Below, one piece after another: positions 1-64,000 of a DNA stretch of 64,000 bases. Location of the stretch: positions 62,001 to 126,000 of the forward strand of contig JAPDJV010000014.1 of NCBI GenBank assembly GCA_029258925.1, given 5' to 3'. Made by a program: the position numbers and the translations under genes. The DNA is from Thermoproteota archaeon (GTDB lineage: Archaea > Thermoproteota > Thermoprotei_A > EX4484-217-1 > JAPDJV01). How positions within the stretch are numbered: position 1 is the stretch's first letter; the number at the start of each line of letters is the position of its first letter. The notes below the pieces were generated by a model. It searched no databases and was not told where the DNA came from. It worked only from the letters and a program-made list of their open reading frames with translations.

Positions 1-1010
1 CCTCCCCAATTACAATATAATCAGCAGACAGCCTAAGAGCATGCTTAACTAACTTGAATATTCCAATACTACCTCTCTCGTCGAGGGTTACAGGGTCTCT
101 TGTAACAAGTGGTATCCAGTAGGGGTGAGCCAATTTTAGTTCTGCCGTGTCTTCAATAGTCACGATTGTTGCTCTCTCCGGTATCATATTTGCTAAAGCA
201 TTTATCATTGAAGTTTTCCCGGTGCCCATAGTCCCTGCTACTAGTATTGCTTTCCTGTGTTCAATCAAAGTCATAAGCCATGCTGCAACTATGGGATCTA
301 TAGTCTCTTTAAGCAGCATCATGGTGATACTCCATGGTCTTTCAGGGAACTTCCTAATAGTAAGGCTCGAACCCCTATGTCCGATCTCTCTTATAAGTTA
401 CAGTTAGTCTGTGTCCTTCAGGAAGCCTTATTGACAGCATGGGTTGATACACACTTATACTCTTCCCACTTAAATGTACAAGTTTTTCAACAAGTTTATC
501 TAATTCCTCATCCGTGAAAACTATGTTGGATACTAGGGGGCCATATATTGAATGCATTATCCTGGCAGGCGTGTCTGGTCCGGGGATTTGAATGTCTTCA
601 ACATAAGGGTCTTTAATAGCTGGTTGAAGAGCGCTGTATCCGGAGATCTCCCTAGATAGAAGGTACACTATTCTATCGTCGCTTATCCCAGCACTTATCA
701 GAATTCTCTGTAGACCGTTCTCTTTAGACGAGATCACATCAGGTATGGTGAATATAAGGTTTTCAGCTTCTCTTTCAGCTGCTTCCAGCTCATACTCTGT
801 TATAGGCGGATCATGTACTAGATATCTTCCATCACTTGTTATGAAGATTGTCGCTAAATCTATTTTATACTCGTCTATAACTGTGCTTCTTGTTGTTCCA
901 TTGAAACTCTTTAGATCAGCGTGAACTACTTTAACCTTTAATCTCCTACTCTTCTCCACCTTCTTTGATAAGCTTATTCTTCTAAATACCATGACTATCA
1001 CTTCAAACAT
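1..1010 (-). pseudogene. Type IV pilus/archaellum-type secretion ATPase (FlaI/GspE family), frameshifted, cut by window edge
   Basis: Hexameric ATPase that powers assembly of archaeal type IV pilus-like filaments at the membrane. The first 211 residues (375-1010) are the N-terminal domain and end in RLTVTYKR followed by a false tail. The next frame (positions 1 to about 384) continues exactly where family members do: EIGHRGSS, then a Walker A P-loop GTMGTGKTS, an acidic TIEDTAEL segment and DYIVIGE (Walker B region) running off the window. The break is in a short AG repeat (plus strand about 384-391); one AG unit fewer than expected gives the shift. This could be a sequencing error, phase variation or a true pseudogene. 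A pilin-like gene lies just upstream on the same strand. Confidence 0.8.
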
Positions 1011-1066
1011 TAATTTAAATAAAAAAGCATTTGTTTAACTAAATTAAAGTCAGCTTTCTAGCGCTC

Positions 1067-1561
1067 CTACTCACCCAGATAGTACGATGAAAAGCTTATT
1101 GAGCCCTGATTCGTATGTAGCGATATGCCTGTTGTAGCGTTGCTTCTAATATTTCTCAGCTCCTCTGCATTGAAGTTTCCTATGGGTATGGAGATGACGA
1201 CTACGTGTGCCTCATCTCCTCTCGGCACTACAGGATACCCCGTCGCGTTAATTCCATCAACTTCTACAACGACGTGGCTTGGATCAAGCTGTATAGGTTT
1301 ACTCCCTCCCAATTGTATGGAGTACAGTGTTGCATTCCTGTTCCCCAAGTTCTTAACAGTAAACGTTATGTAAAGGTAATTGTCATCTTCGCTTATCGTG
1401 GATGTTCCAATAACTGTTAATATCCCCTGCTGGCTAGCGGAGAAGCCTATTTTAGTCATCCAGGCTACAGCTACTCCGGTTACTGCTAGAGCTGCTACTG
1501 TTACTAGTATTGCCACTATAGGTGTCGAAATTTCCCCCTTCCTAAAACTTATTATACGCAT
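1067..1561 (-). CDS. Archaellin/type IV pilin-like protein
   Basis: Probable secreted filament subunit. The N terminus has a short basic stretch (SFRKGE) followed at once by a hydrophobic segment of about 22 residues (STPIVAILVTVAALAVTG). That is the layout of class III signal peptides cleaved by an archaeal prepilin peptidase near the KG dipeptide. The remainder is a beta-rich extracellular domain with several NAT/NTT-like sequons. I chose the ATG at 1561 because GGGAGG lies just before it; an ATG 12 bases upstream overlaps that ribosome binding site. The secretion ATPase gene follows on the same strand 56 bases on. The exact filament type (archaellum or adhesion pilus) cannot be decided. 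Confidence 0.7.
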   Translation of the reverse strand: MRIISFRKGEISTPIVAILVTVAALAVTGVAVAWMTKIGFSASQQGILTVIGTSTISEDDNYLYITFTVKNLGNRNATLYSIQLGGSKPIQLDPSHVVVEVDGINATGYPVVPRGDEAHVVVISIPIGNFNAEELRNIRSNATTGISLHTNQGSISFSSYYLGE

Positions 1562-1654
1562 TTTTCCTCCCATTCCACAATAGGGGTTTATAAAAACAGA
1601 CTGCTCCGAAAGTATTCAGAAAACATTATAGATGCAAGTGCTTTTCCATATAGG

Positions 1655-2602
1655 GTGGTGAGAGTATTGAGAGCAGAATTGCTTGAGGAGGAAGTGCTAG
1701 ATGCTATAGTTAACAAAGATATGACACTTAGAAATTTAGTGGAATTTTATCGAAGAATACATGGATTCACAGCTTCGAGCATAGTTGAAGCCGTGGAAAT
1801 ATTGAGGAGGATGATTGCTGACAAAGAATCTATAAACTTCCTCTCATTTACGGGAAATATTGTTGCCACAGGGCTACGTGGACTATTAGCCCAAATGCTC
1901 AGAAACAAAATGTTCGACGTGGTTATCACGACGTGTGGGACGATAGACCACGATATTGCTAGAAGCTTCGGAGGGAAGTATTATAAAGGCAGGTTTGACG
2001 TGGATGATGAGATGCTTCTGGAAAATGGCATCCATAGACTAGGGAACATCTACATTCCCATCGAGAATTATGGCCCCCTAATAGAGAAAGTGGTCAACGA
2101 AATAATAGTACAAATACTAGAGGAGAAAGAGGAGTGGGGTGTAAGGGAACTACTGGAGAGAATAGGTTCATTTATCCAAGACGAGAACTCCATTTTGAGG
2201 GCCGCCTCACTTAACAAAATACCAATATATGTTCCAGGGATAGTTGATGGAGCTTTTGGAACAAACATTTTCATGATATCCCAATTCACGGGGCTAAAGC
2301 TAAACCCATTTAAAGATATGAAGGAGCTTGCGGACATAGTTTTTGGAGCGAAGAAGACTGGAGCACTAATTATTGGCGGAGGTATAAGTAAGCACCACAC
2401 AATATGGTGGAATCAATTTAAAGGAGGATTAGATTATGTAGTCTACGTAACTACAGCTGTTGAATATGATGGTAGTTTAAGTGGTGCTAGGCCACGGGAG
2501 GCTATCTCATGGGGAAAACTGAAACCTAGAGCGCAAAGGACAGTTGTATATGGAGATGCCACAGTACTTCTTCCAATAATAGTAGCAAATATTATCGAGT
2601 AG
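1655..2602 (+). CDS. dys: Deoxyhypusine synthase
   Basis: NAD-dependent enzyme that transfers the aminobutyl group of spermidine to a lysine of translation factor aIF5A, the first step of hypusine formation. The 315-residue length matches archaeal homologues. Recognisable family segments are TTCGTIDHDIARS around residue 90, the GGGISKHH loop around residue 245, and near the C terminus the SWGKLKP motif with the catalytic lysine. It starts at GTG 1655; a second GTG follows immediately. It is divergent from the pilus-like genes, with a short promoter region between. No aIF5A gene is seen in the window. Confidence 0.95.
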   Translation: MVRVLRAELLEEEVLDAIVNKDMTLRNLVEFYRRIHGFTASSIVEAVEILRRMIADKESINFLSFTGNIVATGLRGLLAQMLRNKMFDVVITTCGTIDHDIARSFGGKYYKGRFDVDDEMLLENGIHRLGNIYIPIENYGPLIEKVVNEIIVQILEEKEEWGVRELLERIGSFIQDENSILRAASLNKIPIYVPGIVDGAFGTNIFMISQFTGLKLNPFKDMKELADIVFGAKKTGALIIGGGISKHHTIWWNQFKGGLDYVVYVTTAVEYDGSLSGARPREAISWGKLKPRAQRTVVYGDATVLLPIIVANIIE

Positions 2603-2746
2603 TTTTGATCACGTTGAATAGAATAGATTATATACTATTTACATGAAAATTATTTGAATAAAGTTTTAAAGGGTCACTTACAAAACTATTGAGGTTAAAG
2701 AGTGCTCTCAGAGAGTAAGTTAGTGTATGGAGGAGGGTGCTTAGCG

Positions 2747-4360
2747 ATGAGCTCTGGAGGAGAGAGTATTGAGAAGTTCAGAAGTCTTAGTCCAGCCGAA
2801 TTCTTCTATCGCAATAGGGAAATTGCCGGCTTCTCTAACCCGTCTAGAGCACTATATCAAACTGTGAGAGAACTGGTTGAAAACTCTTTGGATGCCTGCG
2901 ATAACCACGGCATTCTCCCAACAGTCAGAATAACTGTATTCCCTGAAAACACCAAGGAGAACCATTATAGAGTTACTGTGAGCGATAATGGAATAGGGAT
3001 CCCTCCAAGATACGTCCCCCAAGCATTTGGCAAAGTCCTCTTCGGCTCAAAGTATAAGTTGAGGCAGACAAGAGGTACTTTCGGCTTAGGTGCAAAAATG
3101 GCTATCCTATACGGACAAATAACGACTGGTAAACCCGTCGAGGTAAGAACCTCTCCTAAAGGCTCCCAATACTCGTACTTCTTTAAGATAATGATAGATA
3201 TTGAGAAAAATGAACCCATCGTTATGGAAAGGAGGATAATGAAGAGGAAGTCAAAGAGACATGGAACGACTGTAAGCGTAGTCGTGGAGGGAGACTGGTC
3301 TAGAGCAAGGTCAAGAATACTGGAATACATTAAAAGAACGGCGATGGGCGTACCTTATGCAACAATAACCATAATTACGCCTGAAAAGGAAGCGTATAAG
3401 TATAGTAGGGTTATCAGGAAAATGCCCCCTCCTCCAAGAGAAGTAAAGCCTCATCCACGTGGTGTAGACATAGAGATGTTAAAGGCGATAATCGCGTCGA
3501 CGAAGTCTTCAACGTTAAAAGATATGCTTAAAAACGCCTTTCAAAGCATAGGGAAAAAGTCTGCTGAAATACTCTTAGAGGAAGCTGGTATAGATCCAAA
3601 TAAGGATCCGAGGAAGCTGACTTTAGATGAAATAACCGCTCTCGTATCATCTATGAGAAAGTACAATAAGTATAGGCCTCCTAGGACAGACGCACTGTCA
3701 CCTCTAGGAAAGGACATAATTGAAGCCGGGCTTAAGGGAGTACTAAAACCCGAATTCGCTTATGCTGTCACAAGAAAGCCATCATCCTATAGCGGCCATC
3801 CATTCATCGTAGAGGTTGGAGTAGCTTACGGAGGAGAGGTTCCACTATCACCAGATAAAGGACCAATACTGTATAGATTTGCAAATAAAATACCACTATT
3901 ATACGATGAGGGAAGCGATGTTTGCTGGAAAGTAGTGTCTGATGCAAATTTCAATTGGCGTCAATACAATGTTAAGCTTCCTGACAGAATAGCTGTTCTA
4001 GTACATATATGTAGCACTAAGATACCCTATAAGGGGGTCGGAAAAGAGAGCATAGCTGATGTACCTGAAATAGAAAGAGAAGTGAGAAATGCTGTGAAGG
4101 AAGCTGCCCGCCATCTTAGATTATATCTATCTAAGAAGATTAGAGCTGAGGAGGAGAAGAGGAAAATAATGACTTTAGTGAAGTATGTTCCAGAAGTTGC
4201 CAGAAGTCTTTCGATTCTAAGTAAACCCCCAGCATCTGACGGAAATCCAGTTGACTACGAGAGCATAAAATCCGTTCTGATGAAAATCATAGAGAGGAGA
4301 GCTAGGAAAATTGATGGACTTAACATAGATTTGAGAGAATTGATTATAGATGTAGGCTAG
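2747..4360 (+). CDS. top6B: DNA topoisomerase VI subunit B
   Basis: ATP-binding subunit of the type IIB topoisomerase that relaxes and decatenates DNA together with subunit A. The N-terminal GHKL ATPase fold shows SPAEFF, the N-box ENSLDA (about residues 45-50), DNGIGIPP and the glycine loop GTFGLGAKMA. A helix-two-turn-helix region and a transducer domain follow. The ORF track begins at GTG 2702, but ATG 2747 has a strong AGGAGGG a few bases upstream and gives an N terminus (MSSGGESIEKF) like characterised homologues, about 537 residues. The topA6 partner starts 13 bases after its stop, so the two are surely co-transcribed. Confidence 0.96.
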   Translation: MSSGGESIEKFRSLSPAEFFYRNREIAGFSNPSRALYQTVRELVENSLDACDNHGILPTVRITVFPENTKENHYRVTVSDNGIGIPPRYVPQAFGKVLFGSKYKLRQTRGTFGLGAKMAILYGQITTGKPVEVRTSPKGSQYSYFFKIMIDIEKNEPIVMERRIMKRKSKRHGTTVSVVVEGDWSRARSRILEYIKRTAMGVPYATITIITPEKEAYKYSRVIRKMPPPPREVKPHPRGVDIEMLKAIIASTKSSTLKDMLKNAFQSIGKKSAEILLEEAGIDPNKDPRKLTLDEITALVSSMRKYNKYRPPRTDALSPLGKDIIEAGLKGVLKPEFAYAVTRKPSSYSGHPFIVEVGVAYGGEVPLSPDKGPILYRFANKIPLLYDEGSDVCWKVVSDANFNWRQYNVKLPDRIAVLVHICSTKIPYKGVGKESIADVPEIEREVRNAVKEAARHLRLYLSKKIRAEEEKRKIMTLVKYVPEVARSLSILSKPPASDGNPVDYESIKSVLMKIIERRARKIDGLNIDLRELIIDVG

Positions 4361-4373
4361 GAGGTGGTGTAAT

Positions 4374-5612
4374 GTGACCTATCCAGGCATAGACGAAATA
4401 GATTATAAGCAGAGACTTGAGGCAGCCAAGAAACTCCACGAGGCATTCAACAAAACTATTGAGGAATTAATGAGGGGTAAATCTCCCAAACTTATAATCC
4501 CAAAGAGGACGTTGTCAAATACTATCTATGATCCAGAAAGGAAACTACTATTATTAGGCCCTGCAAAACTGAAGAGGAGCTTTACGGATGTCAACGAGGC
4601 AAAGAGGTTTATGCAAACAGTTCTAATGGCTAGAATACTATATGAATCTCTTCTCAACAACGAATATCCTACAATAAGAGATCTGTATTATAGAGGGAAA
4701 TACAGCATAACTTACATGGATCTGAGAGATAGGAGGAAGAAATCTGAAAATACGTGGGAGGAGCAGAAGGAGTCCGATGCTGCTATTAGAGACATAGAAG
4801 TCTTCACAGGTCTTTTAAGAGAAGACATGCTCGTCCTAAGTAAGGAGAAGGGAAAACTTGTAGGAAGAATAAAATTAAGGTCTGGAGGAGACGTGATAGA
4901 CGCGTCGAAAATGGGTCATGGAGCTTACGCATTAGAGTCCACACCCGATCTGATAGATATACTTGAAGTAGATGCAGAATATGTTCTCGTCGTTGAGAAA
5001 GATGCCGTCTTCCAGCAACTACATAGGATAAAGTTCTGGGATAAACATAAGGCAATTCTGATAACAAGTGCAGGTCAACCCGATAGAGCCACAAGAAGAT
5101 TCGTGAGGAGGCTAAATGAAGAATTTGGCCTTCCAGTTTATATACTGACAGATGCGGATCCATATGGATGGTACATTTACAGCGTTTTCAAGGTGGGAAG
5201 TATAACGTTATCTTATGAGAGCGAGAGACTGGCCACTCCTCAAGCAAGGTTCATAGGTGTAATGATGACCGATATACTAACTAAGGAAGAAATGAGAAAT
5301 GTATTAGCCCGAATGAAGAATTTAAGGAAGAGAAATCTAGAGGACATACTAAATATCTTAAGAAACAAGCCTTATATTGATTCAAAGGAGCGGCGAAACG
5401 TCATAATCAAAGCGAAGGAGGCTGACATTAAGAGAGCTGAGCAACTAAAGGGATATACTTGGTTTAAGAGCTTCAGGTGGAGGCTGGAATTGGAGGCATT
5501 TCTAAGATATAAGATAAAAGTTGAAATAGAGGCCTTAGCAAGTAAGGGTCTCCGATTTCTAGCCGAGAAATATATTCCAGAGAAGATAGAAACGGGAGAT
5601 TGTATAGACTAA
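4374..5612 (+). CDS. top6A: DNA topoisomerase VI subunit A (Spo11-like)
   Basis: DNA-cleaving subunit of topoisomerase VI. It carries a winged-helix/CAP-like domain with the catalytic tyrosine in RDLYYRGK (about residue 103) and a Toprim fold: VVEKDAVFQ supplies the acidic glutamate and ILTDADPYG the DxD metal-binding motif. The start is GTG 4374, preceded by GGAGGTGGTG; the overlapping ATG at 4372 is out of frame and stops at once. At 412 residues it is family-typical. It follows top6B with 13 bases between, the conserved archaeal order. Confidence 0.96.
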   Translation: MTYPGIDEIDYKQRLEAAKKLHEAFNKTIEELMRGKSPKLIIPKRTLSNTIYDPERKLLLLGPAKLKRSFTDVNEAKRFMQTVLMARILYESLLNNEYPTIRDLYYRGKYSITYMDLRDRRKKSENTWEEQKESDAAIRDIEVFTGLLREDMLVLSKEKGKLVGRIKLRSGGDVIDASKMGHGAYALESTPDLIDILEVDAEYVLVVEKDAVFQQLHRIKFWDKHKAILITSAGQPDRATRRFVRRLNEEFGLPVYILTDADPYGWYIYSVFKVGSITLSYESERLATPQARFIGVMMTDILTKEEMRNVLARMKNLRKRNLEDILNILRNKPYIDSKERRNVIIKAKEADIKRAEQLKGYTWFKSFRWRLELEAFLRYKIKVEIEALASKGLRFLAEKYIPEKIETGDCID

Positions 5613-5942
5613 GAAACCTTCTCATAACCACAGTAGTGAACTCTATTCCGTAAGTCCTCATAGAGGAAACCTACGTTTGACTCTATAGTTTCACTCTACT
5701 TAAAATAGTTCTCGTATCTGTGTAGGGGGCCTGGCTTCCACTATCTGTCCGCGTAGAGAACGTGAGATTGTATGATCTTCGAGCCTAATGGCAGGAGCTC
5801 CCATCTAGGATTCTTTTCCCAAAGGCTTAGAGCACTGCCCTCATCACCTAGTAGGCAATATAATCTTGTACAAGAAGACAACACATTTTAAATGTTTAAT
5901 ATGTTGCATAAGGACTTAGAGTACGTCATTTTGAAACAATAC
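5613..5942. other. Intergenic region without a recognised gene
   Basis: About 330 bases between top6A (plus) and the S-component gene (minus), with the two genes converging. I found no convincing ORF, tRNA or box C/D pattern. One C-box-like GTGATGA occurs on the minus strand near 5850 but has no CTGA partner. The role is unknown; transcription termination for both genes probably falls here. Confidence 0.5.
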
Positions 5943-6521
5943 TCAGCTTCTCCTCTGCAATTCCCTTATCCTTCTGACAATTATCATTGAGACACCATAG
6001 TTTATCACTATAACGTGTATGGCATTATATATGCCTGTCAAGACGAATGCAAGCAATATTATGAGAAAGACGTTGTTTATTTGAGTAGCTACATTAAGCA
6101 TGTTAACTACGAATTGCAGAAAGCTGGGTTCTATCAAGAAGAGGAGGGCCCAGTTTGCTCCTGTCATGACTATGACTCTAAGTATACATGACGTTATTAA
6201 AGCAGGTAGATTACCCTTGTTACACAATTTTGCGCCGATCCAGTATCCTATGAGTGTTGAAATTACTGCCAGATACTTCATAATTGGTCCTATTGGCACG
6301 AATTCCCCGGATAACATGAGTACTATGAAGTGTATTGTGGCAACTGCCATAGACTCCGGGAGGCCGTAGAGGAGTAAAGCGGTAAATGAAGGTATCTCGC
6401 ATAAGTCGAAATGGAGATATGTGAGAATCGGGAATCTAAGCCATCTATCGGCGCCACTTAACCTAATAGCTAAAACCGTGGATGACAGTAGAGCTATTGC
6501 GGTATATTTCCTCGTGTCCAT
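5943..6521 (-). CDS. ECF transporter S component-like membrane protein (RibU-like)
   Basis: Integral membrane protein of 192 residues with about five to six hydrophobic helices. Early residues LRFPILTYLHFDLCEIPS resemble the substrate-specificity (S) components of energy-coupling factor vitamin transporters, especially riboflavin-type RibU (LRFP...D..EIP). Such proteins bind the vitamin and dock to a shared EcfT/EcfA module, which is not in this window. Assignment is from local sequence pattern only; the substrate is uncertain. It is transcribed toward top6A and its 5' end lies just upstream of deoC on the other strand. Confidence 0.65.
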   Translation of the reverse strand: MDTRKYTAIALLSSTVLAIRLSGADRWLRFPILTYLHFDLCEIPSFTALLLYGLPESMAVATIHFIVLMLSGEFVPIGPIMKYLAVISTLIGYWIGAKLCNKGNLPALITSCILRVIVMTGANWALLFLIEPSFLQFVVNMLNVATQINNVFLIILLAFVLTGIYNAIHVIVINYGVSMIIVRRIRELQRRS

Positions 6522-6633
6522 TGAATTCCCCGAATCTAGTGATAGGGGTACTCTTATAAGAGTTACTACTCAATTATGGATAACTCATGTTTTAAGAAAA
6601 TGCGACCCAAACTATAAAGGAGGACTGACTAAA

Positions 6634-7347
6634 TTGCGTAGCGAGATAGAATTATTTATTAAGAAAACTTCCCCCTCTCAATTCGCTAAGTACATAGACC
6701 ACACTATCCTATCTCCCAATGCTGATCTCACGAAAATACATAATGCATGTAAAGAGGCTTTAAAGTACGGGTTTAAGGCTATAGTTGTTCCCCCTATATG
6801 GGTGAATCATGCAAGGCACGTAGTTCATGAGGCTGTAAGTGTTTGTACGGTAGTAGGTTTCCCGCTAGGTTACGTGCCAACAGGGGTAAAGGTAAGGGAA
6901 ACTGAAATAGCCATAGAGAGTGGAGCAAATGAGGTGGATATGGTAATGAACATCTCTGCCTTCAAGTCAGCCAACTACGATTACGTTTTTAATGACATAT
7001 CTAGTGTCGCAACCATATGCAAAGAGAACAATGTAATCCTCAAAGTAATAGTTGAAGCCGGCCTTCTATCTGAAGAAGAGTTGAGGAAGGCCTGTATGCT
7101 GTCAGAGAGAGCTGGAGCAAACTACGTTAAGACGTCAACAGGTTTTGGCCCTAGGGGGGCATCTATCAGAGATATTATAATTATGAAGTCCGTTGTTTCC
7201 CCAAATATTGGGGTAAAGGCGGCAGGTGGAATAAGACACGCCATAGACGCTGTAATAATGATAATAGCTGGAGCCGATAGAATAGGAACGAGCAGGGGAG
7301 TTGAAATAATTGAGGAATATAAGAGGTTAAGAGAGAGCATAGGTTGA
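6634..7347 (+). CDS. deoC: Deoxyribose-phosphate aldolase
   Basis: Class I aldolase that splits 2-deoxyribose 5-phosphate into glyceraldehyde 3-phosphate and acetaldehyde. Active-site regions are visible: ANEVDMVMN with the catalytic Asp, YVKTSTGF with the Schiff-base lysine, and GVKAAGGIR with the second lysine. The ORF track opens at 6421, inside the opposite-strand gene, giving 71 residues with no family counterpart. I prefer TTG 6634, which has AAAGGAGG about 10 bases upstream and yields about 237 residues beginning just before the conserved YIDHTIL. Role: nucleoside catabolism, consistent with nucleoside phosphorylase and PRTase genes elsewhere in the window. Confidence 0.93.
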   Translation: MRSEIELFIKKTSPSQFAKYIDHTILSPNADLTKIHNACKEALKYGFKAIVVPPIWVNHARHVVHEAVSVCTVVGFPLGYVPTGVKVRETEIAIESGANEVDMVMNISAFKSANYDYVFNDISSVATICKENNVILKVIVEAGLLSEEELRKACMLSERAGANYVKTSTGFGPRGASIRDIIIMKSVVSPNIGVKAAGGIRHAIDAVIMIIAGADRIGTSRGVEIIEEYKRLRESIG

Positions 7348-7455
7348 GGCGATATACAATTTGAAGTACCAACCTTTAGTTGAATCATTATCATTTTATA
7401 ATGTATTTTTGTATTATCTTTAGAAAACAAGGTTTTGATTTTTGAGCACAACATT

Positions 7456-7475
7456 ATGTGGGTCATGACCCACAT
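7456..7475. repeat. Perfect 20-bp palindrome
   Basis: ATGTGGGTCATGACCCACAT is identical to its own reverse complement over all 20 bases and lies about 110 bases after the deoC stop codon. It could be a dimeric-regulator operator or form a hairpin in RNA. The symmetry is exact and stops abruptly at both ends. Function is inference. Confidence 0.7.
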
Positions 7476-7932
7476 TAGTGATATCAGACTTTTCCTAATC
7501 AAGGTGGCAATGAACAAAAATAAAATTATTGTCTTCTCCTAATGCTTTAATTCCTCTGCTATTTTTCCAAATGATTCCCGGTTCCACGCAGATCTCTATA
7601 TTATTCCTTGTCCTATAATATTTCTTTAACTATTAACTTCTCTTTATCTAGTTCAATTACTAATTCTAGTAAACTTACTTCAACAAATTTTCGTAAATGT
7701 ATTATTAAAAGAGGCTTTGATAACTTAAGTATTTGCCTAAGCTCTCTACTACGTTCTTTTCTAAGACAGAGTGCTAAGTATTTTCTCTTGGGTACGTTGA
7801 CAACTATGCTAACCTAACACACTATAAATTTTAGACTCTTGAATACCGTTAAAATGTAATTATTGAAACTATGAAAAACCCTTGAAATTTCTAAGATGAA
7901 CAAGAGAAAAATATGTTCAAAATAAATATTAT

Positions 7933-8157
7933 TTATATATCTTCTATATGGAGTTCTAGGGCTTTTACCACTTCATCTAAAATTTCTATTTTATCAGTCC
8001 AGATCTAACACGTCCGTTCTCAACTTCCTTAATCACAGCCTCAATGGGCTTAAAAGGTTTCTCGAAGACCAGTAGGGTATTCAATAATCCTTCTTACCTC
8101 GTATCCTGGAACAGACATATCACGTAAATGCCCTTTTCCAATTATTTTAACCAACAT
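7933..8157 (-). pseudogene. Decayed small gene of unknown family
   Basis: Read on the minus strand from ATG 8157, the frame encodes MLVKIIGKGHLRDMSVPGYE and onward to a stop. An overlapping frame then gives FEKPFKPIEAVIKEVENG, and a third gives WTDKIEILDEVVKALELHIE before a stop at 7933. Each segment looks coding (charged, amphipathic helices) and they abut in order, as expected for an approximately 74-residue protein broken by two frameshifts. The family is not recognised; size and composition would suit a small DNA-binding or antitoxin-like protein, but that is a guess. Confidence 0.45.
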
Positions 8158-8632
8158 TTAATAACACCGAGCAATGTTTTTGTACATAATCATATATTTA
8201 AACTGGTATTTAAACTGGCCGACATGCTTTCTCCTTGAAACAAGAGCAAAATAGGCATAAACATGAACTCAGCTAAGCTCAGATAAGATGAATCTGATAA
8301 CTATATCGATAAGAAGTTGTAAGTTCCATAAATCCTGATGATCTCTAATCTGTTAAGCTCTAAGGCGAGATCAATGTAATATTTGCAATCACGCTCTCTC
8401 CCCTCATAATATTGAATCACATTTGTAGTACATAGGCACATACATCACTTGAAAATATTAACCTTAAAACTAAGTATTTAGGATAAATATGGATTAACTT
8501 TTGAGTAACGTATTATTACCTATTAAATAGTTCATCAATTTATTGCATTTTTCTTCAATACGGTATTAGGTGTTCTTGAGTTGCAGAATCTTTTTTAGAG
8601 CACATTGACACTCTAAAAACGGTGGCCTAGTC

Positions 8633-11146
8633 TTGAAAGGAGTAATAATGGCCGGTGGTGAGGGAACACGGCTGAGACCATTAACTGTTAATAGACCCAA
8701 ACCTATGGTACCTTTTTGTAATAAGCCTTTAGTAGAACACGTAATAGAATTGCTGAAGGTTCATGGTGTGAAGAACATAGTTATAACCCTACATTACCTC
8801 CCTGAATCTGTGATGAGCTATTTTGGTGGCGGAAGAGAGTTCGATGTAGAAATACAATATTGCATGGAGGAAAGACCTCTTGGAACAGCTGGAGGGGTTA
8901 AGAATGCAGAGAAATATCTTGATGAAGCCTTTGTCGTTATAAGCGGTGATGTTTTCACCAATATAAATTTAGCTGAAATGCTTGATTTCCACAAGAAGAA
9001 AGGCTCGCTTCTTACAATAGCTCTTAGGAGAGCGTTGGATCCTACACAGTTTGGAATAGCCCTACTAGATGGAGATCAGAGAGTAGTGAGGTACTTGGAG
9101 AAGCCTAGTTGGGATGAAGTGTTTAGCGATCTGATCAACATGGGAATATACATTATTGAGCCGGAAATATTGCAGTATATTCCGGAAAGAGAAGACTACG
9201 ATTTCAGCAAGAATCTTTTCCCAAAACTGTTGGAATCGAAAGTACCTATCTATGGATGGATAGCAGACGAATATTATTGGAGTGATATAGGAAATCACGT
9301 CCAATACATGAAAACCCATAGAGATGCGCTAGACGGTAAAGCCGGATTAAAACTAAACAAGGTATATAGAAGCATTGGTAGAGGCGTATGGATTGGAAGA
9401 AACGTGGAAATAGAGCCTCCTGTATTGATCGGAGACTACGCCAGGATTAGGAGAGGAGCTAAAATAGGGGCTTACAGCATTATAGGGAACAATACTATAA
9501 TTGAGCCGGGGGTTCGCATAGAAAATAGCATTATTTGGGACCACACATATGTAGGGTACGGAGCTAGGATTTCAGGTGCTATTGCCGCTTCCAAAGTTAA
9601 AATAGGGAATAAGAGCGCCGTATGTGAGGGCGCTGTAGTAGGGGATGAGGTAGTTTTAGGCGAGGGCTCCGTCATTAAGCCTAATATTAAAATTTGGCCC
9701 TCCAAGATTATAGATCCGTTCACAACAGTCTCATCGAATCTTAAGTGGGGGATAAGATGGTATAAGAGCTTGTTCGAACCTTGGGGTATTACAGGACTCG
9801 TAAACATAGAAATCACGCCTGAATTGGCTACAAGAATAGGGCTAGCCATAGGCTCTTGGCTTGAAGCAGATAGTGAAGTAGTTATTGGAAGAGATACGTT
9901 TGTAAGCTCTAGGATGATTAAGAGAGCTATTATTTCCGGCCTTATAGCAACCGGGGTAAGAGTCTACAACATACCGGTCTGTCCACTACCAGTACTCACA
10001 CACTACGTTAAAACAAGAGGTCTTGATGCTGGCATCGTGGTAACTACTCCAATACTTGACCCTCAGAGCGTGAGGATAAAGATATTTGATTCTTCTGGAA
10101 TGGAAATAAATAACACCGTTAGGAAGAAAATAAACGACCTGTTCTTCAAGGAAGAATATAGAAGGGTACTAGCTGACAGATTAGGTACAATAATGTATCC
10201 CACAGGATATGTAGAAGCCTACTTGCAAGATCTACTAAAACATGTAAACGTTTCAGAGGTTTCATCTTCAAAATTGAAAGCTGTTCTCGACTGCGGTAAT
10301 GCAGCTGGATCAATAGTTGCTCCTGCACTCCTTGAAGCACTCGGCGTTGAGGCAATAGTGATAAATTCTAGAGCGGAGACAAATCTTAGGCCTAGGCCCA
10401 TACCAGTAATGGTTAAAAACATTAACATAGTCTCTCAAATAGTAAGAGCTGTCGGAGCTGATGTTGGATTTGTTCTGGACGCAGATGCAGATAGAGTCGT
10501 TATAATAGATGAAAACGGCAGGCCCTTAGAAGGAGACGTAGCGGTAGCTTTCCTCGCCATAGAGATCCTGAAGAGAAAGGGACCAGGAAAAGTTGTTGTC
10601 CCCATATCGGCAAGCTATATCATAGACTCTGTTGTTGAGAGAGCCTGTGGAAAAGTTGTTAGAGCAGGCCTTGGTAGCAGATCAGTTGTCGAGACAATAT
10701 TAAGAGAGGGAGCAGTATTTGGAGGAGACGATAGAGGAGCCTTTGTTTATCCAGATTTCCATCCCGGATTCGACGGATTAATGACCATGGCCAAAGTCGT
10801 CGAAATAATAGCTGAAGAGAAAAAAGGATTATCGGAGATCGTTAAGAATATACCTGAACCGTACATGGTGAAGAAGAGAATAGCATTTCCACTAATGTAC
10901 AGAGGGCTATTAATGAGGAAGCTCCACGAGGAGTTAAGGGAGAGAGAAATTGACACGATAGATGGCATAAAAATAGTTGAGGGCGATGGATGGGTTTTCA
11001 TACATCCAGTAGCCAATGAGCCTATAATAGAAATAGTTGCTGAAGCCCCATCGATTGAAACAGCTGAGATACTAGTTAAACAATTGATGAGACTCATAGA
11101 AGATATTAGAAAAGAACTTAAGATAAGTTCTATAGTGCTGGAATGA
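8633..11146 (+). CDS. NDP-sugar pyrophosphorylase fused to phosphomannomutase-like domain
   Basis: Two-domain cytosolic protein of 837 residues. Residues 1 to about 230 are a nucleotidyltransferase fold (MAGGEGTRLRPLT signature, then RPKPMVP), a left-handed beta-helix with hexapeptide repeats spans about 240-370, and the rest is an alpha-D-phosphohexomutase domain. The mutase has a metal loop DADADRVV. The usual catalytic serine motif TASHNP is replaced by TTPILDPQS and the sugar-binding GGE.SGH by GGDDRGAF, so mutase activity is doubtful. It starts at TTG 8633. Likely makes GDP-mannose or a related NDP-sugar for the adjacent glycosyltransferase. Confidence 0.85.
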   Translation: MKGVIMAGGEGTRLRPLTVNRPKPMVPFCNKPLVEHVIELLKVHGVKNIVITLHYLPESVMSYFGGGREFDVEIQYCMEERPLGTAGGVKNAEKYLDEAFVVISGDVFTNINLAEMLDFHKKKGSLLTIALRRALDPTQFGIALLDGDQRVVRYLEKPSWDEVFSDLINMGIYIIEPEILQYIPEREDYDFSKNLFPKLLESKVPIYGWIADEYYWSDIGNHVQYMKTHRDALDGKAGLKLNKVYRSIGRGVWIGRNVEIEPPVLIGDYARIRRGAKIGAYSIIGNNTIIEPGVRIENSIIWDHTYVGYGARISGAIAASKVKIGNKSAVCEGAVVGDEVVLGEGSVIKPNIKIWPSKIIDPFTTVSSNLKWGIRWYKSLFEPWGITGLVNIEITPELATRIGLAIGSWLEADSEVVIGRDTFVSSRMIKRAIISGLIATGVRVYNIPVCPLPVLTHYVKTRGLDAGIVVTTPILDPQSVRIKIFDSSGMEINNTVRKKINDLFFKEEYRRVLADRLGTIMYPTGYVEAYLQDLLKHVNVSEVSSSKLKAVLDCGNAAGSIVAPALLEALGVEAIVINSRAETNLRPRPIPVMVKNINIVSQIVRAVGADVGFVLDADADRVVIIDENGRPLEGDVAVAFLAIEILKRKGPGKVVVPISASYIIDSVVERACGKVVRAGLGSRSVVETILREGAVFGGDDRGAFVYPDFHPGFDGLMTMAKVVEIIAEEKKGLSEIVKNIPEPYMVKKRIAFPLMYRGLLMRKLHEELREREIDTIDGIKIVEGDGWVFIHPVANEPIIEIVAEAPSIETAEILVKQLMRLIEDIRKELKISSIVLE

Positions 11147-11159
11147 AAGTTGATGACTA

Positions 11160-12326
11160 ATGAGGGTGCTGATGTTAACGTGGGAGTATCCTCCTAGAGT
11201 AGTAGGGGGAATATCAAGACATTGCTATGAGCTCAGTCGTGCACTAGTTAGAAAGGGAGTTGAAGTGGTAGTAGTCACCTTAGAGTTTCCTGAGGCGAGA
11301 AGCTACGAGAAAGTCGATGGCGTCGAAGTTTATAGAGTTAAAGTTGAAATAGGGAATCCGAATTTCCTAGTATGGATTCTAATATTTAACCACTTCATGG
11401 AAAAACTCAGCGGTGATCTCCACTGGTCCAAAAAGTTTGACTTGATCCATGTCCACGACTGGCTAACTACAATAGCGGGGATAAGTCTCAAGCATTCGAT
11501 AAGGCTTAACATGGTTTTAACAATACACAGTACTGAGATAGGCAGAAGCGGAGGCCTTTTCGATCCAGACTCTTTCACTAAAGACTCCATAGAGTGGTGG
11601 GGTACATATGAGGCAGCACAGGTCATTGCTGTAAGTAGTGCTCTTCGAAGAGAAATAATAGAGCACTTTAAAGTTCCAGAAGATAAGATAACAGCCATAC
11701 CTAATGGAGTAGACACCTCCAGACTGGAAATAGAAGTTGATATAAATGAAGTAGAGAGGAAATACGGGATTTCAAGCAATGACAAAATAGTATTAAGCGT
11801 TGGAAGACTTACTTCTCAAAAAGGCTTCCAATACTTAATAAGGGCATTTCCACTAATATTATCTAAACATCCAAGTGCGAGATTAGTTATAGTCGGAGAT
11901 GGATGGATGAGAGGAGAACTGGAGAGAATAGCTATTGAAACGGGTGTGAGAAACAGGGTAGTGTTCACAGGATTTATACCAGATAAGGACCTAGTAGCCT
12001 TACTAAAAAGGGCAGATGTTATCGTAGTTCCATCGGTGTACGAGCCATTCGGCATAACAGCTTTGGAGGGAATGAGCCTAGGTAAGCCTATAGTAGCAAG
12101 TAGAATAGGAGGCCTTGCGGAAATAATACAACACGAAGTTAACGGTGTCCACGTGTTCCCAGGAGACCCTTCTTCAATAGCATGGGGAGTAAACAGAGTT
12201 CTGGAAGACCCAGATTTTGCCAGAAGGATTGGAGAGAACGCTAGAAAAATAGTTAAGACCAAGTACGAATGGAATATTATAGCGGAAAAAACCATAGAGG
12301 TATATAGAAAAGCTTTAGGGTGGTGA
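11160..12326 (+). CDS. GT4/GT5-type glycosyltransferase (glycogen synthase-like)
   Basis: GT-B fold glycosyltransferase of 388 residues. The N-terminal Rossmann domain starts MLTWEYPPRVVGGISRH, with the glycine loop for donor binding, and the C-terminal domain shows SVGRLTSQKGFQYLI and VPSVYEPFGITALEGM with the E-x7-E nucleotide-sugar motif. The early VGGISRH and the length resemble archaeal glycogen synthases, which use UDP- or ADP-glucose, but acceptor specificity cannot be read. It starts 13 bases after the upstream sugar nucleotidyltransferase, so the donor synthase and transferase probably form one operon. Confidence 0.88.
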   Translation: MRVLMLTWEYPPRVVGGISRHCYELSRALVRKGVEVVVVTLEFPEARSYEKVDGVEVYRVKVEIGNPNFLVWILIFNHFMEKLSGDLHWSKKFDLIHVHDWLTTIAGISLKHSIRLNMVLTIHSTEIGRSGGLFDPDSFTKDSIEWWGTYEAAQVIAVSSALRREIIEHFKVPEDKITAIPNGVDTSRLEIEVDINEVERKYGISSNDKIVLSVGRLTSQKGFQYLIRAFPLILSKHPSARLVIVGDGWMRGELERIAIETGVRNRVVFTGFIPDKDLVALLKRADVIVVPSVYEPFGITALEGMSLGKPIVASRIGGLAEIIQHEVNGVHVFPGDPSSIAWGVNRVLEDPDFARRIGENARKIVKTKYEWNIIAEKTIEVYRKALGW

Positions 12327-12330
12327 GTAA

Positions 12331-12576
12331 ATGGATCCAAGTATAAGAAGTCTTAAGTCTATTCTATCCATACTAAATAATGTAGGTGCAATAGATGAGA
12401 ATAGAGGAGTAACCCTAGAGTACTTAATGGTTGTATTATCTATGTCGAGAGAGGAACTCACATCAATAATAAACAATTTAATTCAACTTGATTACGTCTC
12501 AAAAAAGGCTGATGATTCGGAACTATATTACTTAACACCTAGAGGAGTATTAGCAGCATCATCAATATACAGTTAA
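12331..12576 (+). CDS. Small winged-helix-like protein
   Basis: 81-residue protein directly after the glycosyltransferase (4 bases between). The pattern of helices followed by YYLTPRGVLAASS resembles the recognition helix and wing end of archaeal winged-helix domains: EYLMVVLSMSREELTSIINNLIQLDYVSK looks like helix-turn-helix with a following strand. It probably acts as a small regulator or adaptor in the same operon. The family cannot be named. Confidence 0.65.
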   Translation: MDPSIRSLKSILSILNNVGAIDENRGVTLEYLMVVLSMSREELTSIINNLIQLDYVSKKADDSELYYLTPRGVLAASSIYS

Positions 12577-12623
12577 TTCTTCGGGATACAGTACGAATAA
12601 CAATACCCCTTCAAGCTATAAGG

Positions 12624-13349
12624 TCATCGAGACAAAAGTTTCCTCACAATGCTATCCCTAGAACTCCTCTGCAATTCCATATTCTCCAGCGCTTTTCTTC
12701 TAGAGAATTCAACAACATCTCTCATACGAGACAATAAGTCCGGACTGAACCATTTCTCAGCCTTGAACTTCTTCATAAGCTCAGCCATCAATGCTACACT
12801 TCTCCCAACATTCATGGCGTCGAGAACTGTTGATTCGTCCTCAAGAACATCCCTGTTCTCGTTGAAACATGCTATAGCAAATGGAGGTATAACAAAACCC
12901 ATTGTGATAAGAGTTGTAGTTAAAGCAGATACCACTAGCATTTCACCGCTATCATTGCCCACTGCTAGTACTCCTGCAACCTTTCCCTCAACCCAGCTCC
13001 TTCCCGAAATCCATATCATGTTTTCTAGAGCTGTGAGTCTATCTACAAAGTTCTTTACAAGACCTGAGGGTTGATACCAGTAAATAGGCGTCGCAATAAT
13101 TATGGCATTAGCGGAGAGCACTTTATCGTAGATCTCCTTCATATCATCATCTATTACACAGGGATATCTACAAGCTTCTTGTACATCGCTTAGACAGCCT
13201 AAGCAAGGTTTAATAGTTAAGTCTCCTAAGTGAATAAGCTCCACTTCAGCACCATGTCTCCTAGCAGAATTTAAAGCTATAGATAATAGCTTAAAGGTGT
13301 TCCCATACTTCCTCGGAGACCCATTAAACCCAATGACTTTAACGGGCAT
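12624..13349 (-). CDS. NADPH-dependent FMN reductase / flavodoxin-like iron-sulfur flavoprotein family
   Basis: Flavodoxin-fold protein of 241 residues. GFNGSPRKYGNTFKLL is the FMN phosphate-binding loop, and the CLGCLSDVQEACRYPC segment supplies closely spaced cysteines as in archaeal iron-sulfur flavoproteins. ATPIYWYQPSGLVKNFVDRL is the typical flavin-contact stretch. Expected to carry electrons using FMN, possibly with a 4Fe-4S cluster. It converges with the glycosyltransferase operon and has its own promoter region at 13350-13450. Confidence 0.85.
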   Translation of the reverse strand: MPVKVIGFNGSPRKYGNTFKLLSIALNSARRHGAEVELIHLGDLTIKPCLGCLSDVQEACRYPCVIDDDMKEIYDKVLSANAIIIATPIYWYQPSGLVKNFVDRLTALENMIWISGRSWVEGKVAGVLAVGNDSGEMLVVSALTTTLITMGFVIPPFAIACFNENRDVLEDESTVLDAMNVGRSVALMAELMKKFKAEKWFSPDLLSRMRDVVEFSRRKALENMELQRSSRDSIVRKLLSR

Positions 13350-13450
13350 TCCACAGCCCTCCTAACAGCACATTACTTAAATCATGGATATGGTTGCAAC
13401 TATATTACTTAACCATTATCACTCAGTGAATAAGATATTAGGGATGTTAT

Positions 13451-16282
13451 CTATCCCTTTACCACCCCTATAGGTCTTAACCTTACTACCAATCGAGCTA
13501 ATCCTACTTCATGTGAAACTTTTGCAACCATATCAACGCTCTTATATGCTTTATCATATTCTTCAGCTAGTACCCTCCTAGTCGCAGCTACCACTAGTAT
13601 TCCTTTAGCCGACATCTCTTTAATTATGTTACTGGGCCTAAACGCTCTTATCGCGGCAGATCTACTCATTAATCTACCCGCTCCATGAGCTGTCGAATAC
13701 CAAGCTGGATTCCCTTTAACCCCCGCTAAAACGTAGCTCGCTGTCCCCATGGAGCCGGGGATTAGAACTATTTGACCTAGATTCCTGTGATCTGCAGGTA
13801 TTTCGGGATGTCCTGGGGGAAATGCCCTCGTAGCACCCTTTCTATGAACTATCAACTTCATTCTCTTGCCGTTTACATCGTGCTCTTCTATTTTAGCTAT
13901 GTTGTGGGCCACGTCGTAAATTAGTGACAGATCGAATGATTCAGGATCCTTGTGGAAAACTTCCTTAAAGCTCTCTCTTATCCAGTGAGTTATTAACTGC
14001 CTATTAGTGAAGGCGTAGTTAACAGCGCAGCTCATTGCCTCAAAGTAGTCCTGGGCCTCGGGGGTTCTAAACGGTAGACATGCTAGCTCCCTTGATGGAG
14101 GCTTAATGCCATATTTCCTCATACTTCTCTCCATTTTCAATAAGTAATCGCTCGCAACTTGGTGGCCCAAACCCCTGCTTCCTGTGTGAACCATTATTGT
14201 AATCTGGCCCTCCCATAATCCTAGAGATTTAGCTATTGACGGATTGAATATTTGATCAACGACTTGGATCTCCAAGAAGTGGTTACCGCTACCTAGTGAT
14301 CCAAGTTGGGGGGCACCTCTCTGCTTAGCTCTACTACTAACCTTATCGGGATTTGCATGAACCATTCTCCCCTTTTCCTCAGTATGTTCAATATCTTCCT
14401 TCCACGCAAATCCCCTATCATACGCCCATTCAAGTCCTCTCTTCAAAACCTCGTTGAGTTCACTTATGCTAAATCTTAATTTAGCGCGCATTCCGAGACC
14501 TGCTGGCACATTTCTCGCAATAACGTTTATAAGCTTCTTAAGGTGGGGCTTCAAGTCGTCGTACGTGAGGTTTGTCCTAATTAGCCTCACTCCGCAGTTC
14601 GAGACCACGAAGCCCTCAGCTACGAAGCTGTGGCTTTCATCAACTACTGTGATATCGTACACTAGCCCACCATATCTCTCAACATTCAGCTCCTCTATCT
14701 CGTCGTAGACAATATCCCCCTCAACGCTCTCAGCGATGAAGTCCTCAAACGTGGTTACGTCCACGAGTGTCTGTGCACCCTCTACAACCTCATAGAGGCT
14801 CCTCTCAATAAATCCCTTATCCACTACACCGTAGGCCCCAGCTAGGACGACTATAGGAGTGCCTTCTGCATGCTCCTCTCTAACCACCTTCCTCAGAATC
14901 TTTCTCTCCTCACCTATCCTCATCTTGAGCCTCAAGTATATTACTGCAGCTAGGGCTAGCCTTCTCCCCTCAATATCATACTCGTAACCGACTCTAGAAT
15001 ACAGCTTAACCAGGTTCTCTGGACTTGTCTCCACCAGCAACTTCCAGCACACTCTATCCTCGGCCTCATAAGTCTTCCTAACAGCAGATCTCACACCGAA
15101 CTCCTCTAGAAGTCTCTTCAAGTCTTCTAGAAGTTCTCTTCCATTCTCAGATAGCTCCCTCACCTTGACTACCTTGAGCTCCGGTATGTAGAAGTTATAC
15201 CCATCAATAGTCTTAGGCTTGGAGAGTTCGGCGCCAAAGTAAGCTGCTAGGAACAACCTTTTCATCCACAACGGTAACCTGAAGATGAACCTTGGTATGC
15301 GATATCTCGTTTCAGGCCTCTTACCCCTAGGATAGCCTAGCTCGTAGAGGAGTTCGACTAGGCTCCTCGCTGAAATCTTCAGTTGATACTCCTCGTGGTT
15401 AAAAGCGAGTTTTCCTGCTCTACGCTTCCTCAAGTATATCGAGGCAGTGTATCCCAGTCTCTCTAAGTCCCTTCTCATCTCCTCAAGGTTCTCTCTTTTA
15501 CCGTAAAGCTGTAGTTGCTCACCTTTAATTGTCCCGTTGCCGATAACGTAGCCTAGAATCTTTAAGAGGTATGGTAGCTTAGGGTTGGTTGAAGTTAAGG
15601 GTAGGAGACCACGTCTCCTTAGCTCTCTTCTCACGCTGTGAGGAAGACCTTCACCGTTAAGTATAGTAAACTCCTCAGGCTCCTCGTAGTCAACGCCCTC
15701 AAAGGGATAGAGAGCGACTTTCATACCCTCCTCCAGCTCCTCAGCTCTAACCATACCCTTTCCTCTGACTAGGATGGGGTGGTCTGAGGACAATTTTAAT
15801 ACGTGGCCGCTTCTAGTCCTCACAACATACAGTCTCTCCTCAGGTCTGCACAAAAATAAAGCTACTTCAGTCTCCTTGAGAACCCCTTTCTCCCTATCTA
15901 CAGCTACAACATTTCCTCCTCTGACAAGACTCTCTATGCTTATCCTGTAGCCCAGTGGCGTCAGAACCTTAGTTCCAGGAGGTAAGCAGTTGATATCGTA
16001 GCCTACTCCACCAGGACTTATAACTCCCTCTTCCACATCAAATGCTGCCACTCCCCCTATAGGGAAACCATATCCTTGGTGCCCGTCCGGCATTACGAAA
16101 ACGGATTTCATAACTCCTGGAAGTGTAGCTACTTGAGCCGCTTGAAGTAATGTCTGGTCTCCTTTCATCTTCGCAAGCAAGTTCTCCTCAGCATATATTA
16201 TCACGGGAACCCTCATACCTTTATAAGAGTCTTCTGGAATTTTCCAGGTATACTTGTCTATCTTCTCTAGTTTAATGACCAT
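13451..16282 (-). CDS. rtcB: RNA-splicing ligase RtcB precursor with intein
   Basis: Joins tRNA and mRNA exons after BHB cleavage by forming a 3'-5' phosphodiester bond with GTP and Mn. The host protein is about 479 residues after removing a 464-residue intein (residues 99-562). Host blocks include MPDGHQGYGFPIGG, GVGYDIN followed after the intein by CGVRLIRTNL, HTGSRGLGHQV and the GTP-linked histidine region near HGAGRLMSR. The insertion sits exactly before the cysteine that binds catalytic Mn. Length and termini match archaeal RtcB. Archease, its activator, is 3 kb away. Confidence 0.96.
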   Translation of the reverse strand: MVIKLEKIDKYTWKIPEDSYKGMRVPVIIYAEENLLAKMKGDQTLLQAAQVATLPGVMKSVFVMPDGHQGYGFPIGGVAAFDVEEGVISPGGVGYDINCLPPGTKVLTPLGYRISIESLVRGGNVVAVDREKGVLKETEVALFLCRPEERLYVVRTRSGHVLKLSSDHPILVRGKGMVRAEELEEGMKVALYPFEGVDYEEPEEFTILNGEGLPHSVRRELRRRGLLPLTSTNPKLPYLLKILGYVIGNGTIKGEQLQLYGKRENLEEMRRDLERLGYTASIYLRKRRAGKLAFNHEEYQLKISARSLVELLYELGYPRGKRPETRYRIPRFIFRLPLWMKRLFLAAYFGAELSKPKTIDGYNFYIPELKVVKVRELSENGRELLEDLKRLLEEFGVRSAVRKTYEAEDRVCWKLLVETSPENLVKLYSRVGYEYDIEGRRLALAAVIYLRLKMRIGEERKILRKVVREEHAEGTPIVVLAGAYGVVDKGFIERSLYEVVEGAQTLVDVTTFEDFIAESVEGDIVYDEIEELNVERYGGLVYDITVVDESHSFVAEGFVVSNCGVRLIRTNLTYDDLKPHLKKLINVIARNVPAGLGMRAKLRFSISELNEVLKRGLEWAYDRGFAWKEDIEHTEEKGRMVHANPDKVSSRAKQRGAPQLGSLGSGNHFLEIQVVDQIFNPSIAKSLGLWEGQITIMVHTGSRGLGHQVASDYLLKMERSMRKYGIKPPSRELACLPFRTPEAQDYFEAMSCAVNYAFTNRQLITHWIRESFKEVFHKDPESFDLSLIYDVAHNIAKIEEHDVNGKRMKLIVHRKGATRAFPPGHPEIPADHRNLGQIVLIPGSMGTASYVLAGVKGNPAWYSTAHGAGRLMSRSAAIRAFRPSNIIKEMSAKGILVVAATRRVLAEEYDKAYKSVDMVAKVSHEVGLARLVVRLRPIGVVKG
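14597..15988 (-). other. Intein within RtcB (with degenerate LAGLIDADG endonuclease)
   Basis: Self-splicing protein element, residues 99-562 of the precursor. It begins CLPPGTKVLTPLG (Cys1, block A) and ends FVAEGFVVSN followed by Cys+1. Block B is seen at SSDHPILV. A dodecapeptide endonuclease region follows: LGYVIGNGTI, where the usual catalytic Asp is Asn, and LAAYFGAEL, where Glu replaces Asp. The endonuclease is probably weak or dead. The residue before the terminal Asn is Ser rather than the common His. Splicing-essential Cys1, block B His, terminal Asn and Cys+1 are all present. Confidence 0.93.
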
Positions 16283-16443
16283 TGATTGATCACCCTCTTT
16301 GATACTCTTCTGTGATATATCCTAAATAGTTTTTCGATGAACCATCCGTATCCAGGTAGAGATAAATAAGCCTCTCCTTAATGTTTATAAATTCTAGTAA
16401 TAAATTTATTCCCCTAGTACGATAGTAGTATTGAGGGTGACTT

Positions 16444-16788
16444 ATGGAACCAGAGAGGATGAGAAAGAGTATAATCAACTTAATAGACGAAAACAAAAAC
16501 AGCTTAGTTAAAACAGCATTTTACTCTGATCCTAAGGTGATGGATATAACTTTAAGTCTTCACAAGAGGTGGGAGTCAAGCGGGAGAGTGGGTGAGCCAA
16601 TAGATTACGCTCTACCTGAAGAACTAAAAACACTTTATCTTAGGGCTCTTAGGGTAGCGAGAGCCGACATCGACTCCAGCATACTTATGGGACAGTTTTT
16701 CTGGTGGAGGAGGGAGAAGGAGGAGAAAGAAGATATTAGAAAGTTTATGAGGAAGATTTGGGGGGCATTACTAGGGAGATGGATGTGA
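16444..16788 (+). CDS. Conserved-looking hypothetical protein
   Basis: 114-residue, strongly charged, mostly helical protein (MEPERMRKSIINLIDENKNSL) with a basic C-terminal half (FFWWRREKEEKEDIRKF). A GAGGGTGACTT ribosome binding region precedes the ATG. Its stop overlaps the probable GTG start of the archaemetzincin gene, so translation is coupled. No family recognised; it lacks signal peptide and membrane segments. The opposite-strand ORF 16290-16496 is treated as a shadow. Confidence 0.7.
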   Translation: MEPERMRKSIINLIDENKNSLVKTAFYSDPKVMDITLSLHKRWESSGRVGEPIDYALPEELKTLYLRALRVARADIDSSILMGQFFWWRREKEEKEDIRKFMRKIWGALLGRWM

Positions 16789-17336
16789 GGACGAGTATTT
16801 TAATTCAACCTATAGGTTATGTAGAAGAATTCATTCTAGAAGAACTTGTTCAACTAATTTCCGAAAGTATAGAAGCCGATGTTATTTTATCGAGTACTAG
16901 ATTACCTCCCAACTTAGCATTATATGATTGGAATAGGGGACAATATAAGGGAGAACTTGTATTAGATTGGATTAACAAAATTACGTCGAATTACAGTTTT
17001 GACAGAATTCTTGGAATATGCGGCTTTGACGCATACGCTGGAAACCTGAACTTCATATTTGGGATAGCTAGCATGTATACAGGGAAATGTCTGGTATTCC
17101 TGCATAGATTAAGAAGCGAGCACAGATTATATGTTCAAAGAACGTTGAAAGAGAGCCTCCACGAGCTTGGCCACACCTTTGGACTACATCATTGCGTTAA
17201 CAAGAGATGTGTTATGAGCTTCAGCAACAGTATTATTGAGGTGGATAGGAAAGAGGCTAGGTTCTGCAGAGTCTGCGCTGAGAGGGCTTCTAGAAGAGGC
17301 TTAGTGTTGAAAGAACCAGCTATCCTAGAGACGTGA
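16785..17336 (+). CDS. amzA: Archaemetzincin (zinc metalloprotease)
   Basis: Small archaeal metzincin peptidase. The zinc site HELGHTFGLHHC matches HExxHxxGxxH followed by the family's cysteine cluster, and CVMSFSNS contributes the Met-turn; a second CRVC pair lies near the C terminus. The GTG at 16785 overlaps the upstream stop (GTGA) with GGGAG six bases ahead, so I prefer it to the track TTG at 16758. About 183 residues, no secretion signal, hence cytosolic. Its natural substrate is not known. Confidence 0.92.
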   Translation: MRTSILIQPIGYVEEFILEELVQLISESIEADVILSSTRLPPNLALYDWNRGQYKGELVLDWINKITSNYSFDRILGICGFDAYAGNLNFIFGIASMYTGKCLVFLHRLRSEHRLYVQRTLKESLHELGHTFGLHHCVNKRCVMSFSNSIIEVDRKEARFCRVCAERASRRGLVLKEPAILET

Positions 17337-17342
17337 AAGTTG

Positions 17343-17675
17343 TTATTTGATGATGAAGGCGGGAGGCATGATCCAAGTACTCTTACATTTTGGACATTTA
17401 CTGGGTTTCCGAGGCTTATTTAAGTTTTTGAAAACATAACCACACTTCCTACACTGAGGTGGTATCATCAATAGTTTCTTCCTTCCCCTAGACGTTCTAT
17501 TAATTGTTCTAGCTATATGCCACAAGTGGTCGTAAATTTCTCTCGTGCTTCTAGGTGGTAACCCGAGGTAAGCTGCTATTTCCTCTACAGTTAAAGGGTT
17601 TTCTACCTCCTGAAGAAGCTTCATTATCCGTTCTCTAACAGTCTCGAAATTTGAGTTGAAATTTTCCTTAGCCAA
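17343..17675 (-). CDS. Predicted transcriptional regulator, HTH plus zinc ribbon (COG3357-like)
   Basis: 110-residue protein. The N-terminal half is a winged HTH (NPLTVEEIAAYLGLPPRSTREIYDHL). The C terminus is a zinc ribbon with two knuckles, CRKCGY and CPKCKS. This arrangement is the archaeal family of HTH-Zn-ribbon regulators. Its start overlaps the stop of the upstream HD-domain gene by 8 bases, so both are one transcript. Target genes unknown. Confidence 0.88.
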   Translation of the reverse strand: MAKENFNSNFETVRERIMKLLQEVENPLTVEEIAAYLGLPPRSTREIYDHLWHIARTINRTSRGRKKLLMIPPQCRKCGYVFKNLNKPRKPSKCPKCKSTWIMPPAFIIK

Positions 17676-18450
17676 AGCTTTTCAGCTCTCTACCATCAAT
17701 ATATGCGACTACTTCAACATACTTTTCTAAAGCACTTGTCAATATTTTTTCCATGAGAACCCTCTCTATTTGAAATATACCTGCATTATCCTTCATAAAC
17801 ACCTTTATTCTAACAGGCTTTGTTTCCCCCCTCTCGATTTCTATCTTCTTTATAGATAGAGCACTAACTGCATGAATATCCATTTTCCCAAGCTTATATG
17901 GTATCCTAGCTCTACCTTCAGCCATATCCGTTCCGTCAGCAATCTTCACGCAGCCCGCCTCCACACTTAAACACTTCACGCTTTCATCATGGCTGTATAT
18001 TACGTGAAGTATTTCCTGTCTTAGAGGAACCACTTTACTTCTATCTACAAGCTCCAACAGTATCCTATCTATTATTGGCTTAGAAAGGATGCAACCATGT
18101 ATATTATGGTTACTTCTATGTATGGCATTCCCTACATCATGTAGGTATGCGCCAATTAATACTATTAACTTCGCCTCCTCCAAGGACTCCGTAATACCAT
18201 TTACTATAGAAGAGGGTGTCACTCCGTATTCCACTAACAATTCGAATATTTTCAGAGCACTTCCAGAAACTATTCTAGCGTGTACGACGCCATGGTCATT
18301 GTACATGAGTCTATTTACAGCCATAACATTTGACATTCTTAAAAGGGATTGAACTTCCTGATCACATTCCAAGATCTTATATGCTTTCTTCAACATAGCA
18401 CTCTCTCTTATAAGTTCAACTACGAGCCCTCGTCCTACTGTTACACTCAA
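17668..18450 (-). CDS. HD-superfamily metal-dependent phosphohydrolase
   Basis: 260-residue protein with an HD-domain layout. NDHGVVHARIV and AYLHDVGNAIHRSNHNIHG give the metal-binding histidines and the HD doublet, YSHDES and KIADGTDMAEGRARIPY follow. Family members hydrolyse phosphate esters of nucleotides or cyclic dinucleotides; the substrate here is unknown. GTG start at 18450. It leads a two-gene operon with the HTH-Zn-ribbon regulator. Confidence 0.85.
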   Translation of the reverse strand: MSVTVGRGLVVELIRESAMLKKAYKILECDQEVQSLLRMSNVMAVNRLMYNDHGVVHARIVSGSALKIFELLVEYGVTPSSIVNGITESLEEAKLIVLIGAYLHDVGNAIHRSNHNIHGCILSKPIIDRILLELVDRSKVVPLRQEILHVIYSHDESVKCLSVEAGCVKIADGTDMAEGRARIPYKLGKMDIHAVSALSIKKIEIERGETKPVRIKVFMKDNAGIFQIERVLMEKILTSALEKYVEVVAYIDGRELKSFG

Positions 18451-18557
18451 TCTAGGAACCCCAGTTCTACATTACGTTTCCTAGCAGATATTTATATATT
18501 CCAAGGCATAATAATTTAGAAGTCAGCAACATCATTATTTCATCGAGCAACGATTAA

Positions 18558-19262
18558 GTGAGAACCATGGCCAGCGGGAAAGTGAAAATGGTACTTGCAG
18601 ATGTGGATGGAACCCTGACTAGCAGAGAGCAGGTAATTGAAGTGGAGGTATTAAAGGTTATAAGACGAGTGAAAAAAAGAGGGCTCATAATCGGGTTAGC
18701 TAGTGCTCTTCCCTACTATGTTCTAAGAGCACTTTCATTTTACTTGGGTATAAGGGGTCCACTAATAGCTGAGAATGGGGGAGTCGTTGAAGTAAATGAT
18801 AAGATAATTATTTTAGGCGATGGAGAACTCGTTAGGAGAGGTTTAGAATTATTAAAGGAGAATTATGGAAGCCTGGTTAGAGAGAAGTCGTCAAATAAGT
18901 GTAGATTAACTGATCTGGCAATAGAAAGAACTATTCCACTCTCTGAGGCCAAACAATTGCTTAATAAAATGGGACTTACAATATATGACACTAAATACGC
19001 GTATCACATAGTTGTTTCGAGAATAGATAAGGGTGTTGGACTGCAAGTCTTATGTAAAGAACTAAATATTTCTCCGAGAAGCGTTGCAGCAATTGGAGAT
19101 AGCGATGCTGATATTGGACTGTTATCGGCAGCCGGAGTAGGCATAGCTGTAGCAAATTCTTCGGAAAAACTTAAGAGAGTGGCACAATATGTTACTTCCC
19201 TACCATATCATAGAGGATTTATCGAGGCCATGGAGTGGCTTGAGAGAAAAGGATTTATTTGA
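18558..19262 (+). CDS. pgp: Phosphoglycolate phosphatase (HAD superfamily)
   Basis: Archaeal HAD phosphatase that dephosphorylates 2-phosphoglycolate. HAD motif I is LADVDGTLT, motif III/IV lies in AAIGDSDADIGLL with the cap domain between. GPLIAENGGVV is typical of the Cof/phosphoglycolate subfamily. The ORF starts at GTG 18558; ATG 18567 (MASGKVKM) is an alternative. About 231-234 residues. Divergent from the HD gene; tRNA-Ser follows 97 bases downstream. Confidence 0.9.
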   Translation: MRTMASGKVKMVLADVDGTLTSREQVIEVEVLKVIRRVKKRGLIIGLASALPYYVLRALSFYLGIRGPLIAENGGVVEVNDKIIILGDGELVRRGLELLKENYGSLVREKSSNKCRLTDLAIERTIPLSEAKQLLNKMGLTIYDTKYAYHIVVSRIDKGVGLQVLCKELNISPRSVAAIGDSDADIGLLSAAGVGIAVANSSEKLKRVAQYVTSLPYHRGFIEAMEWLERKGFI

Positions 19263-19359
19263 CATCGTTTGCGTAGGAGCACCAGCGTTTAAGTCAACAT
19301 CCAATCATATGTTAGGAGGAAATATTAAAAGGAGAACACAATAATCCTCTAATAGACGA

Positions 19360-19447
19360 GCCGGGGTGACCGAGTGGACTAAGGTGCCGGCCTGGAGAGC
19401 CGGTGGTCCAGTGGACCGCGCGGGTTCGAATCCCGCCCCCGGCGCCA
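19360..19447 (+). tRNA. tRNA-Ser(GGA)
   Basis: A complete class II tRNA can be folded. The acceptor GCCGGGG pairs with CCCCGGC, the anticodon loop CTGGAGA carries GGA, the long variable arm GGTCC AGT GGACC is serine-type, and the T-arm GCGGG TTCGAAT CCCGC is standard. Discriminator G and an encoded CCA follow. No intron. An archease gene starts 20 bases downstream. Confidence 0.97.
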
Positions 19448-19466
19448 CATATCTTCCAAGAAATGG

Positions 19467-19910
19467 GTGCATGAGTTGGCAGGAGGCTTCAGATTCCTCG
19501 AGCATACGGCTGACGCGTATGTTGAAGTATGGGGAGAGACACTTGAAGAATTGTTTGAGTATGCTGCTATCTCTATGTTTGAAGTAATGGTAGATACCAG
19601 AAGTGTAGAGCCAAAATACGGTTATGATGTTAAAGTATCTGGTATGGACCTGGAAAACTTAATGTATAAATGGCTTGAGGAATGGCTTATAATCCACAGT
19701 ATTGAAAACGTTGTGTTTTCTAAATTTAAAGTTTTCAATATTGTGAAGGGGGAAGAAAACACTCTTACGATTCTAGGCAAAGGGTGGGGTGAACCCTTAG
19801 ACTATGATAGACACGATGTGAAAACAGAGGTTAAAGCAGTCACATACTCCAATATGATGATAAGGAAAATGGATGGAAAATGGCTTGCACGCATAGTCTT
19901 CGACATATAA
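19467..19910 (+). CDS. Archease (RtcB activator)
   Basis: 147-residue protein chaperone that speeds RtcB guanylylation and turnover. The family signature GGFRFLEHTADAYVEVWG is at the N terminus, and the conserved acidic calcium-binding residues are within LDYDRHDVKTEVKAVTYSNM near the C terminus, which ends ARIVFDI. It starts at GTG 19467 or TTG 19476. It lies about 3 kb from rtcB in this window, on the opposite strand. Confidence 0.94.
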   Translation: MHELAGGFRFLEHTADAYVEVWGETLEELFEYAAISMFEVMVDTRSVEPKYGYDVKVSGMDLENLMYKWLEEWLIIHSIENVVFSKFKVFNIVKGEENTLTILGKGWGEPLDYDRHDVKTEVKAVTYSNMMIRKMDGKWLARIVFDI

Positions 19911-19947
19911 TGCAATATTCTCTCTGCAACTACTTGACTTGAATTAC

Positions 19948-21029
19948 TTAAGTTAAACCAGCCTTACCACTTTTCCACATTCTAGGATAGGTTCCAGGTT
20001 CCATTAGAACTCTTCTAGTTTTCACAGCAATGCCCCTATCCGCATCTAATATCTTGTTCACGGACATTAACATTTGTCCAACAGCTACAAGTTCTCCTTT
20101 AAGAGTTAATATAGCAACTCTCCTTCTAGTTAATGCATCCTCGCTTATCATAACTATCCCGGGAACCGCTAGATCTGCCCCATGACATATTGCATCGACA
20201 GCGGAGTCTCTAATCACAACCTTCGGCATATTACAAACCGCGTACTCCATGGGCATTATGGCTTTTCTAAGGAGGTCCTCCTTACCTTCGTAGATCCATC
20301 TATAGTATGCATCAGCTAAGTCTTGCATTCTAACGAGGTTTTTATTCTCGGTGAATGGGCCAACTCTAGTTCTTCTAAGCTCTCTCATATGAGCTCCTAC
20401 TCCCAAAATTAAGCCCACATCATGGCATATCTTCCTGATATATGTTCCTGCCTCACATAAGACCTTAAACAATACCAGTCTATCAGTCATTTCTAGAAAC
20501 TCTATATTAAACACGCGTTTAATTCTCAAAGCCCTCTTCACACGGGACCTTAAGGGAGGTTTTTGATAAATTTTGTCCACGAACATTTTCAATACTTCTT
20601 CGACTCTACTCTCAGGGACTGTCCCGTGAAGTTGCATTACACACACATATTCCTTTACAGTATGTGTCACAATGGAGATTAATGGAGTTGCCTTTTCTAG
20701 AGCTACGGGAAGCACTCCAGTAACCTTCGGGTATCTCCGCCTCAGGCCATGTAGCCTAGAGGCTCTAGAGTACCCCCATGACCTGCCTTCTTCAAGTTAA
20801 ACATCTTCTTTATCCATGCAACAACCTCATGGCTTGTGGGTCCAGGGGGCTTATCCAAGTTTATTATCCCGCGTTTAATGTAATCCTCCATGCTTCTCTT
20901 AACTGGTAAACATCCGTATGAAGGATCGGTCTCAGCCTCATCCCTAATAATGAGTCTCGCTGTATTTCCACAGAATTCGTTGATTTCATTAATAAACTTG
21001 AGTCCCTCCTTTAATACATCGGCCTTCAC
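19948..21029 (-). CDS. cbf5: Cbf5 (TruB family) rRNA/tRNA pseudouridine synthase, mRNA with BHB intron
   Basis: Catalytic subunit of H/ACA RNPs. The track shows it as two ORFs (20742-21050 and 19948-20715), but these are exons of one gene. Exon 1 ends GHGGTL plus GA and exon 2 begins C CCG AAG, so removal of 32 bases restores GHGGTLDPKVTGVLPVA with the catalytic Asp. The C-terminal PUA domain follows (KVVIRDSAVDAICHGADLAVPG). GTG 21029 is the likely start because GAGGTGAG precedes it by six bases; the product is about 349 residues. Crenarchaeal cbf5 introns are an established case. Confidence 0.93.
20733..20764 (-). other. Archaeal BHB-type intron in cbf5
   Basis: 32-base insertion, so out of frame if unspliced. 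The RNA folds with an inner hairpin GCCUC...GAGGC (with a second AGGC/GCCU stem above it). A four-pair central helix of exon CUCU with intron GGAG (one U-G pair) follows. Three-base bulges AGA (5' site) and AUA (3' site) are cut after their second base. Both predicted cuts give the Asp codon GAC. The outer exon stem GGGUA/UACCC competes with the 3' bulge. Confidence 0.85.
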
Positions 21030-21121
21030 AAATCTCACCTCGATATACAATATGAATTAAGAACTAATTAAATAAATTTACATGGCTTAAGTGACTCAAT
21101 TATCAGAAACAGCATTTAGCG

Positions 21122-21412
21122 TTACACGATCTTGATTTGAGGCGAAACAGGCTTCTTCATATATTCCAGCAAGTCTGCGTTCTTCAATGCCTCAAGAACT
21201 TCTTCATCGCTGGCCCCCCTCCTTATTTCTATACGATACTCGGTTGGCTCAATGTGTTTCATATTGACTCTCCTCCTCTTCACACCACTTACTGTCTTAG
21301 GACCGGTCACCAAGACGAAATTCTCGTCTATAATGTCAACTATCACACACTTGTGCCCCGACTCCCTCCCAGCAATTTTAACACATATTCTTCCAATCTC
21401 TATTGCAGGCAT
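21122..21412 (-). CDS. rpl14e: Ribosomal protein eL14 (L14e)
   Basis: 96-residue large-subunit protein. It begins [28 protein letters not shown], the KOW-like eL14 signature, and continues with [18 protein letters not shown]. It is in the crenarchaeal order cmk - eL14 - cbf5 on the minus strand. A 500-base gap separates it from cmk, unusual for this operon. Confidence 0.95.
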
Positions 21413-21913
21413 TCACATCTTACCTCCGGTTCTCCTTTATAGTGACGGCTAGATTCACTTAAAAGAGTATAGGTTACTTAAATTTTCTGTAGCATAGACG
21501 TGAAGGTATATTGCGAATTCCAAGCGAAACGCAGACTCGAAGCATTCCCTGCGTGTTACTGCTACGAAAGCTTAAGGAGTAGAGCGGGGAATTTTATTAA
21601 GGATGTTAGCCCTAGAATGCTTCCTGCATCGCTCTTAATGCTAGATATAAAGTTAGAGAGGTGGAGGCCAAGTACTTGAATGTCTGAATGAGGTTTAATC
21701 ATTGACAGGGAGAAAATGCTTGCACAAACATTTGTCTCCCTCAGAATATAGAACCGCTTTTCCACAGCTATGAACTATTATGGGACAGAGGTGTGAAACC
21801 CTACCCCGCCATGAACTGCATGTCGGTTGCCTCAAGCTGAGCTGAGAGCGACGAAGTTCAAGGACGTAGTAGACTTTAATGAATTGTTCAGGCTTTGTGG
21901 GAAAATCCATTAA
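21413..21913. other. Unusual 500-base gap inside the ribosomal cluster
   Basis: Between cmk and eL14, which normally are only a few bases apart. All track ORFs here look random. On the plus strand short in-frame pieces (such as IDREKMLAQTFVSL) faintly recall the end of a TnpB-like transposase, but frames are broken and I do not claim it. No tRNA or box C/D pattern found. It probably reflects an inserted and decayed element or an unrecognised RNA. Confidence 0.4.
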
Positions 21914-22456
21914 CTACTTGAAGCATTTAGATTTCACGTAGCTCACTATTATATTTGAAGTTTCCTCAAAACTCATTTTACTAGTGTCGATAACAAGATC
22001 AAATATTGAAGTATCATACACGTCTATTCCGTAAAACATTCTGAATCTTTTAGCTTGGCTCCTCTCTCTCATTAAAGTTTCAATAAATGCTTCTTTGAAG
22101 TTCTTCCCCTCCCTCTCTGCTATTCGCCTAATTCTTACATCTAAGGGGGCATAAGTGTATATTGCAACATCTGCTATGTCTCTAACTATCCACGCTGTTA
22201 GGTGCCCCTCTATTACGACGTTCCCCTTTAATGCCTCCATTCTGCTCCTATAATCTACCTCCAGATCTATTACAGGATTCCTTTCCGCTAAAACACTTAG
22301 CTCTATTAAAGAGAGGCCTCGCTCCCTAGCTATTCTCCTAAATATTTGGCCAGCTGAAACATACCTTAAATTGAAGGTTTCAGACAGCTTCTTTGCATGA
22401 GAAGTCTTCCCGCTGCCAGCTGGACCGCTCACTGCAATAACTATTTTCTCCTCCAA
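21914..22456 (-). CDS. cmk: Cytidylate kinase
   Basis: 180-residue nucleoside monophosphate kinase that makes CDP from CMP and ATP. The P-loop GPAGSGKTS is at residues 10-18. VSAGQIFRRIARERGLSL and VIEGHLTAWI follow the short archaeal Cmk pattern, and IRRIAEREGKN lies in the lid. Located four bases after eL34 in the spc-type cluster, as in other crenarchaea. Confidence 0.94.
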   Translation of the reverse strand: MEEKIVIAVSGPAGSGKTSHAKKLSETFNLRYVSAGQIFRRIARERGLSLIELSVLAERNPVIDLEVDYRSRMEALKGNVVIEGHLTAWIVRDIADVAIYTYAPLDVRIRRIAEREGKNFKEAFIETLMRERSQAKRFRMFYGIDVYDTSIFDLVIDTSKMSFEETSNIIVSYVKSKCFK

Positions 22457-22459
22457 CTA

Positions 22460-22729
22460 TTAGCCTCCTCTGATAGTCGCTTTAAGGAGTTTTCTAAGAC
22501 AGCGGGGACATATTACTCCACCATATGGCCTCTCTGGTCTCTTAGAAGACCTAGGAAGTTTTCTGAGTTTTACAGGTCTGAGTCTTGGAACACCTCCTAG
22601 GGGTTTATGACATATCATACACTTTGCCTGCGAAGGTTTTCTCCTCTCATAGTGAACTACTGTTCTTCCTCCTGGGGTTCTCCTATATTTTCTAGCTAAG
22701 GATCTAGATCTTAATGCGGGTTTAACCAT
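22460..22729 (-). CDS. rpl34e: Ribosomal protein eL34 (L34e)
   Basis: 89-residue large-subunit protein with the basic N terminus [23 protein letters not shown] and zinc-type cysteine pairs CMIC and CPRC. Located between adkA and cmk. In many archaea a DUF106 membrane protein gene sits between adkA and eL34; here there are only 10 bases. Confidence 0.95.
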
Positions 22730-22739
22730 TTAACACCAC

Positions 22740-23360
22740 CTACAGTGACTTCATTTTGGAGAGTAACTCGATAGCCGCTTCCTCCTGCTTACCCTCCTTA
22801 TTTATAATAATCGGTACTGCTGCTCCTACAAACATTCCTGCTGTTAGGGCAGAGTTTCTTGCAAGTTCCATAAAGAATTTTATTTCATCCAGTGTCCTCT
22901 CATCCCATCTCATCCTAATCTCCCTATCCCTCATCCTCCTTTTGACAATGTCTTCTGGAGAGGCTTCTATGACTGCGATCATATCAGGTTTCAATATTTC
23001 GATAACGTGTAGTGGCAGTCCTGACCAGTAACCTGAAACCGTATGGATTAGAGAATGTGTATCTATTATTAGAAAACTGTCTTTATCTAGCTTCTCAGAG
23101 TCCTCTACGATTCTCTTAGCTGCCTCAAGTTGGAGTTTGCACTGTGTTCTCAACGGCAACTTCCTCAACTCGTCTCTATGTGAAATAAGCTTCATGTTTT
23201 TCGCGGCCTTAAACATGTAGTCTCCAAAGTTCACTATTTTAATGTTAATACCTTCATTCCTGGCTTTCTCCAACATCAGTTTAGTAACCGTAGTTTTACC
23301 CACTCCCGGCACTCCGACAATAATAACCACTTTAAACTTCTCCCTAAGCCCCAAGGTCAC
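22740..23360 (-). CDS. adkA: Adenylate kinase, archaeal type
   Basis: 206-residue archaeal adenylate kinase, interconverting ATP + AMP and 2 ADP. P-loop GVPGVGKTT lies at about residues 16-24. NFGDYMF and DTHSLI are the AMP-binding segments of the archaeal family, and RRMRDREIRMRWDE follows. Its ATG overlaps the secY stop by four bases, so the genes are coupled. Minor doubt only about the start. Confidence 0.94.
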   Translation of the reverse strand: MTLGLREKFKVVIIVGVPGVGKTTVTKLMLEKARNEGINIKIVNFGDYMFKAAKNMKLISHRDELRKLPLRTQCKLQLEAAKRIVEDSEKLDKDSFLIIDTHSLIHTVSGYWSGLPLHVIEILKPDMIAVIEASPEDIVKRRMRDREIRMRWDERTLDEIKFFMELARNSALTAGMFVGAAVPIIINKEGKQEEAAIELLSKMKSL

Positions 23361-24766
23361 TCACCCACTAATCTCCTAAGCAGAGGATATGCCTCCAAAG
23401 CTCTCTCATAGGATATCATGCCATAGTACTGGTAGACTATTCCTACAGCAAGTAGAAGACCCATCCCCGTTCCAAGCGCGCCCAAGATATCTGCTAGAAC
23501 AGCTATTATGGCCACTATAAGGGAGCTCAATACAGTTAGAGGATATATGTACTTAGAGAGCATTTTCTCTAGGATCTTAATACTCCTCCTCATGCCGGGA
23601 ACGTCTAGACCCGACTTAATCATCTGCTCTGCCTGGGTTCTCGGATCCATGCCCGAGATTTCCACCCACATAACCCCGAAGACTACGGATAATATTATCA
23701 ACATGACGCTATACGTTAAAACTCTAATTGAATCACCAAATATTGAGAACAAGCCTCTTGGAGGAGTCATATAGTAGACTAAGCCCCCTGTTGGAACAGG
23801 TTGGCCGCCCTCGGTTACATTATACGTTCCAATAATGTTCAGCAAGATGTTGGAGTTATCGGGGTTGAACTTCATCCAAAGAATTCTGGAGAAGAATACT
23901 AGGTCGCTGTAAAATATTGATGCGAACAATACTGGTACGTTTGAAACATATATGAACTTGAGGGGAACCCTGGACTTCAAGCCCCTAGCTCTCTGATAAG
24001 TTACTGGAATTTCTATTCGAACACCTTCCAAGTATATTAGTATGAAGAGCAGGACGAATGAGGCAATAGTTCCAACTAGATCCGGAGCATTCCTTCTAAC
24101 AATAGTGTACAAGAGGGTGCCCGAGCCGATTGAAGATACTAATTGTACTATGGACCCCCAATACCCTCCCTGAGGAGCTGGAGCGGGACTAAAAGCTCCC
24201 CATACTACTTCCTCAGCCACTCCAGCTAATATGAACAAGCTGACCCCGCTTCCAAGTCCCCACCCTTTCTGTAACATTTCGTCAAATAATATGACAATTA
24301 TCGCTGCAACGGTTAGCTGAGTTATTATGGCGATCTGCTGGTAAGCATTTAAGGGTCCATAGGCCCCCGCAAATACATATGCCCCAGCTTCAACTATCGA
24401 GAATATCACTGCAAGAGTCTTTTGAGCCGCAGTGAACTTTGATCTCTCCTCAGGGTCAGAAAGATCTAGGCTTATGAGCTTTGATCCCACTATTATCTGC
24501 ATTATTAGACCAGCTGTTACTATAGGACCTATTCCCAGTTCCATTAATGTTCCATGTCTTGACGCAAAAATAAGTCTCATCACTAGAAGAGGATCCTCTC
24601 CACCCCTATACGGTATACCGTATAGGGAAATGTTTGCCATAACTAAGTATAAAACTAAAACTATGCCAGTCCAAAATAATCTTTCATAAAGCGAGGGCTT
24701 CCGAGCGGGCTTCTCGACCGTGGGGAGAATGTAAGAAGCATTAGCTAATATATCGAGCAGGCCCAA
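23357..24766 (-). CDS. secY: Protein translocase subunit SecY
   Basis: Central channel of the Sec translocon, 469 residues with ten predicted membrane helices. The plug and first helix area begin LYERLFWTGIVLVLYLVMANISLYGIP. Characteristic segments are ELGIGPIVTAGLIMQI, LQKGWGLGSGVSLFI and RSIKILEKMLSKYIYPLTVLSSL toward the end. Encoded after uL15 and before adkA, the standard archaeal order. No signal peptide is needed. Confidence 0.97.
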   Translation of the reverse strand: MGLLDILANASYILPTVEKPARKPSLYERLFWTGIVLVLYLVMANISLYGIPYRGGEDPLLVMRLIFASRHGTLMELGIGPIVTAGLIMQIIVGSKLISLDLSDPEERSKFTAAQKTLAVIFSIVEAGAYVFAGAYGPLNAYQQIAIITQLTVAAIIVILFDEMLQKGWGLGSGVSLFILAGVAEEVVWGAFSPAPAPQGGYWGSIVQLVSSIGSGTLLYTIVRRNAPDLVGTIASFVLLFILIYLEGVRIEIPVTYQRARGLKSRVPLKFIYVSNVPVLFASIFYSDLVFFSRILWMKFNPDNSNILLNIIGTYNVTEGGQPVPTGGLVYYMTPPRGLFSIFGDSIRVLTYSVMLIILSVVFGVMWVEISGMDPRTQAEQMIKSGLDVPGMRRSIKILEKMLSKYIYPLTVLSSLIVAIIAVLADILGALGTGMGLLLAVGIVYQYYGMISYERALEAYPLLRRLVGE

Positions 24767-24793
24767 TGTAGAAGTACCTCCATAAGCTTACTC

Positions 24794-25273
24794 TCATCCC
24801 CCAACTTTTCCTTCCAATACTAATACCTCTCCTCCAACCTCTCTAATTTTCTTCACGGCTCTCTCAGTAGCTAGCCAGGTTATAACTTTTATTGGAAACA
24901 GTGCTCTTCCAGCTCCAAGAAGCTTGCTATATCCTAATTCCACTAGATTTACTACAGGCTTATTGTCTTCCATGGGCAACTTATTGAGAGCAATTAGTTC
25001 ATTGACTATCTCATAGAGAGTTCCGACATTTATCGGAGTAACCTGGGGGATTATTTCGAGAGGCCTAGTAAAGCCGTGTTTACCATAGTAGCCACCATAG
25101 TACTTGATAGCTGTTACCCACTTATGCTTTCCAAAGCCTACTGCACCGAACCCTCCTCTCGACCCCGACTTCCTGTGCTGGCCTATCCTACCATAGCCAT
25201 GGGACCTACTTCGCCCTCTAAGCTTCCTACTCTTCTTCCTCCTCCTCACAACCATTCCATACACCACTGTCAA
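24794..25273 (-). CDS. rpl15: Ribosomal protein uL15
   Basis: 159-residue large-subunit protein. The basic glycine-rich N terminus RSHGYGRIGQHRKSGSRGG and the KHKWV element are typical of archaeal/eukaryotic uL15 (L27a-like). It lies between uL30 (4-base overlap) and secY. First residues MTVVYGM may precede the true start at VVRRRKKSRK. Confidence 0.96.
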   Translation of the reverse strand: MTVVYGMVVRRRKKSRKLRGRSRSHGYGRIGQHRKSGSRGGFGAVGFGKHKWVTAIKYYGGYYGKHGFTRPLEIIPQVTPINVGTLYEIVNELIALNKLPMEDNKPVVNLVELGYSKLLGAGRALFPIKVITWLATERAVKKIREVGGEVLVLEGKVGG

Positions 25274-25755
25274 ATCATTTTCCTCAACAGGTCGTTTATT
25301 TCTTTTCCCCTATACCCTAATTCACCTTTATAACCATACATTCTCTTTATTGTTCCTTTGAATCCTCCTTTAGGCGGATGAAGTCGGAAAACTGGCTTTA
25401 TTACATTATCGATTTTGTGGAGCATTAGATCCCCTGAAATGAGCTTGTCGGCAAAACTTTCTATACTATCAATATTCAGTTTATCCTTTAAATAACTTGA
25501 AGTTAATCTCCTATTCCCAGGAGTCCTTCCACGCTTCGCTAATAGTTCAACCAAGGTATCTTTATCGATTTCTCCCCAAGTTACCCATCCCTGAACTTTC
25601 TTTAACATTCCACTTATTCCGGGAAGTGTTGAGGGATATAGGACGCATGTAAACTTGCGTGTTAATCTAAGCATTTTTAGAGTATCCTCTACATCTTTAG
25701 GAGTATCAACAGTTCCCCTAATTCTTATTATTGCTAGCAAGGGCATTTCGTTCAT
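25270..25755 (-). CDS. rpl30: Ribosomal protein uL30
   Basis: 161-residue archaeal-type uL30. PLLAIIRIRGTVDTPKDVEDTLKMLRLTRKF is the ferredoxin-like core shared with eukaryotic L7; the C terminus RLHPPKGGFKGTIKRMYGYKGELGYRG is archaeal-specific. Overlaps neighbours uS5 and uL15 by four bases on each side, suggesting translational coupling. Confidence 0.96.
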   Translation of the reverse strand: MNEMPLLAIIRIRGTVDTPKDVEDTLKMLRLTRKFTCVLYPSTLPGISGMLKKVQGWVTWGEIDKDTLVELLAKRGRTPGNRRLTSSYLKDKLNIDSIESFADKLISGDLMLHKIDNVIKPVFRLHPPKGGFKGTIKRMYGYKGELGYRGKEINDLLRKMI

Positions 25756-26393
25756 CCTCTAACCCAATCGCTTGGCTTAACGAAGTAGAAGAGTTTCTTC
25801 AATGCATTGTAAGTGGCCATAGCGAAATTATATGTGGTCCTAGTGTACCCCCTAGTACTCGTCCATACGTCTCTTATGCCAGCATATCTCAGCACTTTCT
25901 TAGCTACTTCTCCAGCTACTATTCCAGTGCCCTTAGGGGCAGGTTTAAGAGTTATAACAATACTCCCACTCTTCCCGACTACAGTAAATGGTATTGAGTG
26001 AGCAGTGTTGCACATACACTCCCAGCTACCACATCCTCTGAGAACGGGTATTACGTGTAGCTTAGCGTCCTGAATAGCTTTTTGAATAGCAAACCTTAAT
26101 TGTTTCGCCTTACCTGAGCCTATTGCCACCAAGCCATTGTAGTTGCCCATGACAACTAGCGCCTTGAACCTTGTTAGCTCGCCCGCGTCTGTCTGTTTTT
26201 GGACGATCGAAATGTCGAGAACCTCATGCTTTATGTCTGGAACTAGGAAATCTACTATTTCGGGTTCCATGATACGCATGTTTCTTTCAAAAATCTCCTC
26301 TATACTAGTTATCTTCCCCTCCTTTACTAACCTTCCTACTCGGGTTCTTGGAACCCACTGCTCTAAGCTTTCAGACACTGACATTAGTCTCAC
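25752..26393 (-). CDS. rps5: Ribosomal protein uS5
   Basis: 213-residue small-subunit protein. The dsRNA-binding domain carries [31 protein letters not shown]; the second domain is [34 protein letters not shown], both diagnostic. The start may be the third methionine codon at 26384 ([10 protein letters not shown]). The 5' end overlaps uL18. Confidence 0.96.
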
Positions 26394-26994
26394 CCCTCAC
26401 AGTTGAGAAGGAACTCTCTACTTTACTTTTCACTTCTTCGAAATGAAGTGTTAGTTCCTGAGGATTTAAGCCTGCCTTCAAGTACTTTGAAAACATTCTC
26501 TCGAAGAGTGCAGGGTCTTCCTCCATTAATATACTGGCCCATTTTGCGATATGATCTCCTATTATCCTCTCATCGCTCGGAAGTATCTTAGGATTATGTG
26601 GGATCTCTAGGCCAGCATCCAGCGCCCCCTTTAATGCCGCGAAAACCCTGGCACCCTTAACAGCCCTATGTAACCCTATGTCCAAAACAGCCCTTTTAAC
26701 CCCCTTCTTCAAAGCCCTTAGTCCTGCAAGATATCCTGTTAGGTATGCTGCAGGAGTATTATCCTTGGCTGCTAGCCAACCATACTTCTTAGAGAGCTCG
26801 GGGCTATGTGCAGCTGCAATAACTACGTCTCCCTCGGGTTTAGACTCCACTATTTGTACTATTATCTGGTTAAGCGTTTTCCTAACAACTAGCCTAGGTT
26901 TACGTGAGAGTATCAGTTTATACCTTTTATAGTAGTTAGTCTTACCCTCTCTCCTCCTCCTACGGGGAACCTTATAGTGGGCGTCTTTAGCCAT
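26371..26994 (-). CDS. rpl18: Ribosomal protein uL18
   Basis: About 207 residues, 5S rRNA-binding. [40 protein letters not shown] is typical of archaeal uL18, as are [13 protein letters not shown] and [23 protein letters not shown] chose ATG 26994 because GGGAGGTTG precedes it and the track start at 27018 overlaps eL19. Confidence 0.96.
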
Positions 26995-27007
26995 TATGTC
27001 AACCTCC

Positions 27008-27451
27008 CTACTTTCCAATCCTCTCTTTGATATACATTTTTAGGTGTGACGTAGAAGTGAAGGCCCCGCCCTTAGCCATCATATAAAGTTTCCTATATTC
27101 TCTTCTACTTATTGCACCTTTGTCGCGAAGCATTCTAAGATACCTTCTAATAGCTCTAATTCTCATCATCCATTGCTCTTTCCTGGATAACCTGGCTGTG
27201 GCAGTCCCCTTCCTTTTACCATGTCCCCTCCTCCTACCCTTCTTCCTCTTCTCATGTCTTATTCTCCAACGTCCTCTGCTGATGCCGTGCACGGGCTTAA
27301 CACTTATTACCCCGTCCTTAATTAGCCTCTTTACATCCTCTCTAGTTATAGCCTCTCTAATTCTCTCGGCCTCAGAGGGATTTACTACTATCCTGCTCTC
27401 TCCCACTCCCAATATCTTAGCAGCTAGCTTTTTTTGAAGCCTTAGATCCAC
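27008..27451 (-). CDS. rpl19e: Ribosomal protein eL19 (L19e)
   Basis: 147-residue basic helical protein. [23 protein letters not shown] at the N terminus and the [12 protein letters not shown]-type arginine-rich core ([19 protein letters not shown]) are hallmarks. It fits the order eL32 - eL19 - uL18. Confidence 0.96.
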
Positions 27452-27456
27452 TCAAA

Positions 27457-27843
27457 TCACCTCTCATTCGCTATTTTTAGTCTTAATTCCCTAGCTCTCC
27501 TAACTATTTCCCCCCTCTTCCTCCTGCCCACACTACTAGATATATAGATTATGTGAACCTCTGGGTCGAGGCCTTCGAGGTCTTTAGTACATGACACTAC
27601 AACAGGCCTTAAACCTGACGGATGGAGACCTCTAACTTTGGCTGGCCCCCTATAGCCAGCCGATGGCATTGGGGGATAACCTTTTAGCTTAAGCCTTATC
27701 TTATTGTCAATTCCCTTAGGCTTTCTCCACACTTCATCGAACTTCTTGAATTTCCACCATAAACTTCTAATGAAGGCAGGCCGCTTCTTAGCAAGTTTCC
27801 TCCTAATCCGTAGAAGCCTCTCCTTACTGGCCAAATTAAACAC
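27457..27843 (-). CDS. rpl32e: Ribosomal protein eL32 (L32e)
   Basis: 128-residue large-subunit protein. PAFIRSLWWKFKKFDEVWRKPKGIDNKIRLK and GYRGPAKVRGLHPSGL are signature segments. Located between uL6 and eL19 with short spacers. Confidence 0.96.
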   Translation of the reverse strand: MFNLASKERLLRIRRKLAKKRPAFIRSLWWKFKKFDEVWRKPKGIDNKIRLKLKGYPPMPSAGYRGPAKVRGLHPSGLRPVVVSCTKDLEGLDPEVHIIYISSSVGRRKRGEIVRRARELRLKIANER

Positions 27844-27848
27844 CTCAT

Positions 27849-28391
27849 TTACTCCTTCTCGTATATGTATATTCCATCCATGAACACTCTTGGATCGTAC
27901 TTTTTAATTCTAGTTGCAAGCTCAATATTAGCAGCAGTCTGGGAAACCTCCTCTACGTCTATTCCCTCAACTATAACATCTTCTCCTTCAACTCTAACTG
28001 TCACGTTCCCAAAGATTTTCGCAATTCTCGGAGCTCTCTCTCCAATGAAGTTTTCAATGAGAACTTTATCTCCTTCCACTTTAACGTTTACTGGGAAATG
28101 TGAGTACACTATCTTAAGCTTGTATCTATATCCCTTTGTAACTCCCTTTATCATGTTTCTTATATGAGCTGCAACCGTGCCAACTAAAGCTTTCTTCTTC
28201 CTATTAGCCAAATACGTTTCAACAATAACCTTATTACCAACTACTTTGACGTCTACTCCTCTTATATGGGAGAGATCTTTTTCAATAGTGCCCTTAGGTC
28301 CAGTAACCCTAATTCTCATGTCCTCTATTTGAACTTCCACCCTCTCCGGAATTTCCACTTCCTTGAATACGTGGAGAACTTTTGCCATCAT
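27849..28391 (-). CDS. rpl6: Ribosomal protein uL6
   Basis: 180-residue protein with two repeated uL6 domains; IRVTGPKGTIEKDLSHIRGVDVKV opens the first, and HFPVNVKVEGDKVLIENFIGERAPR belongs to the second. It lies between uS8 and eL32. The first Met is followed by another; either could start. Confidence 0.96.
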   Translation of the reverse strand: MMAKVLHVFKEVEIPERVEVQIEDMRIRVTGPKGTIEKDLSHIRGVDVKVVGNKVIVETYLANRKKKALVGTVAAHIRNMIKGVTKGYRYKLKIVYSHFPVNVKVEGDKVLIENFIGERAPRIAKIFGNVTVRVEGEDVIVEGIDVEEVSQTAANIELATRIKKYDPRVFMDGIYIYEKE

Positions 28392-28399
28392 CTACACCT

Positions 28400-28825
28400 C
28401 TAGTATACGTAGGCTAATAGTATTCCCCCTATTCCCTTCTTCAATGCATCCACGTGAGACATTACTCCGTGAGGTGTCGAAAGTATCAGTATGCCTATGT
28501 TCCTAGCAGGCAGATACTTTCTAACCCATTCAGGAAGCTCAGTTAAATCTTTATATTTCAGGGATAACCTGGGCTTTATCACACCACACTTATTAATCCG
28601 CCCTAATAACTGTACTTTTATTTTACCCCACCTACCATCGTCTATGAATTCGAATTCCCCAATATATCCCTCTTTCTGCATTACTTTAAGCACTGATGCT
28701 ATGAGCTTGGATGCTGGCATTATGAGGGCCTCTTTCTTCCCCCTCATCTCATTGTTCATTATAGTGGCTAACGCGTTCGACAATGTGTCAAGCATTACCA
28801 TGGACGTCACCTTCCGATGGAACAT
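28400..28825 (-). CDS. rps8: Ribosomal protein uS8
   Basis: 141-residue small-subunit protein. [47 protein letters not shown] is the conserved N-terminal domain; the C terminus [33 protein letters not shown] is diagnostic. The true start may be Met9 (MVMLDTL). Confidence 0.96.
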
Positions 28826-28842
28826 TATTATTAGAAAAGACT

Positions 28843-29007
28843 TTAATTAAATTTTCTAAAACCTAATTGAGGAGCTATTTCTCTAAAACACTGTCTACAT
28901 ATGTAAAGCCCGTATTTTCTTATAATGGGTCCGTGGGAACCACATCTCCTACAGACTCTCGATCCCTTCCCGTACTTCCTTACTTTAGGTGGCCTATATT
29001 TGCCCAT
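28843..29007 (-). CDS. rps14: Ribosomal protein uS14, zinc type (absent from ORF track)
   Basis: 54-residue protein missed by the track because it is short. From ATG 29007 it reads [16 protein letters not shown], then the zinc knuckles CRRCG and CRQC, ending QLGFRKFN. This is archaeal uS14 in its normal position between uL5 and uS8. An AGGTGATTT ribosome binding region precedes the ATG. Confidence 0.96.
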
Positions 29008-29018
29008 TTAAATCACCT

Positions 29019-29573
29019 CTATATTATTTTCACATTAAATTCTTTAATCATGTAAGCCATTGCTTCCTCTCTAGTTAATCTATGTCTTCTGGGAATACGT
29101 GCCCTACATCTCCTCCTCTTTGAAACCCTGTAACCTGGACGACATAAAGTTACACATACATCCATGCCAAAAATACCTATCTCGGGATCATACTTTACTC
29201 CAGGTAATGATATGTGTTCTTCTATTCCGAATGAGAAGTTTCCATAATCGTCAAAACTAGATGCCTTCAATCTATAGCCTACAGCTTCAAGAGCCCTACG
29301 GAGAAAATCCTCTGCTTTACTCCCCCTAAGAGTTACCTTAACTGCAATATTTTCTCCCTTCCTAATCCCGAATCCTTTTATTGTCTTCTTAGCTCTCCTT
29401 GGAACAGGTTTTTGGCCTGTCAACATTTCCAAAACCTTCTGAGCATTCTGTAATCTCACTCCACTACTGCCTACACAAATATTCACTGTAACCTTCTCTA
29501 TTCTAGGCTTAAACATTATATTCTTCTCCCACTTCTTAACATAATCCTCTACTTGAATGCTGGTCACTTCCAT
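29019..29573 (-). CDS. rpl5: Ribosomal protein uL5
   Basis: 184-residue 5S rRNA-binding protein. [43 protein letters not shown] and [25 protein letters not shown] are diagnostic. Overlaps the end of eS4 by 10 bases. Confidence 0.96.
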
Positions 29574-30325
29574 GCTCCCTCTGGAAGCGATATTGCCGGT
29601 TTATCTCTACCGATCACAAATATATAGTTTAAACTTGTATGGAATACGTTTTCGTCTTTATCAACTAGACTAACTATGCTCGAAGCTCTCTTGAATACCT
29701 GTTTTACTTCCACTATCCTACCCACACGTCCAACGTTTCTCCCGCCTATCACTATGGCTATGTTTCCTTTCTCCAGTCTTAAGTGGTCTAATATCTCCTG
29801 GTTTGGAACGGCTATTTTTACTACGTCAAAACTTTTGTACACGTCTTCCACGGGATTAAATGGATCCTCTAATTCAACAATTATGTTCCTAGAATCGTGT
29901 AAATTAAGCTGGATGTTTCCTCCCTTAACCATGGTTTTCTTCTCTATTCTGCAAAGCTTAAAAGATGACTCTTCTCTTGGAATAGGATGTAGTATCATGA
30001 AGCGTGTTGGATAGGGAAGTACTCTAAAGCATTCACCTGTTTCAACTATTTCCACAACATCCATAAGCCCTATTGGGAACTTGTAGTTTCTTCTAACTCT
30101 GCCATCGACCTTTACTTTCCCCTCAGCAATGATTTTCCTAGCTTCTTGAGCGGTCTTAGCGTACTTCAACATGTCTCTTACAACGACTAACAGTGGAAAA
30201 CATCTGTTTATTGGATGAGGGCCGGGGCTCGGCTTAACAGCCCAGTGCCTCTCCTTTACGGCTATAGGCCAAAACCTTGGAGCAACATACCTAGTTAAAT
30301 GCTTCTTTCCTCCCATTTTACCCAC
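29564..30325 (-). CDS. rps4e: Ribosomal protein eS4 (S4e)
   Basis: 253-residue small-subunit protein. [18 protein letters not shown] at the start, an S4-type RNA-binding domain ([29 protein letters not shown]) and a KOW-like motif (NVGRVGRI) are present. It sits in the standard order uL24 - eS4 - uL5. Confidence 0.96.
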
Positions 30326-30389
30326 TTATCCTACACCTCTCAGTTTCGATTACATGTTTTGCCTCCAATTCTCATTCCCCAAATACTAT

Positions 30390-30764
30390 TTAACTCTCCC
30401 CTCTCCTCCTCTCTATAATCTTCTTTCTCCATTCATCGCTTAAGTCTAATCCGACTATTTCTACTTTAGATGGGTGAATAGGATAGAATACGGGGGTTCC
30501 ATCAGCCTTCTTCATAGTTACTCCTTCAACACGGATCCTATAATCGCTGAGATCCACTTCTATAACTTTACCCTCATGACCCTTCCAGTCTCCCCTCACA
30601 ATTCTAACCACGTCTCCAGCTCTTACTGGAAGCCTTTTAATACCATATTTTTCTCTGAGGTCTTCCGATAGAGGAGCTGTTAGAAGCTTCTTTCTTAAAT
30701 GCAGAGGCGCGTTGTACAGGAACTTTCTCTGCTTTTTAGGATGTTTAGACGACGTCATGGGCAT
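30390..30764 (-). CDS. rpl24: Ribosomal protein uL24
   Basis: About 124 residues with a KOW motif ([24 protein letters not shown]). The N terminus [22 protein letters not shown] is archaeal. Several Met codons cluster at the start; the one at 30764 has TAGGTGATG at suitable distance. Confidence 0.95.
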
Positions 30765-30778
30765 TACCATCACCTACA

Positions 30779-31207
30779 CTAAACTACGAGAGTAGCCATT
30801 GCCGCTATTTTTGGCCACCTCTCCGCAGCCTCCTTAGCTACGGGACCTCTTATTTCACTGCCCTTCGGCATGCCCTCCGGAGACACTATTACTGCGGCAT
30901 TATCCTCGAAGGATATCCATGTTCCATCGGGCCTCCTATAAGGCCTCTTCTGCCTGATAATAATGGCTCTAACAACCTGCTTACGCATCTCCGGAGTACC
31001 CCTCTTAACAGTTGCTACAACCATGTCTCCAACGGCGGCAAAAGGTATTCTCCTAAGTCTTGTCTTGATCGATGGAACACCTATTATCATTATCTCCTTA
31101 GCTCCACTATTATCTGCTACATTTAGCGTGGAGCCTACAATTAGTCCTGGAGCTATCCCCTTCCTAGCCGGTATTACTCCCAGCTTTCTTAAACCACGTT
31201 TGACCAT
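30779..31207 (-). CDS. rpl14: Ribosomal protein uL14
   Basis: 142-residue rRNA-binding protein; [22 protein letters not shown] and [33 protein letters not shown] are signature segments. Its start overlaps the stop of uS17 by one base (TAATG), indicating coupling. Confidence 0.96.
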
Positions 31208-31557
31208 TAACTACTCCTCCTCTCCAAAATCTGAACTACTACGAAGGACACTGTTTTAGCTATCGGCCTTGTTTCAGCTATTTTCACCCTATCCCCAACT
31301 CTAGCATTTAAACATGGTGGATTGTGAGCATGAATCTTTCTACGCTTCTTCTCGTACCTCTTATACTTTCGGTCATATTTCAAGTACTCGTATTGGACAA
31401 CAACAGTCTTCTTCATTTTATCGCTTACAACAATACCCTCCATAGTCATTCCTCTAACTGGAAGCCTGCCGTGAAATGGGCAATTCGGGTCATCACACTC
31501 TGCCTCAGGAGGTTCTACCCCAGGTAATCCTATACTCCGCTTAGCCAAGGCTACCAC
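31207..31557 (-). CDS. rps17: Ribosomal protein uS17
   Basis: 116-residue small-subunit protein. An archaeal N-terminal extension ([15 protein letters not shown]) precedes the OB fold [41 protein letters not shown]. It overlaps the Rpp29 gene by 7 bases. Confidence 0.96.
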
Positions 31558-31835
31558 CTCTTCTTCAATATTCTCTTCAATCTATCCTCAGGCCTACCCA
31601 CTAGCCTGTCCCCTCTTACTTTAACAATATTCCCATTCGGCAGCTCAATTAAAAGTACTATTCCTCTTTTAAGTATTTTCTTCTCTCCTCGAGAAGTTTC
31701 CAGAATTATGAGGTTTTTAGTCTCGTCAACAACGGTGCCTTCGATCCCCAGATAAGATTCGGTATTTGAGTGTAGAACCTTAACTTTTAAGCCTATTAGC
31801 TCATGATAAACTATGTTTTTAGGAGAATATCTCAA
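31551..31835 (-). CDS. rnp1: RNase P protein component 1 (Rpp29/Pop4)
   Basis: 94-residue Sm-like-fold subunit of RNase P, which trims tRNA 5' ends. [39 protein letters not shown] is diagnostic, ending GRPEDRLKR. It lies between uL29 and uS17, the common archaeal position. The RNase P RNA gene is not recognised in the window. Confidence 0.95.
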
Positions 31836-32050
31836 CTACTCTTTCCTCCCTTCTTAGAGAGCTCTCTTTCTCTTAGGACCGTCAATATTCTGGCAATAGT
31901 CTTTCTAGTAGTCCTTATTTTCCCCGGATTATCTAGAGTCCCAAGTGCTGCCTGGGTTTTTAATCTTATAAGCTCTAATTTAAGCTCGTCCAACCTCTTT
32001 TTAAGATCCTCATCCGACATTGACCTAATCTCCCAGATTTTCATGGACAT
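31832..32050 (-). CDS. rpl29: Ribosomal protein uL29
   Basis: 72-residue helical hairpin protein. IWEIRSMSDEDLKKRLDELKLELIRLKTQ and NPGKIRTTRKTIARILTVL are diagnostic. It overlaps Rpp29 by four bases. The translation factor SUI1, sometimes next to it, is absent here. Confidence 0.95.
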   Translation of the reverse strand: MSMKIWEIRSMSDEDLKKRLDELKLELIRLKTQAALGTLDNPGKIRTTRKTIARILTVLRERELSKKGGKSS

Positions 32051-32052
32051 TA

Positions 32053-32667
32053 TTACTCAGCCTCCGCTGAACTCTTCTCCATAACTACTATTTCATCTAA
32101 TGGTCTAAGAGGCTTAACTATTCTAACCGATATACCGTATATACCCGGCTTCAGCAAAGCATGTGCAACAGCTTTTTCAACCATGTAGTTCACTTGATCC
32201 CCTGTTCTATATATCCTACCAGCTCTATACTTCTCAGATCTAGCTCTCTCGGAGGTCAGCTTACCTGAAATAACTATTTCAGCACCTAGAGCGCCAGCCT
32301 CCATTATCCTCCTTAATGCTATGAAGGCTGCTCTCCTGAAATGATAACCTCTCTCAAGCGCCACAGCCAGTCTGAAGGCCATAATCCTTGCACTTAGCTC
32401 TGGATTCTCTACAGAAGTAACAGTTATCTGGGGATTTTCCAAACCAAACTTCTTTTCCAGTATTTGAGCTAGAGCTCTTATAGTTGCTCCTCTCCTCCCT
32501 ATTATCATTGCTGGTCTCTCAGCGTAAATGACAACACGTGTTCCAAGAGGAGTTTTCTGAATGTCTACTCCGGCATATCCTGCTCTATAAAATTCTTTGG
32601 CAAGATATTCATCGATTTTTGTTTTAATGAGACCTCTACTGACGAAGTATTTTTTAATATTAACCAA
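32053..32667 (-). CDS. rps3: Ribosomal protein uS3
   Basis: 204-residue small-subunit protein. The KH domain contains [35 protein letters not shown] with the GRRG loop; the C domain has [23 protein letters not shown]. Between uL22 and uL29. Confidence 0.96.
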
Positions 32668-32674
32668 AGCCGTC

Positions 32675-33142
32675 TCACACCTCCATTACAGCTATCTCTA
32701 TGTGAGTGAGCCTCCTAAACCATCTAGTTGCCCTCCCAAAAGCTCTCGGCGTGTATTTCTTCAATACTGGTCCTTTCTGAGCTGCTGCATGAATTATTTT
32801 AAGTCTCTCCGGATCTAAACCCTTGTTAATGGCATTATTTTCCACATTGTCCAATATTTTAATTAATTCTCTACACACTTTTACGGGGTAGCGGCCTGAA
32901 GGCCACTTCCATCTCTCAAGACCCCTGTGATGAGGAACTTTCTTATTATATCTCTTAAATGGAATAGGCTGCTTCAATGCTATAACTTCTTCAAGTAGTC
33001 GCCTTGCCTCGTCAAGTCTCATACCTCTAATAACATTTAATACCTCGTATGCCTCCTTCAGCGATATATTTAAGTCCCTTCCACTAGCTATTGCCGTTCT
33101 CTCAGGATCAAGACCCTTTACCGAGTACCTCCAAGTAGGCAT
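32675..33142 (-). CDS. rpl22: Ribosomal protein uL22
   Basis: About 155 residues lining the exit tunnel. [40 protein letters not shown] and [21 protein letters not shown] identify it. ATG 33142 is preferred over track start 33163 because TGGAGGA lies just upstream. It now heads the operon, being separated from uS19 by a 540-base gap. Confidence 0.95.
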
Positions 33143-33702
33143 TTTAACGATCCTCCATTTCACTATACTAGTTCCTACACACTGTCCCCTATTTAGGTTA
33201 TTATACTAGTTCTCCCAGGGTCTAAGCGCCCCCTCCCGTGTAACTACTAGCGTCCTTTAATTGCCTCCGGTTCTATGGGAGGGGTTCCTTCTCGAGTCGA
33301 GGCAGACTCCACGAGCCTCCCATCTGAGCGCCTCTGCAACCCACCACATAGTGGATCATCGCATCCAGTAAAAACACTGGACAAACCTATAAAAATCTTT
33401 AGATTGATGTACAAGATTACGCTTTTAATTAAACAGATCATAGGGGGACATGCTGGTTTAAAGGAGCCCGGCAAGATGTGGTTGGCTTGATTAAGGTGTT
33501 AACCGCAATAGTGTACTTCGAGATACTTGAAGACTAGGAGTTTTCAAGGATTTTTGCAATAGAACTTGCCTCATACTGCAATATGTTCATTAATGGTGTA
33601 AATTTAAAAATAATCTAGCTAACTCCATTTACATTATACTTCCAAGAATTTTGGAAATCTTCCAAGTAACTAAAATTTAATTGCACGCCAGGTGGCATGC
33701 CT
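33143..33702. other. Gap between uS19 and uL22 with promoter-like elements
   Basis: These genes normally abut. The gap contains a minus-strand TATA-like element near 33388-33395, a strongly structured segment (33205-33365, listed separately), and a second AT element near 33200. An 11-base direct repeat TATACTAGTTC occurs at 33164-33174 and 33202-33212. The rest (33400-33702) has no recognised gene. Confidence 0.55.
33240..33365 (-). ncRNA. Candidate structured RNA or operon leader
   Basis: On the minus strand the RNA can form AUGGGAGG/CCUCCCAU (33316-33323 with 33275-33282). A nested hairpin CUCG/CGAG then AGUC/GACU with loop UGCCUC sits inside. Another small hairpin CCAC/GUGG occurs at 33344-33354. 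A TATA-like box about 25 bases upstream (near 33390) would start transcription near 33365. It could be a free RNA or the leader of the uL22 operon. No known family recognised. Confidence 0.4.
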
Positions 33703-34146
33703 CTATTTCAATGGAACATACATGCTACTTCTCGTAGCTCTAAGACCAGGCTCTCCGTGCTGAACTCTCTTGCATGTTGGACTGAATTCGCCTAAGTAGT
33801 GTCCTATCATTTCAGGGGTTATGTATACTGGTATGAATTCCTTTCCATTGTACACCGCTATTGTAACGCCTACCATCTCAGGAAGTATTATCATATCTCT
33901 TACGTGGGTTTTCACAATAACTCTTTCTCCCTTAGCCATGAGCTTCTTAGCCTTCCTTATTTTCTCTATTAGAAGTCTATGTTCAGGCTTGATGCCTCTC
34001 TTTAGAGATCTCCTAGCTCTTGACGAAAATAAATGTATTAATTCGTCTAAGGGCATCGACAGTAACTCCTCTATTGTCCTCCCTCTATATCTGAATTTCC
34101 TCCACTCGAACGGTATCTCCATTGAAGACGGCATTGGTGCAACCAC
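33703..34146 (-). CDS. rps19: Ribosomal protein uS19
   Basis: 147-residue small-subunit protein. The conserved core [30 protein letters not shown], preceded by [16 protein letters not shown], is diagnostic. In most archaea it lies directly between uL2 and uL22; here uL2 is 11 kb away and uL22 is across a 540-base gap. Confidence 0.96.
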
Positions 34147-34182
34147 CTGCTAATTCAAGTGCATTACTCGCTACTTATAAAC

Positions 34183-36288
34183 TTATTGTGGAGATCTCAA
34201 ACACCTGATAATTACCCTAGGTAGACTAGAAGGCTCACTTATTGTGAGCACAGGTATACCCATTTCCTTTAATCTCACTTCTAGAATTCTATTATGGTTA
34301 GGCGGGGTGAGAACTATAGTTCTTACTCTGTTTGTTTTAATCTTCCTAAATATTTCCTCAGGTGGAGTGTAGTCTATAGTTTGCTTTAAATCGCTTATCA
34401 ATATAATGCCAGCTCCCCTTTTCCTAGCAATCAGTAGGCCTTCGTTCAAGGCCAATGATATATTAGTCCATCCGGCGTAATCTATTTGAAAGAGCAGCTC
34501 CATGAGTGCCCTAAGACTTCTAATAATCCTAGATGTAACCACTTTAACGTCTTCTCGGAACAGTATTAGCGAGTCTATATACTTGTAGAAGGCCGACGCC
34601 ATAATAATCGACCATTCAACATATTTCCGCATACTCCCACTAACATCCACTATGATAACAAATCTATCCGTTAACTCCTTGCTCTCGTACACTGGGAAGC
34701 TCGTAGTCAACCTTGAATATTTAAATAGTGTTTTCCTGAGACTCAATCTACCCTTACGTATACTAGAATGCTTTCTCTTGTAACCTGATATCATAGATGA
34801 TCTTAGTCTTCTCCTAATAATGTTCGTCAGCTTGGTTGCTAATAACAGAGCCTTCATTCTAACTCCAGGATTAACGGCGCTCCTATATATTGATCGTAAA
34901 GGTATTATGATGCTCACAGGGTCTTTCAAATAATGAAGTCTAACCATGGTGTCAAGGGTTTCACTTCCCTCACCTATAGCAACTAGGACAAGGGTTCTTA
35001 GCATTCTATAGTCTCTGTAAAGCTTATTCCCTAATGTACCCCCTATTTTAGACAAGTTCGAAAATATTTTCTCAGCTTTCCTAGCCTCCCATGCAGCCAT
35101 CTCAATAAAATCTCTGTCTCCTTCAGCTGACATACAGGCATATTTCATTGCTTTCGCCATTCTAGAAGCAGCTTCGAGAAGCTTTCTCTCCTCGCCATAA
35201 ATCTCGAGGTCTTCTCTAATTCTAATATCCGACAATGCTAGAGGAGAGCAGTGAAGTAGCATGTCCTTAACTAGGGGCCTCAACATGCCATGGTTGCAAG
35301 CATGTTTCAATAAGTTCTTCTGCCCCTCCCAAGGCATATTCTTGAAGACTTCTATGATCTTATCTCTATCTATTATTCCATTCTTGAGCATATAGCTTAG
35401 GGATCCAGGGTAATGGAGTAATAATCCGCTTAAAACACCGTCAGTTAGAGCATCGTACTTCTTCATATACTTGACGAGCTCGATCCCAGAGTATTTTCCG
35501 AGATCCCCTAAATCTCCGCTCGCACTAGCAATTCTTTTAGCTAGACCTCTAATAAGATTACACGTTAATTCCTTGTTCCCTGCTTTCTCCGAGTACTGTA
35601 TCAATGAAAATAATCTACGTATGTCGATACATTCTATTTCCTTAGGACTCAACATAGTGTTTTCAAGAAGGAAGAAGCTGTTTTCTATTTTGAAATGTTC
35701 CGCTGACAATATTCTCCTTTTAAACTCCATATTCGCAGCTTCCCGAGCACTTAGCGGTTTTCCTCTTAAAGACACTTCCCTTACTAGCCTCTCTACTTCC
35801 CTCCTACTCAATACTCTGTATCCTTGCCTCGTCCTCCTAATTAAACCGAGCTTCATTAAAGTTGAAAGTTTTTCTCTTTTAACTCTTTTATCTGCCTCGC
35901 TACCCGACTCAACTAGTTTGGTGATAGACTTTATTTTACTATTATAGTGTAAACCTAGAGTCTTAACGGCATTTTCTATCTCTCTCATTAAGCCTCCTTT
36001 AGATCGAAAAAGCGTCTTTGACTCTAAGATCTTGTCTAATATAACCTCGTGTTCTCTCCTCTTAGCGATGCACGACTTTATGATTCTCTCAACATCCTGT
36101 ATTGAAGGCGACAACAACATTTTCTTCGAATCAACTTTTCCCTTTAGAATACAGTAAGTTGATAGAACACTCATTACCTCCTCTATGTCAAATGTGCTCA
36201 CGGGAATCCCTTCCTCTCTAGCACTCCAACAGACTTCAAAGATTAGTCTTCTACACCATTTAGGAAGCTCTGGCATCATTCTTTCCAT
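34183..36288 (-). CDS. VWA-domain protein paired with MoxR ATPase
   Basis: 701-residue protein whose C-terminal third is a von Willebrand factor A domain: FVIIVDVSGSMRKYVEW carries the MIDAS DxSGS metal site and WTNISLALNEGLL the matching threonine region. The long N-terminal part is helical and rich in charged residues, without recognised domains. Such VWA proteins work with MoxR-type AAA ATPases in metal-insertion or chaperone tasks. It starts at the last base of the MoxR gene, so they form one operon. The client is unknown. Confidence 0.85.
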   Translation of the reverse strand: MERMMPELPKWCRRLIFEVCWSAREEGIPVSTFDIEEVMSVLSTYCILKGKVDSKKMLLSPSIQDVERIIKSCIAKRREHEVILDKILESKTLFRSKGGLMREIENAVKTLGLHYNSKIKSITKLVESGSEADKRVKREKLSTLMKLGLIRRTRQGYRVLSRREVERLVREVSLRGKPLSAREAANMEFKRRILSAEHFKIENSFFLLENTMLSPKEIECIDIRRLFSLIQYSEKAGNKELTCNLIRGLAKRIASASGDLGDLGKYSGIELVKYMKKYDALTDGVLSGLLLHYPGSLSYMLKNGIIDRDKIIEVFKNMPWEGQKNLLKHACNHGMLRPLVKDMLLHCSPLALSDIRIREDLEIYGEERKLLEAASRMAKAMKYACMSAEGDRDFIEMAAWEARKAEKIFSNLSKIGGTLGNKLYRDYRMLRTLVLVAIGEGSETLDTMVRLHYLKDPVSIIIPLRSIYRSAVNPGVRMKALLLATKLTNIIRRRLRSSMISGYKRKHSSIRKGRLSLRKTLFKYSRLTTSFPVYESKELTDRFVIIVDVSGSMRKYVEWSIIMASAFYKYIDSLILFREDVKVVTSRIIRSLRALMELLFQIDYAGWTNISLALNEGLLIARKRGAGIILISDLKQTIDYTPPEEIFRKIKTNRVRTIVLTPPNHNRILEVRLKEMGIPVLTISEPSSLPRVIIRCLRSPQ

Positions 36289-37415
36289 TAATACTCCAAC
36301 CCTTCCAACTCACGTTCTAGTAAAGTATTAATTAAATCTTGGTCCTCATCGCTTTTTGCAAGCACGTATCTACAAGAGTCTGCTAGCTCTTTCCAAGAAA
36401 CCATAGGCTTTCCTCTAAGTTTAGCTAGACTTACGCTCATTTCAGATACTAGTACAGTATCTGAGACGCCCGGCTTATACGTAGCTTTTTCTCTTAACTC
36501 AGCTATTATGTTGAGAAGTTTCGAGTAGAGGGGAAATGGAATTCTCTTGTAATTTTCTCCAAGCCTAACTTCAAGTATTTTAAGCTCTTCTGCCTTACTC
36601 GGATAAGTGAACTTTACTCTTACAACTCTTCTAAGAAAAGCGTCACTTAGCTCGTTTTGAGCTATATCCTCTGGATTGCTCGTCATTATTATCTGAAATC
36701 CTTCACTCTTAGCATGGAAGCTTCTCTTAAGTTCTGGGACTATTATCCTCCTCTTATCTATAATGTCTAATAGCATGTTCTGAAATTCTTCACTACTCCT
36801 TCTAACCTCGTCCACGAGAACTCCAGCTCCCAAAACAAGTGCGGCCAATAAAGGTCTTGGAATGAAGCTCTTCTCATTAAAACCATACTTCATTGCCATC
36901 AGCGGGTGGAAGTCTCCGATTACTCTGTATTCATCATAATTTTCACTGCACGGTAAAATAAATGCTGGATAGCCAGACCATAAAGTCAATAATGCGTATC
37001 CCATCTCGGTTTTACCTGTTCCCGGAGGGCCCTCAAATAGAACAGGTCTACCATTTAAGAATGCTGAGACCGTTATGTAGACTACTTCAGGGTCTACTAT
37101 GAGCCTAAATTCTTCTTTTAATACTCTAATTACGCTTAGGGGGTCCCTAAGAGGGGCTCTTTTAGGTCTTCCATAGATTTCAACTATTTTATCCTCAACA
37201 CTCGAGACAACCAATTCTCCGGAATCCTTGGCTAGATCTCCACTAGCAACGTTTTCCCTAAGACTTATGAGACCATCACTGTAAATTACTTTACCGGACT
37301 TCTTGAGGCTATCAAGCGCCTCGTAGAAGTCTATTAATAACCGTTCTTTAAGCTCATCTATGCTAACACTACGACCCATCCTCGCCAGTATATCGGCTAG
37401 TATTTTCTCCATCAA
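36288..37415 (-). CDS. MoxR-family AAA+ ATPase
   Basis: 375-residue AAA+ ATPase. A short N-terminal winged-helix-like stretch (SVDELKERLLIDFYEALDSLKKSGKVIYSDG) precedes the ATPase core. Walker A is GPPGTGKTEM (about residue 135), Walker B region GVLVDEVRRSS has DE, and sensor 1 lies in IIMTSNPEDI, followed by the arginine-finger region LSDAFLRRVV. It is upstream of and coupled to the VWA gene. The pair sits between uS19 and eS25. Confidence 0.88.
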   Translation of the reverse strand: MMEKILADILARMGRSVSIDELKERLLIDFYEALDSLKKSGKVIYSDGLISLRENVASGDLAKDSGELVVSSVEDKIVEIYGRPKRAPLRDPLSVIRVLKEEFRLIVDPEVVYITVSAFLNGRPVLFEGPPGTGKTEMGYALLTLWSGYPAFILPCSENYDEYRVIGDFHPLMAMKYGFNEKSFIPRPLLAALVLGAGVLVDEVRRSSEEFQNMLLDIIDKRRIIVPELKRSFHAKSEGFQIIMTSNPEDIAQNELSDAFLRRVVRVKFTYPSKAEELKILEVRLGENYKRIPFPLYSKLLNIIAELREKATYKPGVSDTVLVSEMSVSLAKLRGKPMVSWKELADSCRYVLAKSDEDQDLINTLLERELEGLEY

Positions 37416-37610
37416 TTTAAGCCCCTTTAATATTGTGAGTAAGGTTGATATCCGGTGGTTATGTAATTTCCTGGAACATTATAATATGTCTTTCCATATC
37501 ATTGAAATTAATTAAGATACTTCAGCAAATCTAAAAATCTAAAAAATATTATTTATAAATAGTTGGCGGAAGCCTTTTATTATACTCTATTTAATATGGT
37601 GTGGGGAGAA

Positions 37611-37895
37611 GTGGTGTCCTCGAAATCGAAAAAGAAGAAAAAGGAGGTATCAGTAACTAGAAAAGCTAAGGAGCAAGCACTCTATGATGCAGTAGTTCCT
37701 CAAGAGCTTATAGAGAGGGCAAAGAGAGAACTTGTTAAAGAGAGATGTATAACTCCATTTATGGTTGCACAAAGATATTCGATAAAATTAAGCAGTGCGA
37801 AGAAGCTTCTAAGAATTTTATGGAGCATGAACATTATAGAACCGTACAACTATAATAGAAGAGTGCCAATATTTGTTCCTAAAAGTAGTAAATAA
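37611..37895 (+). CDS. rps25e: Ribosomal protein eS25 (S25e)
   Basis: About 94 residues. A lysine-rich start SSKSKKKKKEVSV leads into the winged-helix DAVVPQELIERAKRELVKERCITPFMVAQRYSIKLSSAKKLLRIL, typical of eS25. GGGGAG at 37603-37608 favours GTG 37611 or 37614 over the track TTG 37563. A TATA-like TTATTTATAAATA lies just upstream. Encoded alone. Confidence 0.9.
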   Translation: MVSSKSKKKKKEVSVTRKAKEQALYDAVVPQELIERAKRELVKERCITPFMVAQRYSIKLSSAKKLLRILWSMNIIEPYNYNRRVPIFVPKSSK

Positions 37896-38021
37896 CAAAA
37901 CTCTCTAAATTTAAACATTCTATCGCTAATGGAAGAACCATATCAAATACCCAACAGTATTTTATTATTCCGAGTTCTTCGCCAACATAAAGAAGCTGCA
38001 ACATCCCCCGGCTAAAAGTCT
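37896..38021. other. Short intergenic gap
   Basis: Between eS25 (plus) and a small minus-strand gene; no ORF, tRNA or guide-RNA pattern seen. Transcripts converge here. Confidence 0.4.
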
Positions 38022-38174
38022 TTACACAAATTTCTCAAGTCTATACAATATGTCCTCCAAGTCTTCTACTATTTCCTTCAAATCCCCGTTTGACTCCACA
38101 TCTCTAAGTAAATCTAAGGCATATTCTATACTATCTATAGCCCTGCTTATTATTTCACTTCTTCTCGCCTTCAT
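38022..38174 (-). CDS. Small helical protein (50 residues, absent from ORF track)
   Basis: From ATG 38174 it reads MKARRSEIISRAIDSIEYALDL and continues to a run of acidic heptad-like residues (LKEIVEDLEDILYRLEKF). GATAGGTG sits seven bases ahead of the ATG as a ribosome binding site. Even hydrophobic spacing suggests one or two amphipathic helices or a short coiled coil. Family unknown; it could be a small regulator or subunit. Confidence 0.6.
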   Translation of the reverse strand: MKARRSEIISRAIDSIEYALDLLRDVESNGDLKEIVEDLEDILYRLEKFV

Positions 38175-38424
38175 TTCAGACACCTATCAAATATCTTATG
38201 ATGACATAGCATACTCCTATATCCGTTAGCAACAATCAGCTTAAATACCTTAATCCTTTAAATATTTGATTAAAAACTGGTTTTTCCAATGGAGGCATAT
38301 CAATATCGCTATGGAAATTCAAGCTAATACATAACAGTTTTTCCAGCAGTATTACGATAGTATGTGTCGTTTTTTTCACCATAGCTTATTTTTAACCCCT
38401 CTTTTTATAGTCTGGGAGGATTAT

Positions 38425-38697
38425 ATGAACGAAAAAATAAGGTGCCTAGCGGTACCAGGTAGATCAGGAATCATTCACAATGTAAAGTTGTACGTTAATA
38501 GTAATTCATGTTATTTATATGAGGAAATTAGCAATGGCGACGATGTGCTACGCAAAATACTGTCACTAATAATTATAAGCAGGGATACAGGTCTAAAGCC
38601 CTTAGTCAGATTTAACAATGCTAAGTTAACGCCTGCAGTTAAAAGAATTCTAGATGAGACAGGAACATCCTATATTAATGCTAGCAAGAGTGCTTAA
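38425..38697 (+). CDS. Hypothetical protein
   Basis: 90-residue protein from ATG 38425, with GGGAGGA four bases upstream. The track start at 38362 adds a hydrophobic, out-of-character N terminus and lacks a ribosome binding site. NEKIRCLAVPGRSGIIHNVKLYVNS suggests alternating strands, with a helical middle (DDVLRKILSLIIISRDTG). No family recognised. Confidence 0.65.
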   Translation: MNEKIRCLAVPGRSGIIHNVKLYVNSNSCYLYEEISNGDDVLRKILSLIIISRDTGLKPLVRFNNAKLTPAVKRILDETGTSYINASKSA

Positions 38698-38910
38698 AAT
38701 AGTAAAAAGGATAATTAGATTGTGGGAATTCTATAATTCTCTTGGCAATAAATCTGTTTGATTAACCTTAATTATTCTACAAGACCGGTTTAGGCTGCTG
38801 ACTCCAAAGCCCCTGTATTCTTGAAATTGAATAAATTAGGAGGGAATTTTGAGTTAAACCATTGAGCCACTTTAAACTTGACAATAGCTACCCAAAGACG
38901 AAATAAACGT

Positions 38911-38973
38911 GTTAACTCAGTCCTCACACGGTTCATCATCCGTGTTCAGCAAAACTTATTCATCATCGTTAAC
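38911..38973 (-). ncRNA. Box C/D sRNA 1
   Basis: Minus-strand guide RNA for 2'-O-methylation. Box C ATGATGA at 38960-38966, a 10-base spacer, box D' CTGA at 38946-38949, six bases, box C' ATGATGA at 38933-38939, a 12-base spacer, box D CTGA at 38917-38920. The ends pair perfectly (GTTAAC at 38968-38973 with GTTAAC at 38911-38916). A TATA-like TTTATTTAA lies upstream at 38984-38992. The D guide is complementary to UCCUCACACGGU, with the fifth base (C) the predicted methylation site; the D' guide is complementary to CAAAACUUAU. Confidence 0.88.
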
Positions 38974-38999
38974 CTTAATTTTCTTAAATAAACAGGTAT

Positions 39000-39722
39000 T
39001 TGAAAAGGTTTATTCAAATGGAATTAAGCTACCGTGATCGGTTACTAGGGAGAATAATATTAGAACTGATGAGTGGTAAGAGAGACATTAATTCTATTCA
39101 GAAAAATCTGAAGACGTTAAGAGAAAGTATCCTAAGGAAGTTAGAGACTCTGTCAGCTATGAAAATAGTTGAGATAATAGATAATATTATCGAAGTCAAG
39201 GACATGACAGCACTTATTTGCCTAGGCCTTGAGCTAGGCATCGATGCTAGAAGACTCCTCAAAAATGTTTCGTGGAGTTCTTTCGAGAAAGTCGTAGGAT
39301 ACATCATGGTTATGAGCGGATACGACGTTTATAGGGGGTTAAAGTTTAAAGTGGGAGAACAAAGATTTGAAGTAGATATACTGGCCTTAGGATCAATATA
39401 CGGGTTCTCTATTGAATGCAAGCATTGGCAAAACATTCCTTTCTCAAAGCTTTCCGAAATAGCCTGCCAGCATGCTGAGCGAACGAGATTTCTCGCCGAA
39501 TACATTAATGCCCATAATCCAACTAAGGGAAGCAATACAACTAAACCACTTAGAATAGCCCCGATCATAGTAACATTGAGCGAAACAGAAGTCAACGTTC
39601 TTAACGGTGTAGCAATAATATCAATTAGTAAGCTTCGATCATTCGTGCAAGAAGCTTCTTCAGCTATCGTGGACTTGAACATTAAAACATTTGATGTTAA
39701 TAGAATCAGCAAGATTATTTAG
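39000..39722 (+). CDS. HTH plus PD-(D/E)XK nuclease domain protein (Mrr-like)
   Basis: 240-residue protein. The first 65 residues look like a winged HTH (LMSGKRDINSIQKNLKTLRESILRKLETLSAMKIVEI). The centre is a restriction-endonuclease-like fold: WSSFEKVVGYIMVMSGYDVYRG, FEVDILALGS and FSIECKHW supply the acidic D and E-x-K of the active site. It could be a nuclease in repair or defence. It ends 45 bases before PCNA, and may be co-transcribed with it. The start is TTG 39000 or ATG 39018. Confidence 0.75.
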   Translation: MKRFIQMELSYRDRLLGRIILELMSGKRDINSIQKNLKTLRESILRKLETLSAMKIVEIIDNIIEVKDMTALICLGLELGIDARRLLKNVSWSSFEKVVGYIMVMSGYDVYRGLKFKVGEQRFEVDILALGSIYGFSIECKHWQNIPFSKLSEIACQHAERTRFLAEYINAHNPTKGSNTTKPLRIAPIIVTLSETEVNVLNGVAIISISKLRSFVQEASSAIVDLNIKTFDVNRISKII

Positions 39723-39767
39723 ACAGTATTAGAATATTTTTCGTGGATAATGCAGGTGTGATCTGTC

Positions 39768-40511
39768 ATGGTTAAGTTCACGTATCCTGATGCCAAGTAT
39801 TTCCGTGGAATCATAGAAGTCCTAGCTAAAACCATGGATGAAGCCTGCTTTAAGGTTACTCCCGAAGGATTAAAGCTGAGAGCACTTGATCCAGCTCACG
39901 TTTCACTAGTAGACTTGGAGATTCCCTCATCGGCATTTGTGGAGTATGAATGTGAAGAGGAGTATAGGCTCGGCTTTAATACGACAATGCTTCTAAAGCT
40001 TTTGAAGAGAGGCAAGAGAGGCGATATGCTGGATATAAGCGTCGAGGAGGAATACATGGTGATTGAAATAAGGGGACCCATTACACGTAGATATAAGATT
40101 AGATTACTCGATGTACCAGAAGTGGAGCTGCCTCAAATGGAACTACCATTTAATGTTTCAGCCATTGTGATATCCGACCCATTAAAGAATGCCATAAAAG
40201 ATGCTGAAGCTGTGGGAGACACTCTGGAACTGGAAGCTAAAGATGAGACAGCGTTGGTAATCAGAGGTAAAGGTGAAGCTGGAGAAACCGAAACAATAAT
40301 ATCCCAGGACTCAGGGGCATTAATAAGCCTCAAGGTGAGCGAGCCTTCTAGGGCACTCTACGCTCTAGACTACGTTAAGAACGTTCTTGCTTTAACTAAA
40401 ATAGCTGAATCCGTTACAGTAGAGTTCTCTACAGCAATGCCACTTAAACTAGAGTTCTCGCTTCCTAGTGAGGGAAGAGTAATATATTTACTTGCACCAA
40501 AAGAAGAATAA
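39768..40511 (+). CDS. pcn: DNA polymerase sliding clamp (PCNA)
   Basis: 247-residue PCNA. VKFTYPDAKYFRGIIEVLAKTMDEACFKVTPEGLKLRALDPAHVSLVDLEIPS is the first clamp repeat with the conserved D-P-A-H-V. The C terminus PLKLEFSLPSEGRVIYLLAPKEE is PCNA-type. It tethers polymerase and other factors to DNA; crenarchaea often have several paralogues, which may form a heterotrimer. Only one is in the window. Confidence 0.96.
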   Translation: MVKFTYPDAKYFRGIIEVLAKTMDEACFKVTPEGLKLRALDPAHVSLVDLEIPSSAFVEYECEEEYRLGFNTTMLLKLLKRGKRGDMLDISVEEEYMVIEIRGPITRRYKIRLLDVPEVELPQMELPFNVSAIVISDPLKNAIKDAEAVGDTLELEAKDETALVIRGKGEAGETETIISQDSGALISLKVSEPSRALYALDYVKNVLALTKIAESVTVEFSTAMPLKLEFSLPSEGRVIYLLAPKEE

Positions 40512-40528
40512 AGTGCGTAAACCCTACT

Positions 40529-43500
40529 TTATTCTACTAAAACTGTTATTTCAAAGATTTTGCCATCTATATCCCAATCCTTACAGTAATCCCCATAACG
40601 TTTTCCGTAATCTCCTACGGAAATACTGAACTCCCTAGTCCTCGTTTCCTCACATATGTAATCCTTGAATTCCTCCAACATCTTTCTAGACTCAGAATCG
40701 GGGCACACTACATGTAATTTTATATAGGCCTCTACAGGGAGATCCATTTCTTTTCTCATATATTGAACTCTTCTAACGATATCCCTTGCAAGCCCTTCAG
40801 CTCTAGCTCTCCAGTCAAATCTCACATCTAAAATTACGTAACCCCATGGAGCTTCTTGGACTACGTAATGCTCGACATCTTCTTCAGTTATTTCAACATG
40901 TTTTTCACTTATCACGATGCGTTCTCCGCTTTGAAGCATTACTTCGACTTCTCCTTCCCTCTCTATTTTTTCCGCTATCTCCCTTGAATTCTCGTTTATG
41001 AAGGCTATTACCTGTGGTGCCAAGCCTCTTAATTCGGGTCCGATGACGCTTATTCGGGGCTTAGCCCTCTTAACTCTAAACCTGCTTAACTCAGCTCTCC
41101 CCATTACGCTGACGTTCTTTACGTTCACTTGTTCCATTAGAATTCTCTTAAATACGCTGGCTGCCTCTTTAACGTCATCCTCATCTGTTAACAAGTACAC
41201 TACAGGTAGAGGTTGTCTCATCTTTATTTTCCTCCTCATTCTTGCAGAGGCTGATAGCTCAACTATCTCCCTTATAATGTTCATTAAATTCTCCAGTCTT
41301 TCATTAATCCACTTCTCCTCGACGTCGGGCCACTCCAACATGTGTATGCTCTTAGGTAGATTCGGTTCTGCTGGTCTTATCATCTCCTGATACAGTTTCT
41401 CCGTTATGAATGGGGCTATTGGAGCTAAGAGTATTAGGTATTTTTTCAGGACCTCGTATAACGTTGCATAAGCAGAGTCCTTAAGTGGATCCTCTCCTTC
41501 AACCCATATTCTCCTTCTAATCAGCCTAATATACCAGTGGCTTACATCCTCTACGATGAATTCTCTAAGCATGCGCGTAGCTTCATGAACATGGTATTTC
41601 TCCATGCACTCAGATGATTCTCTTATGAGCCTGTTTAGTCTCGAAAGGATCCACCTATCTTCGGGTTGAATGTTTTCCTCTACATCCTCCAAACCGTGTT
41701 TTAATGGATCGTATCCATCTATGTTCATATATGTCGATGCGAAAACGTATACATTCCATAAAATATGGAGGTCTCTGAAAACCTGCTCTATGCTCCTCCA
41801 ATTGAATCTAGCGTCTTCCCATATAGTGTTCTGCAGAAGCCAAAACCTAAGAGTATCCCTACCGTATTTCTCGACAACCTCTGTTGGAGCCACATAGTTC
41901 CCAAGACTCTTATGCATCTCCCTCCCATGCTCGTCTAGCATGTATCCGTGCATTAAAACGCACTTATAGGGTGCCCTATTGAAACCTATTATCCCTGCTC
42001 TCAGCAAGCTGAAGAACCATCCGGCTATCTGGTCGTGGCCCTCGGTTATGAAGTCAACTGGCTCGAGTTTTTCAAATAGATCCTTATTCATGGGATAACC
42101 TAAGCTAGCGTAAAACGCCACCCCGCTATCGAACCATACATCAAGAACGTCTTCGACCCTTTTCATAGAATTGCCGCATTTGCTGCATTTAAACGTTATC
42201 TGGTCAACCCATGGCCTATGTAGATCCCGTAAATTAATGGGGGCGCCGACTAGTCTTTCAAGCTCCTTTAGACTACCTATAACAGCTATGTTCCCACACT
42301 TACTGCACTCCCATATAGGTAAAGGTATCCCCCAATACCTCTGCCTCGACACAACCCAGTCTCTTAATTCTTTAAGCCAATTCTTGAACCTCATTAGAGC
42401 CCACTGAGGAATCCACTCAACTTTCTCGGCTTCTTCGATGAATCTTTCCTTCAGGTTCGAAACCCTAATATACCATTGAACAGTTGCCCTCAAAACTAGT
42501 GGAGTCTTACATCTCCAACACACTGGATATCTGTGGACAATAGTCTCGCTGTAGAATAGTAAGTTCTTCTTCTTTAAATCCCCTATTATAATCTTGTTTG
42601 CTTCTCTTACTGAAAGACCATTATATTTGCCAGCTTCAACTGTGAACTCTCCCCTCTCATCAACAGGACAAATTATTGGAAGCCCGTATTCCTTAGCTAC
42701 TTCATAGTCTTCTTCTCCGTGGCCGGGTGCCATGTGTACTATTCCAGTTCCTTCGGTAGGTTTCACGTATTTATCTGATAAAACAACTTTATGAGAATTC
42801 TTTAGTTTCCCCTGCAATGGCACTTCCTCTAGGAGAGGAGGAATATATTCTATTCCTAGGAGGGCTCTTCCAGGAAATTCTCTTAGAATCCTGTATTCCT
42901 CTACAGCTCTGGATATAACGGCTCCAACTCTCTCCTTCAATAATATTACCTTCTTTCCTCCCACATCCACCTCTACGTACGTCAGATCGGGATGAACCAT
43001 CAATGCAACGTTTGCAGGAAGAGTCCAAGGAGTCGTAGTCCAGACCAATAAGTACTCTCCAGGCCTCCCCTTAACAGGGAACATCACATAGATCGATGGA
43101 TCAGATAGCTCCCTGTACTCGGTTACCTCGTAGTCTGAGAGAACAGTTTCGCATCTAGGACACCACCAGACAACCTTTAAACCCCTCGATAAGAGCCCCT
43201 TTTCCCAAGCCCTTTTAATGAGCCACCACGCGCTCTCAATGTAGCTCGAAGTCAATGTGTAGTAGGGATTCTTCCAGTCAAGACTAACTCCCAGATCCTT
43301 GAAGTTAGCGCTCATTTCAGTAGCATTACACAATGCAAGCTTCCTGCACTCGTCAATGAAGCTAGAGATGCCTACTTTTTCAACAATATCCTTCTTCGTT
43401 TTAAGCCTTAAATTCTTCTCCACAGCCACTTCTATCGGTAATCCATGGGTGTCGTATCCCGGTTTATCCCAAACCCAGAAACCTTTCATCCTCTTATACC

Positions 43501-43717
43501 TAATTATGGCGTCTTTCAAAACCTTATTCCACGCTGTGCCTATATGGGGTACACCACTGCTGGGGTAAGGTGGACCGTCCAGAAAGTAAAACTTTGGTTT
43601 ACCAATACTTTTAGCTCTTATCTCTTCATAAATCTCCTCAGTATCCCACAGCTTCATTACATCTTCCTCGAATACTTGCGGCATGTAGGTTTTCTCAAGT
43701 CTACCTGGCTTCCCCAT
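40529..43717 (-). CDS. ileS: Isoleucyl-tRNA synthetase
   Basis: Class I synthetase of about 1062 residues, charging tRNA-Ile. The HIGH motif is PHIGTAWNK, the editing domain includes YLLVWTTTPWTLPANVAL and TGIVHMAPGHGEEDY, and the KMSKS loop appears as REMHKSLGN, a form seen in archaeal IleRS. A zinc-binding segment CPRCETVLSDYEV and a second CSKCGN pair are present. ATG 43717 (MGKPGRLEKTYMPQ) is preferred because GAGGA precedes it; the track start adds 21 unrelated residues. Confidence 0.96.
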   Translation of the reverse strand: MGKPGRLEKTYMPQVFEEDVMKLWDTEEIYEEIRAKSIGKPKFYFLDGPPYPSSGVPHIGTAWNKVLKDAIIRYKRMKGFWVWDKPGYDTHGLPIEVAVEKNLRLKTKKDIVEKVGISSFIDECRKLALCNATEMSANFKDLGVSLDWKNPYYTLTSSYIESAWWLIKRAWEKGLLSRGLKVVWWCPRCETVLSDYEVTEYRELSDPSIYVMFPVKGRPGEYLLVWTTTPWTLPANVALMVHPDLTYVEVDVGGKKVILLKERVGAVISRAVEEYRILREFPGRALLGIEYIPPLLEEVPLQGKLKNSHKVVLSDKYVKPTEGTGIVHMAPGHGEEDYEVAKEYGLPIICPVDERGEFTVEAGKYNGLSVREANKIIIGDLKKKNLLFYSETIVHRYPVCWRCKTPLVLRATVQWYIRVSNLKERFIEEAEKVEWIPQWALMRFKNWLKELRDWVVSRQRYWGIPLPIWECSKCGNIAVIGSLKELERLVGAPINLRDLHRPWVDQITFKCSKCGNSMKRVEDVLDVWFDSGVAFYASLGYPMNKDLFEKLEPVDFITEGHDQIAGWFFSLLRAGIIGFNRAPYKCVLMHGYMLDEHGREMHKSLGNYVAPTEVVEKYGRDTLRFWLLQNTIWEDARFNWRSIEQVFRDLHILWNVYVFASTYMNIDGYDPLKHGLEDVEENIQPEDRWILSRLNRLIRESSECMEKYHVHEATRMLREFIVEDVSHWYIRLIRRRIWVEGEDPLKDSAYATLYEVLKKYLILLAPIAPFITEKLYQEMIRPAEPNLPKSIHMLEWPDVEEKWINERLENLMNIIREIVELSASARMRRKIKMRQPLPVVYLLTDEDDVKEAASVFKRILMEQVNVKNVSVMGRAELSRFRVKRAKPRISVIGPELRGLAPQVIAFINENSREIAEKIEREGEVEVMLQSGERIVISEKHVEITEEDVEHYVVQEAPWGYVILDVRFDWRARAEGLARDIVRRVQYMRKEMDLPVEAYIKLHVVCPDSESRKMLEEFKDYICEETRTREFSISVGDYGKRYGDYCKDWDIDGKIFEITVLVE

Positions 43718-43810
43718 GGTCTTACTTCCTCTTATAATGGTCAATCTCATTTTAGCATTTAAATAGCATGAGTCCTCCATTTATTTATTTTTCCCATCAA
43801 TTAACTCCTA

Positions 43811-44125
43811 CTAAATATTATGACCGACAATTCTACTATTTTTGGGAACTATAATCTCGATTTCATCTACTCTAACATAGCATTCTTCTCCAAGAACCCT
43901 CTTTATCAAATTCGCAACGTACTCCGGATTCGCTGTGGGACCATAAAGCTCAAGGTATTTGAATTCCTTTATTGTACTCTCATGTTCAACTATTCTGTCA
44001 CAGAGCTTTTCCAATTCTCTTTTAATCTCATCATATTCCTCGTCATTAAATGTAGTGAAGTATACTCTTAGCAGTTTCAATATCCAACCCCTATTTACAC
44101 TTGATCGAAAATATTTCGTAGCCAC
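43811..44125 (-). CDS. Hypothetical protein
   Basis: 104-residue soluble protein: helical middle (FNDEEYDEIKRELEKLCDRIVEHESTIKEF) and strand-rich C terminus (CYVRVDEIEIIVPKNSR). It lies 30 bases upstream of the IleRS track start on the same strand, so may share its transcript. No family recognised; no membrane segment. Confidence 0.65.
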   Translation of the reverse strand: MATKYFRSSVNRGWILKLLRVYFTTFNDEEYDEIKRELEKLCDRIVEHESTIKEFKYLELYGPTANPEYVANLIKRVLGEECYVRVDEIEIIVPKNSRIVGHNI

Positions 44126-44178
44126 CTAATTATTTATATTTACCCACATAATTCTATCGTGATAGAGGTGTTTTCACA

Positions 44179-44340
44179 TTGAGGAAAGATAGGAGAAGAG
44201 CTTTGAAGGAGACTGAGAAGAAAAAGAAGAGGTATTTGAGGATAAGTCTAGCGTTAATCTCAATAATATGTCTACTTGGAGTTCTGGTAGTTCTAATGAC
44301 TTTTTCCTTTAATATTCCATGGAGCGAACATTTTCCATAA
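44179..44340 (+). CDS. Small single-pass membrane protein (53 residues, absent from ORF track)
   Basis: From TTG 44179 with GAGGTG nine bases upstream: a very basic N terminus (RKDRRRALKETEKKKKR) then one hydrophobic helix (ISLALISIICLLGVLVVLM) and a short tail. This is the topology of small inner-membrane proteins with a positive cytoplasmic end. No family recognised. The opposite-strand ORF 44154-44429 is a shadow. Confidence 0.6.
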   Translation: MRKDRRRALKETEKKKKRYLRISLALISIICLLGVLVVLMTFSFNIPWSEHFP

Positions 44341-44784
44341 CTCTTGCTAGGGATGATGAGGGGTGCAATCGCTGATTGATGAGAAAAAATTCCTCTGACC
44401 GTCCAGGATTTAAAAATACTAGTCCACAACTATGTATGTAGGACTTAGTCAAATAGTGTAGAGTCCTTGGCACTCCAAAATGCCGTAACTTGAAGAATCA
44501 AGCATTGTTTAAACTTTATGTTATCTATAGAACAATTATTCTAAATATGATCGGGAAAACTGTGCATTTAGACGTCTTCCATTACCTGGCATGAAATATT
44601 AGAGTATCCGATCAGACGAACATGCCAATGAGACAAACGTGTCTAAACTACTTCATTCATACAGTATGCACTATATGAGGAGGGGCGTCTAAGGGCAATG
44701 ATCGGAGAACACGTAATAAGTTAGTGTATAGGTAATGAATCCTTGAAGTTCTGGGAGAATTATTGAGGAAATTGATGTATTAGC
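44341..44784. other. Intergenic region with box C/D sRNA 2
   Basis: 444 bases between the small membrane protein and uL2. The first 60 bases contain a box C/D sRNA. In the remaining part I see no ORF or RNA fold worth naming. Confidence 0.5.
44347..44402 (+). ncRNA. Box C/D sRNA 2
   Basis: Box C ATGATGA at 44353-44359, a 12-base spacer, box D' CTGA at 44372-44375, one base, box C' TGATGA at 44377-44382, a 12-base spacer, box D CTGA at 44395-44398. Both guide spacers have the 12-base archaeal length. Flanking GG and CC can pair to close the ends. The D' guide complements CGAUUGCACCCC and the D guide complements AGGAAUUUUUUC; the fifth base from each D box marks the expected 2'-O-methyl site. 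Start and end are approximate. Confidence 0.85.
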
Positions 44785-45510
44785 CTAGTGAGCACCCTTC
44801 CTCCTACCGCATCTGCGTGCAGCTATGTGGCCAACTTTAGCTCCTGGAGGCGCATGTCTTGATACTGTTGTACTACGAGACACGCTTTGATGTGATCCTC
44901 CTCCATGTGGATGCGAGCAGGCATTCATTGCTACACCTCTCACTCTTGGATACTTCCACGCTTTCACTTTGCTTCTATAATAGTTTGCTCCTGCTTTAAG
45001 CAAAGGTTTCTCTATTCTCCCTCCTCCAGCTGGAATCCCAATAGTCGCTCTTGCATTATTTGGAATGGTCTTCGTCTTCCCGCTGGGCAACTGTATTATC
45101 GTCCTGTTCCCAGCTCTCCCCTTTATCGTCGCATAAGAGCCCGCCTGCCTCGCTAGTTTTCCTCCGTCCTGAGGCCTTAACTCTATATTATAGATTACTG
45201 CTCCCTCGGGTATTTTCCCTACGGGAAGTATGCTTCCAACTCTGACTGGAGCCTCTGGTCCAATGTAAATTACCTGGCCTAAGTGTGCTCCCTCAAATGC
45301 TGGTATTTGAAACTCCTCTCCATTCTCTAAGACTATTTTCGCTAAAGGAACCCATCTTCCGGGATCGTGGATCAAGTCTACTATTCTACCCCTCAATGTA
45401 ACGTCTGGTGGAATATGGGGATACCTAGCTGGACCCTTCTTAATCCACCTTGGGCTCCTGAAAGTTGGCGTTCCCCTACCTGCTCTCTGCACAAGTATTC
45501 TCTTACCCAT
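44785..45510 (-). CDS. rpl2: Ribosomal protein uL2
   Basis: 241-residue peptidyl-transferase-centre protein. GKRILVQRAGRGTPTFRSP at the start, QAGSYATIKGRAGNRTIIQLPSGKTKTIPNNARATIG in the middle, and the conserved VRGVAMNACSHPHGGGSHQSVSRSTTVSRHAPPGAKVGHIAARRCGRRKG end. It is isolated from the rest of the S10-type cluster. Confidence 0.97.
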   Translation of the reverse strand: MGKRILVQRAGRGTPTFRSPRWIKKGPARYPHIPPDVTLRGRIVDLIHDPGRWVPLAKIVLENGEEFQIPAFEGAHLGQVIYIGPEAPVRVGSILPVGKIPEGAVIYNIELRPQDGGKLARQAGSYATIKGRAGNRTIIQLPSGKTKTIPNNARATIGIPAGGGRIEKPLLKAGANYYRSKVKAWKYPRVRGVAMNACSHPHGGGSHQSVSRSTTVSRHAPPGAKVGHIAARRCGRRKGAH

Positions 45511-45773
45511 TCCAATTCCTCCTCCAATGGCGTATCGCTGAGGTTACTTATAACAGTATCGGGTTTTAATAAGTTTCTACGCTCCAACACGAAATATCGT
45601 GAATTAAGCCTTCAAGTATAGGGAAATTATAAAGTTGATCATTTAATGCTCTCTAATATCCCGGTTCTCTCTTCAACATTGACTCGAATTCTTAAAACAT
45701 ATTCACTATTCTTGTAGCCATAAAATAACTACCATCGATGCTTTGAGGTATTAGGAAAGAATTGGTGCTCTAG

Positions 45774-46664
45774 TTATCTTTTAATCTCTCTTAAGACGTA
45801 ATCAACTATTTCACTTGCTGGATCAACCCCAGTGGCTTTCTCCAATCCCTTCCATAGAGGTGAAGCATTTACTTCCAGTACAATGTAACCTTTTTCCTCG
45901 TCCTCTACGAAATCGATGCCAGCATAATGTAGTCCAAGTACTCTACATATTTTCACAGCCAAGTCTTCAAGATCCTTGTTGCACTTAAACGGCTTAGGTA
46001 TTGCTCCCTGAGCTATATTTGTCTTCCATATATTACCTCTAGCAATCCTATAAATAGACCCTATTACTCTGTCTCTAACAACAAATACTCTTATATCTCT
46101 CTGAGGCTTCTCTACATACCCTTGTAAGTATACTGGCTGGCCTAAGCTTACCAGCCTCTTAGAAATAGTATATGTTAGATCGGGAGTCTCGGATAATATT
46201 ATTCCCAGACCTAGGGAGCCGATAAGGGGCTTTATAACGGTTTTTCCAAGATTCTGCGAGAGCTTGTAGGCTAGATACGGGTTCTCGGTGATGAGAGTCT
46301 CAGGTACTTTTATACCATGGCTTGCCAATAATGCTAGACTATAAGCTTTATCCCTAGCTATAAGTAGCTTCTCTATAGGGTTTAAACTCATTAGGGCGGT
46401 TGCCTCAAGTATTCTGCAAGCCAATGTTCTCTTTAATAACTGTTCCACCGTTAAAGAGAAGCCGAGCGATCTATGAAATAATACTTCGTAATTTTCAACA
46501 GGCCTCTCGCTATGAAGAACTTCTACATTATTACCATGGATCTTCACGGTGAGAAGAGATGGACGTAAATACTTGGCTTTTACGCCCCTCTCAGAAAGCC
46601 TCTTTATTAACCTTCTCGAACTCCAAGTGGGTATAGCAGCTTCGTGGATTATCGCAGCTTTCAA
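45774..46664 (-). CDS. RimK-like ATP-grasp ligase
   Basis: 296-residue ATP-grasp enzyme; it adds glutamate or another amino acid to a carboxyl group using ATP. IARDKAYSLALLASHGIKVPETLI, KTVIKPLIGSLGLGI and DIRVFVVRDRVIGSIYRIA belong to the RimK/MptN/LysX family, and GIDFVEDEEKGYIVLEVNASPLWKGLEKATG provides the metal-binding Glu/Asn. The substrate (ribosomal S6-like, coenzyme, or LysW) cannot be settled. Downstream of a membrane protein, 11 bases apart. Confidence 0.85.
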   Translation of the reverse strand: MKAAIIHEAAIPTWSSRRLIKRLSERGVKAKYLRPSLLTVKIHGNNVEVLHSERPVENYEVLFHRSLGFSLTVEQLLKRTLACRILEATALMSLNPIEKLLIARDKAYSLALLASHGIKVPETLITENPYLAYKLSQNLGKTVIKPLIGSLGLGIILSETPDLTYTISKRLVSLGQPVYLQGYVEKPQRDIRVFVVRDRVIGSIYRIARGNIWKTNIAQGAIPKPFKCNKDLEDLAVKICRVLGLHYAGIDFVEDEEKGYIVLEVNASPLWKGLEKATGVDPASEIVDYVLREIKR

Positions 46665-46675
46665 GAAAGCCCCTC

Positions 46676-47221
46676 CTACAATCTCTCCTTAAACATCACT
46701 ACTAAAACAATTACTCCTATAAAGCCTGTTACCCAGTATAGAGGAAGCATTACGTTGGCCTCTGCTTTAAAGTATTTCCCAATGAAGGCTTCGCAAACTA
46801 CTAGTATTAATGGTGCCGAAAGTAGGCCTATTCTCAGCGCCAACCTAGCAATCATTCGCACTGAAATCTCTCCCACCACTATTATTGTCGGGATTAGAAG
46901 CCCTACTGCTATAGCTAGCGCCTCCACAGACAGCACGATCCTACTTGTAGCTGATAGAGAATTAACTAAATTAGCTGCCAGAAGCAACGGCACTACCACT
47001 ACGATTGTGTACAGCGTTGCAATAGCTGGAAGCTCTTCTCTAAGAATAAATTTCCCAGCCTTCCTCACGGTGATTAGGAGCAGACATAGAGATAATATTA
47101 TCGGTACGTCAATGTAAATACCTGTCATACTCACAGAGTATCCAGCACTCGCCCATGCTAGAGGGAAAGTGAGTGCTGTTAATATGGAAAGCCAATAGAG
47201 AGTTTCCCATCGAACTCTCAA
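46676..47221 (-). CDS. Polytopic membrane protein of unknown function
   Basis: 181 residues with about five to six hydrophobic segments, e.g. IPIILSLCLLLI-like, LYTIVVVVPLLLAANLV, IVLSVEALAIAVGLLIPTIIVV and YWVTGFIGVIVLVVMF. No recognised motif. Cotranscribed with the RimK-like ligase gene and divergent from the GlcNAc-1-P transferase. Confidence 0.7.
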   Translation of the reverse strand: MRVRWETLYWLSILTALTFPLAWASAGYSVSMTGIYIDVPIILSLCLLLITVRKAGKFILREELPAIATLYTIVVVVPLLLAANLVNSLSATSRIVLSVEALAIAVGLLIPTIIVVGEISVRMIARLALRIGLLSAPLILVVCEAFIGKYFKAEANVMLPLYWVTGFIGVIVLVVMFKERL

Positions 47222-47341
47222 TGCAGATCACCCTGTTGACACTCATGCTTACTGTTCTCACTTATTTTAACCTTCCCTACAAAATAATTTTTATATTATT
47301 ACTGTAGCTCTCAACTAGATGGAAGTTAGATAGTGATTTAA

Positions 47342-48358
47342 ATGACTGGAGCTGCAATGTTCTTGGTAACCATAGGATTTATAGTGTTCTCCACACTGGT
47401 ATCATACTTCCTAACTAAGCTTTTGTCGAAGGTCATGGTGATTCTTAGACGTGTAGGGGTAGACGTTCATAAAGTTGAAAAACCTGTGGTTCCAGAGTCC
47501 TGTGGATTAAGTATTCTATGCTCTTCTAGTGCACTCATAAGTATTATCCCAATACTAGAACCTTCCCCAAACATTCTAAGAGAAGTTGGAGCATTTCTTT
47601 TGACTACAGTGTTTATAGGGTTTATTGGTTTACTAGACGACTTCGTAGTGCTTGACGCAAAGACTAAGACCACTCTAACGATTATAGGGGTCACGCCGCT
47701 TGTCCTATTAAATGCCTATGTTCCACGGCCCATTATCCCCTTTTTGGGTGTAACGAGGCTCACAGTAATCTACATGCTACTCCTCCCATTGGCTATTGCT
47801 ATTCCAGCTAATGCTGTGAACATGATGGATGTCTTCAATGGCGTAATGCCCTCTACCATGGTACTTGTTTTCTCATCGCTTTTAGTATCGTCAATAATAG
47901 CATACACGTACGGTTTCTCCAGCACTTTCCCCATATACGCATCTTCTATTCTAATAGGTTCGCTACTCGGTTACCTATACTACAACAAGTATCCCTCAAA
48001 GGTTTTTGGAGGCGATGTGGGAAGCCTCTACGTAGGCTCAGCTTTTAGCTGCATAGCTGTAATGGGGAGAGTGGAGTTTGCTGCAATCACCGCTTTCATA
48101 CCATTCGTAATGAACGCCTTCCACTCTCTAATAACTATTGGGGGATTAAGGGAGCATAGGGAAATATCTGTGAGACCCGTGGTTGTCAAAGAAGACATGT
48201 TGTTTGCGGAGAAAGATAGCAGGTCTCCGGTGACGCTAGCACACTTAATATTGCTTGGTCGCCCCATGAGTGAACCTGAAGTGGTCTCGTCTTTCATTAT
48301 TTTAACAGGTGTTTCATCAATACTTGCAATTCTATCTTCCCTCCTAATGTTCAACTAA
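47342..48358 (+). CDS. UDP-GlcNAc:dolichyl-phosphate GlcNAc-1-phosphate transferase family
   Basis: 338-residue membrane enzyme of the GPT/MraY family with about ten helices. GLLDDFV supplies the DD pair, ANAVNMMDVFNG the NMxD-G motif, and KVFGGDVGSLYVG the FGGDxGS loop. It probably starts N-glycan assembly by transferring a sugar phosphate to dolichyl phosphate. It overlaps the next gene tail-to-tail by 15 bases. Confidence 0.9.
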   Translation: MTGAAMFLVTIGFIVFSTLVSYFLTKLLSKVMVILRRVGVDVHKVEKPVVPESCGLSILCSSSALISIIPILEPSPNILREVGAFLLTTVFIGFIGLLDDFVVLDAKTKTTLTIIGVTPLVLLNAYVPRPIIPFLGVTRLTVIYMLLLPLAIAIPANAVNMMDVFNGVMPSTMVLVFSSLLVSSIIAYTYGFSSTFPIYASSILIGSLLGYLYYNKYPSKVFGGDVGSLYVGSAFSCIAVMGRVEFAAITAFIPFVMNAFHSLITIGGLREHREISVRPVVVKEDMLFAEKDSRSPVTLAHLILLGRPMSEPEVVSSFIILTGVSSILAILSSLLMFN

Positions 48359-49222
48359 TCTATCTAATATCAACTCGAACAAGACTATTGCATATAAAGG
48401 TGTGAGGACAGGGTCCGTGTTGAACATTATTGTTTCAACACTAACATTCTTACGGGAAGCTCTGAGTCTAGTTGTGAACCTCTTAAAGGCATGGTCGTCG
48501 AAGGGTGTTCTGAACGCTATCACTTCTCCCTCTCCCACTATATCGTGGTCATCAAATGTGAGCGGATAAGGTACATTCATACCCATACGCCGCATTTCCT
48601 TCCAGTATTCAACTAGAACCCTTATCAGTATATCGGAGGAGGCCATTAATGCCCCCCTTCCCAACAATGTAGAAGCCCTTGTAATGTTGTTTGCATAATG
48701 ACTTAATATCAAGCTACCTATATTATCTAGGTTCTCGAGGTCTCTTAAAAGCGCCATGGATCTGACAGTAGGGGTCTTTTTAGCAATAGTCTTAAGAAAC
48801 GCTATTGAAGCCACATATGCTCCCATAATGGGCTTTAAGTTTATTTCAACAACTCTCCCCCGAACCATCCTCCTCAAGTATTCGGGTAAAGCCGGAGCAA
48901 TAATCAAGTTCTCCACTATCATTATTCTGGATACGTCAGCAATCATTTTAACATAGTCTAAACTAGAAAGCATGAACACCGCGTTGTGGTCGGAGTAGGG
49001 CGCTATGAACGTTAAGTATTCTATAGGTGATGCCCTTATTATCTTGTGGCCAGTATTCAGCATGTTGCTTAGAGCTAAAAGTAAACTTGATGTAATATCA
49101 TACGGTCCCTCTGATACGAGTACTATCTTAAGTTCTCCTTCCAGAAGCCGAGAGCTCTCAAGCGCTTCCTGAACTCTATTAACCTCTCCTAACGCCCTCT
49201 CCAGTACTTTAAGGCTTCTCAT
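48344..49222 (-). CDS. Uncharacterised protein, possibly SIS-like fold
   Basis: 292 residues. Segments such as LKIVLVSEGPYDITSSLLLALSNML and HNAVFMLSSLDYVKMIADVSRIMIVENLIIAP weakly recall sugar-isomerase (SIS) domains. The C terminus contains a conserved-looking FNTDPVLTPLYAIVLFELIL. It starts 5 bases after the MTAP remnant, with GGAGG ahead of its ATG. The function is unknown. Confidence 0.55.
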   Translation of the reverse strand: MRSLKVLERALGEVNRVQEALESSRLLEGELKIVLVSEGPYDITSSLLLALSNMLNTGHKIIRASPIEYLTFIAPYSDHNAVFMLSSLDYVKMIADVSRIMIVENLIIAPALPEYLRRMVRGRVVEINLKPIMGAYVASIAFLKTIAKKTPTVRSMALLRDLENLDNIGSLILSHYANNITRASTLLGRGALMASSDILIRVLVEYWKEMRRMGMNVPYPLTFDDHDIVGEGEVIAFRTPFDDHAFKRFTTRLRASRKNVSVETIMFNTDPVLTPLYAIVLFELILDRLVEH

Positions 49223-49226
49223 ATAA

Positions 49227-49641
49227 TCACATTACAACCTCCTTTAATGCACTATCACATTCACAAATCTTAGTGAAGTCTAAGTCTATGAATTGGTCGG
49301 GGGGCAAACTCTCCCGGCCTATACTCCTCCCTAGGCCTTCCGACAGCTGGTACAGCTATAATTCTCTTAACACTCATGCTCTTAAGAGGGCTAATCTTCG
49401 CTCTATAATTTATTCTGCAAGGAGGAATCCTATGGCCTTTTTCACGTCTCGGCAAAAATGCTACTTTAACTTCAACTTCCCTAACTTCACCCACTACGAT
49501 GGTGTCTGATGACGGGCCGTGGGGAGTGCAAATTTTTACTCCCCCTACACTCTCAAATATCTCTGGATCATAGAGGGCTGGCCCCCCGACAACGCCTATT
49601 TCAGCTTTCACTGAAGACTCAAGGATCAATCCATCCACCAA
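49227..49641 (-). pseudogene. S-methyl-5'-thioadenosine phosphorylase remnant
   Basis: The first 120 codons encode a clear [59 protein letters not shown]. The frame then slips in a run of six C; the next frame continues PDQFID, as in MTAPs, then jumps straight to a tail [16 protein letters not shown], which matches the CxC-containing C terminus of archaeal MTAPs. So about 150 internal residues are deleted and a frameshift is present. It is a non-functional remnant. Confidence 0.8.
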
Positions 49642-49732
49642 TAATTTTTAAACTCGACAATTCTATATAATGGTTCCTCCCACTAGAGAAAAATTGATAT
49701 ATGACGTACGCAGTATCGCATAGAGGGATATT

Positions 49733-50407
49733 TTGGGAGAACTACCTTCAATGAAAGTTAAACCTGTGAAATGGGAAGACGTTGCTTACTGGTGTAAGCT
49801 TTTATCTAAGAGAATAAGAGATTCCGGATATAGGCCCGACGTTGTAATTGCCATCGCCAGAGGAGGCTTTGTCCCAGCAAGACTCGTATGCGACTATCTG
49901 AATATAGTCGATCTTTTAAGCATCAAGGTGGAACACTGGATTGAAACTGGAAAACATATAGAGAGAGCATACATAAAATACCCTTTTAAAGTTGATTTAA
50001 CAGGTAAGAGAGTGCTAATAGTTGACGACATCTGTGATACTGGAGAAAGCCTTATAGTAGCTAGAGAACACGTCGAAGAACACTGTAAGCCCCTAGAAGT
50101 TAAAACTGCTACAATGCAACATATTCCATCAGTCGCAAAAATAGAGCCAGACTTCTACGTCGACGTCGTCAAGGAGTGGACATGGTACATGTATCCGTGG
50201 AACTATACGGAGGACATGGTCAACTTAACCAGGAAGATTATGAACTCAGACCCCCAGAAACAGTGGGCACCAGAGGAGGTTAAAGAAGCATTTAAGATTG
50301 CTTATAATCTCGACGTCCCCCTGGAGACCATAAAAGAGGTAATGGAGGAAGCAACTCTAAGAGGATTTCTAGAGAAAAACGGTTCCAAATACAAGTTGAA
50401 AACTTAA
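49733..50407 (+). CDS. Purine phosphoribosyltransferase
   Basis: 224-residue type I PRTase that makes a purine nucleotide from base and PRPP. VVIAIARGGFVPARLVCDYL and the PRPP-binding loop VLIVDDICDTGESL are diagnostic, WTWYMYPWN resembles xanthine/guanine-type enzymes. The C terminus (about 60 residues) looks like a short helical extension. GTG/TTG start near 49733. Adjacent to the MTAP remnant, fitting purine salvage. Confidence 0.88.
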   Translation: MGELPSMKVKPVKWEDVAYWCKLLSKRIRDSGYRPDVVIAIARGGFVPARLVCDYLNIVDLLSIKVEHWIETGKHIERAYIKYPFKVDLTGKRVLIVDDICDTGESLIVAREHVEEHCKPLEVKTATMQHIPSVAKIEPDFYVDVVKEWTWYMYPWNYTEDMVNLTRKIMNSDPQKQWAPEEVKEAFKIAYNLDVPLETIKEVMEEATLRGFLEKNGSKYKLKT

Positions 50408-50438
50408 AAACTATCACATCAAATAAGTACCCTGAAGA

Positions 50439-50528
<90 letters not shown>

Positions 50529-50698
50529 CACCTTCATATCTAATCCTTCCTACACTCTCTCAACATATCGATTTAGTTTCTGGCTTATTGGTAATACTAT
50601 GTTCTCACAATGTTTTCCTTCTATGACGTACTTAATGTGGCTAAGGATGTTGAGGGTTTACCGTGAGAGTCGATTGTTTGAGAGCTATGGACTATATA

Positions 50699-51493
50699 CT
50701 AGTTATTGTGGGCTATCCTAGATAATACTTCGTATGCTACTTTAACGGTTATATCGTGGACTTTTTCCAATTCCTCTTCCAATTGTTTATCCATGGTCTT
50801 AGGCTCTTCTCTCACTACATGATCACTTACAGTGAAGATGTTGATCACTGGTATGCCTATGAGTGATGCTAGAGTGTATATTATCGATGTTTCACCATCG
50901 GCTGCAATAACATTCCGTAAACTCCATTCCTCGCCCCACTTAGGATTCTCGGAGAGAGTGGAGGAGGTTGTTAACACTATACCTTTATGTACTTTGATCT
51001 CAGTGTTCTTTGAAATCTTTTCAAGCACCTTGAGAGCATTGTATGCTAGGTCGAAATCTGCTACAGCAGGGTACATCTTTTCCACATGATGGTCCGTTGT
51101 ATCTTCGTCTCTGACAGCAGCTATGGGTACGACTATGTCACCTACATCTATGTAGTCTGCTAGTGCACCACACCATCCAATACCTACCATGGCCTTGATC
51201 TTCCTAGTATAGGCTAGGCCAACAATCCATTCAGCGTAGACACCTCCACCAGCAATAGCTATCGTCGATATCCTAACCCCTTTGTAGAGCCCAGTGTGAC
51301 TCTTAATCACGTGAGCATTACCAGTAACATCCTCTACATTCTCTAGGTACTTATGAAGCGTAGCAAAACCACCACCCAAACCCACAATAAGGTAATCGCC
51401 TATAAGATTCAAATCGCCATTTCTAACCATGATCTTATAGATTATGTCGAGCCAGTACCTAGATGCCCGAAACACCATTGAAGACACCATCAT
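50699..51493 (-). CDS. Nucleoside phosphorylase (PNP/UDP family)
   Basis: 264-residue enzyme of the purine/uridine phosphorylase superfamily. YKGVRISTIAIAGGGVYAEWIVG, GIGWCGALADYIDVGDIVVPIAAVRDEDTTDHH, and the nucleoside-site segment AADGETSIIYTLASLIGIPVINIFTVSDHV are recognisable. It splits nucleosides with phosphate; the base preference (adenosine, MTA, uridine) is not certain. An intact counterpart may explain why the neighbouring MTAP could be lost. Confidence 0.85.
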   Translation of the reverse strand: MMVSSMVFRASRYWLDIIYKIMVRNGDLNLIGDYLIVGLGGGFATLHKYLENVEDVTGNAHVIKSHTGLYKGVRISTIAIAGGGVYAEWIVGLAYTRKIKAMVGIGWCGALADYIDVGDIVVPIAAVRDEDTTDHHVEKMYPAVADFDLAYNALKVLEKISKNTEIKVHKGIVLTTSSTLSENPKWGEEWSLRNVIAADGETSIIYTLASLIGIPVINIFTVSDHVVREEPKTMDKQLEEELEKVHDITVKVAYEVLSRIAHNN

Positions 51494-51534
51494 AGATTAC
51501 TACTATCTGAAATAAAATCCTAGGCTAATATTTC

Positions 51535-51666
51535 ATGCTCATTAATCCCTACCTGGCGCTATACACAGAGGGAAAAGACCAGGTAACACTAGATGAAGCA
51601 CTACAACTCCTACATTCTAGACGAACACAGCACAGAAGATACGTTAGGCCTATTCTCAGCTCTTAG
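51535..51666 (+). other. Coding-like fragment beside IS607
   Basis: From ATG 51535 a 43-codon frame reads MLINPYLALYTEGKDQVTLDEALQ and ends just before the tnpB stop on the other strand. It looks like the start of a real protein (amphipathic helices) but no partner is recognised and the ribosome binding site is weak. It may be the interrupted beginning of the gene whose remains lie at 53640-53900. Confidence 0.35.
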
Positions 51667-51676
51667 CCGTTTGTCC

Positions 51677-52984
51677 CTACCACTTCATTCTGTTTAGGAT
51701 TATAGCTTTTTGTATCTGTGGTAGGGACTTCCACCTCGCCCATAGGGATTTAGCTATCCCTATGGGGTCATGGGTGGCTGTCATGGGGAACGGAACGCTC
51801 CATCCATCTACGTTTAACCCTGCGGGGCTTGGAGCATTGCCCCCATCACCCCGTAGGGCTTTAAGGAGAAGATTCCAACAGACAAGTATATCTCGGTGCC
51901 ATAGCTCTCCTCCTTTACTACACTTACCTATCCTTGAGCCGTTACCGTAGTTTATCGGTGAGTTATGGATTGGATATAGCTCTGAAGTATTCTTCGGGTT
52001 TACGTAGACTATCAGTACACCGTACTCCCTAGCCTTCTCCTCAATAGCTCTCTGAACACCTCTGAAGGAAGCCTGAAACATTCTATGTCTTAACTGTTTA
52101 TCCTTTATCCTCTTAATCATATTGTTAGCTGGTTTCTTACCAAGCTTCTCAAGAACAATAGCATATTGCTTCCCATAAGCGGTTCTAACGATTATGTTGG
52201 CTATCTTCCATCTAATGTCAAGCTTCTTTCTCCTCTCTCTCAACTTCTTCATTACTCTTCTCTTAATCCTAGACTTTACACCATAGAGCCTATCATACCT
52301 TTCCTGAATCCTCTTCCTACGATAATAGTATCCTAAGACCAATTTCTCAGCATTAGTCTCAAAGAGGTAAGCCACGCCATCAACTAACATTGTTACATTG
52401 TTCTCATTTACATCAACAGGTAAGTAGCCTTTAGGCTTGTACTCATTAATATCCTTGACAAAGGTTAGGTAGATAACTAGCTGTCTACTCCTCTTATCAA
52501 GTTTAATCTTGGCTTCGCTTGCTAGCCTCCATCCACGATTGATATACTTCCAGTACTGATTGTGCAGTTCAAGCTCTACTGTTATCCATCTTCTATGGGT
52601 AGCTATCCTAATGGATGTTAGTCCATTAGGCTTCCATAGGTGGTCGTCAAACCAGATACTAACCCTCCTAATCTCAGGATATTCTCTTTCGGCTAACCCA
52701 AGCTTCTTTAGTTTAAGGAAGCTCTTGGCTCTAGTACTAGCGTCTTGACAGGCTGTGTAGACGTAATGTGAAGGTAACTGTGGATATAGGCTTCTCATTT
52801 CACGGTACTTTAATGCTTTGAGCTTAGTGAAGCTCTTAATATTGTTATTTACAGCATACATTGTTAGTTGTTCAACCATGTTACGATACATACCCTCAAC
52901 TTCAACAAATACCCTAAACAGCTTCCTCGGTATCTTCACGCTCTTCACCATGACAGTCCTAGTTATTCTAGTCATTCTTCTCAA
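51677..52984 (-). CDS. tnpB: TnpB (IS607/IS605 OrfB) RNA-guided nuclease-like
   Basis: 435-residue TnpB. RuvC-I Asp lies in PVDVNENNVTML, RuvC-II Glu in VLEKLG and RuvC-III Asp in WHRDILVCWNLL. The zinc finger that normally has four cysteines (CPxCG ... CxxCG) is reduced to YPIH and KCSKGG, so it may be impaired. The C-terminal tail has thirty or more residues beyond the domain. TnpB proteins use a guide RNA from the element's end to cut DNA. It may be inactive given degenerate parts and the broken tnpA. Confidence 0.88.
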   Translation of the reverse strand: MRRMTRITRTVMVKSVKIPRKLFRVFVEVEGMYRNMVEQLTMYAVNNNIKSFTKLKALKYREMRSLYPQLPSHYVYTACQDASTRAKSFLKLKKLGLAEREYPEIRRVSIWFDDHLWKPNGLTSIRIATHRRWITVELELHNQYWKYINRGWRLASEAKIKLDKRSRQLVIYLTFVKDINEYKPKGYLPVDVNENNVTMLVDGVAYLFETNAEKLVLGYYYRRKRIQERYDRLYGVKSRIKRRVMKKLRERRKKLDIRWKIANIIVRTAYGKQYAIVLEKLGKKPANNMIKRIKDKQLRHRMFQASFRGVQRAIEEKAREYGVLIVYVNPKNTSELYPIHNSPINYGNGSRIGKCSKGGELWHRDILVCWNLLLKALRGDGGNAPSPAGLNVDGWSVPFPMTATHDPIGIAKSLWARWKSLPQIQKAIILNRMKW

Positions 52985-53606
52985 CCTCCTCTAGCAATTG
53001 TTTAAATCTTTGAACTGAGCGTTTCTTCTTGTGAATCCTCATGCCGTATAGCTTACCAGCAAATGAGGTAACTATCGCTAGTAAATCCTCAACAAGCTCT
53101 TGGTAAGCATTCTTAGGCTCTTCGCCATAGACAACCTCTATTCCTACACCATATTGTTTGAAGAAGTACTCAAGATACTCAAACCCGAAGCGAGTAAGTC
53201 TATCCTCGTATGTTACAACAACTACATCTACTTCTCTATTCACTACATGTCTGAAGAGCTTATGTAATCCTCTACGATTAGTTTTAAGACCGCTAGCTAT
53301 GTCGCTTAGAACATCTACTACCTTGTATCCCTTAGCGGAACAGTGCTGAGTAGGGTATTCTATTTGTCTTTCCAAGTCTTTCCTTTAGTCTGAAGAGCTA
53401 ACACGAGCATAAATGATTGCCCTAACTTCCTTAACTCCTTCTCTCCCGCCTATAATCCTCTCTATCTCACTCTCTGGTATCATCCACCTACCAGTAGGAG
53501 TTCTAACCGCTCTAATCTTACCAGAGTAAATCCGCCTCTTCAAAGTAATAAAGCTAATACCAAGACGCTTACACGCCTCCCTCGGCGGTAGCAATCTTTC
53601 TGTCAT
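52968..53606 (-). pseudogene. tnpA: TnpA serine recombinase (IS607) with in-frame stop
   Basis: Two track ORFs (53385-53606 and 52968-53375) are one gene in the same frame. The first 73 codons hold the HTH (PREACKRLGISFITLKRRIYSGKIRAVRTPTGR) and the start of the catalytic domain IIYARVSSSD with the serine. Codon 74 is TAA, where family members have CAA (Gln), and then RKDLERQIEYPTQ continues normally to the end (212 residues by read-through). A single C to T change explains it. A second start codon TTG 53375 follows the stop. Confidence 0.88.
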
Positions 53607-54029
53607 TTGCTATTCTTCGATACAAAAAGATATAATTTGAAATATTTAAATGTTTCTTCCCCTGGTCTCCGATATTAGAGGGAATGTAACCACGAAGACT
53701 GCGTGGGACCTAGCTATAGCAGACAACCATGTCGAGAAGAATAAGAAGGCCACATAGTCTTCATAATACTTAGAGAACACGAGTACCTTCAATCACTGAT
53801 GGCAAGTTACTATGATGAAACCTATAAAGTTGAATCCCAAAGGAAAAACGCCTAATGTTGTGGCAGCATTAATTGCTCAAGACGACGATCTAATTTTTCA
53901 TAAACAATAATATTGAAGAGAGTGCAGCAAAATCATTGAATAGATCCCAGTATTGTGAGAAGTGAAGGTGCATGCTAAATACAATTGAATATTTACTAGA
54001 ATGTTCTGCTCCAACAAGAACTCAACACT
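53607..54029. other. Gap with fragments of coding-like sequence
   Basis: 423 bases between IS607 and the Lrp regulator. Plus-strand frames give MFLPLVSDIRGNVTTKTAWD (stopping near 53753) and, shifted, MMKPIKLNPKGKTPNVVAAL (from about 53812). Each is coding-like but short. This may be the other half of a gene cut by the IS, then decayed. No guide RNA or tRNA seen. Confidence 0.4.
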
Positions 54030-54482
54030 TTAAATGTCCACTACCTTTTCCTCCTTCAATATTCTGAGAACAAACATGGTATAGGTGGATACTATTCCGT
54101 CTATATCCCCTATTTTATCTAACACCTTGGTAAGCTCCTCTCTCGTTCCAACTCTTATTTTTGCAAGCGCGTAATACTCGCCAGTTACATCATATAGCTC
54201 GTAAACATCTTTTATTTTAGACAGCTCGCCTAAAACCTGCGAGTATTTTTTGGGATCTGCTTTCACTAGAACAAAAGCTGTTGTACCCTTCCCAACTTTC
54301 TCTGGGTCGACATCAGCTCTAAAACCCCTTATAACCCCCCTCTCCCTCAATTTTTTAACTCTAATGTGAATTGTTGCCTCGCTAACTTTAAGCATTTTAG
54401 CAATTTTAGAGTAAGGGGTCTTGGCGTTTTCCTGCAGTATTCTAAGAATACGCTTATCGGTCTCATCTAAACGAACACTCAT
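54030..54482 (-). CDS. Lrp/AsnC family transcriptional regulator
   Basis: 150-residue regulator. N-terminal HTH: LDETDKRILRILQENAKTPYSKIAKMLKVSEATIHIRVKKLRERGVI. C-terminal RAM domain: TAFVLVKADPKKYSQVLGELSKIKDVYELYDVTGEYYALAKIRV, where the small-molecule ligand binds. The ATG is followed by the same frame throughout. It may regulate nearby metabolic genes. Confidence 0.92.
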   Translation of the reverse strand: MSVRLDETDKRILRILQENAKTPYSKIAKMLKVSEATIHIRVKKLRERGVIRGFRADVDPEKVGKGTTAFVLVKADPKKYSQVLGELSKIKDVYELYDVTGEYYALAKIRVGTREELTKVLDKIGDIDGIVSTYTMFVLRILKEEKVVDI

Positions 54483-54843
54483 GAATTCTTAAACCCCCTA
54501 TATACTATGGGAAATCTAGCGTTTCAGTTTTGCGTTACAATCAGCACACATATAGCTTGTAGTTTGACCAACCATATTTTGAAACCCCGTTCAGCTAGAC
54601 TTCAACCAGAGTAGGTTCTTCAGAATTATTTAAATCAACCAAGTTCCTGGAACGCTTATAGAAGTTAAGATAATAATTATTAATTCTTCATTCTTCTATC
54701 TATATGTTGACAGCATAAGAGACAGTTTCTGACAGGCTTAAATAGGCGGCTTCGACTTCGAGCCTTATATAGGTTGACGTTTAAAGAGTGCTTGCCATAG
54801 GACTCTTAACATCGTTTAATGCTGTTATTCCCGCAATATCTGT
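54483..54843. other. Intergenic region
   Basis: 361 bases between the Lrp regulator and the end of the AOR gene. AT-rich; TATA-like ATTATTTAAATC near 54625 may belong to the Lrp promoter. No ORF or RNA pattern found. Confidence 0.45.
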
Positions 54844-56721
54844 TTACTTGATTATTTTCAGGGATTCCAGCTCTCTGGCCACATCGCTTAGTCCCAGCTC
54901 TTCCAGTTTCCTCACTGTTGGTAAGCCTGTTTCCTTATCCCATCCTCTAAGCTCATAGTACCAGTCGAGCATTTTCATGTAGTCTCCGCTATCGATATAG
55001 TGACCCCTGAAGGGGCCAGATGGTAAAGGCTCTTCCATCCACCTAGAGGGGATCAAGTCGTATTTTCTTCCAAAATCCTTCACCTCTCTCGCCCATATAC
55101 ATCTAGTCAAATTGTACACTCTCTCAGCTACCTTAAGTAGTTCTTTAACAGTAAACTTGATTCCCGTCGCATACGTTAGGAATTCCGCGTAATAGTTGTA
55201 GTTTAAACCTAGTTCAATCCATGGAAGCCTGCATACGGTTAGCATGTCGAATAGGCTTCTCCTATGCTGTAAGTCTATAACCCATTCAACTTTCTCCCTA
55301 TCCACCTCTAAGCGTTTACCGGACATGATCTCCTTGGCTATCACCCAGGCTCTATTGTGATGTGCACCTATATCGGCTGTTCCATAGGCTAAAGCCATCG
55401 CGGGTGCTGCTCTGGACTCATAAGCAGTTATCTCGAGGCCTTTAACGTGCATAGCGAACTTTGTGCTTTCTTCCCCTACGATTTCAGAAAGCTTTTTCAC
55501 ACCCTCCGCTAAAATATTTCCAACACCCTTACGATAAGCTATCATGTGCAGAAGTTCTTCTGCCGCCTCGGAATCTCCGAACCTAGGTCTCACCGGGAGA
55601 TCTATGCTTTTCGGCCATAAGTCCCTCTCTGTTAGTTCCATGACAAATCCTATAATGGAGCCGCTGCTAATAGTGTCTAATCCTAGGAGATTGCATGTAC
55701 GAACCAGCTTTATTATCCTATTGAAGTCTCCTATTCCAAGGTTAGAACCCAGCATGCACACGTTCTCATAGTCTATTTCAGTGCAAATAGTCCCCCAATC
55801 GTCTCCCACCTTACTGCACACGTAGTTTCCACAAGGCATACCACACGCGAAACATGCTCTCATAGCAATTTTATACTTCTCCATTTCGTCGCCGCTAATA
55901 CTATCAGCCTCTTCGAAAATGCTCTCCCTAAAGTTTCTAGTAGGGAGACAAGCATTCTTCTGAGACCATTCAATGACCATCATAGTTCCCTGTCTCGTCC
56001 AAAACCGGAAACCTGGGTTCGACTTTAAATCGTTGAAGGCTTGCATAGCTTTTTCAAAAAGTTTCTCTAAATCGAACACTGGAATGCTCTGATACCCCTC
56101 TGCTACAATAGCTTTCAGCCTCTTGCTACCCATAACAGCTCCAATACCTGTCCTCCCAGCGGCTCTCCCCCAGTTACTTATGATAGACGCGTATTTTACG
56201 GTATTCTCTCCCGCTGGACCTATTGTTAGAATCCCCGCATCACCATACTCTTCTTTAAGGACCTTGATGCATTCGAAAGTTGCGAGGCCCCATAGACTGG
56301 AGGCATCCATTATCTCCGCTTTCCCATCTCTTAAGTGGATATACACGGGCTTATCGGCTCTACCCTTAATGATTAAGGCATCGAAGCCGGAGAACTTTAT
56401 CATTGCTCCAACATTCCCCCCTACATTAGAGTCCCCGTAGCCCCCGGTGAGAGGGCTCTTAGAGACGATCTCTAATTTCCCGCTACATGGTATTGGTAAA
56501 CCCGTTAGCGGGCCTGTGGCAACAATCATTATGTTTTCCGGGGAAAGGGGATTCACCCCCCTTGGTAGCTCATCCCATAATATACGTGCACCCCATCCTC
56601 TACCACCGATATATTCTACAGCCAGCCTCTTCGGGGTGTCGATGATCTTAGTGGATGCTGTGGATAGATCTACGTAGAGAATTTTCCCAACATATCCTCC
56701 TTTAATAGCTTCCTCGCCCAA
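54844..56721 (-). CDS. aor: Aldehyde:ferredoxin oxidoreductase
   Basis: About 625-residue tungstopterin enzyme that oxidises aldehydes to acids, passing electrons to ferredoxin. GYVGKILYVDLSTA starts the N-terminal domain, NIMIVATGPLTGLPIPCSGK follows, and the 4Fe-4S cluster cysteines are in CFACGMPCGN plus a distal C (TCNLLGLDTIS). The track start at 56790 overlaps the ferredoxin gene by 64 bases; TTG 56721, six bases after that gene's stop, is more likely. The pair is one operon. Confidence 0.92.
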   Translation of the reverse strand: MGEEAIKGGYVGKILYVDLSTASTKIIDTPKRLAVEYIGGRGWGARILWDELPRGVNPLSPENIMIVATGPLTGLPIPCSGKLEIVSKSPLTGGYGDSNVGGNVGAMIKFSGFDALIIKGRADKPVYIHLRDGKAEIMDASSLWGLATFECIKVLKEEYGDAGILTIGPAGENTVKYASIISNWGRAAGRTGIGAVMGSKRLKAIVAEGYQSIPVFDLEKLFEKAMQAFNDLKSNPGFRFWTRQGTMMVIEWSQKNACLPTRNFRESIFEEADSISGDEMEKYKIAMRACFACGMPCGNYVCSKVGDDWGTICTEIDYENVCMLGSNLGIGDFNRIIKLVRTCNLLGLDTISSGSIIGFVMELTERDLWPKSIDLPVRPRFGDSEAAEELLHMIAYRKGVGNILAEGVKKLSEIVGEESTKFAMHVKGLEITAYESRAAPAMALAYGTADIGAHHNRAWVIAKEIMSGKRLEVDREKVEWVIDLQHRRSLFDMLTVCRLPWIELGLNYNYYAEFLTYATGIKFTVKELLKVAERVYNLTRCIWAREVKDFGRKYDLIPSRWMEEPLPSGPFRGHYIDSGDYMKMLDWYYELRGWDKETGLPTVRKLEELGLSDVARELESLKIIK

Positions 56722-56726
56722 AATAC

Positions 56727-57167
56727 TCAGCCTCGATAAACTATTGCACCTGTTGGACATAGAGAGACGCAGAGAGGGGTTCCACCACATAGATCACATA
56801 TTAGCGGGTATTGGGTGAAGCCGTAGCCGAAAACTGCATTAAATGGACATGCTCTTTCACATTCGAAACATCCTACACACAGCTCTCTCTCGAGCCTTAT
56901 AACACCATTAATCTTTTTGAGGGCACTAGTAGGGCAGGATTTTACGCATAACGGGTTCTCACACTGCTTACAAACGGATATAGTGAAGTGAGGAGAGACT
57001 CCTCTTTTCTCGAAGACTCTTATTCTAGCCATCCAAAGACTTATAGTGTTCTCCCTACTTACACTACATGCTAGCTCACATAAGTGGCAGCCAGCACACT
57101 TGTCCTCTTCAATAATTATTCCACTATTCAAAACAACACCCTCCAATATTGTGGAGCCCCCATTCAT
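56727..57167 (-). CDS. Four-cluster ferredoxin-like protein (AOR partner)
   Basis: 146-residue iron-sulfur protein with four cysteine groups: CAGCHLCELAC, CKQCENPLCVKSC, CVGCFECERAC and CDLCGGTPLCVSLC, sixteen cysteines in total. This suits four 4Fe-4S clusters as in the HycB/CooF/DmsB type electron-transfer subunits. Directly upstream of AOR, and likely its electron acceptor. Cytosolic, no signal peptide. Confidence 0.92.
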   Translation of the reverse strand: MNGGSTILEGVVLNSGIIIEEDKCAGCHLCELACSVSRENTISLWMARIRVFEKRGVSPHFTISVCKQCENPLCVKSCPTSALKKINGVIRLERELCVGCFECERACPFNAVFGYGFTQYPLICDLCGGTPLCVSLCPTGAIVYRG

Positions 57168-57192
57168 CGAAGGATTTGAATACTAGTTTGCA

Positions 57193-57206
57193 TTTAACAT
57201 ATTAAA
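57193..57206. promoter_or_regulatory. Inverted repeat in AOR/padR divergent promoter
   Basis: TTTAACATATTAAA (TTTAA-cata-TTAAA) lies between the divergent ferredoxin/AOR operon and the PadR gene; part of a second copy (TGTTAAAATA) is nearby. It could be a PadR operator or overlap a TATA box. Short AT-rich symmetry may also arise by chance. Confidence 0.35.
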
Positions 57207-57288
57207 CTGTATCTATAGAATGTTAAAATAGTTGGCACTACTAAGTAATACGTGAAGTTTCCTGAGGGCTGTAAACGAGGAGAAAAGT

Positions 57289-57621
57289 ATGGAGATAGGG
57301 GCGGATCCAATAGTACGTTTAGAAAGAGGAGTTATGAGAGGTGTTCTCAGACCGGTTATCCTCTCTCTTCTTGACAAGACTACGATGCACGGTTATCAAA
57401 TAGTTAAATCAATAGAAAAGATAACAGGCTTTAAAATGAGCATTAGCACCATATACACTATTCTAGGGGAACTAGAGAAAAAGGGTTTGATAAAAAGAGT
57501 GGGCCACCAAAATGGGAAAACATTCTATACTATAACCAGGGAAGGAAAGAGAATACTTGAAGGTATAAGGGTCAGATTAAAGAAAAGATTAGATAGGGTA
57601 ATGGAGCTTCTATTCTCTTAA
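57289..57621 (+). CDS. PadR-family transcriptional regulator
   Basis: 110-residue winged HTH. LRPVILSLLDKTTMHGYQIVKSIEKITGFKMSISTIYTILGELEKKGLIKRVGHQNGKTFYTITREGKRIL is the complete PadR pattern. Divergent from AOR/ferredoxin, so it is a candidate regulator of those genes. Confidence 0.92.
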   Translation: MEIGADPIVRLERGVMRGVLRPVILSLLDKTTMHGYQIVKSIEKITGFKMSISTIYTILGELEKKGLIKRVGHQNGKTFYTITREGKRILEGIRVRLKKRLDRVMELLFS

Positions 57622-57720
57622 AGAGGTCTAGCAGGCTAGAAACAGTGTTTTAGCCCTAAGCTTTTAAATGTTGTTAAGAACTTAACAAATCTGATTGAGT
57701 GAGATTAGAGGTTATGTCAC

Positions 57721-58290
57721 ATGGAGAAGTATTCCAGGGAGAAAATATTTGAAATGTTAATGAAGTTGCGCAGACAGAGAGAAAAATTGAACTACATGAT
57801 TGCCAGGGTCAGTGAAAGAGAGAAAGCGTTATTTGACCTAGTGGTCAAACTCCATGAATCAGGAGATAGGAGTAGAGCGGTTTTGTATGCAAACGAGTTG
57901 GCGGAGACCAGGAAAATGCTGAGGATTCTACATTCCACAAAGCTGAATCTCGAGAAAACAGCTATGAGAATAGAGACAGCGCTGCACTTACTGGATACTG
58001 CGGAGACGATACCGGAAATAGCTAGAGTAAGCATGGACTTGAAGAGGGGGTTGCTAAGAGATTCTCCGAACATATTCTTCGAGTTAGACAATGTGAGTAC
58101 AACACTTAATAATGCAATAATAGAAGCCTCAATACCGTTATCTCCCCGAGAATATACGCCTGTAAGCAGCGGTGAAGAAGTGGAAAAAATACTTAGAGAA
58201 GCACTAATAATAGCTGAGGAGAGGAGGAAAAGCGGGCTACCGAGTTTAAGTAGGGAGAGAGAAGCCGGCGAGAAAACAATTAAACCTTGA
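57721..58290 (+). CDS. ESCRT-III-like (CdvB family) protein
   Basis: 189-residue helical protein. The Snf7-type core LFDLVVKLHESGDRSRAVLYANELAETRKMLRILHSTKLNLEKTAMRIET matches CdvB and its paralogues, which polymerise on membranes during cell division. It lacks the C-terminal winged helix/MIM region of full CdvB, so it is probably a CdvB1-3-like paralogue. No CdvA or CdvC neighbours seen. Start ATG 57721. Confidence 0.8.
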   Translation: MEKYSREKIFEMLMKLRRQREKLNYMIARVSEREKALFDLVVKLHESGDRSRAVLYANELAETRKMLRILHSTKLNLEKTAMRIETALHLLDTAETIPEIARVSMDLKRGLLRDSPNIFFELDNVSTTLNNAIIEASIPLSPREYTPVSSGEEVEKILREALIIAEERRKSGLPSLSREREAGEKTIKP

Positions 58291-58292
58291 AT

Positions 58293-58748
58293 TTAAAGTT
58301 CTCTCACATTGTAGGAAATATTTATCTTAGTCACACTTCTATCAATACACTTCGTTACGTGACAATACTTTTCGGCAAGGCGAAGTGCTTCAATAATCCT
58401 ATTCTTCGAGCATTCCCCAGAAGAAACCTCTATTTCTATATTAACTTCCTCAATAATGTATCCAAATCTACTAAGCCGAAGCCTGCTTCTTCCTCTCGCC
58501 CGCAAATCCTCTACTTTAACGTGCATTCTCCTTAATATGAATAGGAATGTAAAGACTATGCACCCTACAATACTAGCCACAAATAGCTCGTCTGGACAAA
58601 GATACTCCTCTAAACCGCCGAAAAGAGGGTCACTTGTAACAGTTACTTGAGCCCCCTTATTGTCCGTTACGGTAAAAACCATGTCACCATCGTATTTAAA
58701 CTCAACAACATATTCTAATTCCTCTTTAACGCTGGGCTTGACCTTCAT
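58293..58748 (-). CDS. OsmC family protein
   Basis: 151-residue OsmC/Ohr-fold protein. DPLFGGLEEYLCPDELFVASIVGCIVFTFLFILRRM carries the two characteristic cysteines (at ECYLC-like and VGC positions) and RIIEALRLAEKYCHVTKCI the second conserved segment. Members reduce organic peroxides or have thiol-related roles. Tail-to-tail with the CdvB-like gene. Confidence 0.85.
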   Translation of the reverse strand: MKVKPSVKEELEYVVEFKYDGDMVFTVTDNKGAQVTVTSDPLFGGLEEYLCPDELFVASIVGCIVFTFLFILRRMHVKVEDLRARGRSRLRLSRFGYIIEEVNIEIEVSSGECSKNRIIEALRLAEKYCHVTKCIDRSVTKINISYNVREL

Positions 58749-59279
58749 CTAAACACCTGTTAAATATCATTATTATTTGCCGTGATCAAGATTGCATGAT
58801 GTCACTTCTCTCAAGCCTTTTATAGTAAATCCGTTCAATTCCTTCGACACAGTAGAGGCGTAGTCATCCGCTCTACGGTCTCTTCCAATATACGATCATA
58901 GTTTCAAAAGTGTAGATTTATAAGTTTTCTACTCTACTACTGAAACTCTGGATTAGTGGAACTCCATGAATATGCCTCCAAGCATTCAGGCACAAGCATT
59001 CTTCACATCCTATAATCATTCTAAAAGATTATGAGAGCCCTGCTGAAAATGTAAGAAGATGCGATGATGTAGACGCTTCTCCTTTAGAGGCTTCTAAGTA
59101 TTTTGATTAATTTAATTTGGGAGATGCTTCTCCTTAGACCGGAATTACTTATGTCACATAGTCCGCATGGAATCTATTGAGGCAGATGCTGACTTTCAAC
59201 CCGAACTCTTATTATTCAATATTCGCTGGAATGTAGAGACCTTTACGTATTTAGCTGTTTCATAGTTTAAATCAGCAAG
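58749..59279. other. Intergenic region (about 530 bases)
   Basis: Between the OsmC gene 5' end and the antiporter 3' end. Contains two near-identical short pieces (GCTTCTCCTTTAGAG and GCTTCTCCTTAGAC, near 59084 and 59133) and a small GCTTCT/AGAGGC hairpin. No ORF, tRNA or box C/D set found. Confidence 0.45.
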
Positions 59280-60929
59280 TCACTGCATTATTATTGAGCC
59301 CACTTTCTTAACAACTATGTTTAAAGCATACGTTACGAGGAGTATTAGAAATAGGCTGATGGGTGAGCCTAGGGGTATGAACAAGCCTTCTACAACAAGC
59401 TCCTGGGAGAGGAAGTGGAGGAGAGGAGCCATTACGATGTACAGTATTATGAATCTCAATATCACTCCAAATGCGCTTCTAGGAGAAACAAGCCTGTTTA
59501 AATCCTCACTAAACCTCTCAAAAGTTTCCTGAATAGATAGTATGAATGCTGAAAATATCAGAATGGATGCAAAGTATTCGAAGTAAGCATTCTTAACAAT
59601 TCTCTGGGCAGCCAGAATAACATATACAAGGCTCAAAACAATACTTAACTCTAAAATCCCCCTCTTAAACTCCACGTCTGCAGCAGTTATACTAATAAAC
59701 TTATTAGCCTCATTGCTTATGAGTTCTAGAGCAGAGATAATTCTAGTACCCAGAATATTTATGGAAAAATCTACAAACCTCTCTATTCTGCTTACAATGT
59801 ATGATACCAATGTTAAATTAAATGCATACGCGAACATTGCAGCATATGCTAGATCAGATGGTATGAGGCCCGTTGTCTTTATGAGGTAGGCTAACACTAT
59901 GAGCCCGAATTCCCCAGTATTAGCAAGGCTTAACGCTAGAGTGATGCTATCTCTCACGGATAAACCACTCATAATAGATGTTGCAAAAACAAATATCGAC
60001 CTCACAATAAATGCTACGAAGGCTAGGAGGAGCCCCTCTAGCATTATTACTGCAAGTCTATCAAACTCCAGACCCCCGCCGTAGGGGATTACCATGAATG
60101 GAAGTGATGCAACGAAGCCTATAAGAGCTAGCCAGAAGAAGTTCTCAATAGCTTTCGAAGCCTCTCTATCGAACTCCCTGAGCGAAATCATTATAGAACC
60201 TATGAAGACAGGTATGGCTTCAGGCAAGCCTATTATCTCTGCTATAGCTATTAGTATGGATAAGTAGAGGATTGAAAGGAGGATTTTGGCATCAACCCTT
60301 TCAACAGTATCTATGAACCTATCAAACGGATTACTCACTAGGTATAAGAGCGGTATTAGAGCTACTATTGCCACTATAAGAAACCCTAGTTCCTCCTCTG
60401 TAAGCGTTACACTCAGCGTGGTGAATAAGCCTACTGATAACAATAAAACTGCCAGAGCATCCTCGAAAACAGACAATGTTATACCGTATTGTGCTAGTCT
60501 TTCTCCATGGAACCTGCCGACCTCCATTGCGAATGCTTCGTTTGACGCTACGATTATTGCTGCGATGGTTACTGCAATAGATATCGGTAGGAAGGATGCT
60601 AGAACATAGAAGAAGGACAGGAAGAACGATGCCTCAATAACTATCATAACTATGACCCTCTCCTTCTCCACTTTTATAAACCTTGGATCTAGCTCCAGTC
60701 CAGCTACGAAAACTATTAGGGCTGCAGCGTAATTCGATATTCCAAGTATAAATGGATGAACGTTTAAGTGGAGGAGTACTCCTATTAGCGAGGCAAACAT
60801 TATCGCTGGAAGTATTACAACAGCCCTATACTTAGCATATAGCATTGAGAGAGAGGTTGCAAGCAGTAGGTGTATTAGTGCTCCAAATTCAGCTAGCTCC
60901 ACCATACTCCATTCCCCGAATCTCCTCAT
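59280..60929 (-). CDS. Cation:proton antiporter (CPA2/Kef type)
   Basis: 549-residue membrane protein with about twelve helices; it exchanges Na+ or K+ for protons. ILGISNYAAALIVFVAGLELDPRFIKVEK and AFAMEVGRFHGERLAQYGITLSVFEDALAVLLLSVGLF are the core, including the ED pair; NTGEFGLIVLAYLI follows. A hydrophilic CBS or RCK tail is missing. It lies back-to-back with another CPA2 antiporter. Confidence 0.88.
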   Translation of the reverse strand: MRRFGEWSMVELAEFGALIHLLLATSLSMLYAKYRAVVILPAIMFASLIGVLLHLNVHPFILGISNYAAALIVFVAGLELDPRFIKVEKERVIVMIVIEASFFLSFFYVLASFLPISIAVTIAAIIVASNEAFAMEVGRFHGERLAQYGITLSVFEDALAVLLLSVGLFTTLSVTLTEEELGFLIVAIVALIPLLYLVSNPFDRFIDTVERVDAKILLSILYLSILIAIAEIIGLPEAIPVFIGSIMISLREFDREASKAIENFFWLALIGFVASLPFMVIPYGGGLEFDRLAVIMLEGLLLAFVAFIVRSIFVFATSIMSGLSVRDSITLALSLANTGEFGLIVLAYLIKTTGLIPSDLAYAAMFAYAFNLTLVSYIVSRIERFVDFSINILGTRIISALELISNEANKFISITAADVEFKRGILELSIVLSLVYVILAAQRIVKNAYFEYFASILIFSAFILSIQETFERFSEDLNRLVSPRSAFGVILRFIILYIVMAPLLHFLSQELVVEGLFIPLGSPISLFLILLVTYALNIVVKKVGSIIMQ

Positions 60930-61309
60930 ACCCCTTTAATATAATTGGAGCATAAGTTATTTAGTCAGTCTAGCATTAATAAATTACCCTCAATTATATA
61001 GTTTCATTGAAAAGTTATAATGGTTTATTCCAAATGGATACCTCTCTTCCATAGGGGACCACGCATCCTTGATACCCGGGGCGGTCCAAGTATTTAAGAT
61101 GATCTAATTACAAGTTCGGAAGTAGCACTTTTACTGTACTTCTCTACATAAATTTATTTACAGCTATCGTAACATTGTTGTTATGTCTAAAATTAATTTA
61201 CTGAACCATAAACATAAAGTTAGATTAATTTACTTTACTCTAACCTTAAATATTTAATTAAGTATTCATAGGGGCAACCAAATATCTGCACCTGATTATT
61301 GGTGGAAAC
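60930..61309. other. Divergent promoter region between antiporters
   Basis: 380 bases upstream of both antiporter genes. AT-rich, with TATA-like elements (CTTAAATATTTAATT near 61240-61262 for the plus-strand gene). No ORF or structured RNA found. The GGGGACCACGC... segment near 61055 shows no clear pairing. Confidence 0.45.
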
Positions 61310-62824
61310 ATGCAGCTTCATCACGTTGCCTTAGCGCTGGGAGTCATGTTACTGCTAGCTAAAATAGGGGAGGAAAGCTTTAGGAGAGTTGGCATACCAA
61401 GCTTTATTGCCCCGATAATTGTGGGTTTACTTGTTGGACCATTTGGTATAGGTTTAATTGAAGTGGGAGATTTACCATTTATTGCACTATTTACCATTCT
61501 AGGAATAGATTTCCTATTGTTTATTGCTGGAGTAGAGGAGCTGGCTAAAATAACTCTTATGGAGAAGAATATTAAGAGAATGCTTTTCTCTAGCTTGATT
61601 CTGCTATTATCCTCGACAACCATGGTGTTTGCTGTGATGCATCTCTTATTAAGCATTGGTTTCTTCGAGTCTATAATAGTGGGTGTTGTAATGGGTATAG
61701 TTAGTCTGGGTCCACTGGTTAGGGCATTAACGGAGGCAGGTCTTTTAAGCACAGATGAGGGTAGATGCCTCATAGTGATAACCGCTTTCTCGGAGGCTGA
61801 GGGCATAATATTCTTTAACCTTGTAACGAGAGGCCCCTCACTCATGCTTTTCGTGTACACTATTCTAGCTGTAATCGGATTCTACTTCTTCGGGAAATAC
61901 CTCTTCGTGCACATAATAAGGATTGTAGAAAGATACATTTCGGCCAGAGAGGCACCGTTTGCCATAATAATTGCCTTAATACTGTTGACTGGGCGCCTAG
62001 CCGAGATATTGGGATTTAATGCAGCAATAGTAGCTCTGGGTCTGGGAATATTCTCGTCAACCTATCTCCTCAACAGGCCGGACATACTCGATAGACTTAG
62101 AGCATTCACATTCGGCTTTTTCGAGCCCCTGTTCTTCATCGGACTTGGACTCTATGTAAGCTATATTGGAGTGATGGACTTTATTTTAGGAGTCATTATT
62201 GCTGCCGTTGCTTCTATAGCAAAAATAGTGTCTCTAAGATATTTAACTCACATAAAGAGCCTGAATATTTTATCACTATCCCTAGCTAAGGGCGGTGTTG
62301 ACGCAGCACTACTGCTCATAGCATATAATGCCGGGCTGCTTTCACAATCTACATACACTTTTGTCCTGGTTTCAATAATCCTTATGGCCTTAGTCTTCTC
62401 CCTCCCAGTGAGAAGACACATTTTAGCTAGCGCCCCCATAGAAGCAAGGAAACTGACTGTAGCCGATATAGTTGGAGAGAAAATTTATGCATCCCCTAAT
62501 ACTTCTCTTGATGAAATAATTAGCGTCCTCGAGAAAATGAATGGAGTCGTAATTGTTGACGAGAATATGAGGCCAATAGGCATTGTTACGTCAGCCGACC
62601 TAATATATGTGGACCCGGCTAAAATAAGAAGTATAAAGGTGAGTGAAGTTATGAGAACAAATGTTCCAATAGTATATGAGGGGGAACACTTGGACGAGAA
62701 CGTCATAGAGCTAGTCAGTAGTAACCAAGTCGTAGCGGTCATAGACAGAGAGGGCAGACTTAAAGGAACCCTTTATCCTAGACATATTATAGAATGGCTT
62801 ATCACGAGCGGGCGCTTAAGGTAG
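61310..62824 (+). CDS. Cation:proton antiporter (CPA2) with C-terminal CBS pair
   Basis: 504-residue protein: residues 1 to about 370 form the antiporter membrane domain (LLVGPFGIGLIEVGD, GIDFLLFIAGVEEL, LTEAGLLSTDEGRCLIVITAFSEAEGIIFFN). The last 120 residues hold two CBS motifs (TVADIVGEKIYASPNTSLDEIISVLEK and IKVSEVMRTNVPIVYEGEHLDENVIELV) that may bind nucleotides and tune transport. ATG 61310. Confidence 0.87.
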   Translation: MQLHHVALALGVMLLLAKIGEESFRRVGIPSFIAPIIVGLLVGPFGIGLIEVGDLPFIALFTILGIDFLLFIAGVEELAKITLMEKNIKRMLFSSLILLLSSTTMVFAVMHLLLSIGFFESIIVGVVMGIVSLGPLVRALTEAGLLSTDEGRCLIVITAFSEAEGIIFFNLVTRGPSLMLFVYTILAVIGFYFFGKYLFVHIIRIVERYISAREAPFAIIIALILLTGRLAEILGFNAAIVALGLGIFSSTYLLNRPDILDRLRAFTFGFFEPLFFIGLGLYVSYIGVMDFILGVIIAAVASIAKIVSLRYLTHIKSLNILSLSLAKGGVDAALLLIAYNAGLLSQSTYTFVLVSIILMALVFSLPVRRHILASAPIEARKLTVADIVGEKIYASPNTSLDEIISVLEKMNGVVIVDENMRPIGIVTSADLIYVDPAKIRSIKVSEVMRTNVPIVYEGEHLDENVIELVSSNQVVAVIDREGRLKGTLYPRHIIEWLITSGRLR

Positions 62825-62904
62825 AGTATTTCACTTAATTATTAGATCATTTAGTAGATTCATCTTAAGCACATAATCATATGCATCAAAACCGTAAAAA
62901 CTTA

Positions 62905-62963
62905 GAAAATCAGTTCATGAATAGTTCATCACTGCTCAGCACTCGGCAAACTCATCACACAGT
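62905..62963 (-). ncRNA. Box C/D sRNA 3
   Basis: Minus-strand guide RNA: box C GTGATGA (62952-62958), 12-base guide, box D' CTGA (62936-62939), three bases, box C' GTGATGA (62926-62932), 12-base guide, box D CTGA (62910-62913). A TATA-like ATTTATAAG lies at 62983-62991, about 25 bases upstream of box C. The D' guide complements CACUCGGCAAAC, close to a conserved 23S rRNA segment (ACUCGGCAAA); the D guide complements UUCAUGAAUAGU. The fifth base from each D box is the expected methylation site. Confidence 0.92.
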
Positions 62964-63119
62964 ACTATTTCAGCTAGTTCTTCTTATAAATCCTACTATG
63001 CATAGGAGACCTGTGGCGACCGAATCCTTAGAACTTGTAGCAATGCTCTTCACCATTAAAACGTTAAGTATTTGTAGTTGATTTTTAATATGGAGAACGG
63101 TTTAAAATGGTGGTGTAGC

Positions 63120-63242
63120 GTGGGAGGAAGACAGCGGACAACCATTTTCATGGGATACGAGGAGAGAGAGGGGAGAAGGGAGGAGAAGGAGCGGGCTAGG
63201 AAGAGTAGTGGAGGGAAGCGTAAGAAGAAAAGGAAAAAGTGA
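63120..63242 (+). CDS. Small basic protein (40 residues, absent from ORF track)
   Basis: From GTG 63120: GGRQRTTIFMGYEEREGRRE followed by a lysine/arginine-rich tail (GGKRKKKRKK). GGTGGTG lies upstream. It could be a small RNA-binding or ribosomal-type protein preceding the SPOUT methylase gene. The purine-rich strand could also give this ORF by chance. No family recognised. Confidence 0.4.
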   Translation: MGGRQRTTIFMGYEEREGRREEKERARKSSGGKRKKKRKK

Positions 63243-63289
63243 TGCTTGATTTCTAGATAGACGCTTCAGTCTATTAATGGGACTATGAC

Positions 63290-64000
63290 ATGGTGCAGGT
63301 AAAACCCCCTAGACACCCATTTACTCTTAGAATAGTTATTCCAGCGTCAATAACTAGAACAGAGGCTACAATACAGCTCAAGAGCATAAAAATAGGTATG
63401 GTGGCTAGGGCAGCCAGTATTTACAGGGTAAGCGAGATCGTAGTATACAGGGATCCCGATGCAAGTATGAGAGACCTCGTACTATTAGAGGATGTTCTAA
63501 AATACCTCATGTTACCGCCCTACTTGAGGAAGAAAATCGTTCCGCTGAAAAAAACTTTGAGGGGGGTGGGCGTTCTTCCCCCTCTCAGAGCACCTCCACA
63601 TACTGTTTCAACTAAAATTGTTCCAGGCGAGTACAGGGTCGGCCTAGTTGTTAAGAGGAGACGTAAACTGTTCGTTGACGTGGGTTTAAGGAGGCTTGTC
63701 CCCCTCGTAGGAGAGGCTGAGGCTGGAACTATTGTAAACATTAAGGTATCTGTTTTGGGAAGAAAAATAGTAGCTGTCTTAGAGGAGCCGGAATTTTATT
63801 GGGGCTACAATGTAATCGTCGAGGAGAACTTGTTGAAAACTCTCTCCACAGAGGGACTCATAATAGCTACTTCTAGACGAGGTGTACCTATCAAAGAGGT
63901 TTTAGGAGATATAGCAGAGAGAGTGAGGGGAGAGAGAATGGTGTCAATAATTTTCGGATCACCTTATAAGGGCTTATACGAGATAGCTGATAGTGAAGGA
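63290..64000 (+). CDS. SPOUT-family RNA methylase (COG2106), partial at window end
   Basis: The frame from ATG 63290 is open to the window edge, so it is missing from the ORF track: VKPPRHPFTLRIVIPASITRTEATIQLKSIKIGMVARAASIYRVSEIVVY, then VLKYLMLPPYLRKKIVPLKKTLRGVGVLPPLRAPPHT. This is the archaeal family of predicted SPOUT methyltransferases often encoded just before uL3 and uL4. The C-terminal knot (IIFGSPYKGLYEI) is partly present. It would methylate rRNA or tRNA. Confidence 0.88.
   Translation, partial: MVQVKPPRHPFTLRIVIPASITRTEATIQLKSIKIGMVARAASIYRVSEIVVYRDPDASMRDLVLLEDVLKYLMLPPYLRKKIVPLKKTLRGVGVLPPLRAPPHTVSTKIVPGEYRVGLVVKRRRKLFVDVGLRRLVPLVGEAEAGTIVNIKVSVLGRKIVAVLEEPEFYWGYNVIVEENLLKTLSTEGLIIATSRRGVPIKEVLGDIAERVRGERMVSIIFGSPYKGLYEIADSEG

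Follow-up and report, generated by a model that had tools for sequence, protein, structure and literature searches.

Gene structure of the cbf5 locus

The stretch of DNA that we analysed (the window, 64,000 nucleotides of a Thermoproteota archaeon whose genome is a fragmented draft assembly) carries on its minus strand two ORFs, 21050-20742 and 20715-19948, which lie in different frames and resemble a frameshifted cbf5, the gene of an essential enzyme of RNA modification. Cutting out the 32 nt at 20733-20764 fuses both into one uninterrupted full-length Cbf5, as the first-pass annotation had proposed, and the predicted 349-aa product bears this out, with DKCLD, TruB_N, TruB_C_2 and PUA domains (Pfam) and a match over 318 residues to archaeal Cbf5 structures (PDB 2hvy, E = 7e-114). 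The claim that this removal rebuilds GGTLDPKV likewise stands, the motif GGTLDPKVTG being intact in the spliced translation. The GTG at 21029, which agrees with the end coordinate given for the gene earlier, is likely the start codon and is preceded by a Shine-Dalgarno-like sequence. Read without splicing, exon 1 ends in ...GGTLEPLGYMA-stop, with the catalytic Asp changed to Glu, and neither half alone holds the complete catalytic motif. The features of the locus are collected in Table 1.

Table 1. Features of the cbf5 locus and of the candidate exon-joining genes in the window
Feature	Position	Strand	Evidence or remark
cbf5 exon 1	20765-21029	-	GTG start 21029-21027; DKCLD domain; 3' end ...GGT ACT CTA G
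Shine-Dalgarno-like GAGGTGA	21035-21041	-	Sequence, ahead of the GTG start
cbf5 intron, 32 nt, AGCCTCTAGGCTACATGGCCTGAGGCGGAGAT	20733-20764	-	Predicted cut G|AC in the catalytic Asp codon
cbf5 exon 2	19948-20732	-	Remaining TruB_N, TruB_C_2, PUA, stop
In-frame TGA within the intron	20742-20744	-	Terminates translation of the unspliced mRNA
BHB central helix, 5' strand CUCU (exon 1)	20767-20770	-	Helix scan, fold, covariation
BHB central helix, 3' strand GGAG (intron)	20735-20738	-	Covaries with exon 1 in relatives
5' bulge AGA, predicted cut after AG	20764-20766	-	Helix scan
3' bulge AUA, predicted cut after AU	20732-20734	-	May pair partly with exon 1: unconventional BHB
Inner helix, 5' strand GCCUC	20759-20763	-	Helix scan, fold
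Inner helix, 3' strand GAGGC	20739-20743	-	Helix scan, fold
RtcB RNA ligase with in-frame intein, candidate exon ligase	13451-16282	-	Pfam RtcB 3e-169, Intein_splicing 2e-13, LAGLIDADG_3 1e-11
Archease, RtcB cofactor	19467-19910	+	Pfam PF01951 6e-46

The junction is predicted to form an unconventional bulge-helix-bulge

At the RNA level, the junction reads 5'-GGGUA-CUCU-AG^A-GCCUC...GAGGC-GGAG-AU^A-CCCG-3' (^, predicted cuts), which corresponds to a bulge-helix-bulge (BHB) element. The four-base central helix and the bulge AGA described in the first-pass annotation are both real: CUCU:GGAG is paired at 4/4 positions (three Watson-Crick pairs and one G-U), the inner helix GCCUC:GAGGC at 5/5, and the 5' bulge measures 3 nt. 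That both bulges comprise three bases held for AGA and failed for AUA, which is not in the lowest-energy register. In the minimum-energy fold of a 47-nt core, the pairing GGGUA:UACCC joins exon 1 to the U-A of AUA and leaves a 1-nt second bulge, at -17.8 kcal/mol versus -13.3 kcal/mol when both bulges are kept at 3 nt (both values without the apical hairpin), and folding at 70 and 85°C keeps the same ranking of the two bulge forms. When 86 nt are folded, an alternative pairing between the two exons outcompetes the BHB. According to this modelling, the BHB of the window is unconventional, in that the second bulge and the outer helix deviate. Most cbf5 introns have an unconventional BHB, which has been ascribed to recognition by a hetero-oligomeric endonuclease (Yokobori 2009, PMC2738675).

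The position of the intron in the catalytic Asp codon, as claimed earlier, is confirmed by the spliced translation and by the junctions of relatives. The assigned codon split GA|C requires correction: the coordinates 20733-20764 and a cut after the second bulge base give G|AC. The protein alone cannot choose between the two because a repeated A permits a slide of 1 nt, so that removing 20732-20763 with the split GA|C leaves an mRNA identical to that obtained from 20733-20764 with G|AC. In either register the cut falls after the first (or second) base of the GGTLDP Asp codon, matching the other junctions found, and the length of 32 nt falls within the 16 to 44 nt published for cbf5 introns (PMC2738675). 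The choice of this site may be explained by the coding sequence, since GGN-ACN-CTN-GAY-CCN, which codes for GTLDP, readily gives one half of a BHB (GGGA...UCCC).

The intron and its helices are maintained among relatives

To place the junction among other cbf5 genes, we sampled the window's order (three further genomes, two of them with cbf5), 229 genomes of its class and 397 of its phylum, together with 148 genomes of the Asgard phylum, 80 named contigs and about 120 extra regions, and located the junctions by script. Both same-order relatives with cbf5 carry introns at the identical position (42 nt in G001 and 67 nt in G003). The whole sample yielded 111 distinct intron-bearing junctions of 13 to 76 nt, one of which (L189, 13 nt) is a doubtful member, and all are cut at the same nucleotide of the same codon, which answers the question of intron position that the comparison with other cbf5 genes had been meant to settle. 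Long apparent introns 14 to 18 nt ahead of the Asp codon (for example in L042, L057, L069, L078 and L220) were an artefact of motif-start scoring that arose from variable residues, and were dropped.

The central helix is paired at 4/4 positions in 109 of the 111 junctions and the inner helix at 4/4 in 96. Jointly, the two helices average 7.77 of their 8 possible pairs when the predicted sites are used, which exceeds chance, given that sliding one or both sites by up to 6 nt lowers the mean to between 1.8 and 4.9 (1.8 to 4.2 when both are slid). The central and inner helices also covary across relatives. At central pair 2, where the third base of the exon 1 Thr codon meets the 3' end of the intron, the pair is CG, UA or AU, the window being one of the UA cases, and about 10 changes per side were counted on the tree, a count that respects relatedness. 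Six pairs vary on both of their strands, and among 500 shuffles, which ignore relatedness, none attained the pairing observed for these six. The constraint reaches into the coding sequence: the third base of the exonic Leu codon doubles as the first base of the 5' bulge, and CUA is used there in 95 of 110 genes with the intron versus 15 of 116 without it, a bias indicating that the RNA element limits the choice of exon sequence.

These comparisons bear on three other explanations of the locus. A gene decaying into a pseudogene, or one affected by a frameshift or misassembly, would likewise read as two ORFs out of frame with each other and a stop. However, the insert is 32 nt rather than 1 or 2 nt long, Cbf5 is fully conserved on both of its flanks, and the 1.75-Mb genome, at a completeness of 98.4%, contains no other cbf5. 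Moreover, same-site inserts that differ in length and sequence occur in both same-order genomes and at more than 100 other junctions, with covarying structure; the introns of G001 and G003 in particular argue that the insert is not a sequencing error, and we consider this explanation highly improbable. Alternatively, the gene could be truly split, the product of exon 1 assembling without splicing with a polypeptide initiated at the internal GTG at 20715, which indeed opens a 255-aa ORF. Yet the first piece would lack the catalytic Asp and the second would begin only downstream of PKVTG. Some relatives, but not the window, have an intron length divisible by three, and the RNA element itself has been conserved. 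Together, these points leave very little room for this reading. Finally, ribosomes might bypass the 32 nt, or shift frame across them, without any removal of RNA, a scenario that would fit the stable hairpin within the skipped segment. Lengths of 13 to 76 nt that span all three phases at a single site are, however, ill suited to frameshifting. EndA requires the very helices that covary, and cDNA from other species shows RNA removal (PMC2738675), so that we give bypassing hardly any credence.

The genome encodes candidate splicing enzymes

Two genes with the EndA domain PF01974 are located outside the window, on contigs C23 and C31. EndA alpha resembles the catalytic chain of PDB 3p1z (3p1z_B, 2e-60) and EndA beta its partner (3p1z_A, 3e-10), and the genome thus encodes both subunits of a hetero-oligomeric (alpha-beta) EndA, whose assembly into a complex is predicted. 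The first-pass annotation had also placed within the window the ligase that would join the exons, and Pfam agrees, identifying an RtcB gene as well as an archease. Neither gene was found beside cbf5 in any of 71 other related loci, which rules out a conserved splicing cassette of RtcB or archease with cbf5 and suggests that their closeness in the window is probably due to chance. RtcB, which probably ligates the exons, in turn has its reading frame interrupted by an intein that contains a LAGLIDADG domain.

With gene structure, restored protein, RNA element, covariation and enzyme genes read from the sequence, and cleavage and ligation, including their chemistry, proposed on the basis of the motif, the enzymes and experimental work on other species, we conclude that the locus almost certainly produces a cbf5 pre-mRNA with a 32-nt BHB intron that is cut by EndA and joined by RtcB/archease. 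Exon 1, the intron and exon 2 would fold into the BHB and be recognised by (alpha-beta)2 EndA, which would cut after AG in the 5' bulge and after AU in the 3' bulge. RtcB, with archease, would then ligate the exons, rebuilding the Asp codon (G+AC) and giving rise to an active 349-aa Cbf5, while the unspliced mRNA would yield only an inactive fragment of about 95 aa. In other crenarchaea, splicing of the cbf5 intron has been demonstrated by cDNA and is EndA dependent (PMC2738675).

Relation to known introns

That cbf5 introns are established in crenarchaea, as stated in the first-pass annotation, agrees with the published record (PMC2738675), and by its sequence the intron of the window represents the archaeal cbf5 pre-mRNA intron already described (Yokobori 2009). 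It shares with the cbf5 intron of Desulfurococcales and Sulfolobales (Watanabe 2002, as cited) the gene, the catalytic Asp codon, the size range, the mostly unconventional BHB and a host with hetero-oligomeric EndA; the host here, in contrast, belongs to a small separate order alongside these two, and the 67 nt of one same-order relative exceed the published maximum. Archaeal tRNA and rRNA BHB introns have a cleavage motif of the same type and, as predicted here, the same kind of enzymes, but the exon half of the cbf5 motif codes for protein and is bound by the GGTLDP peptide. The other archaeal mRNA substrate of EndA sits in a leader and rebuilds no codon, whereas the cbf5 intron lies in coding sequence; a 2020 paper names the cbf5 intron, in crenarchaeota, as the only other BHB intron reported in archaeal mRNA. 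What is new is the constancy of the cut across 111 junctions, the covariation of the helices, the CUA bias and the wider range of the intron. In annotation, cbf5 of this lineage will appear broken unless the intron is modelled.

Phylogenetic spread and age of the cbf5 intron

In a tree of 218 Cbf5 proteins, the window's order (four genomes) is sister to Desulfurococcales plus Sulfolobales with a branch support of 95 to 97. The window groups with G001, G003 and the intronless L007 (support 67), beside the Desulfurococcales-Sulfolobales set. This near neighbour, L007 (SZUA-1508), shares 63% identity over exon 2 and offers a natural intron-free comparison. Intronless loci include those labelled Pyrodictiaceae, in agreement with Yokobori et al. 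(PMC2738675). Overall, the presence of the intron requires at least 19 changes on the tree, versus at least 64 with shuffled labels. Most loci share the neighbourhood rpl34e-cmk-rpl14e-cbf5, as would be expected of a resident gene more than of a mobile one.

The intron of the window is itself of a known kind; what surprises is its phylogenetic spread. Introns were found in loci labelled Bathyarchaeota (L045, L051, L060, L065 and L068) and Culexarchaeia/Methanomethylicota (L022, L037, L039 and L041), in the Jordarchaeia loci L038 and L044, with which L221 (on a 1.1-Mb contig) and L222 group, and in two further sets of the Asgard phylum (L225, L226, L227 and L234; L235 and L240); these labels come from the records or from the phylum searched, and short contigs among them could carry binning errors. 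In the Asgard, Bathyarchaeota and Culexarchaeia introns, the cut nucleotide is unchanged and the helix is compensated, with central helices CACU:GGUG or CACU:AGUG, and CUUU:GAAG, in the Asgard sets. As judged from these sequences, the cbf5 intron spans Bathyarchaeia, Culexarchaeia/Methanomethylicota and at least three Asgard groups, which is beyond its published range; a literature search, with subscription papers outside its reach, returned no report of a cbf5 intron in Asgard or Bathyarchaeia.

Yokobori et al. (2009, PMC2738675) traced the intron back to the ancestor of Desulfurococcales and Sulfolobales. In our data set, a single old gain followed by losses and several gains at one site would both fit, since support is weak in the deep part of the tree. 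It is tempting to speculate that the intron did not originate in the crenarchaea, having been present in the common ancestor of Thermoproteota and Asgard, or having hit the same nucleotide repeatedly since then, a proposal for and against which we find the balance even. If true, it would be among the oldest positionally conserved introns of archaeal protein genes. The eukaryotic homologue of Cbf5 is dyskerin. Through the occurrences in Bathyarchaeia, Culexarchaeia and Asgard, both the age of the intron and the reason for its placement in the catalytic codon become testable.

Among the Asgard genomes, five (G584, G611, G612, G615 and G667) match Cbf5 in two pieces about 1.4 to 2 kb apart within one open frame of 836 to 867 aa, probably reflecting an in-frame intein at a site that differs from that of the intron. 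Another, G648, has two cbf5-like loci with frames of 343 and 266 aa, the latter of which may be interrupted.

Other features of the window

Three further features of the window were recorded. At 50439-50528 (plus strand), ARAGORN calls a tRNA-Ala(AGC), which is better read as a tRNA-Thr(CGU) with a non-canonical intron of about 14 nt in the D arm, GGUAG[ggttctaagccgaa]AGCGCUGGCCUCGUAAGCCAG. A gene for a type IV secretion/archaellum-like ATPase (375-1010, minus strand, and L293 1885-2880) has an apparent 1-nt frameshift near 375-390 (...TYKRD / GHRGSSLTIRKFPERPW...), which could be an error, a pseudogene or recoding. Lastly, judging from their translations, a pair of ORFs at 51677-53375 (minus strand) resembles a transposon with an IS607-type serine recombinase and TnpB.

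Follow-up and report, generated by a model that had tools for sequence, protein, structure and literature searches.

Within the window (the whole 64,000-nt stretch of archaeal DNA that was analysed), a 465-bp gap separates a Na+/H+ antiporter gene with CBS domains, which ends at 62824, from a PF02598 SPOUT methyltransferase gene that starts at 63290. Inspection of this gap reveals on the minus strand (62958-62910), opposite to the strand of the SPOUT gene, a perfect box C/D sRNA in which all four boxes are exact: C (RUGAUGA) and D (CUGA) boxes enclose internal D' and C' boxes, as in archaeal box C/D sRNAs, and the spacing of 12, 3 and 12 nt is that of the compact type of archaeal dual guides. 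A first-pass annotation had placed such an RNA, with these boxes and this geometry on the minus strand, between the antiporter and SPOUT genes, and both points are confirmed; its span of 62905-62963 contains the sRNA, but the core occupies only 62910-62958, leaving five flanking bases on each side. The elements, read from the sequence unless otherwise stated, are as follows.

62910-62958, minus strand: sRNA core
62952-62958, minus strand: C box GTGATGA (orthologs keep TGATGA or a near form)
62940-62951, minus strand: D' guide GTTTGCCGAGTG, 12 nt (11-base pairing with the 23S rRNA of relatives, and conservation)
62936-62939, minus strand: D' box CTGA
62933-62935, minus strand: spacer GCA, 3 nt, from D' to C'
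62926-62932, minus strand: C' box GTGATGA
62914-62925, minus strand: D guide ACTATTCATGAA, 12 nt (9-base pairing, one G-U, with the 23S rRNA of relatives)
62910-62913, minus strand: D box CTGA
62983-62991, minus strand: TATA-like promoter element ATTTATAAG, 24 nt upstream of the C box
62880-62909, minus strand: T-rich stretch TTTTCTAAGTTTTTACGGTTTT, where transcription may end, judged from sequence only

The TATA box that had been assigned to the RNA is well positioned, and its 24-nt distance from the C box fits a putative RNA start a few nucleotides before that box; because the frequency of the 8-mer TTTATAAG in the window is that of chance (5 occurrences vs 5.7 expected, so that the count alone means little), what the element contributes as evidence is this position. 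An antisense open reading frame of 66 amino acids (62881-63081) had no Pfam match.

One could suppose that the boxes are a chance arrangement in an AT-rich intergenic gap, lacking any RNA function. The fold energy of the sRNA is ordinary (z 0.02), as that view would have it, though C/D sRNAs are not expected to show unusual fold energy. Against it, a generic strict C/D pattern, independent of the guides, found two sites in the window (the sRNA and 38917-38966) vs 0.0 expected in 200 simulated windows, such that a perfect arrangement is expected by chance less than 0.01 times per window; across the whole genome the strict half-pattern had three matches and its reversed-pattern control none. The conservation described below, of a module that moreover adjoins the same gene in distant families, already refutes a chance origin, which we regard as highly improbable. 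The genome also encodes fibrillarin (PF01269, E 3.4e-107).

The D' guide has a clear candidate target. In relatives, including one of the same order (G001), the 23S rRNA contains the segment GGGAACUCGGCAAA(U/C)U(A/G)GCCCCGUAACUUCGGGAG, and, counting from D', guide bases 2-12 form an unbroken pairing with ACUCGGCAAA(U/C), giving 11 contiguous pairs; only 9 of 300 shuffled guides equalled this pairing score. Thus the earlier proposal that the guide matches 23S rRNA just before CCGUAACUUCGGGA stands for 11 of the 12 bases, as inferred from relatives, while the base adjoining D' is unpaired, the rRNA having A there and not C. The same proposal had put a C opposite the fifth guide base, and this is what the rRNA of relatives offers: base 5 is G and forms a Watson–Crick pair with the C of ACUCGG. 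This C is accordingly the predicted methylation target under the fifth-base rule, near E. coli 1669: it aligns with position 1673 in the E. coli strain used, which is offset from K-12 by 4 at U1939, which would make it about K-12 position 1669 provided that the 4-nt offset already holds there. Dennis et al. (PMC4644070) report methylation hotspots in helix 61 and helices 68-71 of domain IV.

The match is inferred from relatives because the target segment is missing from this genome's own assembly, in which the 23S gene is cut, its first part ending contig C8 and its last part starting contig C9. Pattern and BLAST searches for the segment found no copy in the assembly, and a search of the organism's own rRNA for the guide complements, proposed earlier as a check, therefore meets a broken 23S, although the 23S of relatives does match. 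The sole exact match to CACTCGGCAAAC in the genome is the sRNA itself, and near matches were rejected as they lack the conserved 23S segment that should come next. At the start of contig C9 (L009, positions 1-524), 23S matches lie on both strands as an inverted duplication with the look of an assembly artefact, perhaps connected with the absence of the middle of the 23S. On contig C8 (L008, C8:58000-61996), the 16S gene spans 1948 bp vs 1478 model positions and a long AT-rich insertion lies in the 5' part of the 23S; both look like rRNA introns.

Conservation of the D' guide extends far beyond this genome. We scanned 229 genomes of the class for the module TGATGANTTTGCCGAGTNCNGA (C box, guide and D' box), allowing up to two mismatches and using the reversed pattern as control, and found it in 161 genomes, nearly always once, vs a control total of 2 matches. 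A further scan of GTDB used the exact pattern, with C permitted as well as G at guide base 5; it yielded 94 stretches, and the counts that follow come from 80 loci, 71 of them archaeal and nine bacterial or from Methanobrevibacter. The archaeal contigs include Thermoproteota of many orders, Thermococcus, Nanoclepta, Geoarchaeota, Calditenuaceae, Wolframiiraptor, a Methanodesulfokora and others; some contigs named for their bins (Heimdallarchaeota, Aenigmatarchaeota) may have been placed in the wrong bin. A second C/D module adjoins the guide in 65/71 archaeal contigs vs 0/9 of the bacterial or Methanobrevibacter matches, and base 5 is G in 71/71 archaeal contigs and C in 5/9 of the chance matches, figures for positions within the pattern being inflated by having searched with it. 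The C-for-G variant had been sought as a sign of compensated targets, and only chance bacterial matches carried it. The upstream flanks of the sRNA copies show next to no conservation, and a plasmid search with the gap sequence returned no match.

A module lies upstream of the guide in 11 of the 71 archaeal contigs, where the guide consequently appears in the D and not the D' position. At eight loci (L190, L192, L197, L204, L211, L213, L232 and L235) an upstream module with a guide such as GGATCAACC precedes the same guide; GGATCAACC appears to be the complement of GGTTGATCC at the 16S rRNA 5' end.

In one genome (G041) the 23S reads AACUUGGCAAA and the sRNA guide TTTGCCAAGT, with the target C changed to U and the facing guide base G changed to A; this is a compensatory guide/target change, though a single case. 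Three genomes of family f3 (G021, G015, G011) also have AACUUGG in their 23S, and neither the usual nor a compensated guide was found in them. In two others (G046, G150), whose 23S is altered to AACUCGGCCAAG, the candidate guides track the change poorly; guide base 3 is mismatched throughout family f4.

The D guide ACTATTCATGAA can form a nine-base pairing, including one G-U, with GCAUGAAUGG of the 23S of relatives, in which base 5 lies opposite the U of GCAUG. We consider this U, near E. coli 1967, its probable target, a weaker case than that of the D' guide, as the match is not significant alone (39 of 300 shuffled guides were as good). This last figure also bears on the possibility that the locus encodes a real C/D sRNA working through its D' guide alone, the D guide being an orphan or having a target outside 23S. 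With the D' guide fixed, D guides still vary from lineage to lineage, and orphan guides are described as common in archaea by Breuer et al. (PMC7994747), both of which are what D'-only use would lead one to expect. On the other hand, a CATTCATG D guide recurs in four other contigs (L173, L177, L187, L246), being shared by the genome's sister groups and a Thermofilum contig, and this genome's own change within the CATTCATG core keeps the pairing as G-U. We view use of the D' guide alone as a serious possibility, if the less probable one, and use of both guides as the favoured reading.

In two relatives the predicted sites are separated by 272-274 nt, or about 270 nt in mature rRNA, a distance that invites the alternative that the sRNA acts chiefly in chaperoning the folding of 23S domain IV, methylation being secondary. 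Widely separated 23S target pairs of this kind, those of Iho sR114 and Tte sR51, have been proposed to mark folding chaperones (Dennis et al., PMC4644070). The compensatory change in G041, where the target base and the facing guide base both changed, is consistent with selection for pairing at the methylated base, and the D guide changes in other lineages while the D' guide stays. A mainly chaperoning role is thus unlikely in our judgement, and guided methylation is the reading we carry forward.

The SPOUT gene is a recurrent neighbour. Among 68 copies examined, a few of whose regions had been picked knowing that a SPOUT gene was near, 16 have one no more than about 450 bp away, 15 of these 16 being divergent from it, and two more have one at 3-4 kb. 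As a control for the bias of searching with the guide we fetched 30 loci by SPOUT protein similarity alone and then scanned them for boxes independently of the guide; the scan gave 8 C/D matches, of which 6/8 carry TTTGCCGAGT. A protein search with the SPOUT gene against genome contigs found no match. The repeated association with PF02598 might suggest a regulatory element or leader of the methyltransferase gene in place of a guide RNA, but the sRNA usually lies on the opposite strand, divergent and about 220-420 bp off, and in most genomes the guide is elsewhere, some orthologs having no SPOUT gene near it, so that we give a leader very little credence and retain the guide RNA.

Taken with the boxes and the fibrillarin gene, the 11-base complementarity to the 23S of relatives, the conservation across archaea, the gene neighbourhood and the one compensatory change support this, and we hold it very probable that the locus is a stand-alone dual-guide box C/D sRNA gene whose D' guide would place a 2'-O-methyl group on a 23S cytosine. 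Once transcribed, the RNA would adopt C/D and C'/D' kink-turns and would be expected to bind L7Ae, Nop5 and fibrillarin. In the resulting RNP the D' guide would direct 2'-O-methylation to GGGAACU[C]GGCAAA of 23S, where domain IV begins (near E. coli 1669), and the D guide probably to GCA[U]GAAUGG, at a U close to E. coli 1967. The complex may in addition keep these two distant domain IV strands together as the rRNA folds.

The locus had been called new, and this holds for the locus itself; the guide, by contrast, is widespread and has a named relative. At gathering thresholds Rfam listed only tRNAs in the window, and at relaxed thresholds the best matches were several archaeal C/D families, none above its cut-off. 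The nearest named family is sR11 (RF01150), against which the window sRNA scored 23.5 bits in a restricted search, below the 39-bit cut-off. The sR11 consensus D' guide, guUUGCCcaguU, is nearly that of the window, sharing UUUGCCxAGU, and a Geoarchaeota contig (L174) with guide GTTTGCCGAGTG scores 54.6 bits vs the cut-off of 39; of the copies checked against Rfam cut-offs only one passed. The two D guides are unrelated, that of sR11 being AcaGUcGg. We take the locus to be an unannotated relative of a named kind. A possible eukaryotic counterpart is snoRNA snR62 (yeast 25S Um1888), which may guide methylation within the same 23S/25S segment, with a target base that may differ by at least 1. Plant and human equivalents of snR62 have been tabulated (PMC11542601). 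Literature searches by guide sequence returned unrelated papers only, apparently through primer matches.

The C/D sRNAs found by RNA-Seq in cultured archaea (Dennis et al. 2015, PMC4644070; review by Breuer et al. 2021, PMC7994747) have the same anatomy, follow the N-plus-five rule, include dual guides and show 23S domain IV hotspots. These papers emphasise fast guide evolution and describe no site common to all seven species, in contrast to the wide retention of this D' guide. It is the depth of conservation that is notable here, the RNA being otherwise of an ordinary archaeal kind. Retention of the guide in about 70% of the species of the class and in several other archaeal phyla points to strong constraint on the site. 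Whether this is among the most deeply conserved of archaeal methylation guides seems to us evenly balanced. On that proposal the cassette, at about one per genome across the Thermoproteota and also in Thermococci, Korarchaeia-like and nanoarchaeal lineages, would fix a 2'-O-methyl group in 23S domain IV, would have been present in an early archaeal ancestor, and would keep its guide while its partner is replaced over time and the cassette itself moves between D' and D positions. The conserved guide makes a role in domain IV directly testable, and it can serve as a marker in the annotation of C/D sRNAs, a class that is under-annotated.

Other C/D candidates occur in this genome. The second strict candidate in the window, at 38917-38966 (minus strand), reads ATGATGA-ATAAGTTTTG-CTGA-ACACGG-ATGATGA-ACCGTGTGAGGA-CTGA, and no convincing rRNA target was found for it. 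A further strict half-pattern, TGATGACTACTCCCGGATCTGACCTTGATGA, lies on contig C2 (104242-104272, minus strand). A third, looser box C/D candidate in the window (44353-44398, plus strand) has the guide GGGGTGCAATCG, and a C/D candidate beside the ortholog at locus L014 (from 1127, plus strand), AGGGTGCAAACA, resembles it.
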